A stretch of 43,540 nt of DNA from an uncultured Actinomycetes bacterium (GTDB taxonomy: Bacteria > Actinomycetota > Acidimicrobiia > Acidimicrobiales > Microtrichaceae): contig CAIPVR010000237.1 of NCBI GenBank assembly GCA_903868545.1, positions 1 through 43,540 on the forward strand, read 5' to 3'. Position 1 is the first letter of the stretch, and each line of letters opens with the position of its first letter. Positions 1 to 43,540 of this stretch are shown here, piece by piece. The notes under the pieces are model-generated. The model did no database searches. It was not told the DNA's origin and was given only the letters and a program-made list of their open reading frames with translations. The position numbers and the translations under genes are program-made.

Positions 1-36
1 ACGATCGAGCGACCCGAGCGGGTGGCAGCGGCCTGA
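1..36 (+). CDS. possible 3' end of a plus-strand CDS entering from the left (…TIERPERVAAA*)
   Basis: Frame 1 is open from base 1 to TGA at 34-36; followed by an inverted repeat. Too short to identify. Confidence 0.25.
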   Translation, partial: TIERPERVAAA

Positions 37-68
37 TCGGGCCCTGCCGCCGCTCGTGCGGCCGATCA
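34..68. terminator. bidirectional hairpin between convergent stop codons
   Basis: TGATCGG (34-40) … CCGC (47-50) loop GCGG (58-61) CCGATCA (62-68); TGA at 34-36 and the minus-strand stop at 66-68 form the outer ends of the stem. Confidence 0.5.
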
Positions 69-839
69 GCCCGCCGTGGTCTGCTGCTCGAGCTTGTCCA
101 CGCCGGTCGTGACGATCGTGGCGAACTGCTCCGGGGTGAGTTGGTTCGCGGTGACCCCGGCGCCCTGGAGGTTCATGCTGCCGAAGACGGTGACGGTGGC
201 CCCCTGCTCCACGAGGACGAAGTCCATCACGACCGTGACGGGAGCCGTCGTCGCCGTGCTGGTCAGCCGATAGGCGGCGGAGCGGTCGCCCACCGACGGG
301 GCGGAGACCTCGGCCATGGTGAACTCGAACGGTTCGCCGCCCTGGTCCACCGTCCACCTCGTTCCGGCGCAGGCACTGAACGCGCCGTTGAGCTCGTCGA
401 AGTGCTTCCCGGCGTCCTCGGCGGCCCCGATCATCTGGAGGAATGACGGGCCGCTCTCGCCCTGGGTGAAGGAGGCCATGGCGCTCTCGTGCTGGTCGTC
501 GCTGAACGCCTCCTTGGCGGCGGGGCACAGCGCCTCCGACAGGCCGTCGCCGGAGGAGTCCCCTGGCGTCGAGGTGGTGGTCGTCTCGGCGGTCCAGCCC
601 GGCGGCAGGTCGGCCAGCGTGAGGAGCGCGGAGCGGAGCTGGGCCTCGTCGAGCACGGCGACCGTGGTGGTGGTCGACCGCTGGGTGGTGGTCGGTCCGG
701 CGTCCTCGTAGCCCCCGCCGCAGGCCGCGGCCACCAGCACCACCGCGGTCAGCACGACAGCGAAGTGCCGCCGGTGGGTCCGGGCGCCGACCGCTCGTCG
801 TTGCCGGCCGTTCGCGCTCGTCATCAACTCCGACATCAT
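66..839 (-). CDS. secreted lipoprotein of unknown function
   Basis: N-terminal basic region plus hydrophobic stretch ending in lipobox-like VLVAAAC|GGG, then Thr-rich linker; start set at the second ATG of MMSEL, preceded by GGAGAGG. Confidence 0.7.
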   Translation of the reverse strand: MMSELMTSANGRQRRAVGARTHRRHFAVVLTAVVLVAAACGGGYEDAGPTTTQRSTTTTVAVLDEAQLRSALLTLADLPPGWTAETTTTSTPGDSSGDGLSEALCPAAKEAFSDDQHESAMASFTQGESGPSFLQMIGAAEDAGKHFDELNGAFSACAGTRWTVDQGGEPFEFTMAEVSAPSVGDRSAAYRLTSTATTAPVTVVMDFVLVEQGATVTVFGSMNLQGAGVTANQLTPEQFATIVTTGVDKLEQQTTAG

Positions 840-947
840 CGTGGTCCTCTCCGTTGTCCACCGCATGATTGCAGACACAAAGATAGACGGGACGCGGGAT
901 CGGAGGAAAGGTCAGGGGTCACCGGGCCGGCGTGGGAGCTGTCGGAG

Positions 948-1508
948 GTGCGGGCGGTCGCGACGCTCCGGGACCAGCGCGACACCGACGACCTCACGGG
1001 CCTTCCGCGACGGGGGGTCGTGAACCGTGAGATCCAGGAGCTCCTCGATGCCGGACGCCAGTTCGTGCTCGTGTTCGCCGACCTCGATGAGTTCACCAAG
1101 CTCAACGACGACTTCGGTCATCTCGGGGGTGACCGCGGACTCGGCGTCTACGCCTCGGTGCTCTCGTCGTCGGTGCGGGAGGGGGACCTCGTGGGCCGGT
1201 GGGGCGGTGAGGAGTTCCTCCTCGTCTACCCGGACACGTCGCCCCGCGAGGCCGAGCACGTCCTCTTCAGGTTGCGTCGGCAGCTCGCCGAGGCGATGCC
1301 GGTGGACACCGCCGGGCTGAGGACGGCAACCGGTACCGGCGAGATGCGGTTCACCTGCTCCTACGGGTTCACCCACTCGTCGGAGGGTCGAACCGTGGAC
1401 GAACTGACCGGGATCGCCAACGCGGCGATGAAGAAGGCCAAGTGGTGCGGTCGCGACGAGATCGTCTACTTCGACAGCGAGCAGTCCAGGCGCTGGACCG
1501 AGCAGTAG
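948..1508 (+). CDS. GGDEF-domain diguanylate cyclase, apparently without sensor domain
   Basis: DLTGLPRR, FADLDEFTKLNDDFGHLGGD, GGEEF active-site motif and RxxD I-site (REGD) five residues upstream; start codon uncertain (GTG 948 in frame). Confidence 0.85.
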   Translation: MRAVATLRDQRDTDDLTGLPRRGVVNREIQELLDAGRQFVLVFADLDEFTKLNDDFGHLGGDRGLGVYASVLSSSVREGDLVGRWGGEEFLLVYPDTSPREAEHVLFRLRRQLAEAMPVDTAGLRTATGTGEMRFTCSYGFTHSSEGRTVDELTGIANAAMKKAKWCGRDEIVYFDSEQSRRWTEQ

Positions 1509-1656
1509 AAGCGCAGGAAGTCCGACGACGGGTCGTCCTGAGTCCACGCCGGGGGTGGCCGGGGGTGCGGCCCACGTCACAGGCCACGGCGCATCCGGAC
1601 CGGCGCTCCGGACCGAACCACCGGTGAACGTCCGATCCGGACCAGGAGGCACCGCC

Positions 1657-2004
1657 GTGCAGCTGATCGACGCCCCAGTGACCGACCGGCACCTCGCCGA
1701 GATCGAGGCCGACCTCGTGGACCTCGGCCCCGCCGGCCGGATCGGCCGTGTGCTCGTGTCCGGCGAGGTGGACGCCGAGGCCGCCCGCCGGTTGGCCGAG
1801 GGCCTCGACCGGCTCGTCGCCGCCGGCGTCGACCGGATCGTGGTGGACGCCACCGGCGCCCGGCTGGAGGCGCTCGACGCCTTCCGCGCCCTCGCCCGTA
1901 CCCGCCGGCGCATCGCCGCACGGGGCGGATCGATGGTCCTCGACGGCCTCCGCCCGGCGGCCGAGCGGGTCATGGAGGCCACCGGCCGGCTCGAAGCCGC
2001 CTGA
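1657..2004 (+). CDS. STAS-domain-like protein (anti-sigma-factor-antagonist type)
   Basis: Short alpha/beta protein VLVSGEVDAEAARRL…RIVVDATGARLEALDAFRALARTRRRIAARGGSMVL; AGGAGG 7 nt upstream of GTG 1657. Confidence 0.6.
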   Translation: MQLIDAPVTDRHLAEIEADLVDLGPAGRIGRVLVSGEVDAEAARRLAEGLDRLVAAGVDRIVVDATGARLEALDAFRALARTRRRIAARGGSMVLDGLRPAAERVMEATGRLEAA

Positions 2005-2049
2005 GGCCTCGTCCCTCCGGGGGCGTTACGGTGCGGGCCCGAGGGGGCC

Positions 2050-3336
2050 ATGACCGAGCACCGCACCACTGCGAACCACCGCACCGACATCCGCATCGAC
2101 GACCTGCGCGCCCCCCGGCGCGACGCCGCCGAGCAGCAGTTGTACGACGCGGCGCTCTCGATGCAGGTGGACCTGGATCCGGACGTGCTCGCGGCTGCGG
2201 CCCGGCGGAGGACCGGTCTCGAGGAGTTCGACGACCCGACCCTGCTCGATCGTCTCCGCGCCCAGGTCGACGCGGTGGAGTCCGATGCCGGGCTCTCCGG
2301 GATGGGCCGGTTCCTCGTGCGCCAGCGGCTGGTGGGCCTGCTCGCGGCGCGGCTCCGCCTCGACGACTTCGTGCGGCGCTTCCCCGAAGTGCTCGAGGTG
2401 GAGCTCGAGGCCCCCGTGGTGGTGGTGGGCCTGCCCCGCTCGGGCACCACGCACCTCGTGAACCTGCTCGCCACCGACGAGCGGTTCCGTTCCATGCCGT
2501 GGTGGGAGGTGCAGCAGCCCGTCCCGGTGTGGGGTGACGGCCCCGGTGCCGACGGCGTGGACCCGCGCTACGTGCGGGCGCTCCGCGAGTGGGAGGTGAC
2601 GAAGGAGGTCTCGCCGCTCACCTCGCTCATGCACGACCGTCCGCCGTGGTCCATCGAGGAGGAGTGTGAACTGCTCGACCTCGACCTGTGCACCTACGTG
2701 CTCGAGTGGTCGGCCCGGGTGCCGGCATGGCGGGACCATGCCGAGGGCCTCGACCAGCACGCCCACTACCGGTTCCTGCGGCGGGCGTTGCAGGTGCTGA
2801 GCTTCCTGCGGGGCCCGAACCGGTGGGTGCTGAAGTGCCCGCAGCACCTCGAACGCCTCGGCCCGCTCATGGCCGCCTTCCCCGACGCCACGGTGGCCTT
2901 CACCCTGCGCGACCCCGTGGCCGTGCTCGCCTCCGCGCTCACGATGCTCGCCTACGGCGACCGCAACCGGCGTCTCGAGATCGAGGCCGACGACCTCGCC
3001 GACTACTGGGTGGACCGGATCGAGCGACTGCTCCGCGCCGGTGCACGCGACCTGCACCTGGTGCCCGACGACCGGCGCATCGACGTGGAGTTCGGCGAGT
3101 TCATGGCCGACGACGTGGCCATGGCCGAACGCATCGTCACCATGGCCGGCCTCGAGGTCACCGACGGCTGCCGCGCCGGGCTGCAGCGCTACGTGGCGGA
3201 GCACCCGAGGGGCCGTGACGGCCGCGTCGTCTACGACCTGCGGGCGGACTTCGGCCTGGAGCCCGCCGAGCTGTACGAGCGCTTCGCGTTCCACCTCGAC
3301 GCCCACCCCACGATCCGCCGGGAGGTCGACCGATGA
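2050..3336 (+). CDS. sulfotransferase family protein (PAPS-dependent type)
   Basis: 5'-PSB loop VVVVGLPRSGTTHLVNLLATDERFRSMPWWEVQQPVP and WVLKCPQHLERL…DATVAFTLRDPVAVLAS. Confidence 0.85.
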   Translation: MTEHRTTANHRTDIRIDDLRAPRRDAAEQQLYDAALSMQVDLDPDVLAAAARRRTGLEEFDDPTLLDRLRAQVDAVESDAGLSGMGRFLVRQRLVGLLAARLRLDDFVRRFPEVLEVELEAPVVVVGLPRSGTTHLVNLLATDERFRSMPWWEVQQPVPVWGDGPGADGVDPRYVRALREWEVTKEVSPLTSLMHDRPPWSIEEECELLDLDLCTYVLEWSARVPAWRDHAEGLDQHAHYRFLRRALQVLSFLRGPNRWVLKCPQHLERLGPLMAAFPDATVAFTLRDPVAVLASALTMLAYGDRNRRLEIEADDLADYWVDRIERLLRAGARDLHLVPDDRRIDVEFGEFMADDVAMAERIVTMAGLEVTDGCRAGLQRYVAEHPRGRDGRVVYDLRADFGLEPAELYERFAFHLDAHPTIRREVDR

Positions 3337-4577
3337 CGGGCATCCACCGCGAGCGACCGCCGGCGTCGGCCATGGCCCCCGCCACCGACGCCCCGGCCGT
3401 CGACCTGGGCGACGGCATCTGGATGTCGTCGGGCCTGTCGAACAGCTACCTCGTGCGCACCGACGACGGCCGGGTGGTGGTCAACACCGGCATGGGCTTC
3501 GAGGGCCCGTTGCACCGCCGGGCCTACGACGCGGTGGACCCGTCACCGGTGCGTGCCGTCCTGCTCACGCAGGGCCACTACGACCACGTCGGTGGGGTGG
3601 ACGTCGTGCGCGACCCCGACAGCGAGGTGGTGGCGCAGGCGGCGTGGCGGACGTGGCGCGACGACAACGAACGGCTCGAGTCGTTCCGGTCGCGCAACTC
3701 GGCGTTCGCGTGGATCGACGCGATCCTCGCAGCGGTGGAGTACGCGAGGTCGGTGGGTGTCGGTCACGTGGCCCAGGCCCGGCCGGAGCCCACCGTGGTG
3801 GTGCAGGACCGCCTCGAGCTCACCGTCGGCGGGCGCGACATGGTGCTCGTGGCCACGCCGGGCGGCGAGACGTTCGACTCGATGGTCGTCTGGTTGCCCG
3901 ACAGCCGCACCCTGTTCTCGGGGAACCTCTTCGGTCCGCTGTTCGGGCACGTGCCGAACCTGGTGACCATCCGCGGTGACCGCTACCGCGACGCCCTCAC
4001 CTACGTGGACTCCCTCGACGTGGTGGCCGAACTGGCGCCCGAACGGCTCATCACCGGCCACTTCGACCCGGTCGACGGCGCGGACCGCATCGCCGAGGAG
4101 GTGGCGGCGCTGCAGGAGGCCACCCGGTGGGTGCACGACCGCACCGTCGACGGCATGAACGCCGGGGCCGACGTGTGGACCCTGATGCGGGAGGTGCGGC
4201 TCCCGGGCCACCTCGACGTGGGGGAGGGCTACGGCCGGACGAGCTGGAACGTCCGGGCGATCTGGGAGAACTACGCGGGCTGGTTCCACCACCGTTCCAC
4301 CACCGAGCTCTACGGCGTGTCGCCCCTGGCCACCGCTCCCGACCTGGTGGCCGCCGCCGGCGCCGACGCACTGGTGGCGGCGGCCCGCTCGCACGCCGAG
4401 GCCGGTCGGCCGGTGGAGGCGCTGCAACTCACCGACGTGGTGCTCGTCGTGGAACCCGACCACGCCGGGGCCCGGTCGGTGGCCACCTCGGCCACCGAGG
4501 CCCTGCTCGGTGCGAGCGGGAACTTCTGGGAGTCGGCGTGGCTGCGCCGGTCCCTCGACAAGCTGGCGGGCCGATGA
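3333..4577 (+). CDS. MBL-fold hydrolase with alkyl-sulfatase dimerisation-type C-terminus
   Basis: LLTQGHYDHVGGVDVV MBL motif; GYGRTSWNVRAIWENYAGWFHH resembles the alkyl sulfatase dimerisation region; ATGA overlap with the sulfotransferase gene. Confidence 0.75.
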   Translation: MTGIHRERPPASAMAPATDAPAVDLGDGIWMSSGLSNSYLVRTDDGRVVVNTGMGFEGPLHRRAYDAVDPSPVRAVLLTQGHYDHVGGVDVVRDPDSEVVAQAAWRTWRDDNERLESFRSRNSAFAWIDAILAAVEYARSVGVGHVAQARPEPTVVVQDRLELTVGGRDMVLVATPGGETFDSMVVWLPDSRTLFSGNLFGPLFGHVPNLVTIRGDRYRDALTYVDSLDVVAELAPERLITGHFDPVDGADRIAEEVAALQEATRWVHDRTVDGMNAGADVWTLMREVRLPGHLDVGEGYGRTSWNVRAIWENYAGWFHHRSTTELYGVSPLATAPDLVAAAGADALVAAARSHAEAGRPVEALQLTDVVLVVEPDHAGARSVATSATEALLGASGNFWESAWLRRSLDKLAGR

Positions 4578-5335
4578 CCGCCGCGCCGACCAACACCGCC
4601 GGGTTCGACTTCGCGGGCACGGCGGTGCTCGTCACCGGGGGCACCAGCGGGATCGGCCATTCCGTGGCCACCGCGTTCCGCGACGCCGGGGCCCGGGTGA
4701 CCGTGACCGGCACCCGGGCGGCCGCCGCGGAGTACGACACCGACCTCACCGGCATGGAGTTCCGGTGCCTCGAACTCACCGACCCCGGCGCCGTGGAGGC
4801 GCTGGCCGGGTCGCTCGAGCGGCTCGACGTGCTGGTCAACAACGCCGGCGCCACCTTCCCGGGCGGCGGCGACGAGTGGGACCCCGACGTGTTCGGCGCG
4901 TCTCTCGCGCTCAACCTCGCCGGCCCGATGCGGCTCGCCAGCGCGTGCCGTCGACTCCTGTTCTCGAGCGGGCTCCCCGGCGGCGCGAGCGTCGTCAACG
5001 TGGTGTCGATGGCGTCGTTCCGGGCGAACACCGTGGTGCCGGCCTACTCGTCGGCCAAGGCCGGGCTGGTCGCCCTCACCCGCAACCTCGCGGCCCGGTG
5101 GGTGGACCGGGGCGTGAGGGTGAACGCGGTGGCCCCGGGCGTGATCGACACCCCGATGACCGCCCCGATGGCCGCGTTCCCCGAACTGCTCGCCGCCGAG
5201 CTCGCCCACGTGCCGATGGGGCGCCTCGGCACGCCCGCCGAGGTGGCGGGCACGGTGCTGTTCCTGTCGAGCGCCGCCGCGTCCTACGTCACGGGTACCA
5301 CGCTGGCCGTGGACGGCGGCTATCTGCTGCCCTGA
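4574..5335 (+). CDS. short-chain dehydrogenase/reductase (SDR)
   Basis: VTGGTSGIG, NNAG, YSSAK catalytic motif, C-terminal VTGTTLAVDGGYLL; ATGA overlap with upstream gene. Confidence 0.9.
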   Translation: MTAAPTNTAGFDFAGTAVLVTGGTSGIGHSVATAFRDAGARVTVTGTRAAAAEYDTDLTGMEFRCLELTDPGAVEALAGSLERLDVLVNNAGATFPGGGDEWDPDVFGASLALNLAGPMRLASACRRLLFSSGLPGGASVVNVVSMASFRANTVVPAYSSAKAGLVALTRNLAARWVDRGVRVNAVAPGVIDTPMTAPMAAFPELLAAELAHVPMGRLGTPAEVAGTVLFLSSAAASYVTGTTLAVDGGYLLP

Positions 5336-5354
5336 GCGAGGAGGAGTCCGCCAC

Positions 5355-6371
5355 ATGTTGCAGGTGAGGGTGCACGGGCCGGGCGACGTCCGGCTCGACG
5401 ACGTGGCGCCACCGGAGCCGGGTCCGGCCGACGCGGTGGTGAAGGTGGCGGCCTGCGGCATCTGCGGCAGCGACCTCTCCTACATCCGTCTCGGTGGCCT
5501 CGCCGGTCCCGGGCCGGAGCCGCTGTGCCTCGGCCACGAGATGGCCGGCGTGGTGTCGTGGGTCGGCGACGACGTCCGCACCGTGGCCGTGGGCGACCGG
5601 GTGGTGGTCGAACCGGGCAACGACGAGGTGGGCCGCATCGGCGGTGGCGGCCCCCAGGGTGGCCTCACCCCGGAGCTGCTGGTGCGCCACGCGGACGCCG
5701 GGCTGTTGCACCCCGTGCCCGACGGTCTCCCCCTGGACGTGGCCGCGTTCGCCGAGCCGCTGGCCGTGGGTATGCACGCGGTGGAGCAGGCCGACGTGCG
5801 CGAGGGCGAGGGGGTGGCGGTGTTCGGCTGCGGTCCGGTGGGGCTGGCGTCGGTGGCGGCGCTCGTCGACCGTGGCCACGAGCGCGTGGTGGCGGTGGAG
5901 CCGAGCGCCACCCGCCGGTCGCTGGCGCTGGGTCTGGGGGCGCAGGCGGCGGTCGATCCCACCACCGACGACGTGTGGGCGGCGTTGGCCGATCTGCACG
6001 GCACCGCCCCGTTCATGTTCGGGCCCACACCGGCCACCGGCGCGTTCATCGAGGCGTCGGGATCGGCCCGCGTGCTGGTCGACGTGCTCGACCACGGCCG
6101 GGTGGGCGGGCGGATGTCGGTGGTGGCCCTCCACTACGACCCGGTGCCCACCAGCTACCTGATGCTGCTCATGAAGCAGTTCACGGTCCGAGGGTCGATG
6201 GAGTACCCGGAGAGGTTCGCCGACGCCGTGGACCTCCTCGCCCGTCGCGACCTCTCGGCGCTCATCACCGACCGGGTGCCGTTGGAGCACTTCGACGACG
6301 CCCTCGCCACCCTGAGCACGTCGAAGGAGTGCGGCAAGGTGATGGTCACGGTGGACCCGGCGCTGGGTTGA
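5355..6371 (+). CDS. zinc-type alcohol dehydrogenase (MDR superfamily)
   Basis: AACGICGSDLSYI, CLGHEMAGVV, VAVFGCGPVGLASV; GAGGAGG ribosome-binding site upstream. Confidence 0.85.
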   Translation: MLQVRVHGPGDVRLDDVAPPEPGPADAVVKVAACGICGSDLSYIRLGGLAGPGPEPLCLGHEMAGVVSWVGDDVRTVAVGDRVVVEPGNDEVGRIGGGGPQGGLTPELLVRHADAGLLHPVPDGLPLDVAAFAEPLAVGMHAVEQADVREGEGVAVFGCGPVGLASVAALVDRGHERVVAVEPSATRRSLALGLGAQAAVDPTTDDVWAALADLHGTAPFMFGPTPATGAFIEASGSARVLVDVLDHGRVGGRMSVVALHYDPVPTSYLMLLMKQFTVRGSMEYPERFADAVDLLARRDLSALITDRVPLEHFDDALATLSTSKECGKVMVTVDPALG

Positions 6372-6402
6372 CCCGGTACCGGGTGTCCCTGCGACGTCGC
6401 CG

Positions 6403-8109
6403 GTGATCGGGCAGTCTGCTCGGGTGAGCGTCGCACGCCGGGTCCCGGGACTCGCCCACCTCCGGCACTACGAACGCAGGTGGCTCCGACCCGACGTGAT
6501 CGCCGGCATCGTGCTCGCGGCGATCCTGGTGCCGCAGGGCATGGCCTATGCGGAACTCGCCGGGCTGCCCGCGGTGACGGGGCTCTACACCACGATCGCC
6601 TGCCTGGTCGCCTACGCCGTGTTCGGGCCGTCCAAGGTGCTGGTGCTCGGGCCGGACTCGTCGGTCTCGCCGCTGATCCTCGCCACGATCACGCCTCTCC
6701 TCGTCACCGGCGACCCGGCCTCGGCCATCGCCCTCGCCGGCATGCTCGCCGTGCTCGTGGGCCTGATCGAGATCGGCCTCGGCGTCGCCCGCCTCGGGTT
6801 CGTGGCCGACCTCCTCTCCAGCGAGGTGCGGGTGGGTTACCTCGTGGGACTCTCGGTCACCATCGTGGTGGGCCAGCTCCCCAAGCTCTTCGGGTTCTCC
6901 ACCGACGCCGACGGGTTCATCGGCGAGTTGCAGGCGTTCGTCGACGGGCTCGGCGACACCAACACCACCACCCTCATCACCGGCCTCGGCGTCCTCGCCG
7001 TGCTGCTCGTGCTGCCGAGGGTCCTCCCGAAGGTGCCGGCCGTGCTCGTCGCCGTGGTCGGCGTGACGGTGGCGTCGGCCGCGCTCGACCTCGCGTCCCG
7101 CGGGGTGGCCACCGTGGGTGTGCTCCCCCGGGGCGTGCCCGCGCCCGCGTTCCCGTCGGTGTCCCTGTCCGACGTCGTGCCCCTCCTCGTGGGCGCCGTG
7201 GGCATCACGATGGTCTCGCTGGCCGACACGATCGCCACCTCCGCGAGCTTCGCCGCCCGCCGGGGCGAGGAGGTCCATCCCGACCAGGAACTGGTCGGGA
7301 TCGGCGCGTCGAACGTGGCGGCAGGACTGTTCCAGGGCTTCGCCGTGTCGGTCAGCGGCTCGCGCACCGCCGTGGCCGACCGGTCGGGTGCGAAGTCCCA
7401 GGCCGCCGGGCTCGTCGGTGCGGCGCTGGTGGCGCTCCTGCTCCTGTTCCTCAACGGCCTCCTCGCCACCCTGCCGCAGACGGCGCTGGCCGCGGTGGTG
7501 ATCGTCGCTGCGCTGTCGCTCGCTGACCTCGGCGAGCTCCGCCGCTACGCCGAGGTGCGCCCGTCGTCGCTGTTGATCGCGCTGGTCGCTGCCGGCGGCG
7601 TGATCCTGCTCGGCGTCCTCGAGGGGATCGTCGTGGCCGTCGTGCTGGCGGTGCTCCTGTTCTTCCGTCGCAACTGGTGGCCGCACGGCGCGGTGCTGGG
7701 CGAGGTGGACGAGCTCGGCGGGTGGCACTCCCTGAAGGAGTACCCGGAGGGTCGCCAGCGCGACGGCATCGTGGTGTTCAGGTGGGAGGCACCCCTGTTC
7801 TTCGCCAACGCCGGACAGTTCCGCGACCAGGTCCGGGAACTGGTCCGCGAGCGCCGCCCGCAGTGGGTGGTGCTGCAGTGCGAGGCCATGACCGACATCG
7901 ACGTGACCGCGGCGGAGGTGCTCAGGGACCTCGACGAGGAGCTCAACGCCAAGGGGGTGCACCTGGTGTTCGTGGAGATGCGCGACCGGCTCCAACGTCT
8001 CGTCGGCCGCTACGGCCTGCACTCCGAGCTCGACCAGGAGCACTTCTTCCCGAGCCTGCGCACCGCCCTCGAGCACCTCGACCACCACCCTCCGCCCCCG
8101 CCCGGATGA
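6403..8109 (+). CDS. SulP family anion (sulfate-type) transporter with C-terminal STAS domain
   Basis: DVIAGIVLAAILVPQGMAYAELAGLPAVTGLYTTI SulP signature; C-terminal STAS-like region around VVLQCEAMTDIDVTAAEVL. GTG at 6424 is an alternative start. Confidence 0.9.
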   Translation: MIGQSARVSVARRVPGLAHLRHYERRWLRPDVIAGIVLAAILVPQGMAYAELAGLPAVTGLYTTIACLVAYAVFGPSKVLVLGPDSSVSPLILATITPLLVTGDPASAIALAGMLAVLVGLIEIGLGVARLGFVADLLSSEVRVGYLVGLSVTIVVGQLPKLFGFSTDADGFIGELQAFVDGLGDTNTTTLITGLGVLAVLLVLPRVLPKVPAVLVAVVGVTVASAALDLASRGVATVGVLPRGVPAPAFPSVSLSDVVPLLVGAVGITMVSLADTIATSASFAARRGEEVHPDQELVGIGASNVAAGLFQGFAVSVSGSRTAVADRSGAKSQAAGLVGAALVALLLLFLNGLLATLPQTALAAVVIVAALSLADLGELRRYAEVRPSSLLIALVAAGGVILLGVLEGIVVAVVLAVLLFFRRNWWPHGAVLGEVDELGGWHSLKEYPEGRQRDGIVVFRWEAPLFFANAGQFRDQVRELVRERRPQWVVLQCEAMTDIDVTAAEVLRDLDEELNAKGVHLVFVEMRDRLQRLVGRYGLHSELDQEHFFPSLRTALEHLDHHPPPPPG

Positions 8110-8172
8110 GCCGGCCCCGCCCCCGGGCCCGGTCCGTCCTGCCGGTAGCCTCGGCACCGAGAGGAGGGTGTG

Positions 8173-9081
8173 GTGCACGCGAGGCCGTGGTGGCAGCATC
8201 CCGCCGTCGTGGTGGGGTCGCTCCTGTTCTGCTTCCCCGTCGGGCTGGTCCTGGTGTGGCTCACGCCATGGCGACCGGCGGTGAAGGTGGGCATCACCGG
8301 GCTGCTCGTGGTGCTGGTGGTCGCCGCCGGCCGGACCTCGCCGGAGCGCCCCGCGGACGGTGACCCCTCGGCGTCCGCCCGGCGGACCGAGGCGACCGTG
8401 CCGCCGACGGAGCCCCGGCCGCCCAGCACCCCACCGGCGCTCCCGCCGACCACGCCCCCCACGCTCCCGCCGACCACGCCCCCACCGCCGACCGCTCCAC
8501 CCCCTCCGCCGCCGCCCCCGCCAGCCCCGGCGACCACCGGACCCACGGTGGTGGACGTGGTGGACGGTGACACCCTGGAGACCTCCGACGGCAGCACGGT
8601 GCGCCTCATCGGCATCGACACGCCGGAGCGGGGCCAGTGCGGTTACGCGGAGGCCGGAGCGACCCTGCGGTTCCTGACCCTGGGCAAGGCGGTGAGCCTC
8701 GTCCCCGGCGCCCGTGACGACACGGACCGGTACGGACGCCTGCTCCGGTACGTGGAGGTGGGCGGAGCGGACGCCAACTACCTGATGATCGCGTCGGGCC
8801 GGGCGATCGCCCGCTACGACGGCCGGGACGGCTACGGACGGCATCCCCGCCAGGACCTGTACGTGGCGGCGGACGCGGCGAGCCCGTCGGCCAACAACTG
8901 CGGAGTCCCCGCCACCACGGCGGCGCCCGCCGCGCCGGTGGCGCCGGGCCCGGGCGGTACGGATCCGCGGTTCCCCAGTTGCAGCGCTGCGAAGGCCGCG
9001 GGGTTCGGCCCGTACGTGCGGGGTCGGGCGGAGTACGAGTGGTACCGGGACGGCGACGACGACGGGGTGGTCTGCGAGTGA
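8173..9081 (+). CDS. secreted/membrane-anchored thermonuclease (SNase) with C-terminal excalibur domain
   Basis: VVDVVDGDTLETSDGSTVRLIGIDTPERGQCGYAEA; Pro/Thr-rich linker; C-terminal FPSCSAAKAAGF…YRDGDDDGVVCE. Confidence 0.85.
   Translation: MHARPWWQHPAVVVGSLLFCFPVGLVLVWLTPWRPAVKVGITGLLVVLVVAAGRTSPERPADGDPSASARRTEATVPPTEPRPPSTPPALPPTTPPTLPPTTPPPPTAPPPPPPPPPAPATTGPTVVDVVDGDTLETSDGSTVRLIGIDTPERGQCGYAEAGATLRFLTLGKAVSLVPGARDDTDRYGRLLRYVEVGGADANYLMIASGRAIARYDGRDGYGRHPRQDLYVAADAASPSANNCGVPATTAAPAAPVAPGPGGTDPRFPSCSAAKAAGFGPYVRGRAEYEWYRDGDDDGVVCE
8439..8486 (+). repeat. 24-bp tandem repeat encoding LPPTTPP(T/P)
   Basis: gctcccgccgaccacgccccc repeated with 24-bp period within the SNase linker. Confidence 0.75.
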
Positions 9082-9143
9082 CCCCGTCCCGCGCGCCGCG
9101 CCCGCGCTCCGGGCCCGCGCCGCGCGACCGCCCGGGCGCCGCG

Positions 9144-9149
9144 TAGGTT
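9144..9149 (+). promoter_or_regulatory. -10 element of a predicted leaderless promoter (TAGGTT-N6-ATG)
   Basis: TAGGTT exactly 6 nt before ATG 9156, no RBS. Confidence 0.55.
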
Positions 9150-9155
9150 CGGGCC

Positions 9156-11000
9156 ATGACGGCCACCGGTCCCTCCCGCGACGACGAACTGCGCCGGCAC
9201 CGGCGCGAACTGCGGGAGCGCTACCGGGTGGAGCGTGAGAAGCGGCTGCGCCCCGAGGGCAACCAGCAGTACCTCGAGCCGTCGGGCCGCTACGCCCACC
9301 TCATGGACGACCCGTGGACCGAACGGGTCGATCGCGAGCCGGTCACCGAGGACGTCACGGTGGCGGTCGTCGGTGCGGGTTTCGCCGGGCTCGTCACGGG
9401 CGCCCGGCTGGTCGACGCCGGGGTGACCGACCTGCGGATCCTCGACGGCGGTGGCGACGTGGGCGGTGCCTGGTACTGGAACCGGTACCCGGGGGCCATG
9501 TGCGACACCGCGGCGATGGTGTACCTCCCGCTGCTCGAGGAGACCGGCTACGTCCCCTCGAAGAAGTACGTGTACGCGCCGGAGATCCAGGGTCACGCAC
9601 GCCGGATCGCGGAGCACTGGGACCTGTACCGCCACGCCCTGTTCTCCACCCAGGTCACCGACCTGCGCTGGGACGCCGCAGCACACCGCTGGATCGTGCG
9701 CACCGACCGGGGCGACACGATCCGGGCCCGTTACGTCACGATGGGAACGGGCCCGCTCCACCGGCCGAAGCTGCCGGGCATCCCGGGCATCCAGGAGTTC
9801 GGTGGGACCGCGTTCCACACGAGCCGGTGGGACTACGCGGCCACCGGTGGCGACCCGTCGGGCGGTCCCTTCACGGGCCTCCGCGACCGGCGGGTGGGCA
9901 TCATCGGCACCGGGGCCACCGCGGTGCAGGTGATCCCCACCATCGCCCCGGACTGCGGTGAGCTGTTCGTGTTCCAGCGAACCCCGTCGTCGATCGACGT
10001 GCGGGGCAACCACGAGCTCGATCCGGTCGAACTCGACCTGCGGCCCGGCTGGCAGCGCGAGTGGCTCATGAACTTCGCGACCCTCCAGACGGGCGGCTTC
10101 ACCGACGAGGACCTCGTCAAGGACGGCTGGACCGACATCGCCCAGCGCATCCGCGACCGGGTGGTGGCGTCCGTGGGGGCCGGGGAGGAGTTCACGCCGG
10201 CCACCATCGCGCGTGCGTTCGCCGACAGCGACGACGAGAAGATGGACGAGATCAGGGCGCGGGTGGACGCGGTGGTCACCGACCCGGCCACCGCCGAGGC
10301 GCTCAAACCGTGGTACCGGCAGTTGTGCAAGCGGCCGTGCTTCCACGACGAGTACCTGCAGGCGTTCAACCGGCCCAACGTGCACCTCGTCGACACCGAC
10401 GGCCGGGGCGTCTCGCGCATCGACGCAACGGGCGCCTGGGTGGGCGACACCCACGTGGAACTCGACTGCCTCGTCTTCGCGTCCGGCTTCGAGGTGGGGA
10501 CGGACTACTCCCGTCGCTCGGGCTTCGAGACCACGGGCCGCGACGGGGTCACCCTGTCGGAGTACTGGGCCGACGGCATGCGGAGCCTGCACGGCATCCA
10601 CTCCCGCGGGTTCCCCAACCTCTTCGTCGTCGGCCTCGCCCAGGGATCGAACCTGATCTCGAACGTCACCCACAACCTGGTGGAGGCCGCCACCACGATC
10701 GCCTCGGTGATCGCGCACGGCGAGGAACTAGCCGCAGCGGAGGGTGCCGACTCGGTGGAGGTGGAGGTCGCCGAGGACGCCGAGGCGTCATGGGTGGGTG
10801 CCATCGACGGGAACGACGCCGGTCTCCTCGGCACCGCCGATTGCACGCCGGGCTACTACAACAACGAGGGCGGGCCGGTCGGGCTCCGTGAGCGCCGCAA
10901 CGTCGGCGGCTATCCGGGCGGGCCGATCGCGTACTTCACCTACATCGACCGTTGGCGCAACGACGGCGAGTTCCGCGGACTCGAGTTCAGGACGGCGTGA
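9156..11000 (+). CDS. Baeyer-Villiger-type flavin monooxygenase
   Basis: VAVVGAGFAGLVTGARL FAD Rossmann motif; FGGTAFHTSRWDY matches the BVMO fingerprint FxGxxxHxxxW(P/D); second dinucleotide motif VGIIGTGATAVQ. Confidence 0.88.
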   Translation: MTATGPSRDDELRRHRRELRERYRVEREKRLRPEGNQQYLEPSGRYAHLMDDPWTERVDREPVTEDVTVAVVGAGFAGLVTGARLVDAGVTDLRILDGGGDVGGAWYWNRYPGAMCDTAAMVYLPLLEETGYVPSKKYVYAPEIQGHARRIAEHWDLYRHALFSTQVTDLRWDAAAHRWIVRTDRGDTIRARYVTMGTGPLHRPKLPGIPGIQEFGGTAFHTSRWDYAATGGDPSGGPFTGLRDRRVGIIGTGATAVQVIPTIAPDCGELFVFQRTPSSIDVRGNHELDPVELDLRPGWQREWLMNFATLQTGGFTDEDLVKDGWTDIAQRIRDRVVASVGAGEEFTPATIARAFADSDDEKMDEIRARVDAVVTDPATAEALKPWYRQLCKRPCFHDEYLQAFNRPNVHLVDTDGRGVSRIDATGAWVGDTHVELDCLVFASGFEVGTDYSRRSGFETTGRDGVTLSEYWADGMRSLHGIHSRGFPNLFVVGLAQGSNLISNVTHNLVEAATTIASVIAHGEELAAAEGADSVEVEVAEDAEASWVGAIDGNDAGLLGTADCTPGYYNNEGGPVGLRERRNVGGYPGGPIAYFTYIDRWRNDGEFRGLEFRTA

Positions 11001-12042
11001 GCTCCGGGGTGACCTCGGGTTCCCACACGTCACGGCTGCGGTCCACGCCACCGGGGTAGAACTGCTCGCACCAACGGCGGTACTGCATGATCGGGCCGTC
11101 GCCGTGCGCCAGTGCCGGGGTGGTCACGTAGGCCTTGTTCTCCCACAGTTCGACGTCCTCCACGGTGCGCTCGTGGATCTCGTCGATGAACGCCTTCCCG
11201 AGGCTGGAGGTGGACTCGGCGTCGCCGGTGGAGCGGACCACGAAGTTGAACCGCAACTCGCACGCGCCGTCGTCCACCGGCGTCGCGCAGCCGATCAGGA
11301 GGGTGTCGACCAGGCCGGTGAACCAGGTGGCGGCCAGGCCCGGCCCCCACACGTCGGTGTCGATCCGGCCCTCCACCTCACCCTGGGGCGTGGGGAAGCC
11401 CTGCGTGATGCGGATGCGGGCCACCGGGCCGTCGGTGTCGTAGGAGTCCACCTGCGGCATCGGGGGCCGGTCCAGCGGCTTCCCGTCGTTCATGGCGATC
11501 TGGTACTCGAGCAGGTGGGCCTGGATGTGGGCGGCGTCCACCTGCGTCTCCGCGATCTCCTGCCAGTGGCAGCCCAGCCGGTAGTGCCGACGGAACACCT
11601 CGCTGAAGCCGTGGCCCGGCTCGAGCTCGTCGAAGCCGGGCAGGTCCCACTGCGGCTCGAGCTCGTCGGGGTGGTACCAGGCGAAGACCATGCCGTTGCG
11701 CTCGACGGTGGGGTACGTGCGCACCTTCGCCTTCCGGTTCAACCGGTCCGAGTAGGGGATGTCGACGCAACGGCCCTCGGCGTCGAACTGCCAGCGGTGG
11801 AGCGCGCAGCGGAGGCAGTCACCCTCGACGGTGGAGCGGATCGCGAGGTGCGCACCCATGTGCGGGCAGAAGGCGTCCCAGGTGTGGGCGGTGCCGTGCT
11901 CGTCCCGCCACAGGGCCAGGTGCCGACCGAAGTAGTGGGCCTTGCGCGCCTCGCCCGCGGGGATCTCGTCGCTCCAGGCCACCTGGAACCAACCGAACGG
12001 CATGGGCATCGGATAGCGCCTCACGGGAACCTCCCAGCTCAC
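10987..12042 (-). CDS. Rieske [2Fe-2S] non-heme iron oxygenase (KshA-like type)
   Basis: CPHMGAHLAIRSTVEGDCLRCALHRWQF Rieske motif; GTG 12042 overlaps an upstream mini-ORF; GTG 12024 with GGGAGG upstream is an alternative start. Confidence 0.85.
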   Translation of the reverse strand: MSWEVPVRRYPMPMPFGWFQVAWSDEIPAGEARKAHYFGRHLALWRDEHGTAHTWDAFCPHMGAHLAIRSTVEGDCLRCALHRWQFDAEGRCVDIPYSDRLNRKAKVRTYPTVERNGMVFAWYHPDELEPQWDLPGFDELEPGHGFSEVFRRHYRLGCHWQEIAETQVDAAHIQAHLLEYQIAMNDGKPLDRPPMPQVDSYDTDGPVARIRITQGFPTPQGEVEGRIDTDVWGPGLAATWFTGLVDTLLIGCATPVDDGACELRFNFVVRSTGDAESTSSLGKAFIDEIHERTVEDVELWENKAYVTTPALAHGDGPIMQYRRWCEQFYPGGVDRSRDVWEPEVTPELTPS

Positions 12043-12074
12043 GTCGCCCCACGGCGTCGCCCTCGCCGCCGCAT
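12039..12074 (-). CDS. putative leader peptide MRRRGRRRGAT
   Basis: ATG preceded by GGAGG; 11 codons then TGA overlapping the Rieske GTG (GTGA); TAACCT -10-like element at 12089-12094 just upstream. Confidence 0.35.
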   Translation of the reverse strand: MRRRGRRRGAT

Positions 12075-12164
12075 CGAGCCTCCAGCCGAGGTTACCGGAT
12101 GATCCACGACAGGTGAAGTCGAGGTCCGGTGTCGGGTGCCGATGTGCCTGTCAGGGGGGGTCGT

Positions 12165-12170
12165 TAGGTT
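12165..12170 (+). promoter_or_regulatory. -10 element of a predicted leaderless promoter for recC (TAGGTT-N6-GTG)
   Basis: TAGGTT 6 nt before GTG 12177; no RBS. Confidence 0.55.
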
Positions 12171-12176
12171 CGTGGC

Positions 12177-15100
12177 GTGCTGAGCGTGACCGTGGCGGAC
12201 CGGCCGGAGGAACTCCTCGAGGAGCTGGTGGCCGTGCTCTCGGTCCCCGCGTCCGATCCGTTCACGCCCGAGTGGGTGGCCGTGCCCAACTTCGGGATGC
12301 GGGTGTGGTTGCAGCAGCAGTTGGCCGCCCGGCTCGGTGCCGGCACCCTCGGCGACGGGATCGCGGCGAACCTCGAACTGCCGTTCCCCGGATCGCTCCG
12401 CTGGACCATCCTGCGGGCTCACGCCGCCGGCGACGGTCGGGACGCCGCCCCCGACCCCTGGCAGGTCGACCGCCTGGTCTGGCCGGTGCTCGAGGTCATG
12501 GCCGACCCGCCGACCGGACTCGACCGCCGCCTCACCGATACGGCACCGGGGGTGCCGCCGGCCGCCCGGGCCGGTCCCGTGGCCGACCTGTTCGACCGGT
12601 ACGGGGTGCACCGGCCCGCCATGCTCGCCGAGTGGGTTGCCGGTCGCGACGTCGACGGCGTGGGCGAGCCGCTGGCACCGGAGCGGTGCTGGCAGCCGCA
12701 GCTGTACCGGGCCGTACGGTCCCGGATCCTCGCGACCGGTGGGCCGCCGCCACCGGCGGAGCGTCTCGCCGAGGCCCTCGACCGGCTGCGGGCCGGTGAC
12801 CTGCGGCTCGACGGCCCTCGTCCGGCACCATGGCTCCCCGCCCGGCTCGCGGTGTTCGGCCCGTCGGTCCTCCCCCCGGAGCTGGTCGACGTGCTCACCG
12901 CCACGGCGGTCCGGCGCGACGTCCGGATGCTGCTCCTGTCGCCGTCGGCAACGGCGTCGGTGGCCGAGGCCACCCGCAGCGCGTCCCGGGTCGGCTCCGG
13001 TCCCCTGCTGCGGTCCGACCCGTTGGCGTCACCCGTGGTTCGGCACCCGGTGCTGCGGAGCTGGGGCTCCCGCCAGCTCGAGTCGGCCCAGCTGCTGGGC
13101 GTGGCCGGGATCGTCCCGGTGCCCGCCACACCCGTCGACAACTCGACGGCACCGGGCCTGCTCGGCCGCCTCCAGTCCGACCTACGGGCCGATCGCACCG
13201 ACGGGCCGCCCCACGGGCGGAGCGGGGCGGACACGTCGGTGCAGGTCATCGCCGCCCCCGGCCCGGCCCGTCAGGTGGAGGCTCTCCGTGACGCCCTCCT
13301 CGCGCTCCTGCGCGACGAGGAGGACCTCACCGAGGACGACATCGCCGTGGTCTGTCCCCAGCTCGAGCGCTGGGCGCCGGTGATCGGTGCGGTGTGGGGC
13401 GCACCGGCGCGGCCGGGTGAGCAGCCGGCGGACGGGGCGGTGCCGGCGCTCCGGTACTCGCTCGTGGACCGGTCCGCCCGGGGACTCAACCCGCTGGCCG
13501 ACGGCATGGCCCGTGTGCTGGAGGTGGTCGCCGGCCGGTTCGACGTGGGTGCGGTGGGCGACCTGCTCCGTGTCCCGGCGGTTCGGGAACGGTTCGGCCT
13601 CGGTGCGGAGGAACTGGAGCTCTTCAGCATCTGGGTCGACCAGGCATGCGTCCGGTGGGGCCTCGACGGCCCGCAACGGTCGGCCTGGGGGATCCCTGCG
13701 GAGCACCACGCGAATTCGTGGGCGGCCGGGGTGGACCAACTCCTCATGGGTGCGGCGCTGGGGGATCCGCTCCGCGACGTCGTTCCGGGGGAACTCCCCC
13801 CGCCCGGGGCCGGCGACCTGCTCGGGGTGGGTTCGGTGTGGCCGATGCCGCTGGACAGCGGTGACCTGGCCGCGGCGGGCCGGCTCGCCACGGCGGTCCG
13901 CCACCTGGCCCGGGCCCACGAGGTGCTCCTCGGCGGGGGCGACCGCCCGGTGGAGACCTGGGCCGCGACCCTGTCGGAGGTCGCCGATCTCATGGTCGCC
14001 GCACCCCGGTTCGAGGAGTGGCAGCGGTCCCGGTGGGACGCCCTCGTCGACGCCCTGGTCGACGCCTCCCGGTCGGCCGACGGTGCCGCCAGCCCGGCCC
14101 CGCTCGGTCTGGCCGACCTCCGGCGGCTGCTCACGCCGGCCCTGGAGGGGCAGCGGGCGAGGGCCGATCTGGGTGTCGGCTCGGTGGTGGTCGCCCGCCC
14201 GTCCCTGTTGGCCTCGGTCCCGCGCCCCGTGGTGTGCATCCTCGGGCTGGACGACGACGCCCTGCCCGCCGCCCGCCCGGGGGGCGACGACCTGCTCGCG
14301 GCGACGCCCCGCGTGGGCGACCGCGAGCCCCGGTCCGAGGCGCGGGCCGAACTGCTGGCCGCGGTCACCGCCGCCCGCCGCCACCTGGTGGTCACCTGCA
14401 CGAGTCGGAGCGTCGCGACCAACGAGAAGGTCCCCGAGTCCACCGTGCTCGATGAAGTCCTCACGACGATCGCCCTCACGTGCGACCTCGATGCCGACGC
14501 AGTGCGCACGCCGTCGCCGGGTGTGGTCCTCACACTGCCCCGACAGGCCTTCGACCCCTCCAACTTCCGCTCCGGTGAGGGCACCGAGCCGTTCTCCTTC
14601 GACCCCTCGGCGTTGGCCGGTGCCGTGGCGCTCCGGGATCGCCCACCCGGCACTGCGGAAACGGGATCGCTCATGGACACCCGGCTCGATCCGGTGCCCG
14701 ACCCCGACACGGGCATCGACCTGGCAGCCCTGCTCGAGTTCTACCGGCACCCGGTCAGGGCGTTCTTCCGGCGCCGCCTCGGGCTGGCGGTTCCCGAGTC
14801 GTCCGGAAGCGGGGCGTGGGACCTCCCCACGGACCTGTCCGGGCTGGACCGGTACGCCATCGGCCAACGCCTCGTGGACCTCGGTCCGGAGTTGGAGGCA
14901 CCCGCCGCCGTCGTGCCCGATGAGCACGGCCGCTACGGTGACCCGGTCGTGGACCGCTGGCTCGCGGCCGAGCGGGCCCGGGGGCTCCTTCCCCCGCCCG
15001 TGGTCGAACGGTCCCTGCTGGCCGAGCTCGGCGCCGAGGCGGCCGGCCTGCTCACGCTGGCCGACGACCTCGACGTCCGCCGGTCCGCCGACGCGGTGCA

Positions 15101-15686
15101 CCAGGTCCGCCTCGAGCTGCCGTCGGGCGGGCTGCTCGTGGGGGCCGTGACGGGATGCGTCCCGTCGCCCCGGCCCGGCCCCGTGGAGGTGTGCTTCTCC
15201 CGGGCGAAGCCGCACCGGGTGGTGCGAGCGGCGATCCGTCTGCTCGCCCTCACCGCCGAGTGGCCCGACGAGCCGTGGCGTGGCGTGGTGATCCAACGAC
15301 CGGGCACCTCGTCGGCGAAGCGACCGGTCACGTGGGTGCGCACCGTGGCCGGTGACTCACCGGCGGAGCGCAGGGCCGTCGCCCTACGCGCCCTCGACAC
15401 GCTCGTGGCGCAGTACCGCGACGGGTCCTGCATCCACCTCCCGCTGTTCGACCGCACCAGTGAACGTGTCCACGCCGGCTCGGGTGCGTCCACGGCCTGG
15501 GGCAGCCCCGACTACGAGCACTACTCCCACGAGCGCATCGATCCGTACCACCTCCGCGCGTTCGGCGGGGTGTCCTTCGACGAGCTCGCCGAGCTCGACG
15601 TGGCCGGCACCACGGTGGCCCGGGAGGCGCATCGCCTCTGGGGCACCCTGGCGGAGGCCCTGTCGGACCCGGAGGCGCGGTCGTGA
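12177..15686 (+). CDS. recC: exodeoxyribonuclease V subunit gamma (RecC)
   Basis: 1169 aa; WVAVPNFGMRVWLQQQLAARLG N-terminal motif; located directly upstream of recB and recD. Confidence 0.9.
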   Translation: MLSVTVADRPEELLEELVAVLSVPASDPFTPEWVAVPNFGMRVWLQQQLAARLGAGTLGDGIAANLELPFPGSLRWTILRAHAAGDGRDAAPDPWQVDRLVWPVLEVMADPPTGLDRRLTDTAPGVPPAARAGPVADLFDRYGVHRPAMLAEWVAGRDVDGVGEPLAPERCWQPQLYRAVRSRILATGGPPPPAERLAEALDRLRAGDLRLDGPRPAPWLPARLAVFGPSVLPPELVDVLTATAVRRDVRMLLLSPSATASVAEATRSASRVGSGPLLRSDPLASPVVRHPVLRSWGSRQLESAQLLGVAGIVPVPATPVDNSTAPGLLGRLQSDLRADRTDGPPHGRSGADTSVQVIAAPGPARQVEALRDALLALLRDEEDLTEDDIAVVCPQLERWAPVIGAVWGAPARPGEQPADGAVPALRYSLVDRSARGLNPLADGMARVLEVVAGRFDVGAVGDLLRVPAVRERFGLGAEELELFSIWVDQACVRWGLDGPQRSAWGIPAEHHANSWAAGVDQLLMGAALGDPLRDVVPGELPPPGAGDLLGVGSVWPMPLDSGDLAAAGRLATAVRHLARAHEVLLGGGDRPVETWAATLSEVADLMVAAPRFEEWQRSRWDALVDALVDASRSADGAASPAPLGLADLRRLLTPALEGQRARADLGVGSVVVARPSLLASVPRPVVCILGLDDDALPAARPGGDDLLAATPRVGDREPRSEARAELLAAVTAARRHLVVTCTSRSVATNEKVPESTVLDEVLTTIALTCDLDADAVRTPSPGVVLTLPRQAFDPSNFRSGEGTEPFSFDPSALAGAVALRDRPPGTAETGSLMDTRLDPVPDPDTGIDLAALLEFYRHPVRAFFRRRLGLAVPESSGSGAWDLPTDLSGLDRYAIGQRLVDLGPELEAPAAVVPDEHGRYGDPVVDRWLAAERARGLLPPPVVERSLLAELGAEAAGLLTLADDLDVRRSADAVHQVRLELPSGGLLVGAVTGCVPSPRPGPVEVCFSRAKPHRVVRAAIRLLALTAEWPDEPWRGVVIQRPGTSSAKRPVTWVRTVAGDSPAERRAVALRALDTLVAQYRDGSCIHLPLFDRTSERVHAGSGASTAWGSPDYEHYSHERIDPYHLRAFGGVSFDELAELDVAGTTVAREAHRLWGTLAEALSDPEARS

Positions 15687-18600
15687 GCGCGCCGTTGCCC
15701 TCGTTCCGGCTCGATGCCCCGCTCCCCACCAAGGGCACCTCGCTGATCGAGGCCAGCGCCGGAACGGGCAAGACGTTCACGCTCACTTCCATGATGGTCC
15801 GCTACGTCGCCGAGCTCGACGTGCCCGTCGGCAGCGTTCTGGTCGTCACCTTCACCCGGGCGGCCACGGCGGAGCTCCGTGACCGGATCCGCCGCGGGTT
15901 GGCCGCCGCAGCGGCCCACCTCGCAGCGGACGTCCCGGGCCGTTCCGGTGATCCCGTCCTCGACCTGCTCGCCCGTGGCCACCGGGAGGAGGTGGCGGAG
16001 CGGCACCGACGGCTCGAGCGGGCGGTCGCCGACTTCGACACGGCGACCGTGAGCACCATCCACGGCTTCTGCGCGCAGGTGCGGGCCTCGCTCGGCCTGC
16101 TCTCGGGGGAGCATCCTGACGCGGTGCCGGCGGAGTCGGAGGCCGAGCTGGTCCGCGAGGTCTGCGCCGACCTGCTCTTCGGCCGTCTGGCGGGCGCCTC
16201 GGAGGACCCACTCGGGGGTCGGTCGCTCGACACGCTCGTCGAACTGGTCACCACGGCCCGCACGCTGGCCGACTGCGAGGTCCGTGCCGACTCCGGCCGA
16301 CCGGAGGATCTGGCGGTCGCCGGCCTCGTCACCGAGGCCGTGGACGTGGTCGACGAGCGACTGCGTCGGTCCGGTGGCCTGTCCTACGACTCGCTGCTCT
16401 CCACCGTCCGCCGGGCGGTCACCGATTCCCCTGAGCTCGCCGCCGAGCTTCGCCGGCAGTTCCGGGTCGCGCTCGTCGACGAGTTCCAGGACACCGATCC
16501 GGTGCAGTGGGAGGTGTTCCGGACCGTCTTCGGCGGCCGGGACTCCGCGCTCGTCCTCGTGGGTGACCCGAAGCAGGCGATCTACGCGTTCCGGGGCGGT
16601 GACGTGTACACCTACCTCGACGCCCGGCGGACGGCGGACGTGCAGGCCCTCGACACCAACCAGCGCTCCGACCGTCCCGTCGTGGAGGCACTCAACGCGC
16701 TCGCCGACGGTCAGGTCTACGGCGAACCCGAGATCGCGTACCAGCAGGTTGCAGCGTCGGAGCGGCACGCCGGGCGTCGTCTGGTACTCGGCGGATCCAC
16801 CGCGCCCGGGTTGGTGCTGCGCTGCGTCGCGGGGCCCGAGGCCATCGACCGTGATGACCTCGACGCCTCCCGCGTCCGAACCCGGATCGCCGCCGACCTC
16901 GCCGAGGTCGCGGCCCGCCTGCTCACCGAGGGCGCCATCGAGGACCCCGACGCGGGCCGACCGTCGCGTCGGGTGCGTCCCGGGGACCTCGCAGTGCTGG
17001 TCTCGGCCACCTCGCACGCGGCGCCCATGGCCGCCGCGCTGCGGCGGATCGGGATCCCGGCCGTGCTACGCCTCAAGGACAGCGTGGCCACCGGTGATGC
17101 CGCCGACCAGTGGCGTACCGTGCTGCAGGCGCTCGAGCGGCCCGCGTCCCCCGCCCTGGCCACCGGGGTCGCCCTCGGTTGGTTCTGCGGCTGGCCGGCG
17201 GAACGGGTCGCGGAGGCCGCGGTCGACGGCTCCGACGCCGCCTCGGCGCTGGTCGACCTGCAGCACGAACTCCGGCAGTGGGCCGAGCTGTTGTCGTCGA
17301 AGGGTTTCCCGGCACTGTTCGGCGAGCTGCGTCGCCGGGGCGACTTCATGGAGCGCATGCTCGGACGTCCCGGCGGTGAGCGTGACCTGACCGATCTCGA
17401 GCACCTCGCCGAGCTCGTGCACGCCGGGTCGGCCTCGGGTGGGAGCTCGTCCGGCCTCGGTCCCGCCGCGGCCCTCGCCATCCTCGGCGAGCTCGCGGCC
17501 GATGCCACCGACGAGCTCGCCGCCGACGCGGTGCAGCGGCGCACCGAGTCCGATGCCGACCACGTCCAGATCCTCACGGTCCACGGCGCCAAGGGCCTCG
17601 AGTTCCCGGTGGTGCTGCTGCCCACCATGTTCGGTGGCGGGAACCGGGTGAAGGCGCCGTCGCCGTTGGTGCGTCACGATCGTCAGGCGGGCACCCGGGT
17701 CCTCGACGTGTCGTCGAAGGGCGATGCCAAGAACCTCGAGGCGGCGGTCGGTCCGGCCTACGGGGAGGCCACCCGGCAGAACGCCGGTGACCAGCACCGC
17801 CTCACCTACGTGGCGCTCACCCGTGCCGCCCACCAGACGGTCGCCTGGTGGTGCGTGCCGTCCAAGGGCCAGGGCACCGAGCGGTCCGGGCTCACCCGTC
17901 TGCTGCTCGGCGCCGGTGCCGAGGTGGCGGCGGACGAGGCGGTGGCCGTCGGTGCCGACCCGCTGGCGACGATCCGGGCCCGGGTGGCCGGGCTCGAGGC
18001 CGGAGGGTCGCTCACCCCCGGAGTGGTCGAGGTGGTCGCCCTCGAGCGGCCCGCCACCCCGGTCGAGCCGGTCGAGCTCGGCGGCGGGCCCGACACCGCC
18101 CCGCTGGCGGTCGCGGTGCTCGGTCGGCCGCTCGCCCGTGACGTGCGGCGGTGGTCCTTCTCCAAGCTGAAGCGCCACATCTCGACGGAGACCTTCACCC
18201 CGGCCGACCCCGCCGTGGAGTTCGCGGAGGACGCGGCCGCCCACGACGAGGTGCCGGACGCGCCCACCCCGCCCGAGGACCCGGTCGCCGGGCCCCCCGA
18301 TCCCCGCTGGGACGCCCCCACCGGGTGGGAGGACCTCGGCGGCGGCACCGCGTTGGGCAACCTGGTCCACGACGTCCTCGAGCACGTCGACCTCACGGCC
18401 ACGGATCTCGAGGCGGAGGTGGCGGAGGTGATGGCCGGCCTGATCGGGCACGTGGTCGATCCGGTGCAGCGTCGTGGCCTGCCCGGCGCGATCGCTGCCG
18501 CGGCCCGAACCCCGCTCGGGTCCGCGTACGACGGCCTCCGGCTGGCCGACCTCACCGCGGCGGACCGTCTCAACGAGCTCAACTTCTACCTGCCGCTCTC

Positions 18601-19117
18601 GCCGGACGCCCCGGTCCGGGCCGGATCGATCGGCACCTGCGTGGCGCGCCACCTCGAGAGGGACCACCCCCTCCGGCCCTGGGCGGAGGGCCTGGCCCGG
18701 GGCCTCGCTCCCGTCCCGCTCCAGGGACTGATGAACGGCTCGATCGATCTGGTCCTGCGTTCGGGCGGGAAGTGCTCGGTGGTCGACTACAAGACCAACC
18801 TCCTCACGCCCCGCGGCGCCACCCCGCGTCTGGCCGACTACCACCCTGACCGGCTCCCGGCGGCCATGGCCCACCACCAGTACGCGCTCCAGGCGCTGGT
18901 GTACTCCGTCTCGCTCCACCGTTACCTGCGTTGGCGGCAGGCCGGCTACTCGCCTGAGCGGCACCTCGGCCCGGTGGGGTACCTGTTCGTCCGGGGCATG
19001 GTCGGGCCCGACACGCCGACCGATGACGCCGGCCGACCGGCCGGGGTGTTCACGTGGTCCGTCCCCCCGGCGCTCGTGGTGGAGCTGAGCGACCTGTTCG
19101 CAGGGAGCGCGCCGTGA
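15683..19117 (+). CDS. recB: exodeoxyribonuclease V subunit beta (RecB helicase-nuclease)
   Basis: Walker A IEASAGTGKTFTL, VDEFQDTDPVQW, VHGAKGLEFPVV, C-terminal nuclease motif VVDYKTN. Confidence 0.95.
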   Translation: MSAPLPSFRLDAPLPTKGTSLIEASAGTGKTFTLTSMMVRYVAELDVPVGSVLVVTFTRAATAELRDRIRRGLAAAAAHLAADVPGRSGDPVLDLLARGHREEVAERHRRLERAVADFDTATVSTIHGFCAQVRASLGLLSGEHPDAVPAESEAELVREVCADLLFGRLAGASEDPLGGRSLDTLVELVTTARTLADCEVRADSGRPEDLAVAGLVTEAVDVVDERLRRSGGLSYDSLLSTVRRAVTDSPELAAELRRQFRVALVDEFQDTDPVQWEVFRTVFGGRDSALVLVGDPKQAIYAFRGGDVYTYLDARRTADVQALDTNQRSDRPVVEALNALADGQVYGEPEIAYQQVAASERHAGRRLVLGGSTAPGLVLRCVAGPEAIDRDDLDASRVRTRIAADLAEVAARLLTEGAIEDPDAGRPSRRVRPGDLAVLVSATSHAAPMAAALRRIGIPAVLRLKDSVATGDAADQWRTVLQALERPASPALATGVALGWFCGWPAERVAEAAVDGSDAASALVDLQHELRQWAELLSSKGFPALFGELRRRGDFMERMLGRPGGERDLTDLEHLAELVHAGSASGGSSSGLGPAAALAILGELAADATDELAADAVQRRTESDADHVQILTVHGAKGLEFPVVLLPTMFGGGNRVKAPSPLVRHDRQAGTRVLDVSSKGDAKNLEAAVGPAYGEATRQNAGDQHRLTYVALTRAAHQTVAWWCVPSKGQGTERSGLTRLLLGAGAEVAADEAVAVGADPLATIRARVAGLEAGGSLTPGVVEVVALERPATPVEPVELGGGPDTAPLAVAVLGRPLARDVRRWSFSKLKRHISTETFTPADPAVEFAEDAAAHDEVPDAPTPPEDPVAGPPDPRWDAPTGWEDLGGGTALGNLVHDVLEHVDLTATDLEAEVAEVMAGLIGHVVDPVQRRGLPGAIAAAARTPLGSAYDGLRLADLTAADRLNELNFYLPLSPDAPVRAGSIGTCVARHLERDHPLRPWAEGLARGLAPVPLQGLMNGSIDLVLRSGGKCSVVDYKTNLLTPRGATPRLADYHPDRLPAAMAHHQYALQALVYSVSLHRYLRWRQAGYSPERHLGPVGYLFVRGMVGPDTPTDDAGRPAGVFTWSVPPALVVELSDLFAGSAP

Positions 19118-20988
19118 CCTCTGTGCACCTGCCCGCCGAGCTGTTGGCGCTCGCTCCGTTCGTGGATGCCGGTGTGGTGGGTCCCACCGAGGTGCAGGTC
19201 GTCATCACCCTGGCCCGCGCCTCGGGCGAGACCGATCCCGCGGTGCTGCTGGGCGCGGCGCTCGCGACCCGAGCCCCGCTGCACGGCTCGGTCTGTGTCG
19301 ACCTGCGGCACATCGCCGCCACCGTCGTCCCCTCCCTCGACGAACCGGTGGAGGACGCGATCCCACCGACCGATCCCGCCACGGGCCCCGAACCCGGGGT
19401 CGGGGATGTGGCCGCACTGCCGTGGCCGGACCCCGACGACTGGGTCCGAAGTCTCGGGGCATCGGTCCTGGTGACGGGACGCGACGAGGAGCTGGCGCCC
19501 CTCGTCCTCGAGGGGTCGCTGCTGTACCTGGCCCGCTTCGCCGCCCTCGAACGGTACGTGGCGGAGGATCTCCGATCGCGGGCCGCCCGGGCCGACATCG
19601 GGGAGCGGCCCGTGACCTCGGAGGCAGTTGCGGTGCTCGACCTGGCCGACGGGCACGGCAACGTGCTCGATCCCGGCCAGCGCGCCGCGGCCGAGGCGGT
19701 GCTCACCGACCGTCTCGTGGTGATGGCGGGCGGCCCGGGCACCGGGAAGACCACCACCGTGGCCCGTGCGCTCGCGGCCCTCATCGAGGAGGACCACCGT
19801 CGCGGCGAGGTGCGCCGGATCGGTCTGGCCGCGCCCACCGGCAAGGCGGCCGTCCGTATGTCCGAGGCGGTCCGGGCGGCAGTGGCCGCGCTCGGTGAGG
19901 GGCTCCGGCCGGAGGTGGCGGCACGCCTCGACGCACTGGAGGCGTCGACGCTCCACCGGCTGCTGGGTCGGTCCGCCGACGGCGTCGGGTTCCGCCACGG
20001 CCCCGGGAACCCGCTGCCGCACGACGTGCTCGTGGTCGACGAGGTGTCGATGGTGAGTCTCGCCCTGATGGCCCACCTCCTGGCGGCCACGCCCCCGACC
20101 ACGACGATCGTGCTGGTGGGGGACCCCTCGCAGCTGGCCAGCGTGGAGGCCGGCGCCGTGCTGGGCGACGTCGTCGGGCTCGGGGGTGCACCACCCCCGG
20201 CGCTGGCCCCCGTCGTGAGCCGGCTCGCCGTGGTCCATCGGCAGGCCGAGCAGTCAACGATCCTCCCGCTGGCGGCCGCCGTGCGTGACGGCGACGCGGA
20301 CATGGTCGTGGACCTCCTCCGCAGCGGTGCCGCCGACGTGGACTGGGTGGAACCCGACGCCGACGGGTCCACCCGGCTGGTCCCCGCGCTCGAACGTGCC
20401 GTGGCCGACCGCGCCGCCGCGGCGGTGGTCGCCGGCCAGGCCGGCGACGCGGACGGTGCTCTGGCGGAGCTGCTCGGCATCAAGGTGCTCTGTGCCCGGC
20501 GGCGCGGTGCCACCGGTGTGGACGGCTGGAACGACCGCGTCGAGGACCGGCTCCGGTCACGGGGCCTGATCGACCGGTCGTCCTGGTATCCGGGGCGGCC
20601 CGTGATGGTCACCCGCAATGACTATCTCCACCGGGTGTTCAACGGCGACGTCGGCGTGGCCCTCCTCCGCGATGGCCAGTACGTCGTCCGGTTCCCCCGG
20701 GAGGACCGCTCGGCCGACGAGCCGCTCGAGGTGGCATCGGTCCGTCTCGACAGCCACGTGACCCAATGGGCCATGAGCATCCACAAGAGCCAGGGCTCGG
20801 AGTTCGACCACGTGGTCGTCTCCCTGCCCCCGCCCCCGTCGCGGATCCTCACCCGGGAGCTGCTCTACACCGGCATCACCCGTGCGAAGCGCCGCCTCAC
20901 GGTGGTGGCCACCGAGGCCGCCGTGCGGGCGGCGGTCGACCGGCCGGTCGCCCGGGCCTCCGGTCTCGCGGCCCGTCTCGACGGCTGA
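19114..20988 (+). CDS. recD: exodeoxyribonuclease V subunit alpha (RecD)
   Basis: Walker A MAGGPGTGKTTTVARAL, DEVSMV, VGDPSQLASV, SIHKSQGSEFDHVVVSLP; GTGA overlap with recB. Confidence 0.93.
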   Translation: MTSVHLPAELLALAPFVDAGVVGPTEVQVVITLARASGETDPAVLLGAALATRAPLHGSVCVDLRHIAATVVPSLDEPVEDAIPPTDPATGPEPGVGDVAALPWPDPDDWVRSLGASVLVTGRDEELAPLVLEGSLLYLARFAALERYVAEDLRSRAARADIGERPVTSEAVAVLDLADGHGNVLDPGQRAAAEAVLTDRLVVMAGGPGTGKTTTVARALAALIEEDHRRGEVRRIGLAAPTGKAAVRMSEAVRAAVAALGEGLRPEVAARLDALEASTLHRLLGRSADGVGFRHGPGNPLPHDVLVVDEVSMVSLALMAHLLAATPPTTTIVLVGDPSQLASVEAGAVLGDVVGLGGAPPPALAPVVSRLAVVHRQAEQSTILPLAAAVRDGDADMVVDLLRSGAADVDWVEPDADGSTRLVPALERAVADRAAAAVVAGQAGDADGALAELLGIKVLCARRRGATGVDGWNDRVEDRLRSRGLIDRSSWYPGRPVMVTRNDYLHRVFNGDVGVALLRDGQYVVRFPREDRSADEPLEVASVRLDSHVTQWAMSIHKSQGSEFDHVVVSLPPPPSRILTRELLYTGITRAKRRLTVVATEAAVRAAVDRPVARASGLAARLDG

Positions 20989-20999
20989 GGCCGTCTCAG
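20980..20999. terminator. compact hairpin(s) over the recD/NlpC stop codons
   Basis: GACGGC-TGAG-GCCGTC (20980-20995) and overlapping alternative CTGAG-GCCGT-CTCAG (20985-20999). Confidence 0.45.
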
Positions 21000-22456
21000 A
21001 GGATCCGGGTGGCCGACGCCAGCCCGGTCAACTTCGCGTTGTTCACGATGATCCCGTACTCGGAGCCCTTGGCCTCCACCACACGACCGGCACCCAGGTA
21101 CATCGTGATGTGCTGGCTCGCCGCGGGTCCGTAGCCCAGCAGGTCGGTCGGCGCGAGCTGGTCGACCGGCACCGGTGGGCCGGAACGTGCCTGTGTGCCG
21201 CTGAAGTGGGCGAGCCGGACCCCGCCCTCGTACCAGGCCCGCATCAGGAGGCCCGAGCAGTCGAACACGTTCGGTCCCGCCCCCGCCCACACGTACTGCT
21301 TGCCCACCTGTTGGAGGGCGAAGAGCATCACGTTGAGCCGCCGGGTGTCGAGGGCGGTCCACGCGGCCAGGAGCTGGCGCGCCACCGTGCCGCCCGGCGC
21401 CATCGTCGGTGCGGTGCCCTCCCCGCCCGGAGCCACAGTGGTGGTCGTGGTGGTCGTGGTGGTCGTGGTGGTGGTCGTCGTGGAGGGCGCAGGTCGGCCG
21501 GGCACCGGGTAGGCACCCGGAGTGGGGCCGGCCACCATCACCGCCAGGCGTTCGAGGTCGGTCGCGGCCTGCTGTTCGGCTGCGGCCGCGGCGGCCGCGT
21601 CGCCGGCCTGGGCCAGCGCGGCGGCGGCCTTCTTCCGGTAGCCCACCGCCGCAGCTGTGCGGGCGATCTCGGTGGGGCCCACCGGCACGGCGCCGGCCGT
21701 GTCGAACGCGCCGTTGATCTTGTCCTGCAGCGCCGTGCGGGCCTGCTCCAGTTGGGCCGCCTCCGGTGCGGTGGCCTCGAGGTCGGCCCGGGTCCGGCTG
21801 AGGTCGAGCTCGAGACCGGGCACGGTGGCGCGCAGCGCCTCGATGGTGGCGTTGTCCACCTGCTCGAGTCCCTCGACGATCGTCAGGAGCCGCACCCGCT
21901 CGGTGTCCACCTGGATCCGGGACTGCACGAACGACCCGCCGCTGATGAACGCACTCACCGCACGGGCCCGGCGCTTGGACTGCAGCGCGTCGATCCGGGT
22001 CCGGGTGTCGACGCCCTGCTGTTCGAGCTGCGCGATGCGGGCGGTGAGACCGTCACGACGGGCCTGCAGGTCCTGCTGGGCCTGGATGACCTGCGAGAGC
22101 AGGAACTGCGTGGCCTCGAGCGTGTCATCGGTGGGGATGGCGAACCTCGGCGCGAGCGCCCAGCCCCCGACGCCGGTCGGTCCGGTCGGTGCCGGGGTGT
22201 CGTCGGCGGGTTCCTCCACCGGTGCTTCGGGGACGCTCGGTCCGGGTTCGCCCGGCACGGTGGTGGTGGTGCCGTCGGGCACCGTGGTGGTGGTGGAGGT
22301 GCTGGTGGTGCTCGTGGTGGTGGTGCTCGTGGAGGTGGTCTCCTCCGGCACCGTGGTGGTGGAGCCACCGTCCTGGGCGCCGACGCGCGGCGCGGCCCCC
22401 ACCACCAGGGCGGTGAGCAGCAGTGATCCGAGGAGTGCTCGCGTGCGTCGTTGCAT
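20996..22456 (-). CDS. secreted NlpC/P60 cell-wall hydrolase with coiled-coil N-terminal region and Thr-rich linkers
   Basis: Signal peptide; QYVWAGAGPNVFDCSGLLMRAWYEGG catalytic Cys motif; SQHITMYLGAGRVVEA His motif. Confidence 0.88.
   Translation of the reverse strand: MQRRTRALLGSLLLTALVVGAAPRVGAQDGGSTTTVPEETTSTSTTTTSTTSTSTTTTVPDGTTTTVPGEPGPSVPEAPVEEPADDTPAPTGPTGVGGWALAPRFAIPTDDTLEATQFLLSQVIQAQQDLQARRDGLTARIAQLEQQGVDTRTRIDALQSKRRARAVSAFISGGSFVQSRIQVDTERVRLLTIVEGLEQVDNATIEALRATVPGLELDLSRTRADLEATAPEAAQLEQARTALQDKINGAFDTAGAVPVGPTEIARTAAAVGYRKKAAAALAQAGDAAAAAAAEQQAATDLERLAVMVAGPTPGAYPVPGRPAPSTTTTTTTTTTTTTTTVAPGGEGTAPTMAPGGTVARQLLAAWTALDTRRLNVMLFALQQVGKQYVWAGAGPNVFDCSGLLMRAWYEGGVRLAHFSGTQARSGPPVPVDQLAPTDLLGYGPAASQHITMYLGAGRVVEAKGSEYGIIVNNAKLTGLASATRIL
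21438..21483 (-). repeat. short tandem repeat encoding poly-Thr
   Basis: gtggtcgtg-type 9-bp reiteration; TTTTTTTTTTTTTTT in the protein. Confidence 0.75.
22256..22330 (-). repeat. imperfect gtggtg/ctggtg repeat tract encoding a Thr/Ser-rich linker
   Basis: TSTSTTTTSTTSTSTTTTVPDGTTTTVPG encoded on the minus strand. Confidence 0.65.
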
Positions 22457-22616
22457 GTGCGCGTCCGTGGCGGTGCCGGGCCCGAAGGAGTCCCGCCGGG
22501 GGTCCCGCCGTCCGAACGCTCAGCGTAGCGGTGCTGCCGGAAAATGCGCCAGCGGTTCACTCACGGTGTCAGCATCACCCGAAGAAGGAATGAGATGTAA
22601 CGAAAGGTGTTGTTCC

Positions 22617-22631
22617 CCGGCCGTTGGCCGG
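22617..22631 (-). terminator. hairpin CCGGCC-N3-GGCCGG downstream of the FGGY kinase
   Basis: Perfect 6-bp stem, 3-nt loop, immediately 3' of the kinase stop on the minus strand. Confidence 0.45.
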
Positions 22632-22635
22632 ACGT

Positions 22636-24204
22636 TCACCGACGGCGCTGCAGCGCGTGGTAGAGGCCCTTCTGCGAGCCGTGGAGCCCCAGGAACTGCT
22701 CGTGGCGCCGCTCGAGCAGCTCGGCGGCCGAGGGGTCGGGCCGGAACACCCGGTCGACCGCCACACGGTCGGCGAGCTCGTCGGCCCGGAGCCGTCCGGT
22801 GACGAGGCCGCCGAAGAGGCCGGCGCCGCGGACGCTGGCGAGCAGCGGCTGCTCCACGCGGTGCACCGGCCGCCCGAGCACGTCGGCCTGGACCTGGCAC
22901 CACACGTCGGACTGGGCCCCGCCGCCGATCATCCGCAGGTCGCGGATGGAGTGCTTGAGCACCTTCTCGCTGGCCTCCAGCAGCCAGCGGAGCTGGTGGG
23001 ACACGCCCTCGAAGACGGCCCTCACCATGTCGGCGCGGTCGTTGTCGATCCCCACGTTCAGGAAGCTCGCCCGCATGCGCGTGTCGGCCACCGGCGAGCG
23101 CTCGCCCTTGAGCCACGGCGCGAACATCACGCCGTTGGCGCCCGGCGGCACCCGGCCCGCCACCTCGTCGAGGTCGCGCAGGTCCACCTCGCCGCGGCCG
23201 AGGCCGTCGTCGGGGGCCACCACCATGTCGCGGAGCCACTCGAGGCTGACGCCCCCGCAGTCATGGTTGTTCACCAGCACGTACCGACCGGGGAGCGCTG
23301 CGGGCACCGTGGCCATCTGGTTCTGTAACGACGTCCGCTTGTCGGGGACGTGGCAGCCCACCCACGCCGAGGTGGAGATGGTGAGGTGGCCGTGGTGGTC
23401 GTCGATCGCGCCCGAGCCGATCGCGGCGGTGTGCAGGTCGGGCAGGCCGGTCACCACCGGCGTGCCCTCCGGTACCCCGAGCGCCGAGGCCACCTCCGGG
23501 AGGACCGGACCCACCTCGGCCCGGATCGGCAGCAGGGTGGGCAGCCGCGACGGGTCGGTGCCCGAGAGGTTCATCAGCACCGGGTCGTAGCGGGTGGCGT
23601 CGAGGTTGCGGTTGTCGGTCAGCCACGACAGCAGCTGGGTGGCCTGGGTGGCCGCCGCCCGCCCGGTGAGGCGCAGGTTGAGGTAGTCGATCGGCTCGAG
23701 GAACACCGCGGTGCGGGCGTAGGTGTCGGGCTCCTGCTCACGGATCCACAGCCGGTGGCCGAGTGGGTCGTTGCCCTGCGGGGTGGGGGCACCGCCGGAG
23801 CGACGGATCCACTCCAGGGCCACCCTCGGCCGGTAGCCGTCCACGGCGAGTCGGCCACCGAGTGCGGCGGCCGACAGGCGGGCGGCGCGCTGGTCGAGCC
23901 ACAGCATGCAGTCGCCCACGGCGTTGCCCTCGGCGTCGACCGGCACCGTGGAGCCCCACTGGCCGGTGCAGGCGATCGCCACCACGCGGGAGGGATCCAC
24001 CGCCTCGCGGGACCGGAGTTCCGCAGCGGCCTCCAGCACCGCCGACCACCACTCGGCCGGGTCCTCCACTGCGCCGCCGTCGGGCAGCGTGCGCATCCCG
24101 ACGCGGCGGTGCTCGTGGTCCACCACCCGGCCCGACAGCTCCACGTAGGCCACCTTGGGGCCACCGGTGCCGAGGTCGATGGCCACCACCACGTCGGTGC
24201 TCAC
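22636..24204 (-). CDS. FGGY-family carbohydrate kinase (xylulokinase-like)
   Basis: VVAIDLGTGGPKVAYVEL N-terminal phosphate motif; TGQWGSTVPVD; C-terminal LRMIGGGAQSDVWCQVQADVLGRPV. Confidence 0.88.
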   Translation of the reverse strand: MSTDVVVAIDLGTGGPKVAYVELSGRVVDHEHRRVGMRTLPDGGAVEDPAEWWSAVLEAAAELRSREAVDPSRVVAIACTGQWGSTVPVDAEGNAVGDCMLWLDQRAARLSAAALGGRLAVDGYRPRVALEWIRRSGGAPTPQGNDPLGHRLWIREQEPDTYARTAVFLEPIDYLNLRLTGRAAATQATQLLSWLTDNRNLDATRYDPVLMNLSGTDPSRLPTLLPIRAEVGPVLPEVASALGVPEGTPVVTGLPDLHTAAIGSGAIDDHHGHLTISTSAWVGCHVPDKRTSLQNQMATVPAALPGRYVLVNNHDCGGVSLEWLRDMVVAPDDGLGRGEVDLRDLDEVAGRVPPGANGVMFAPWLKGERSPVADTRMRASFLNVGIDNDRADMVRAVFEGVSHQLRWLLEASEKVLKHSIRDLRMIGGGAQSDVWCQVQADVLGRPVHRVEQPLLASVRGAGLFGGLVTGRLRADELADRVAVDRVFRPDPSAAELLERRHEQFLGLHGSQKGLYHALQRRR

Positions 24205-25406
24205 GACGAGCTCCCGAAGGAGAAGGGGATCTCCTCACGGCTCCCGTCGGGCGCCACGTGCTCGAGCAGGAGCGGCAGGCCGCCGCCCGACACGCTCATG
24301 GCCGCCACGGCGTCGGCCGCGAGGTCGAGCAGCGGCGCCACCGGCACGACCGCCTCGGGCGGGTGCACCCCCGGACCACCCTCGAGCTGGCCGCGGAGGG
24401 CGAGCAGCGTGCCCAGACCCGCGGGGATCCCGGTGCCCTCACCGGCGCCCTCCTCGGTGGAGAACACCGACGCCTCGTAGGTGTGCGTGTCACCGTCCTT
24501 GGTGCCGGTGACCACGACCTTCAGGCAACCGCCGGGCCCGGTCACGCCGGCCTCGGCGAGCAGCCGCGGACGCTCCCGCTGCAGCTCGGCCACGATCCCG
24601 TCCACGTCGAGTTCGCCGGCGCGCACGAGTTCCTGGGTCATCTCGAAGTAGGGCAGCGGGAAGATCACGCCGAGATTGGTGGCCCGCCGCAGGTGCGGGA
24701 ACACCGTCGGCAGGGTGATCGTCTCCGGGTGCGGGTAGGGGAACGCCGGGAAGCGGCCCACGCCGTGGAAGTCGACCTCCTTCACGAAGGCCTGTCCGCT
24801 CTCCTCGAGCTGGCGGACCTCCACGAACCCGCCGTCCACGAACAGCGGCACGTCGGAGGTCATCGCGTGGATGCGGTGCTTCAGCACCGCCGCACCCTCC
24901 TCGGGCTCCCCGCCGTGGATGTGCATGATCTCGGCGGAGTGGAGCTCGTCGAGGAACCACTCGTCGCAGAGCTTCACGAAGATGTTGGCGAGTCCGGGCG
25001 AGTTGCCCATGCCGATCAGGGCCCGCACGCCGGCCGCCTCGGCCCGGTCGTGCAGTTCGAGCTGCGCGGCCGTGGCGTCGAGGTCGTCGCATACGTCCAC
25101 GTAGTCGACCCCGGCGTCGATCACCGTCGCGAGCGTGGGCGCCCCGAACCGGTAGAAGGGCCCCACGCAGTTGAGGACGACCGTCGCGCCCTCCACGAGG
25201 GCGCCCAGCGCCGCCGGGTCCGACACGTCCACGCCGGCGGCGTCGAAACGGCCGTCGCCGATCAGCTCCACCGTCGCGGCGGCAGCGTCATGCGACAGGT
25301 CCGCCACCGTCACCCGGCCCGCGTCGTCGGTGGCCGAGAGGGTGCGGGCCGCCACCCGACCGACCCCGCCGCCGCCGCCGAGCACCACCACGTGTGCGTC
25401 ACCCAT
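24201..25406 (-). CDS. saccharopine-dehydrogenase-like NAD(P)-binding protein
   Basis: VVVLGGGGGVGRVAARTLS Rossmann motif; VVLNCVGPFYRFGAPTLATVIDAGVDYVDVCDD; ATGA-type overlap with kinase gene. Confidence 0.8.
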   Translation of the reverse strand: MGDAHVVVLGGGGGVGRVAARTLSATDDAGRVTVADLSHDAAAATVELIGDGRFDAAGVDVSDPAALGALVEGATVVLNCVGPFYRFGAPTLATVIDAGVDYVDVCDDLDATAAQLELHDRAEAAGVRALIGMGNSPGLANIFVKLCDEWFLDELHSAEIMHIHGGEPEEGAAVLKHRIHAMTSDVPLFVDGGFVEVRQLEESGQAFVKEVDFHGVGRFPAFPYPHPETITLPTVFPHLRRATNLGVIFPLPYFEMTQELVRAGELDVDGIVAELQRERPRLLAEAGVTGPGGCLKVVVTGTKDGDTHTYEASVFSTEEGAGEGTGIPAGLGTLLALRGQLEGGPGVHPPEAVVPVAPLLDLAADAVAAMSVSGGGLPLLLEHVAPDGSREEIPFSFGSSS

Positions 25407-25434
25407 GTTCCGTCCTCCGTCGCCCGTGGCCCGA

Positions 25435-26826
25435 TCAGTCCGGCAGCGAGAGCTGCTGGTCCATCATGTCGGCCATCACCATCTTGATGAACTCGTCGGC
25501 CTCGTCGGTCATCCCGCCGGCCACGCCGCCGTAGACGGCGCCGCTCTCGGGGGCCTGGTCCCGGTGTTCGCGGGCCCAGGCGACGGCCTCGTTGAGGTCC
25601 ACCGCGAACCGCTCGGCAACTCCCGACTGCGTCTGCGGCCGGGTGACCGCCATGTGCAGCGCGTTCGGGTACTGCTGGCCGTTGAACCGCCAGCCCTTCA
25701 GCTTCATCCGGTCGTTCACCAGGTAGATGTCGAAGTCGTCGGAGGTGAACGAGAAGAGGAAGGTGGGGTCGAGGCCGAGGATGCGCAGGTCGCCGTGCGA
25801 GCGCACCGCGTCCTGCATGGCCGCGGCGGTGGAGAAGATCGCCTCGGCGTGGCGCAGGTAGCCGTCGCGGCCGTTCTTCACCATGGACGCCCAGGTCGAG
25901 GCCAGCAGCCCCACCGAGCGCGACCCGTCCATCGACGGCGAGCAGTACTTCCCGCCCGTCCAGTCGGTCAGGTAGAAGTACTGCGAGTTGCGAAGCGCCG
26001 TGTCGCGGAACAGCACCACCGAGCTGCCCTTGAAGGCGTAGCCGTACTTGTGGGTGTCGGCCGAGATCGTGGTCACGCCGGGCAGGCGGAAGTCGAAGGT
26101 GGGCACCGGGTAACCCAGCTCCTGGCCCCACGGGAGGATGAACCCGCCGAGGCAGCCGTCCACGTGGAGGCCCACACCCCGCTCCACGGCGAGGTCGCTC
26201 AGCTGCCGCATCGGATCGACCGTGCCGTAGCCGTAGTTGCAGGCCGAGCCGATCAGGGCGACGGTGTCGTCGTCGATCAGATCGGCGACGGCCGACACGT
26301 CCACCTGCGTGGTCGCGGGGTCCACCGGTGCCCGGCGGAGCTCGAGGTCGAACAGGTGGCACGCCTTGTCGAACGCCGGGTGCGCCGTCTCCGGCTTGAT
26401 CACGTTGAGGCGGCCGGTGCGGCCCTCGGCCCGTGCCTTCTCGCGGTAGGAGAGCACGGCGTGAGCGATCGACGCGCTGCCGCCGGAGGTGACGAGCCCG
26501 CCGGGCGTGGTGTCGGTGACGGCGTCGCCGTGGAGCATGTCGAGCGACATGGCGATGATCTCGCCCTCGAAGCGGGTGGCGCTGGGGCAGATGTCGCGCT
26601 GCAGGGCGTTCGAGTGGGCGAACAGCCCGAACGCCTGGGTGAGGAAGGCGTAGTGGTCGTGGTCGCCGCAGTACATCGAACCGGAGACGTGGCCCCCCTC
26701 CCAGTAGCCGTCCTCCTCGGCGGCCATCGTGCGGAGCTCGTCGAGGATGTCCGCCTCGGGTCGGCCGTGCTCGGGCATGGCCCGGTTCACCGGGTAGCGG
26801 TCGGCGTAGGGATAGGTGCTGCTCAC
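25435..26826 (-). CDS. PLP-dependent sphingosine-1-phosphate-lyase-like decarboxylase/lyase
   Basis: IGSACNYGYGTVDP, LHVDGCLGGF, ISADTHKYGYAFKGSSVVLFRD (PLP Lys), WTGGKYCSPSMDGSRSVGLLASTW closely parallel eukaryotic/bacterial S1P lyases. Confidence 0.85.
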   Translation of the reverse strand: MSSTYPYADRYPVNRAMPEHGRPEADILDELRTMAAEEDGYWEGGHVSGSMYCGDHDHYAFLTQAFGLFAHSNALQRDICPSATRFEGEIIAMSLDMLHGDAVTDTTPGGLVTSGGSASIAHAVLSYREKARAEGRTGRLNVIKPETAHPAFDKACHLFDLELRRAPVDPATTQVDVSAVADLIDDDTVALIGSACNYGYGTVDPMRQLSDLAVERGVGLHVDGCLGGFILPWGQELGYPVPTFDFRLPGVTTISADTHKYGYAFKGSSVVLFRDTALRNSQYFYLTDWTGGKYCSPSMDGSRSVGLLASTWASMVKNGRDGYLRHAEAIFSTAAAMQDAVRSHGDLRILGLDPTFLFSFTSDDFDIYLVNDRMKLKGWRFNGQQYPNALHMAVTRPQTQSGVAERFAVDLNEAVAWAREHRDQAPESGAVYGGVAGGMTDEADEFIKMVMADMMDQQLSLPD

Positions 26827-26853
26827 GGCCGCGGATGATAGGGGTGCGGCGGC

Positions 26854-28089
26854 TCAGAGGCCCTCTTCGGCCATCCCCTCCATCCGTTCGAGCTCCGGGT
26901 CGGTCTCCGTCCCGGGGGCCGGCGGCCCCTGGCCCCGGCCCAGCAGGGCGAACGACACGAGGGGGAACACCAGCACGCTGAGCATGCCCGCGCCGACCAG
27001 TGCGGTGGCGTTCTGGGGGCGCATCTGGTCGGTCTCGAGGCCGACCGTGGTGATGACCACCAGCAGCGGCAGGGCGGTGGACTGCAGCAGGGCCATCGCC
27101 GTGCGGTCCCGGAGCGTGAGCACGCCCTTGTAGACGAGCAGGGCCGGCAGGCCGCGCACGGCGAGGAACAGGCCGAGGAAGAGCGGCACCCGCACCGCCG
27201 TGCCCGGGTCGGCCAGCGCCGTGATGTCGAAGTTCATCCCGCTCACCACGAAGAAGACGGGGATGAGGAACCCGAAGCCGAGGGAGTCGAGGCGGGGCGT
27301 GAGGATCGCGCCGGCGGCGGTGGGGAGGGCGAGGCGGGCGATGAGCCCCGCCGCGAACGCGCCGAGCAGCATGTCGAGGCCCAGCTGGGTGGCGAGCGCC
27401 ACCATCCCGATGATGAGGAACATCACCACCCGGACCGGCATCTGCGAGGTGGTACTCAGCTGCACCCGGACGTAGTCGAGGAAACCGGGGGGCTTCGTGC
27501 GGGTGGCTGCGGCGGCCACGGCCACCGCGAGGAGGACGAACGCGGCGAGGAGCAGCAGCTCGGTCCCCGGGGAGGAACTGCCCACCAGCACCGTCAGCGT
27601 GAGCACGGGGCCGAACTCGCCGATGGCCCCGGCGGCGGCGAGCAGGTCGCCGAAGGGGGTCCCGAAGAACCCGCGGTCCTTGAGCATGGGCAGCAGGGTG
27701 CCGATGGCGGTGGTCGTGAGGGCCAGGCCCACGAGCAGGCTGGAGATCACGAACCCCTGCAGCTGCAGCACGACGGCCACCCCGAAACCGAGCGCCAGGC
27801 TGACCAGCCAGCCGACGGCGCCGCGGCTGAGCGGCGTGCCGCGGAGGCGGGTGAAGTCGATCTCGTAGCCGGCCACGAAGAAGAGGAAGGCGAGGCCGAG
27901 CGTGCTGAGGCCCTTCACGAACGGGTCCACCTCGGCCCAGCCGAGCACGGCGGGGCCGACGGCGATGCCGAGGCCGAGCTCGAAGAGCACCGACGGGATC
28001 CGCCAGCGCCGCAGCGCCAGGGCCAGCAGCGGTGCCAGGACGGCGGCGCCGGCGATCACCACCAACGACAGCGAGCTCCCCTCGGCCAT
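26854..28089 (-). CDS. cation:proton antiporter (CPA2/Kef-type)
   Basis: Multiple TM segments; LGLAFLFFVAGYEIDF, AAAGAIGEFGPVLTL, LGAFAAGLIARLAL. Confidence 0.85.
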   Translation of the reverse strand: MAEGSSLSLVVIAGAAVLAPLLALALRRWRIPSVLFELGLGIAVGPAVLGWAEVDPFVKGLSTLGLAFLFFVAGYEIDFTRLRGTPLSRGAVGWLVSLALGFGVAVVLQLQGFVISSLLVGLALTTTAIGTLLPMLKDRGFFGTPFGDLLAAAGAIGEFGPVLTLTVLVGSSSPGTELLLLAAFVLLAVAVAAAATRTKPPGFLDYVRVQLSTTSQMPVRVVMFLIIGMVALATQLGLDMLLGAFAAGLIARLALPTAAGAILTPRLDSLGFGFLIPVFFVVSGMNFDITALADPGTAVRVPLFLGLFLAVRGLPALLVYKGVLTLRDRTAMALLQSTALPLLVVITTVGLETDQMRPQNATALVGAGMLSVLVFPLVSFALLGRGQGPPAPGTETDPELERMEGMAEEGL

Positions 28090-28094
28090 GTGGG

Positions 28095-28110
28095 CGCCAC
28101 GCTAGTGGCG
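28095..28110. promoter_or_regulatory. inverted repeat CGCCAC-GCTA-GTGGCG overlapping a -10-like TAGCGT upstream of the antiporter
   Basis: Perfect 6-bp arms; minus-strand TAGCGT (28104-28099) lies 9 nt from ATG 28089. Confidence 0.4.
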
Positions 28111-28118
28111 GTGCGGGC

Positions 28119-28799
28119 TCAGGGAGCGGTGGCGCTGATCGTGCTGGCCGCCCCGTTCCACACGAGCCCGGTCGCCGTGACCGAGCGCACGACGATCTCG
28201 ATGCGGCCCACGTAGGGGTTGCCGGTCCGGCGCACGGTGCCGGAGTCGATGACCGCCACCCCGTCGGCCCCGGTGGTCCCGCTGGCCACCGACTCGCTCC
28301 AGGTTCCGACGCCGCGGTTGTCCACCGCGAGGAGCCGCACGGTGACCGACACCGACGCGCCCCCGACGGCTGTGCCGAGGTTGTTCCGGACCGTCAGGTC
28401 GGTGGCGATCGACCAGGTGGAGCCGCCCGAGGTGGTGCGGGGGGCCGAGAGGGTCGCCGAGGCGGTCGTGGCCTGGACCGTGGTGGTGGTCGTGGTGACC
28501 GGGGCCGCAGTGGTCGTGGTGGTGGGCACCGTGGTGGTGGGGACCGTGGTCGTGGTGGTGGTCGTGCTCGGGGCGACGGTGGTGGTGGTCGACGGTCCGG
28601 GGAGCGTGGTCGCGGCGGCCACCTCCACCCGGGAGGAGTAGGGCCGCTTCATCCCGTTGGCCTGCTCCTGGAAGTGGCCCTTCGCCGAGTCCTGCAGGGC
28701 CTGGACGCCGCCGGCGACCGGCAGGACGAGGACGGCGACGATGAGGGCGTACTCGACGAGTGTGGCGCCACGTTCGGCGCGGGGACGTGCTCCGGGCAT
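28119..28799 (-). CDS. Flp/type IVb-pilin-like protein with Thr-rich stalk and predicted Ig-like C-terminal domain
   Basis: MPGARPRAERGATLVEYALIVAVLVLPVAGGVQAL (class III leader-like, Glu at +5 region), poly-Thr linker, beta-rich C-terminus. Confidence 0.65.
   Translation of the reverse strand: MPGARPRAERGATLVEYALIVAVLVLPVAGGVQALQDSAKGHFQEQANGMKRPYSSRVEVAAATTLPGPSTTTTVAPSTTTTTTTVPTTTVPTTTTTAAPVTTTTTTVQATTASATLSAPRTTSGGSTWSIATDLTVRNNLGTAVGGASVSVTVRLLAVDNRGVGTWSESVASGTTGADGVAVIDSGTVRRTGNPYVGRIEIVVRSVTATGLVWNGAASTISATAP
28478..28590 (-). repeat. gtggtggtcgtgg-type repeat tract encoding Thr-rich stalk
   Basis: Low-complexity Thr/Val/Pro codon reiteration. Confidence 0.65.
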
Positions 28800-28872
28800 G
28801 CACACATGGTGGGGAACCGGGCACGCAGCGTCACTGGTCGGAACGTCCCGGCAGGGATGGGAAGATCCCCCA

Positions 28873-29586
28873 ATGACCGGAGCAGGTGACCGCGACCGCT
28901 GGGGTGAGATCGAGGGTGTGGAGATCACCTTCCCGATCGTGGTGGAGGAGATGAACTCGGCCACCCTCACCTTCACGGTGCCCTCGGCGGCCGCACGACG
29001 GTTCGTGCCGGAGGCCTTCGAGGTCCTCGAGGTGGGCCCGGGCGCCGCCATGTTGATCGTGGCCCTGTGCGACTACCTCCGGAACCCGTGGGGTGACTAC
29101 GTCGAGGTGAACCTCGGCCTGCTCGTGCACCCCGCCGGCCGGCCCGACGAGGCCGGCGCCTACCAGTGGCGCATGCCGGTGGACCAGGAGTTCACCTGCA
29201 CCGCGGGCAACCGGGTGCTGGGCCTGCCCAAGTCGGTCGAGGACCTCACCGTGACCTACACCGACGACGCGGTCACGTTCCTGCTCCGCGAGGCCGGCGA
29301 GCCGTCGCTCACCGTCACGCTGCCCCGTGTGCCGCCTGTCGGCGACCCGGTCCGGGAGACCACGATCACCTACTCGGTGCTCGACGGTGTGCCCACCGCG
29401 GTGCCCCTCACCATCGACCTGCCCACCGGCACCGTGGATCCGGCGGCGGTGCGCCTCGACCTGGGCGCCGGCGTGGTGGCCGACGAGCTGCGGTCGCTCG
29501 GACTGCCCGCCGCGGCCGACCTCGCGGCGTGGGGTGAGGGCCTCGGGGGTTCGTTCAGCCGGCCGCGGCCGGTTCCGGCGCCCTGA
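28873..29586 (+). CDS. acetoacetate decarboxylase (ADC)-family protein
   Basis: FVPEAFEVLEVGPGAAMLIVALCDY, NRVLGLPKSVEDL (conserved Lys region). Confidence 0.7.
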   Translation: MTGAGDRDRWGEIEGVEITFPIVVEEMNSATLTFTVPSAAARRFVPEAFEVLEVGPGAAMLIVALCDYLRNPWGDYVEVNLGLLVHPAGRPDEAGAYQWRMPVDQEFTCTAGNRVLGLPKSVEDLTVTYTDDAVTFLLREAGEPSLTVTLPRVPPVGDPVRETTITYSVLDGVPTAVPLTIDLPTGTVDPAAVRLDLGAGVVADELRSLGLPAAADLAAWGEGLGGSFSRPRPVPAP

Positions 29587-31153
29587 TCATCGGACGGTCG
29601 GGCAGCTTCCCGGTGAGGAAGCACGCGCCCACCACGATCAGGCCCGCGATCAGCAGGCCCACCCGGAGGCCCTGCAGCTGGGCCTGGGAGTAGGCCGCCA
29701 CCAGGGCGTCGGTCTCGGCGGGTGGCACCCCGGCCGCCTCGATGGCGGAGCGGGCCTGGTCGGCCGGCACGAAGCTGACCCCCGCCTCGAGGGACACACC
29801 CACCTGCTGCTTCACCGGGTCGCTGACGGCGGGGTCCATCGCCACCAGCGAACCCAGCGACGAGGCGAGGCCCGCCACCACCACGGCGCCGATGAGTGCC
29901 GTGCCCATCGCACCGCCGAACTGCTGGGCGGTGAACTGCAGGCCACCCGCCTCGCTGCGGGCCTCCTCGCCCACCGAGGACTGCACCACGTTGCCCAACT
30001 GGCTCGACAGCAGGCCGATCCCCACGCCGAGCACTCCCATCGCGGTCAGGAACGGGGCGGTGGCGATGTCGGGATCGATCAGGGCGAGGAGGCCCACGTC
30101 CGCCACCAGCAGCACCCCGAGGCCGGTCCGCACGATCGTGCGCGGCGACCACCGGCGTCCGAGGACCGGTCCCGCGGCCGAGGTGAGGAAGAGCGTGACC
30201 GACACCGGCAGCATGATCACGCCGGTCTCCAACGCGTCGAACCCCTGCACCACCTGGAGGTAGAGGGGGACCGAGAAGAACACGCCCATCAGGATGAGGT
30301 TCTGCGCGGTCATCATCGTGAGGCCCGAGCGCAGCGGCGGCACCTGCAGGAGGTCGAGGTGCACGAGCGGCTCCCGGCCGCCCCGCTCCACCCGGCGTTC
30401 CCAGTGGGCGAACAGGCCGAGCACCACCAGGCCGCCGGTGATCACGAACGGCGTGGGGGAGAGGCCGAACACCTCGAACGGCACGTTGCGGGGCTGGAAC
30501 CACCCCCAGGTGCCCGACTGCAGGACGCCGAACACCACCAGCCCCAGCCCGGCCGCGCTGAGCGCCGACCCCGTCAGGTCGAGCCGTCCGGCGGACCGCT
30601 CCCGCTCCGGCTCCGTGAGCCAGCGGACGCCGGCCAGGATGGCGAGGGCCACGACCACCTCGCCCACGAACACCACCCGCCACGTGAGGTTCGTGGTCAC
30701 CCACCCACCGAGGATCGGGCCCACGGCGATCCCGGCGCCGGCCACGCCGCCGAGCACGCCGTAGGCGGCGGCGCGGTCCTTGCCGCTGAAGTTGCCGGCC
30801 ACGAGGGCCACCATCGCCGGCATCACGAGCGCCGCGCCCACGCCCTCGATCACCGACCAGCCCAGGATCAGCGCGCCCACGTTCCAGCTCAGCGCCGTGA
30901 GCAGCGAACCGCAGGCGTACACCACGAGCCCGATGGCGAAGGCCCGGCGCCGACCCCACCGGTCGCCGAGCTTGCCGCCGGTGATCATCAGCGCCGCCAT
31001 CACCAGGGCGTAGAAGGTGATCGCGGCCTGGATGGTGGTGACGGTGGTGTCGAAGTCGGCCACGAGCTGGCTGATCGACACGTTCATGACCGCCTGGTCC
31101 AGGACCATCAGGAACTGGGCCGCGGCGAGTACCAGGAGCACCTTGCGGTTCAT
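29555..31153 (-). CDS. MFS drug:H+ antiporter, DHA2 (EmrB/QacA) type
   Basis: 14-TM-like protein; AAAQFLMVLDQAVMNVSISQLVADF, GGKLGDRWGRRRAFAIG. Confidence 0.9.
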   Translation of the reverse strand: MNRKVLLVLAAAQFLMVLDQAVMNVSISQLVADFDTTVTTIQAAITFYALVMAALMITGGKLGDRWGRRRAFAIGLVVYACGSLLTALSWNVGALILGWSVIEGVGAALVMPAMVALVAGNFSGKDRAAAYGVLGGVAGAGIAVGPILGGWVTTNLTWRVVFVGEVVVALAILAGVRWLTEPERERSAGRLDLTGSALSAAGLGLVVFGVLQSGTWGWFQPRNVPFEVFGLSPTPFVITGGLVVLGLFAHWERRVERGGREPLVHLDLLQVPPLRSGLTMMTAQNLILMGVFFSVPLYLQVVQGFDALETGVIMLPVSVTLFLTSAAGPVLGRRWSPRTIVRTGLGVLLVADVGLLALIDPDIATAPFLTAMGVLGVGIGLLSSQLGNVVQSSVGEEARSEAGGLQFTAQQFGGAMGTALIGAVVVAGLASSLGSLVAMDPAVSDPVKQQVGVSLEAGVSFVPADQARSAIEAAGVPPAETDALVAAYSQAQLQGLRVGLLIAGLIVVGACFLTGKLPDRPMIRAPEPAAAG

Positions 31154-31221
31154 CGGCCGCGAGCCTTCCACATTGCGGGCACAACGACCGCTTCCCCGGG
31201 GCCCACCCGTAGCCTGCGGTG

Positions 31222-31890
31222 GTGGGAGAACTCCTCTCGAAGACGCTGCCCCTCGCCCTGGGCGCCGCGGTCAGTCCCACGGTGCTCGCCCTCGGGCTGC
31301 TCATCCTGAGCTCGCCGAAGCGGCCGGTGGCACGCGGCCTCGCCTACACCGCCGGCGTGCTCCTCGTCCTCGGCGGGCTCACCGCCGTGGGTCTGCTCGT
31401 CACCCACCACGGGACCGGCATGGGCAGCGACCGCAACCCCGTGACGCGGGCGATCGACGGCACCCTCGGCGCGGTCCTGCTCCTCCTCGCGCTGCACACC
31501 GTGCTGCGGATGCTCACCACCGACAGGGACGCGCCGCACGACCCCGCCCCCCCGACGAGCGCGGCACGCGCCACCGGGCTCGGCGCCGCGCTGCTGCTCG
31601 GCATGGCGATGATGGTGGCGAACTTCTCCACGATCCTGCTCTACCTGCCGGCCATGCGGGAGGTGTCGGCGGCCCGGGTCCCCGTCGCCGACAAGGCCCT
31701 CGTGGTGGTGGTCGTGTTCCTCATCACGTCGCTGCCGGCCACGCTGCCGATGGCCACCCGGCTGGTGGCACCCGGTCCGTCGGCGAAGTGGTTCGGTGCG
31801 CTGCACGGATGGGTGGCGCGGCACCAGCGGGTGATCGGTCTGGTCGTCGAGGTCGTGTTCGGCGCGTACCTCCTGCTCAAGGCGCTCTGA
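31222..31890 (+). CDS. GAP/Sap-like (sulfolipid-1-addressing protein family) membrane protein
   Basis: LPLALGAAVSPTVLALGLLILSSPKRPVARGLAYTAGVLL; six-TM pattern; leaderless GTG 6 nt after TAGCCT. Confidence 0.6.
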   Translation: MGELLSKTLPLALGAAVSPTVLALGLLILSSPKRPVARGLAYTAGVLLVLGGLTAVGLLVTHHGTGMGSDRNPVTRAIDGTLGAVLLLLALHTVLRMLTTDRDAPHDPAPPTSAARATGLGAALLLGMAMMVANFSTILLYLPAMREVSAARVPVADKALVVVVVFLITSLPATLPMATRLVAPGPSAKWFGALHGWVARHQRVIGLVVEVVFGAYLLLKAL

Positions 31891-31920
31891 GCGGGGCGGC
31901 GGCGGTAGCGTCCGCGGCCG

Positions 31921-32943
31921 ATGGCCACCGACCTGCCCACCACCCAGCGCCGGATCGTCCTGCGCCGCCGTCCCGAGGGCCTGCTGGCCCACGACGACGT
32001 GGAGGAGGTGGAGGCGCCGGTCCCTCCGTTGGAGGACGGCGAGGCCCTGCTCGCCAACGAGGTGCTCGGCATCGATGCGTCGGTGCGGTCGTGGTTGAGC
32101 CCGGCCAAGGGCTACCTGCCGCCGGTCGAGCCGGGTGAGGGCGTCCGCTGCTCGACGGTGGGCCGCGTGGTCGCCAGCCGCTGTCCGGCGTACGCGGTGG
32201 GCGACGTGGTCACCACGCTCGGGGCGTGGGAGGAGTTCACCGTCATCCGGGACGACCTCTTCTCCACGTGGCTGTCGGGGCCGGATCCCACCTACGACAC
32301 CACCGCCTTCCTCGCCCTCTGCGGCTCCACGGGCTGTACCGCCTACATCGGCATGCTCGAGGTCGCGGACGTGCAGGAGGGGGAGACGGTGGTGGTCTCG
32401 GCCGCCGCCGGGGCCACCGGGTCGGTGGCGGCGCAACTGGCCAAGCTCCGCGGCGCCAGGGTGATCGGCATCACCGGCTCCGACGAGAAGTGCCGGTGGC
32501 TGCTCGAGGAACTGGGGCTCGACGGTGCGATCAACCACCGCACCGAGGACGTCTCCGCCCGGCTGAAGGAGATGGGAGCCCGGGCCGACGTGTTCTTCGA
32601 CAACGTGGGCGGTCCCGTCCTCGACGCCGTGCTGAGCCGCCTCGCCCTGCGCGCCCGGGTCGTGCTGTGCGGGGCGATCGCCACGTACAACGACACGGGC
32701 AAGGCCCCCGGACCGTCGAACTACCTCAACCTGATCCAGCAGCGGGCCACGATGACGGGCTTCCTGTCGCTGGACGACATCCCCCGCTTCCCGGAGATCG
32801 GCGCCCGGCTGCGGGCCTGGGAGCAGGAGGGGCGGCTCCGCTACCACGCCGAGGTGTTCGAGGGGCTGGGCTCGTCGGTGGACGCCCTGAACGCGATGTT
32901 CACCGGCGCCAACACCGGGAAGATCGTCATCCGGCTCGGCTGA
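31921..32943 (+). CDS. NADP-dependent oxidoreductase (zinc-less MDR, leukotriene B4 dehydrogenase-like)
   Basis: VVVSAAAGATGSVAAQLAKLRGARVIGITGSDEKC; FFDNVGGPVLDAVL. Confidence 0.9.
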   Translation: MATDLPTTQRRIVLRRRPEGLLAHDDVEEVEAPVPPLEDGEALLANEVLGIDASVRSWLSPAKGYLPPVEPGEGVRCSTVGRVVASRCPAYAVGDVVTTLGAWEEFTVIRDDLFSTWLSGPDPTYDTTAFLALCGSTGCTAYIGMLEVADVQEGETVVVSAAAGATGSVAAQLAKLRGARVIGITGSDEKCRWLLEELGLDGAINHRTEDVSARLKEMGARADVFFDNVGGPVLDAVLSRLALRARVVLCGAIATYNDTGKAPGPSNYLNLIQQRATMTGFLSLDDIPRFPEIGARLRAWEQEGRLRYHAEVFEGLGSSVDALNAMFTGANTGKIVIRLG

Positions 32944-33314
32944 TGGCCCACTACGTGCGCATCTGGGCCGACGCGGACGGCGAGAGCCACTTCGAGGACG
33001 TGACCCTCCCGGCGACGGTGTCACCCGCCGAGCCCGGTGTGGCCGAGCTCCGGGTGGCCGAGGGCGTGCCGGTCGACCGGCTGCACTTCCTCGTGGTCGG
33101 GGCCGCCGGACAGGTGCCCGACTGGCACCGGGGCCCGCGTCGGCAGTTCGTGACGTTCCTCGACGGCTGGGTGCGCATCACGGTGAGCGACGGCGAGGAG
33201 CGGGTGCTGCCCGCCGGGTCGACCGTGCTGGTGGAGGACCTGCACGGCCGTGGCCACGTCACCGAGCACGAACCCGGTGATCGCCGGGTGCTCGTGATCC
33301 CACTCGATCCCTGA
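32943..33314 (+). CDS. small cupin-like protein
   Basis: TGATG coupling to upstream gene; DWHRGPRRQFVTFLDGWVRITVSDGEERVLPAGSTVLVEDLHGRGH cupin pattern. Confidence 0.75.
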   Translation: MAHYVRIWADADGESHFEDVTLPATVSPAEPGVAELRVAEGVPVDRLHFLVVGAAGQVPDWHRGPRRQFVTFLDGWVRITVSDGEERVLPAGSTVLVEDLHGRGHVTEHEPGDRRVLVIPLDP

Positions 33315-33379
33315 GCGGATCGGTCCCCTCTCCGTCGACTCTGCGGCGGCTGCGGGCGTTCTCCGCTACCTGAGGACCC

Positions 33380-33805
33380 CTATTCGTCGGTGGTGGAGGG
33401 GCGGCGGCGGGCCTGCTTGGTCTCGGACCGGCGACGCTTGGACTCGAGCCGCCGGGTCTGTGACCCGCGCGTCGGCCGGGTCGAGGTCCTCGGTCGCGGC
33501 GCCGTCATCGCGTTGCGCAGCCGGGCGGCGAGCCGTCGGCGGGCGAGCGCCCGGTTGCGGTGCTGCGAGCGCTCGTCGTCGGCCACCACCCGCAGCTCGG
33601 GGCCGAACCTCGCCACGAGCCGCTCCCGCTGGGCGTCGGAGAAGGTGGGGCACACGGTGAGGTCGAGGCGCAGCTCCACACGCGTGCTCGAGCGGTTGGC
33701 GTGCTGACCGCCCGGTCCGCCCGACGGGGTGAAGCGCTCCTCGAGGCACCACGCCGGCACCACGAGGCCCGGTCGGATCTCGAGCGGCTCGTCGGGCGGG
33801 GGCAC
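33380..33805 (-). CDS. arfB: peptidyl-tRNA hydrolase ArfB-type ribosome rescue factor
   Basis: FTPSGGPGGQHANRSSTRVELRLDL GGQ motif; basic C-terminal tail. Confidence 0.88.
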   Translation of the reverse strand: MPPPDEPLEIRPGLVVPAWCLEERFTPSGGPGGQHANRSSTRVELRLDLTVCPTFSDAQRERLVARFGPELRVVADDERSQHRNRALARRRLAARLRNAMTAPRPRTSTRPTRGSQTRRLESKRRRSETKQARRRPSTTDE

Positions 33806-33811
33806 CGGGGG

Positions 33812-33821
33812 AGGGTACCGT
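33812..33821. promoter_or_regulatory. symmetric bidirectional -10 (minus TACCCT / plus TACCGT sharing the same TA step)
   Basis: AGGGTACCGT: plus TACCGT 33816-33821 is 6 nt from GTG 33828; minus TACCCT 33817-33812 is 6 nt from GTG 33805. Confidence 0.6.
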
Positions 33822-33827
33822 CGGCCG

Positions 33828-34667
33828 GTGCTGAGCGATCCGGCCGGAGCCCTCGCGGCGTTGGACCCCGCCGCCCGCGCCTACCTGGACCTGCTGATGC
33901 GGTGCCTCACCCGGGAGGCGTTCCTCGACCAGGAGTGGTGGGACGCGGACCTGCGCGACTGGCCCGGGGGCCGCGACGCGGTGCTCCCCCTCCTGCGCGA
34001 GCGTGACTGGCGCGTCGTGCGCCGCGGCGACCCGGCGGCCCGGGCCGAGGGACGGGACTGGCCGCCCACGGCCGAGACGATGATCGGCACCGCTCGGCTG
34101 GCCAACGTGGCGGAGTGCTGCGTCGCCGCACTGCGCGACGGCGTGCCGGGCGACCTGGTCGAGACCGGCGTGTGGCGCGGTGGCACCACCGTGCTGATGC
34201 GCGGTGTGCTCGCCGCGCTGGGCGACCAGGACCGCCGGGTGTGGGTGGCCGACAGTTTCGAGGGCCTGCCGGTGCCCGACGAGCGGTACCCGGCGGACGC
34301 CCACCTCGACTGGTCGGACGTGGAGGTGCTCAAGGTCGACGCCGACGCGGTGCGCGCCAACTTCGACCGCTACGGGCTGCTCGACGACCGGGTGCGCTTC
34401 CTCGAGGGCTGGTTCGCCGACACACTGCCCGGCGCACCGATCGAACGACTCGCGGTCCTGCGCCTCGACGGTGACCTGTACGGCTCCACCATGGACGCGC
34501 TCACGGCGCTCGAGCCGAAGGTGGCCCCCGGCGGCTTCGTGCTGGTGGACGACTACGGCGGGTGGCCGTCGTGCCGGGAGGCGGTGGAGGACTACCGGGC
34601 GGCGCAGGGCATCGACGCCCCGATCCACGAGGTGGACTGGACCGGCGTGTGGTGGCGCAAGCCCTGA
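33828..34667 (+). CDS. TylF/MycF-family (macrocin O-methyltransferase-like) methyltransferase
   Basis: GDLVETGVWRGGTTVLMRGVLAAL, WVADSFEGLPVPD, LRLDGDLYGSTMDAL, VDDYGGWPSCREAVEDY. Confidence 0.88.
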   Translation: MLSDPAGALAALDPAARAYLDLLMRCLTREAFLDQEWWDADLRDWPGGRDAVLPLLRERDWRVVRRGDPAARAEGRDWPPTAETMIGTARLANVAECCVAALRDGVPGDLVETGVWRGGTTVLMRGVLAALGDQDRRVWVADSFEGLPVPDERYPADAHLDWSDVEVLKVDADAVRANFDRYGLLDDRVRFLEGWFADTLPGAPIERLAVLRLDGDLYGSTMDALTALEPKVAPGGFVLVDDYGGWPSCREAVEDYRAAQGIDAPIHEVDWTGVWWRKP

Positions 34668-34677
34668 GCCAGCGTCG

Positions 34678-34944
34678 TCAGTCGCGGTCCTCGCCGTCGT
34701 GGCGCTGGTCCACCTGGTGCCAGATGAGCAGCACCACGATCGCGCCGACGAACGAGCCGACCAGTCCGGCGAGCCGCAGCCGGAAGCCCTCGCCGGTGAG
34801 CAGGCTGCCGAGGGTGCCGCCCACGAGGCTGCCGAGGAGGCCGGCGGCGAGCGACCGTGCGTTGGGGCGCCGCTCCATCCCCAGCACCAGCTGGCCCAGC
34901 CAGCCGACGAGCATGCCGAACGCGAGGATTCCGAGGATGAGCAC
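34678..34944 (-). CDS. GlsB/YeaQ/YmgE-family small membrane protein
   Basis: 88 aa, glycine-rich TM pattern GWLGQLVLG…GLLGSLVGGTLGSLL…GSFVGAIVVLLIW; TAGGGT-N6-GTG upstream. Confidence 0.7.
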   Translation of the reverse strand: MLILGILAFGMLVGWLGQLVLGMERRPNARSLAAGLLGSLVGGTLGSLLTGEGFRLRLAGLVGSFVGAIVVLLIWHQVDQRHDGEDRD

Positions 34945-34966
34945 GGCCCGACCCTAGGGCGGGCGG

Positions 34967-35977
34967 CTACGGCGCGGGGACCTCTTCGCCCGGCCGGACC
35001 GGCCCCGGCGGGGTGCCGTCGCCGAACGGCCGTCCGCCCAGCGCCTCCCGACCGTGGGGGGTGAGCCAGCCGGACAGGTCCGGTCCGTCCGGCACGATGC
35101 CCGACGGGTTCAGCTCGGTGTGGCACACGTAGTAGTGGGCCTTCACGTGGTCGAAGTCGACGGTGTCGCCGAACCCGGGCGTCTGGAACAGGTCGCGGGC
35201 GTAGGCCCACAGCACCGGCATCTCGCTGAGCTTCTCCCGGTTGCACTTGAAGTGCCCGTGGTAGACGGGGTCGAAGCGCACGAGGGTGGTGAACAGGCGC
35301 ACGTCGGCCTCGGTGATGGTGTCGCCCACGAGGTAGCGGCGGGTGGCCAGACGTTCCGAGAGCCCGTCGAGCGCGGCGAAGAGTCGCTCGAAGGCCGCGT
35401 CGTAGGAGGCCTGGTCACCGGCGAACCCGCAGCGGTACACGCCGTTGTTCACGTCGCGGTACACGCCGGCCATCACGTCCTCCATCTCGGCGAGGTGGGC
35501 GGCGGGCCACAGGTCGGGCGCACCCGGCCGGTGGTACGCCCGCCACTCGAGCGACAGGTCCCGGGTGATCGCCGGGAAGTCGTTCGTGACCACCCGGCCG
35601 GTGGGCACGTCCACGACACAGGGCACGGTGATGCCACGCGGGTAGCCGGGCTCGCGGGCGAAGTAGGCGTCCTGGATGCGCTCGACGCCGAGCACGGGAT
35701 CCACGCCGCCGGGATCGAGGTCGAAGGTCCAGCTGCGGGCGTCGTGGGTGGGGCCGCAGACGCCCATGGGGAGCACGTCCTCGAGACCCAGGAGGCGGCG
35801 CACGATGATCGCCCGGTTCGCCCACGGGCACGCCCGGCTCACCACCAGCCGGTACCGCCCCGGCTCCACCGGCCATCCCTCCGAGCCGTCCGCGGTGATG
35901 CGGTCGTTCAGGTAGCGGGTGTCACGCTCGAAGGCCTGGCCGGGCGTCACATACGTGGGTTCCTGATCCTCGGGCAT
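34967..35977 (-). CDS. glutathione S-transferase family protein, glutathionyl-hydroquinone-reductase type
   Basis: SRACPWANRAIIVRRLLGL (CPWA), ITRDLSLEWR, NNGVYRCGFA, FKCNREKLSEMP. Confidence 0.85.
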   Translation of the reverse strand: MPEDQEPTYVTPGQAFERDTRYLNDRITADGSEGWPVEPGRYRLVVSRACPWANRAIIVRRLLGLEDVLPMGVCGPTHDARSWTFDLDPGGVDPVLGVERIQDAYFAREPGYPRGITVPCVVDVPTGRVVTNDFPAITRDLSLEWRAYHRPGAPDLWPAAHLAEMEDVMAGVYRDVNNGVYRCGFAGDQASYDAAFERLFAALDGLSERLATRRYLVGDTITEADVRLFTTLVRFDPVYHGHFKCNREKLSEMPVLWAYARDLFQTPGFGDTVDFDHVKAHYYVCHTELNPSGIVPDGPDLSGWLTPHGREALGGRPFGDGTPPGPVRPGEEVPAP

Positions 35978-36030
35978 GGCCCATGCTCCCACCCGGCGCG
36001 CAGGTCCCCCCGGTCACTACCCTCCGGCGG

Positions 36031-36876
36031 GTGCAGGTCCAGGAGCTCTGGCGCTATCCGGTGAAGTCGATGATCGGCGAGCGGGTCGGCGCGGTCGACC
36101 TCGTCGGTTCCGGGATCGTGGGCGACCGCGAATGGGCGTGCCGCGACCTCGAGCGCGGTGGCATCCGCGGGGCCAAGAAGATCGCGGGGCTCATGCGGTT
36201 GGCGGCGGCCCACACCGACGGTCCCGGCAGCCCCGTGCGCATCACGCTGCCGGACGGGAGCCACGTGCTCACCACCGACGACGACGTCGATGCACGGGTG
36301 GCCGCGGCGGTGGGCCATCCGGTGCGGCTCGAGGCCCTGCGACCCGCGGAGGATCTCGACCACTTCCGGCGCGGCGCGCCCGACAGTGACGACCTCCTCG
36401 AGGAACTGCAGGCGATCTTCGGACGCGAGGACGGCGAGCCGTTGCCCGACCTGTCGGTGTTCCCCCCCGAGGTGGTGGAGTTCGAGTCGCCGCCCGGCAC
36501 CTACCACGACGCCTTCCCCCTCCTGCTGGTGAGCACCGCGGCCCTGGCGACGCTGGCCGGCGCCCTCCCGGATTCCGTGGTGGACGTGCGCCGCTTCCGG
36601 CCCGGGGTGGTGGTGGACGCCGGCCCGGGCCCGACGGGGTACCCCGAGTTCGACTGGGTCGGCCGCCGCCTGCGGATCGGCGACGCCGAACTCGAGGTGG
36701 TGACCCGGTGCCCGCGCTGTGTGATGGTCACCCGGGAGGTCGGCCCGGGCGTGCCGGCCGACCGGGCGGTGCTGCGCCACATCGTGCGCGAACTCGACCA
36801 GGACCTCGGCGTCTACGCGACCGTGAGCGTGCCCGGGGAGGTCCGGGTGGGGGACACCGTCACGCTGCTCGGGTGA
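36031..36876 (+). CDS. MOSC-domain protein
   Basis: VQELWRYPVKSMIGERVGAVDL, GIVGDREWACRD, RFRPGVVVDAG, CPRCVMVTREV. Confidence 0.88.
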   Translation: MQVQELWRYPVKSMIGERVGAVDLVGSGIVGDREWACRDLERGGIRGAKKIAGLMRLAAAHTDGPGSPVRITLPDGSHVLTTDDDVDARVAAAVGHPVRLEALRPAEDLDHFRRGAPDSDDLLEELQAIFGREDGEPLPDLSVFPPEVVEFESPPGTYHDAFPLLLVSTAALATLAGALPDSVVDVRRFRPGVVVDAGPGPTGYPEFDWVGRRLRIGDAELEVVTRCPRCVMVTREVGPGVPADRAVLRHIVRELDQDLGVYATVSVPGEVRVGDTVTLLG

Positions 36877-36919
36877 GCGCGGCGAACGGGCCGGCCCGGT
36901 CGGTCGCCCCGACGAGGAA

Positions 36920-36945
36920 GGACCCGGCCCCGAAGGGCCGGGTCC
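36920..36945 (+). terminator. intrinsic-terminator-like hairpin
   Basis: GGACCCGGCCC-CGAA-GGGCCGGGTCC: perfect 11-bp stem, 4-nt loop, 43 nt after the MOSC stop; no clear U tract. Confidence 0.7.
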
Positions 36946-37033
36946 ACAGTCCTCCCAGGTCCCCGGCCGGGACCCTGCCCCGGCCGGCTTCCTCTCCGCT
37001 CCTCATGCAGTATCCGGCCTCGGTGACCGGTGT

Positions 37034-37807
37034 TCAATGGGGAGCAGTCCCCCCGTCGGGATCCCCGTCCACGTCATCGTCCGGATCCCCGTCCGGTTCC
37101 CCGTGGATCCGGCGGTGCCGCGGCACCGACTGGCCGAGGTTGCTCACCACCAGCGCCACCACGGTCACCAGGAACATCTGGCCGAGCACCGCCTCCATCA
37201 CCGCCATCGTCTGGCCCACGGTGGTGGCCGGCGTGAAGTCGCCGTAGCCGGTGGTGGTGATGGTGATGAAGCTGAAATAGAAGTAGTCGAAGCCCGTCAC
37301 CTTCGGGTCGCCGGCGAAGAACGGCGTGGACGACAGCTGCGCGACCAGCTGGTAGAGCGCGCCGAAGAACAGTCCGATCTGGAGGTAGGCGGCGAGGGCG
37401 CCGGCCACGGTGTCGAGCGTGATCTTGGGCCGGAGCAGGAGCCGGATCAGCACCACCATGGGCGTGATCAGCAGCAGGACCACGAACAGGGCGTTCGACA
37501 CCAGCCGGAAGATGTCGTCGGTGCGCTGCTCGCTCAGCACCGGGGTGACCACGGCGGCGAGGGTGCCGAGCACCACGACCGTCTCCGCGACCCGGCGGAA
37601 CACGCCGTGCGCGCCGGTGCGCACGAGTGCCATGTAGGCGCTGCCGCCGATGAGGGCGATCGCGAACACTCCGCCCCAGCGGAACGCGGCCAGCATCGGG
37701 GCGAGCGCGAGCGCGAGGAGGGTCACGCCGAGGACCGGCGCGATCGACTTCTGCTCGCCCGGGTGCAGCAGGTAGCGCTGCACCGTGCGTCGGAGGTCCC
37801 GGGGCAC
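37034..37807 (-). CDS. two-TM potassium channel-type membrane protein
   Basis: Pore/selectivity filter ITITTTGYGDFTPATTVGQ; several N-terminal TM segments; Asp/Gly-rich tail. Confidence 0.85.
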   Translation of the reverse strand: MPRDLRRTVQRYLLHPGEQKSIAPVLGVTLLALALAPMLAAFRWGGVFAIALIGGSAYMALVRTGAHGVFRRVAETVVVLGTLAAVVTPVLSEQRTDDIFRLVSNALFVVLLLITPMVVLIRLLLRPKITLDTVAGALAAYLQIGLFFGALYQLVAQLSSTPFFAGDPKVTGFDYFYFSFITITTTGYGDFTPATTVGQTMAVMEAVLGQMFLVTVVALVVSNLGQSVPRHRRIHGEPDGDPDDDVDGDPDGGTAPH

Positions 37808-37871
37808 GGGCCGATCCTGCCCGCTGGGCGATCGCGGCGCACGTCCGACGCAGGGGGCGTAGCGTCGGCCC

Positions 37872-39173
37872 ATGACCGACGCTCCCGCCCGCGACTACGT
37901 CTCCGGGGCCCTGGCGCCCGTGCGCGACGAGGTCACGGTGACCGACCTCGCGGTCACCGGTTCGCTCCCGGCCGACCTCGCCGGGCGCTACGTGCGCAAC
38001 GGCCCCAACCCGATCGACGCGGATCCGGCCACCCAGCACTGGTTCACCGGGGCGGGGATGGTCCACGGCGTGCGGCTGCGCGACGGGAGGGCCGAGTGGT
38101 ACCGGAACCGGTTCGTCAGGGCCACCGACCCGCCCGACGCGGCGGTGAACACCAATGTGTGCCGGCTCGGGGGCCGCACCTTCGCCCTGGTGGAGGCGGG
38201 CACACAGCCGGTGGAGCTCACCTACGAACTGGAGTCGCTCGGCACCAACGCCTTCGACGGCACGCTCGAGGGGGCGTACACCGCGCACCCGCACACCGAT
38301 CCCCGTACCGGACTGATCCATGCCGTCACGTACCACTGGGTGGAGGAGGCGGTCCGGCACGTGGTCAACGACGGTGCCCGGGTGGTGCGGGAGGAGGTGA
38401 TCCCGGTCGGTGGGCGTCCGATGGTGCACGACTGCGCGCTCACCGGGTCGTCGGTGTTGCTGTTCGACCTCCCGGTCACCTTCGATCTCGACGACGCGAT
38501 GGCGGGCGCCCCGTTCCCGTACCACTGGGACGCCGAACGGCCCGCCCGGGTGGGGGTGCTGCCGCTCGACGGCGGCGCGGACGCCGTGCGGTGGGTGGAG
38601 GTGCCCCCCTGCTACGTGTTCCACCCGATGAACGCCCACGACCTGCCCGACGGCCGGGTCGAGGTGGTGGTGTGCCGCTGGGAGCGGATGTTCGACCGCG
38701 ACCGGTTGGGACCGAACGAGGGGACGCTCCGCCTCGAGCGCTGGGTGCTGGACCCGGCCACCGGTCGGTCCTCCACCGAGGTGCTCGACGACCGGTTCCA
38801 GGAGTTCCCCAGGGTCGACGAGCGCCGCACGGGTACGCCCACGCGCTACGGCTGGACGTCGGGCCTCGAGGAACCCGGCGCCGTGCACGCGCCGTTGTTC
38901 CACCACGACCTCGCCGCCGGCACCGTGGCCGTCGTCGACTTCGGACCCACGTCGGCCGCCCAGGAGTTCGTGTTCGTGCCGGCGGACCCGTCACCGGCGG
39001 CGCCGGAGGACGACGGCTGGCTCCTCGGACTGGTGTCGGACCGGGCGGAGGGCACCACCGACCTGGTGGTGCTGGCGGCGGGCGACCCCGCTGCCGGCCC
39101 GGTGGCCCGGGTGCACCTCCCTGGCCGGGTGCCCGACGGCTTCCACGGCAACTGGTTCGCGGATCCGGCCTGA
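37872..39173 (+). CDS. carotenoid oxygenase (RPE65/CCD family)
   Basis: GRYVRNGPNPIDADPATQHWFTGAGMVHGVRL; TAHPHTDPRTG; MVHDCALT; C-terminal GFHGNWF. Confidence 0.9.
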   Translation: MTDAPARDYVSGALAPVRDEVTVTDLAVTGSLPADLAGRYVRNGPNPIDADPATQHWFTGAGMVHGVRLRDGRAEWYRNRFVRATDPPDAAVNTNVCRLGGRTFALVEAGTQPVELTYELESLGTNAFDGTLEGAYTAHPHTDPRTGLIHAVTYHWVEEAVRHVVNDGARVVREEVIPVGGRPMVHDCALTGSSVLLFDLPVTFDLDDAMAGAPFPYHWDAERPARVGVLPLDGGADAVRWVEVPPCYVFHPMNAHDLPDGRVEVVVCRWERMFDRDRLGPNEGTLRLERWVLDPATGRSSTEVLDDRFQEFPRVDERRTGTPTRYGWTSGLEEPGAVHAPLFHHDLAAGTVAVVDFGPTSAAQEFVFVPADPSPAAPEDDGWLLGLVSDRAEGTTDLVVLAAGDPAAGPVARVHLPGRVPDGFHGNWFADPA

Positions 39174-39181
39174 GCTCAGGC
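39168..39181. terminator. 14-bp perfect palindrome GCCTGAGCTCAGGC containing both convergent stop codons
   Basis: TGA 39171-39173 (plus) and TCA 39176-39178 (minus stop) are symmetric mates. Confidence 0.4.
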
Positions 39182-39469
39182 GGCGCTGCGCTGCTCGCGG
39201 CGGGACTGTGCGGCACCCAGGTGGGTGGAGACGTCCACGAGGAAGGCGAAGATCACCAGGAACCACCCGACGCCGGTGACGCCGCCGAACGGCGCCCACA
39301 CCACCGCCCACGCGAGCGTGGTCCAGGGCAGGAAGAAGAACCCGAGGACGGCCACGATCCAGTTCCCGTCGAAGCTCTGGGGCACCTTGTCGGTGAAGAG
39401 CCACATGAGGAACAGGCCCAGCCGGGGGCTGACGGCCGAGGCGAGCACGATGAGGCAACCACATCCCAT
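39176..39469 (-). CDS. small uncharacterised membrane protein
   Basis: 97 aa, MGCGCLIVLASAVSPRLGLFLMWLFTDKV…FFFLPWTTLAWAVVWAP; TACGGT-N6-ATG upstream; rest of the long ORF rejected. Confidence 0.65.
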   Translation of the reverse strand: MGCGCLIVLASAVSPRLGLFLMWLFTDKVPQSFDGNWIVAVLGFFFLPWTTLAWAVVWAPFGGVTGVGWFLVIFAFLVDVSTHLGAAQSRREQRSAA

Positions 39470-39556
39470 GCCCGCACCGTAGGCCCGGTCGGCCGGGCGG
39501 GGCGTCACCGTCTGCCGGTACGGTTCCGTTCCCGCGCAACGATGAGGAGGCGACCC

Positions 39557-40345
39557 GTGCAGCACCCCGAGGGACTGATCGGCTGGGTGGACCTGTCCAC
39601 CACCGACGTGGAGGCCGCGAAGGCCTTCTACACGGGCCTCATGGGATGGGAGACCGAGGACGTCCCCACCCCGATGGGCCCGGCCTACACGATGTGCCGC
39701 CTCCGCGGCCGCCTGGTGTGCGGAATGGGTCCGCAGCCGCCCGGGCAGGCGGAGATGGGCATCCCCTCCACCTGGAACTCCTACGTCCTGGTGTCCGACG
39801 CCGATGCCACCTGCGCCGCTGCGGCCGCGGCGGGCGGCACCGTGCTGATGCCGGCGATGGACGTGATGACCCAGGGCCGCATGGCGATGGTGGCCGACCC
39901 GACCGGCGCGGTCATCGGTGTCTGGCAGCCGGTCGACCACCAGGGCGCCGAGGTGTTCAACGAGCCGGGCGCCCTCATGTGGAACGAGCTGCAGACCCGC
40001 GATCTCGACGCCGCCACGCCGTTCTACGCCAAGGTGTTCGGCTGGCGCTGGGAGGCCCCGCCGGAGTGGGAGGGCTACCGGATCGCCCACCTCGACACGA
40101 AGACCTCGGAGGACACCTCCAACGCAGGCGCCATGGCCATGCCGTCGGAGGTGCCGGCCGAGGTGCCGCCGTACTGGGCGGTGTACTTCGGGGTGGAGGA
40201 CTGCGACAGCGGCGTGGAGCGGGCGGTCGGCCTGGGTGCCGAGGTGTTCCTCCCCGCGATGCAGATGGGCCCGGGCCGCTTCGCCGGCATCACCGACCCC
40301 ACCGGGGCCATGTTCCTGCTCGGCCACTTCACCCCGCCGGCATGA
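39557..40345 (+). CDS. two-domain VOC (glyoxalase/bleomycin resistance fold) protein
   Basis: GWVDLSTTDVEAAKAFYTGLMGWE and second copy WNELQTRDLDAATPFYAKVFGWRWE; AGGAGG before GTG. Confidence 0.88.
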   Translation: MQHPEGLIGWVDLSTTDVEAAKAFYTGLMGWETEDVPTPMGPAYTMCRLRGRLVCGMGPQPPGQAEMGIPSTWNSYVLVSDADATCAAAAAAGGTVLMPAMDVMTQGRMAMVADPTGAVIGVWQPVDHQGAEVFNEPGALMWNELQTRDLDAATPFYAKVFGWRWEAPPEWEGYRIAHLDTKTSEDTSNAGAMAMPSEVPAEVPPYWAVYFGVEDCDSGVERAVGLGAEVFLPAMQMGPGRFAGITDPTGAMFLLGHFTPPA

Positions 40346-40959
40346 CCCACCCGCTGCTCGACCTGGGCGTCGCCGCGCTCGCCGACGGCGGCGGCCTCCT
40401 GCTCGCCCCCGGATTCGCGCCCGTCTGGGCCGGTGCCGCGTTCGCCGGGCCGGCCGCCACGGTCACCTGCCCGGCCGGCGACAACCTCGCCCTGCAGGTG
40501 GCGGTGGCCGAGGCCCCACCCGGGTCGGTGGTGGTGTGCGCGGTCGAACCCGGCCCCCCGTGCGGCTACGTGGGCGACGTGCTCGCCACCGCCGCGCAGG
40601 TACGGGGCGTGGCAGGGATCCTCGTCGACGGCGGCGTGCGCGACGTGGCCGGCCTGGCCACGCTCGGCTTCCCGGTGGTCGCGCCGCTGCTCTGCGCCCG
40701 CGGCCCGTCGAAGTCGGGGCCCGGCGAGGTGGGTGGGCCGGTCGAGGTGGGTGGCGTCACCGTGCACCCGGGTGACGTCGTCGTCGCCGACGTCGACGGG
40801 GTGGTGGTGCTGCCGGTGGACGGGGCGTCGGAGGTGGTGGAGCGGGCCACGGCCAAGGCGTCCCGGGAGCCCGGGTTGCTCGAGCGCATCCGCGGCGGCG
40901 GGAGCACCCTCGACGTGCTGGGACTCGACGGCTCGGTGGTGCGCCGCCGCGACGGCTGA
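40342..40959 (+). CDS. RraA-like / HMG aldolase-type protein
   Basis: GYVGDVLATAAQVRGVAGILVDGGVRDVAGL…VHPGDVVVADVDGVVVLP; ATGA overlap with VOC gene. Confidence 0.85.
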   Translation: MTHPLLDLGVAALADGGGLLLAPGFAPVWAGAAFAGPAATVTCPAGDNLALQVAVAEAPPGSVVVCAVEPGPPCGYVGDVLATAAQVRGVAGILVDGGVRDVAGLATLGFPVVAPLLCARGPSKSGPGEVGGPVEVGGVTVHPGDVVVADVDGVVVLPVDGASEVVERATAKASREPGLLERIRGGGSTLDVLGLDGSVVRRRDG

Positions 40960-40962
40960 CGC

Positions 40963-41829
40963 TCAGGCCGCGGCGGGCTCGCGCGGGTCGGCGTCGTCGG
41001 GGCCGTTCACGCCGCCGATCAGCTCACGGTCGCTGTGCTCGTCGGCCCGCGGCCGACGCACACCCCAGATGACGTGGAGCTTCTCGAGCACCACGAGGAC
41101 GTACCAGGTGACGTCGATCTCCCACCAGCGCAGGCCCTGCCGGGCGAGGTGCGCGTGGCGGTGGTGGTTGTTGTGCCAGCCCTCACCCATCGTCAGCAGG
41201 GCGAGCGCCCAGTTGTTGCGGCTCGTGTCGTGGGTCTCGAATCGTCGCCGCCCGAACACGTGGGCCAGCGAGTTGATCAGGAACGTCGAGTGCCACAGCA
41301 CCACGGTGGACAGGAAGAACCCGATGACGAGGCCCGACCAGCCGCCGATCAGTGCGCAGAGGATGGCCAGGCTCCACGGGGCGATGAAGTCGTGCTTCGA
41401 GATGAACCGGATCTCCGGGAACTTCTCGAAGTCCTTCATGGAACCCTCGGGCCGCTCCGAGGTCTCGTCGGAGAGGATCCAGCCGACGTGGCTCCACCAA
41501 AACCCCTTCATGGGGGTGTGCGGGTCGTCGATGGTGTCGGTGTAGCGGTGGTGGATCCGGTGGTGGCCCGCCCACCACAGCGGACCCTTCTGGGCGGCCG
41601 TGCAGCCCCCGAACGCGAGCACGAACTGGAACACGCGACCGGTGCGGTAGGCGCGGTGGGCGAAGTAGCGGTGGTAGCCGGCGGTGATGAAGAACATCCG
41701 GCCCCAGTAGGTGACGAGGAACAGCACCACGGCCGTCCACGTCACGCCGGTGACGATCGCGAGCAGGGGGACCAGATGGACCAGGAAGAACGGGATCGAC
41801 GTACGGGGGTTGATCCTGCCGTGGGGCAT
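40963..41829 (-). CDS. acyl-CoA/fatty acid desaturase (stearoyl-CoA 9-desaturase type)
   Basis: His boxes HRYFAH, HHRIHH, HNNHH; start uncertain (MPHGRINP chosen). Confidence 0.88.
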   Translation of the reverse strand: MPHGRINPRTSIPFFLVHLVPLLAIVTGVTWTAVVLFLVTYWGRMFFITAGYHRYFAHRAYRTGRVFQFVLAFGGCTAAQKGPLWWAGHHRIHHRYTDTIDDPHTPMKGFWWSHVGWILSDETSERPEGSMKDFEKFPEIRFISKHDFIAPWSLAILCALIGGWSGLVIGFFLSTVVLWHSTFLINSLAHVFGRRRFETHDTSRNNWALALLTMGEGWHNNHHRHAHLARQGLRWWEIDVTWYVLVVLEKLHVIWGVRRPRADEHSDRELIGGVNGPDDADPREPAAA

Positions 41830-41900
41830 CCGGGCGGTGGCGGTGGAGGAGATGGCGGACCTTCCGGTGTCGTCGGCCGGGACGTCGTCACGGTAACCGG

Positions 41901-41934
41901 GGTGCGGCCCGCGGGTGCAACTCCCGCGAGCACC
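41901..41934. other. hairpin GGTGC-(GGCC)-CGCGGG-loop-CCCGCG-A-GCACC in the desaturase 5' region
   Basis: 11 bp of pairing interrupted by a 4x1 internal loop, 7-nt loop; lies in the divergent intergenic region. Confidence 0.45.
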
Positions 41935-42029
41935 TCCTGAGAGGGGCTTGCGCGCCGGGCCTGCTGCGGAAGATCCTTGTGGAGCGCATGATATGTGGGA
42001 CGTGCGTGGGGATCGGGAGGACACAGGAC

Positions 42030-43406
42030 GTGACCGAGCTGCTGCAGCCGCACATGGCACCGCCCGACCTGTTCGCCTGGAACATGGAGGAGGACCCGCT
42101 CCTGCGTTCCACGATCGTGGCGGTGGCCACCCTCGACCGCCGTCCCGACTGGGACCGGCTGGTGGCGATGATCGACCGGGGCACCCGGGTGGAGCCGTCC
42201 TTCCGGTGCCGGGCGGTCGTGCCGCCGCTGCGCCTCGGTCCGCCCCGCTGGGTGGTCGACCCCGACTTCGACCTGTCGTGGCACCTCCGGCGCACCCGAC
42301 TGCCGTCGCCCGGTTCGCTCGAGCAACTGCTCGACCTGGCGCGCACCGCGGGGATGCAGGCCTTCGACCGGGACCGGCCGCTGTGGCAGTTCACGCTGGT
42401 GGAGGGCCTCGAGGGCGACCGTGCCGCCCTGGTGATGAAGATCCACCATTCGCTCACCGACGGCATCGGGGGCATGCAGATCGCGAACGAGATCGTGGAC
42501 TTCGAACGCGCGGGTACGCCGCGCCCCGACCCCCCGGCGGCACCGGAGCCGGGCCCGGTGGACGCGCTCTCGGCCCTGTTCGACGCCGTCGGGTTCCAGG
42601 TCGGCCAGATGAGGGACCTCGTCGGCACGGCCGCCGGCGCCGTCGTGCCGACGGCGTGCCGCGCCGTGCGCGACCCGCTCGGCCTGGCCCGGCAGGCGCT
42701 GGGCACGGCGGTCTCGGCGGCCCGCTTCGTCCGGCCGATCACGCGCACGATGTCGCCGGTGATGACCGAGCGCCACCTCGGCTGGCGCTACGGGGTGCTC
42801 GAGGTGCCCTTCGGCGACCTGCACCGCGCCGCCGGGTCGGCGGCCGCCACGCTCAACGACGCGTTCCTCGCCGGCGTGCTGATCGGCCTCCGCTCGTACC
42901 ACGAGCGGCACGGCGCCGCGGTGACGGAGCTCCGGGTGACCATGCCGGTGAGCCTCCGCACCGACGACGACCCGGCGGGGGGCAACAAGGTCACGCTCGT
43001 CCGGTTCCCGCTGCCGCTCGACGTGTTCGAGCCGGCCGGGCTGATGGCCGCGGTCGACGAACGCGTGCGGGCCTGGCGCCATGAGCCGGCGGTGGAACTC
43101 AGCCGGTGGATCGCGGCGGTGCTGAACCTGCTGCCCTCGCCGGTGATCGGCGGAATGCTCAAGCACGTGGACTTCCTCGCGTCGAACGTGCCCGGTTCGC
43201 CGGTGCCGTTGTTCGTGGCCGGGGCCCGGGTGGAGCGGTACTACGCCTTCGGTCCCACCATCGGCGCCGCGGTGAACGTCACGCTGATGTCCTACGACCG
43301 CACCTGTTGCGTGGGCGTGAACGTGGACACGGGTGCCGTGCCCGATCTCGACGTCCTGCTCGAGTGCCTCCGGGAGGGCTTCGCCGAGGTGGTCGCCACG
43401 GCCTGA
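42030..43406 (+). CDS. wax ester synthase/diacylglycerol acyltransferase (WS/DGAT)
   Basis: MKIHHSLTDGIGGMQI (HHxxxDG); N-terminal MAPPDLFAWNMEEDP; GTG 42030 preceded by GGGAGG (ATG 41979 alternative). Confidence 0.9.
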   Translation: MTELLQPHMAPPDLFAWNMEEDPLLRSTIVAVATLDRRPDWDRLVAMIDRGTRVEPSFRCRAVVPPLRLGPPRWVVDPDFDLSWHLRRTRLPSPGSLEQLLDLARTAGMQAFDRDRPLWQFTLVEGLEGDRAALVMKIHHSLTDGIGGMQIANEIVDFERAGTPRPDPPAAPEPGPVDALSALFDAVGFQVGQMRDLVGTAAGAVVPTACRAVRDPLGLARQALGTAVSAARFVRPITRTMSPVMTERHLGWRYGVLEVPFGDLHRAAGSAAATLNDAFLAGVLIGLRSYHERHGAAVTELRVTMPVSLRTDDDPAGGNKVTLVRFPLPLDVFEPAGLMAAVDERVRAWRHEPAVELSRWIAAVLNLLPSPVIGGMLKHVDFLASNVPGSPVPLFVAGARVERYYAFGPTIGAAVNVTLMSYDRTCCVGVNVDTGAVPDLDVLLECLREGFAEVVATA

Positions 43407-43444
43407 ACGGGCGGGAGTGTGGGCCTGAACGGGCGGGAGTGTGG
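43401..43444 (+). repeat. two perfect 22-bp tandem repeats spanning the WS/DGAT stop codon
   Basis: GCCTGAACGGGCGGGAGTGTGG at 43401-43422 and 43423-43444. Confidence 0.9.
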
Positions 43445-43467
43445 GGTCGCCCGAACTTGTGCAATAG

Positions 43468-43494
43468 GTCACAAACTCGTTGCGGATTGTTACG
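43468..43494 (+). promoter_or_regulatory. three direct repeats GTCACA / GTTGCG / GTTACG at 11- and 10-bp spacing
   Basis: Repeat starts at 43468, 43479, 43489 in an AT-richer intergenic region. Confidence 0.4.
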
Positions 43495-43540
43495 AGGCCG
43501 TCCGGATTCCGTAATGTCGTCGTCCGATCGACATGATCCG

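Follow-up and report, generated by a model that had tools for sequence, protein, structure and literature searches.

The divergent genes arfB and tylF, which face each other within a 43,540-nucleotide stretch of DNA from an uncultured actinomycete of the Microtrichaceae (the window), very probably share a bidirectional promoter that is leaderless on both sides, a compact form of a known promoter class with economy of space as its likeliest function, judging from the sequence of the junction and of its relatives. An earlier note on this DNA had described divergent GTG codons at 33805 and 33828, separated by 22 bp and each preceded at 6 nt by a hexamer, TACCGT or TACCCT, with a common TA dinucleotide, and the sequence agrees with this description. 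The broader claim that this is a divergent, leaderless, TA-sharing bidirectional promoter gains support, with transcription start sites (TSSs) that are predicted, from a footprint in eight species, a genome-wide peak of -10 elements at the corresponding spacing, and recurrence of the design at other gene pairs.

The arfB/tylF junction

The arfB product scores 118.2 bits against the NCBIfam equivalog model NF006718 (cutoff 100), is also matched by Pfam RF-1, and contains the GGQ motif (as GPGGQHAN) and a basic, Arg/Lys-rich C-terminal tail; the score above cutoff, the motif, and the tail place it in the ArfB (YaeJ) family. Its GTG is the first arfB start codon past the preceding in-frame stop. 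The product of the opposite gene matches positions 2-264 of the 264-position Pfam profile PF05711 with 334.6 bits, a full-profile match to the TylF (macrocin O-methyltransferase) family, and MycF and NovP are among its relatives with a solved structure. By profile, the protein would thus be a member of the TylF family, and O-methylation of a sugar or macrolide is its putative activity. An upstream in-frame GTG for tylF is found at 33729, within the antisense of arfB; however, the tylF genes of relatives start at the same place as GTG 33828, beside the conserved core.

The entire intergenic gap is the 22-bp segment 33806-33827, bounded by the start codons of the two genes. Positions 33803-33830 read CAC CGGGGG AGGGTACCGT CGGCCG GTG, where CAC occupies 33803-33805, AGGGTACCGT occupies 33812-33821, and GTG occupies 33828-33830 (Table 1). 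The ten central bases contain TACCGT on one strand and TACCCT on the other, overlapping through their common TA, the configuration of the symmetric -10 bidirectional promoter class. Both genes have the leaderless configuration of a TANNNT element with its first T some 12 nt upstream of the start codon, and no Shine-Dalgarno sequence was seen before the arfB start.

Table 1. Features of the arfB/tylF junction and of a second shared-TA junction
Feature	Position	Strand	Remarks
arfB, alternative ribosome-rescue aminoacyl-tRNA hydrolase, 141 aa	33380..33805	-	GTG start at 33805
TylF-family O-methyltransferase-like gene, 279 aa	33828..34667	+	GTG start at 33828
Conserved bidirectional core AGGGTACCGT (ANNNTANNNT)	33812..33821		97.5% mean pairwise identity in 8 species; flanking spacers 42-48%
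Predicted -10 of tylF, TACCGT	33816..33821	+	6 nt ahead of GTG 33828; fits the 6-8 nt leaderless peak
Predicted -10 of arfB, TACCCT	33812..33817	-	6 nt ahead of GTG 33805; spacing constant in 8/8 paired core species
TA step common to both -10 elements (-12/-11 of both promoters)	33816..33817		From sequence; invariant in 8 species
Predicted TSS of tylF, on the first G of its start codon	33828	+	From -10 spacing
Predicted TSS of arfB, on the first G of its start codon	33805	-	From -10 spacing
Deformylase/methyltransferase loci	G000:C154:11926-11955 (own genome)		L261-L289 and L216

In the mechanism that we propose, AGGGTACCGT would act as a sigma-70-type bidirectional core in which two -10 elements overlap by one TA step, and RNA polymerase would be able to bind it in either orientation. 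In the forward orientation, melting would proceed rightward and transcription would start at G33828 to give a leaderless tylF mRNA; in the reverse orientation, melting would proceed leftward and a start at 33805 would give a leaderless arfB mRNA. With one TSS on each start codon, the predicted TSS separation is 23 bp. The open complexes would extend from the shared TA over about 33817-33829 for tylF and 33816-33804 for arfB, and because each melts from the TA in its own direction, the two bubbles would differ and have only the TA step in common; the "one melted bubble" envisaged previously does not fit this geometry. Each hexamer would, through its inner bases, also supply positions -15 to -13 of the promoter on the other strand (CGG precedes TACCCT and GGG precedes TACCGT), an overlap that may account for the retention at arfB/tylF of the whole 10-mer rather than of A...TA...T only. 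The sequence, its conservation, the -10 peak across the genome, and the recurrence of the design are observed, and we infer that the TSSs lie at the two GTG codons, that the mRNAs are translated without leaders, that both directions are active, and that the arrangement was selected for its economy, the most likely function being the plain one of giving two leaderless housekeeping-type genes one promoter each in the smallest space.

Conservation of the core and natural controls

The two genes are divergent and adjacent in 10 of 33 family genomes, and the genomes compared are mostly draft assemblies. The core is unchanged in eight of those ten (the window, G004, and G026-G031), except for a single G-to-A change in G026; the eight species span three genera, with six of them in one genus. 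Mean pairwise identity among the eight is 97.5% for the core and 42% and 48% for the two flanking spacers, compared with 49-51% at fourfold-degenerate sites of arfB and tylF, so the spacers look neutral while the core is held. The A and T at the outer ends of the core are invariant across the eight species. On the arfB side all eight have a spacing of 6 nt; on the tylF side only the window and G031 do, the other six having 7 nt, and because the tylF spacing varies in this way, exact mirror symmetry is not under selection. The earlier note had called the junction "perfectly symmetric," which describes only these two species; the conservation of the symmetric hexamers in related genomes, which it had named as a check, held for the core and the TA step but not for the 6/6 spacing.

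In G004, an ATG lies 7 nt from the core but one base out of the tylF frame, so that seven of the eight core species are cleanly in frame. The tylF frame at this locus (L084/L112; G004:C1, near 3248882) is without a start codon at the promoter, and the ATG lies in a C-rich stretch; the shift, which counts against the promoter reading, is either an assembly error or a real frameshift.

The same comparison bears on whether the core serves only one direction, with the other gene having a different promoter or a leader with a Shine-Dalgarno sequence. Consistent with such an arrangement, GGAGGG occupies 33810-33815, 12 nt upstream of the GTG of tylF, and in G002 and G003, where arfB and tylF are separated by 115-170 bp, the core is missing and a GGGGAGAG stretch lies directly upstream of the tylF start. 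However, GGAGGG is altered in four of the eight species (to CGAGGG, GCAGGG, or GGAGAG) and lies 12 nt from the start, both outer bases of the core are invariant, and the arfB start is constant at 6 nt in all eight, which makes use in a single direction unlikely.

Copies of arfB that are not paired with tylF provide natural controls for the bidirectional reading. The A located four bases upstream of the arfB -10, which is the outer base of the opposite -10, is found in 8/8 arfB genes paired with tylF through the core versus 3/29 other leaderless-looking arfB genes (Fisher 4.3e-6, a guide only, as the sequences are related and some genomes are possibly counted twice). arfB genes without a tylF partner are mostly without the opposite -10 half. 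One of the three exceptions, which counts against the bidirectional reading, is in G005: both halves are retained there although arfB and tylF are no longer opposite each other. In G024 the two genes have come to be separated by others; tylF there retains TACCGT 8 nt before its ATG, and the arfB half is without its outer base (CGGGTA for AGGGTA).

Two loci from this set carry further details. In L063, another of the three exceptions, arfB lies opposite a 72-aa DUF6457 gene through a shared-TA junction, CATGGCCCGACCCTACGCTGGGAGCATG (near 1046-1073, arfB orientation). The frames between arfB and tylF in G024 (G024:C61, L114, about 200-1400) are epimerase-like and glutaredoxin-like, from translations read by eye.

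Many of the family genomes gave no match to tylF. An order-wide search gave more distant tylF relatives, and no arfB was detected in the flanks retrieved with them; an ancient arfB/tylF link was set aside for this reason. Two records titled Bifidobacterium breve (L003 and L004) have arfB positions identical to those of G009:C112 and G010:C44 from the family of the window, and the titles look wrong.

Leaderless promoters and shared-TA junctions elsewhere

A TANNNT element about 12 bp upstream of the start is known to mark leaderless genes in Actinobacteria (PMC3160421, 2011), and TANNNT leaderless genes are also found in Mycobacterium tuberculosis (PMC3898074, 2013), where CGN or SRN often stands directly upstream of the -10 element (PMC3898074), as CGG does here for arfB and GGG for tylF. 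In a sample of 1.2 Mb from G004, a relative assembled as a single contig (73% GC), a simple coding-potential caller gave 1040 genes. TANNNT was located 6, 7, or 8 nt before the candidate start in 66, 85, and 57 of these genes, respectively, about 20% in all, compared with 13 and 9 genes at spacings of 9 and 10 nt and 0-10 genes at the other spacings from 0 to 30 nt. Because TANNNT precedes about a fifth of the starts at this distance, leaderless -10 promoters are normal in this group, and the peak agrees with the leaderless genes reported from Actinobacteria and M. tuberculosis. The logo of the leaderless-type promoters in the sample had no clear -35, and TACCGT and TACCCT were both among the common -10 hexamers, TACCGT being one of the most frequent at this position.

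The junction pattern by itself is not significant: the strict 28-base pattern has one match in the 3.69-Mb genome from which the window comes, as does its reversed control, and rarity was dropped as proof of design. This equal frequency is what favors a chance arrangement in a GC-rich genome. Against it, the core is kept in eight species despite diverged spacers, and the shared-TA design is found again at other gene pairs, so that coincidence is extremely improbable; in these sequence comparisons it is conservation and recurrence, not rarity, that put the junction beyond chance.

Recurrence was assessed with a relaxed shared-TA pattern, CAYN{6,7}ANNNTANNNTN{6,7}RTG, counted against a control. 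The own genome of the window gave 8 matches versus 2 for the control, G004 gave 6 versus 0, and G028 gave 12 versus 0; the tallied tylF-carrying genera together gave 93 versus 20, a descriptive figure as the tally was picked after the counts were seen. Pooling all 33 family genomes reduced this to a small excess (187 versus 146), strong in part of the family only. Among 120 genomes of the phylum the excess was modest (1005 versus 774) and many genomes showed none, and the design was therefore rejected as universal. Seven of the eight matches in the own genome are divergent gene pairs by coding potential, and the pairs with Pfam assignments include peptide deformylase/MTS methyltransferase, enoyl-CoA hydratase/DUF5317, UDG/histidine phosphatase, and VIT1/P-type ATPase. 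In the G004 sample, 19 divergent pairs have a leaderless -10 on both sides; two of them share the TA step, and no other offset recurs.

The deformylase/methyltransferase junction (Table 1) was traced through 30 family loci; 22 of them have the shared-TA core, and in 21 each of the two starts is in frame. Its A, TA, and T are invariant and its inner bases vary (ACGGTAGCCT, ACGGTACTCT, ACGGTATCCT), with 90% identity in the core and 39-43% in the spacers; at the level of sequence, this footprint shows the constraint expected from two overlapping TANNNT elements. At one of these loci (L286, G027:C2:36779-37372), the methyltransferase match beside deformylase has one in-frame TGA in the assembly.

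These pairs also bear on the possibility that the arfB/tylF core is a palindromic operator with a GGTACC centre, bound by a repressor or activator of both genes, and that its match to -10 elements is incidental. The core is indeed nearly palindromic, with CGGAGGGTACCGTCCG or a near match to it in several species, and all ten of its bases are conserved. An operator is nonetheless quite improbable: the other shared-TA pairs keep A...TA...T only, with different inner bases; the distance to both start codons fits the genome-wide leaderless -10 peak; and the 1.2 Mb sampled from G004, a portion without the arfB/tylF locus, contains no copy of the 10-mer, so no regulon is evident in that portion. Returning to the promoter reading, we tentatively raise the possibility that shared-TA double-leaderless promoters are a conserved class of their own among the high-GC members of the family, with a few per genome and start codons fixed 22-25 bp apart, and that they hold gene pairs such as deformylase/methyltransferase and arfB/tylF together over several genera and tie their expression or noise to alternating use of the site.

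Known promoter classes and the question of mutual exclusion

Bidirectional promoters with symmetric -10 elements have been described by Warman, Grainger and colleagues (PMC12825309), and the junction resembles them in the overlap of -10 elements on opposite strands; the common TSS separations in that report are 10, 18, and 23 bp, and the 23 bp predicted here falls in a common class. It differs from those promoters in that both predicted TSSs lie on start codons, the gap is only 22 bp, and the flanks of the promoter lie in coding sequence. The likeness to leaderless genes (PMC3160421, PMC3898074) extends to TANNNT 6-8 nt before GTG or ATG and to the lack of a clear -35, but the available text of those reports takes genes singly and does not describe two leaderless genes with a common -10. 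"Closely juxtaposed divergent promoters" are described in M. tuberculosis (PMC3898074), and prpD (Rv1130) and Rv1129c are divergent neighbors that are both leaderless, with no common -10 stated in the portion of that report available to us. By title and abstract, and with partial coverage, literature joining "leaderless" with "bidirectional promoters" did not contain the shared-TA design. Judged by this literature, bidirectional promoters and leaderless genes are each known, and what would be new is their union in a shared-TA junction.

By uniting leaderless genes with symmetric bidirectional promoters, the arrangement forms about the smallest divergent gene junction possible, and mutations within ten bases of core would affect two genes at once. 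If the TSSs are confirmed, the sequence rule CAY-N6/8-ANNNTANNNT-N6/8-RTG could be used to correct start-codon annotation and may explain why some unrelated gene pairs remain together, and the junctions would provide a natural promoter set for studying, free of 5′ UTR effects, how polymerases compete and how noisy expression is.

The earlier note also read built-in mutual exclusion between ribosome rescue and the methyltransferase into the junction. From the geometry, two polymerases cannot occupy the core simultaneously, and this steric exclusion, together with the competition that arises at known bidirectional promoters once one direction is strongly activated (PMC12825309), would favor a true switch in which the firing of one gene excludes the other and ribosome rescue is coupled to methyltransferase shut-off. 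However, the five E. coli bidirectional promoters tested in the available part of that report were, at their basal activity, too weak for competition, and it arose only under strong activation (PMC12825309); the deformylase/methyltransferase, enoyl-CoA hydratase/DUF5317, and UDG/phosphatase pairs suggest no antagonism; and the lack of a tylF match in many family genomes also speaks against a coupling. We consider a switch highly unlikely, and mutual exclusion as a purpose was set aside on the basis of PMC12825309, as far as its available text goes, and of the identities of the other shared-TA pairs. Space economy accounts for the shared-TA design without a switch.
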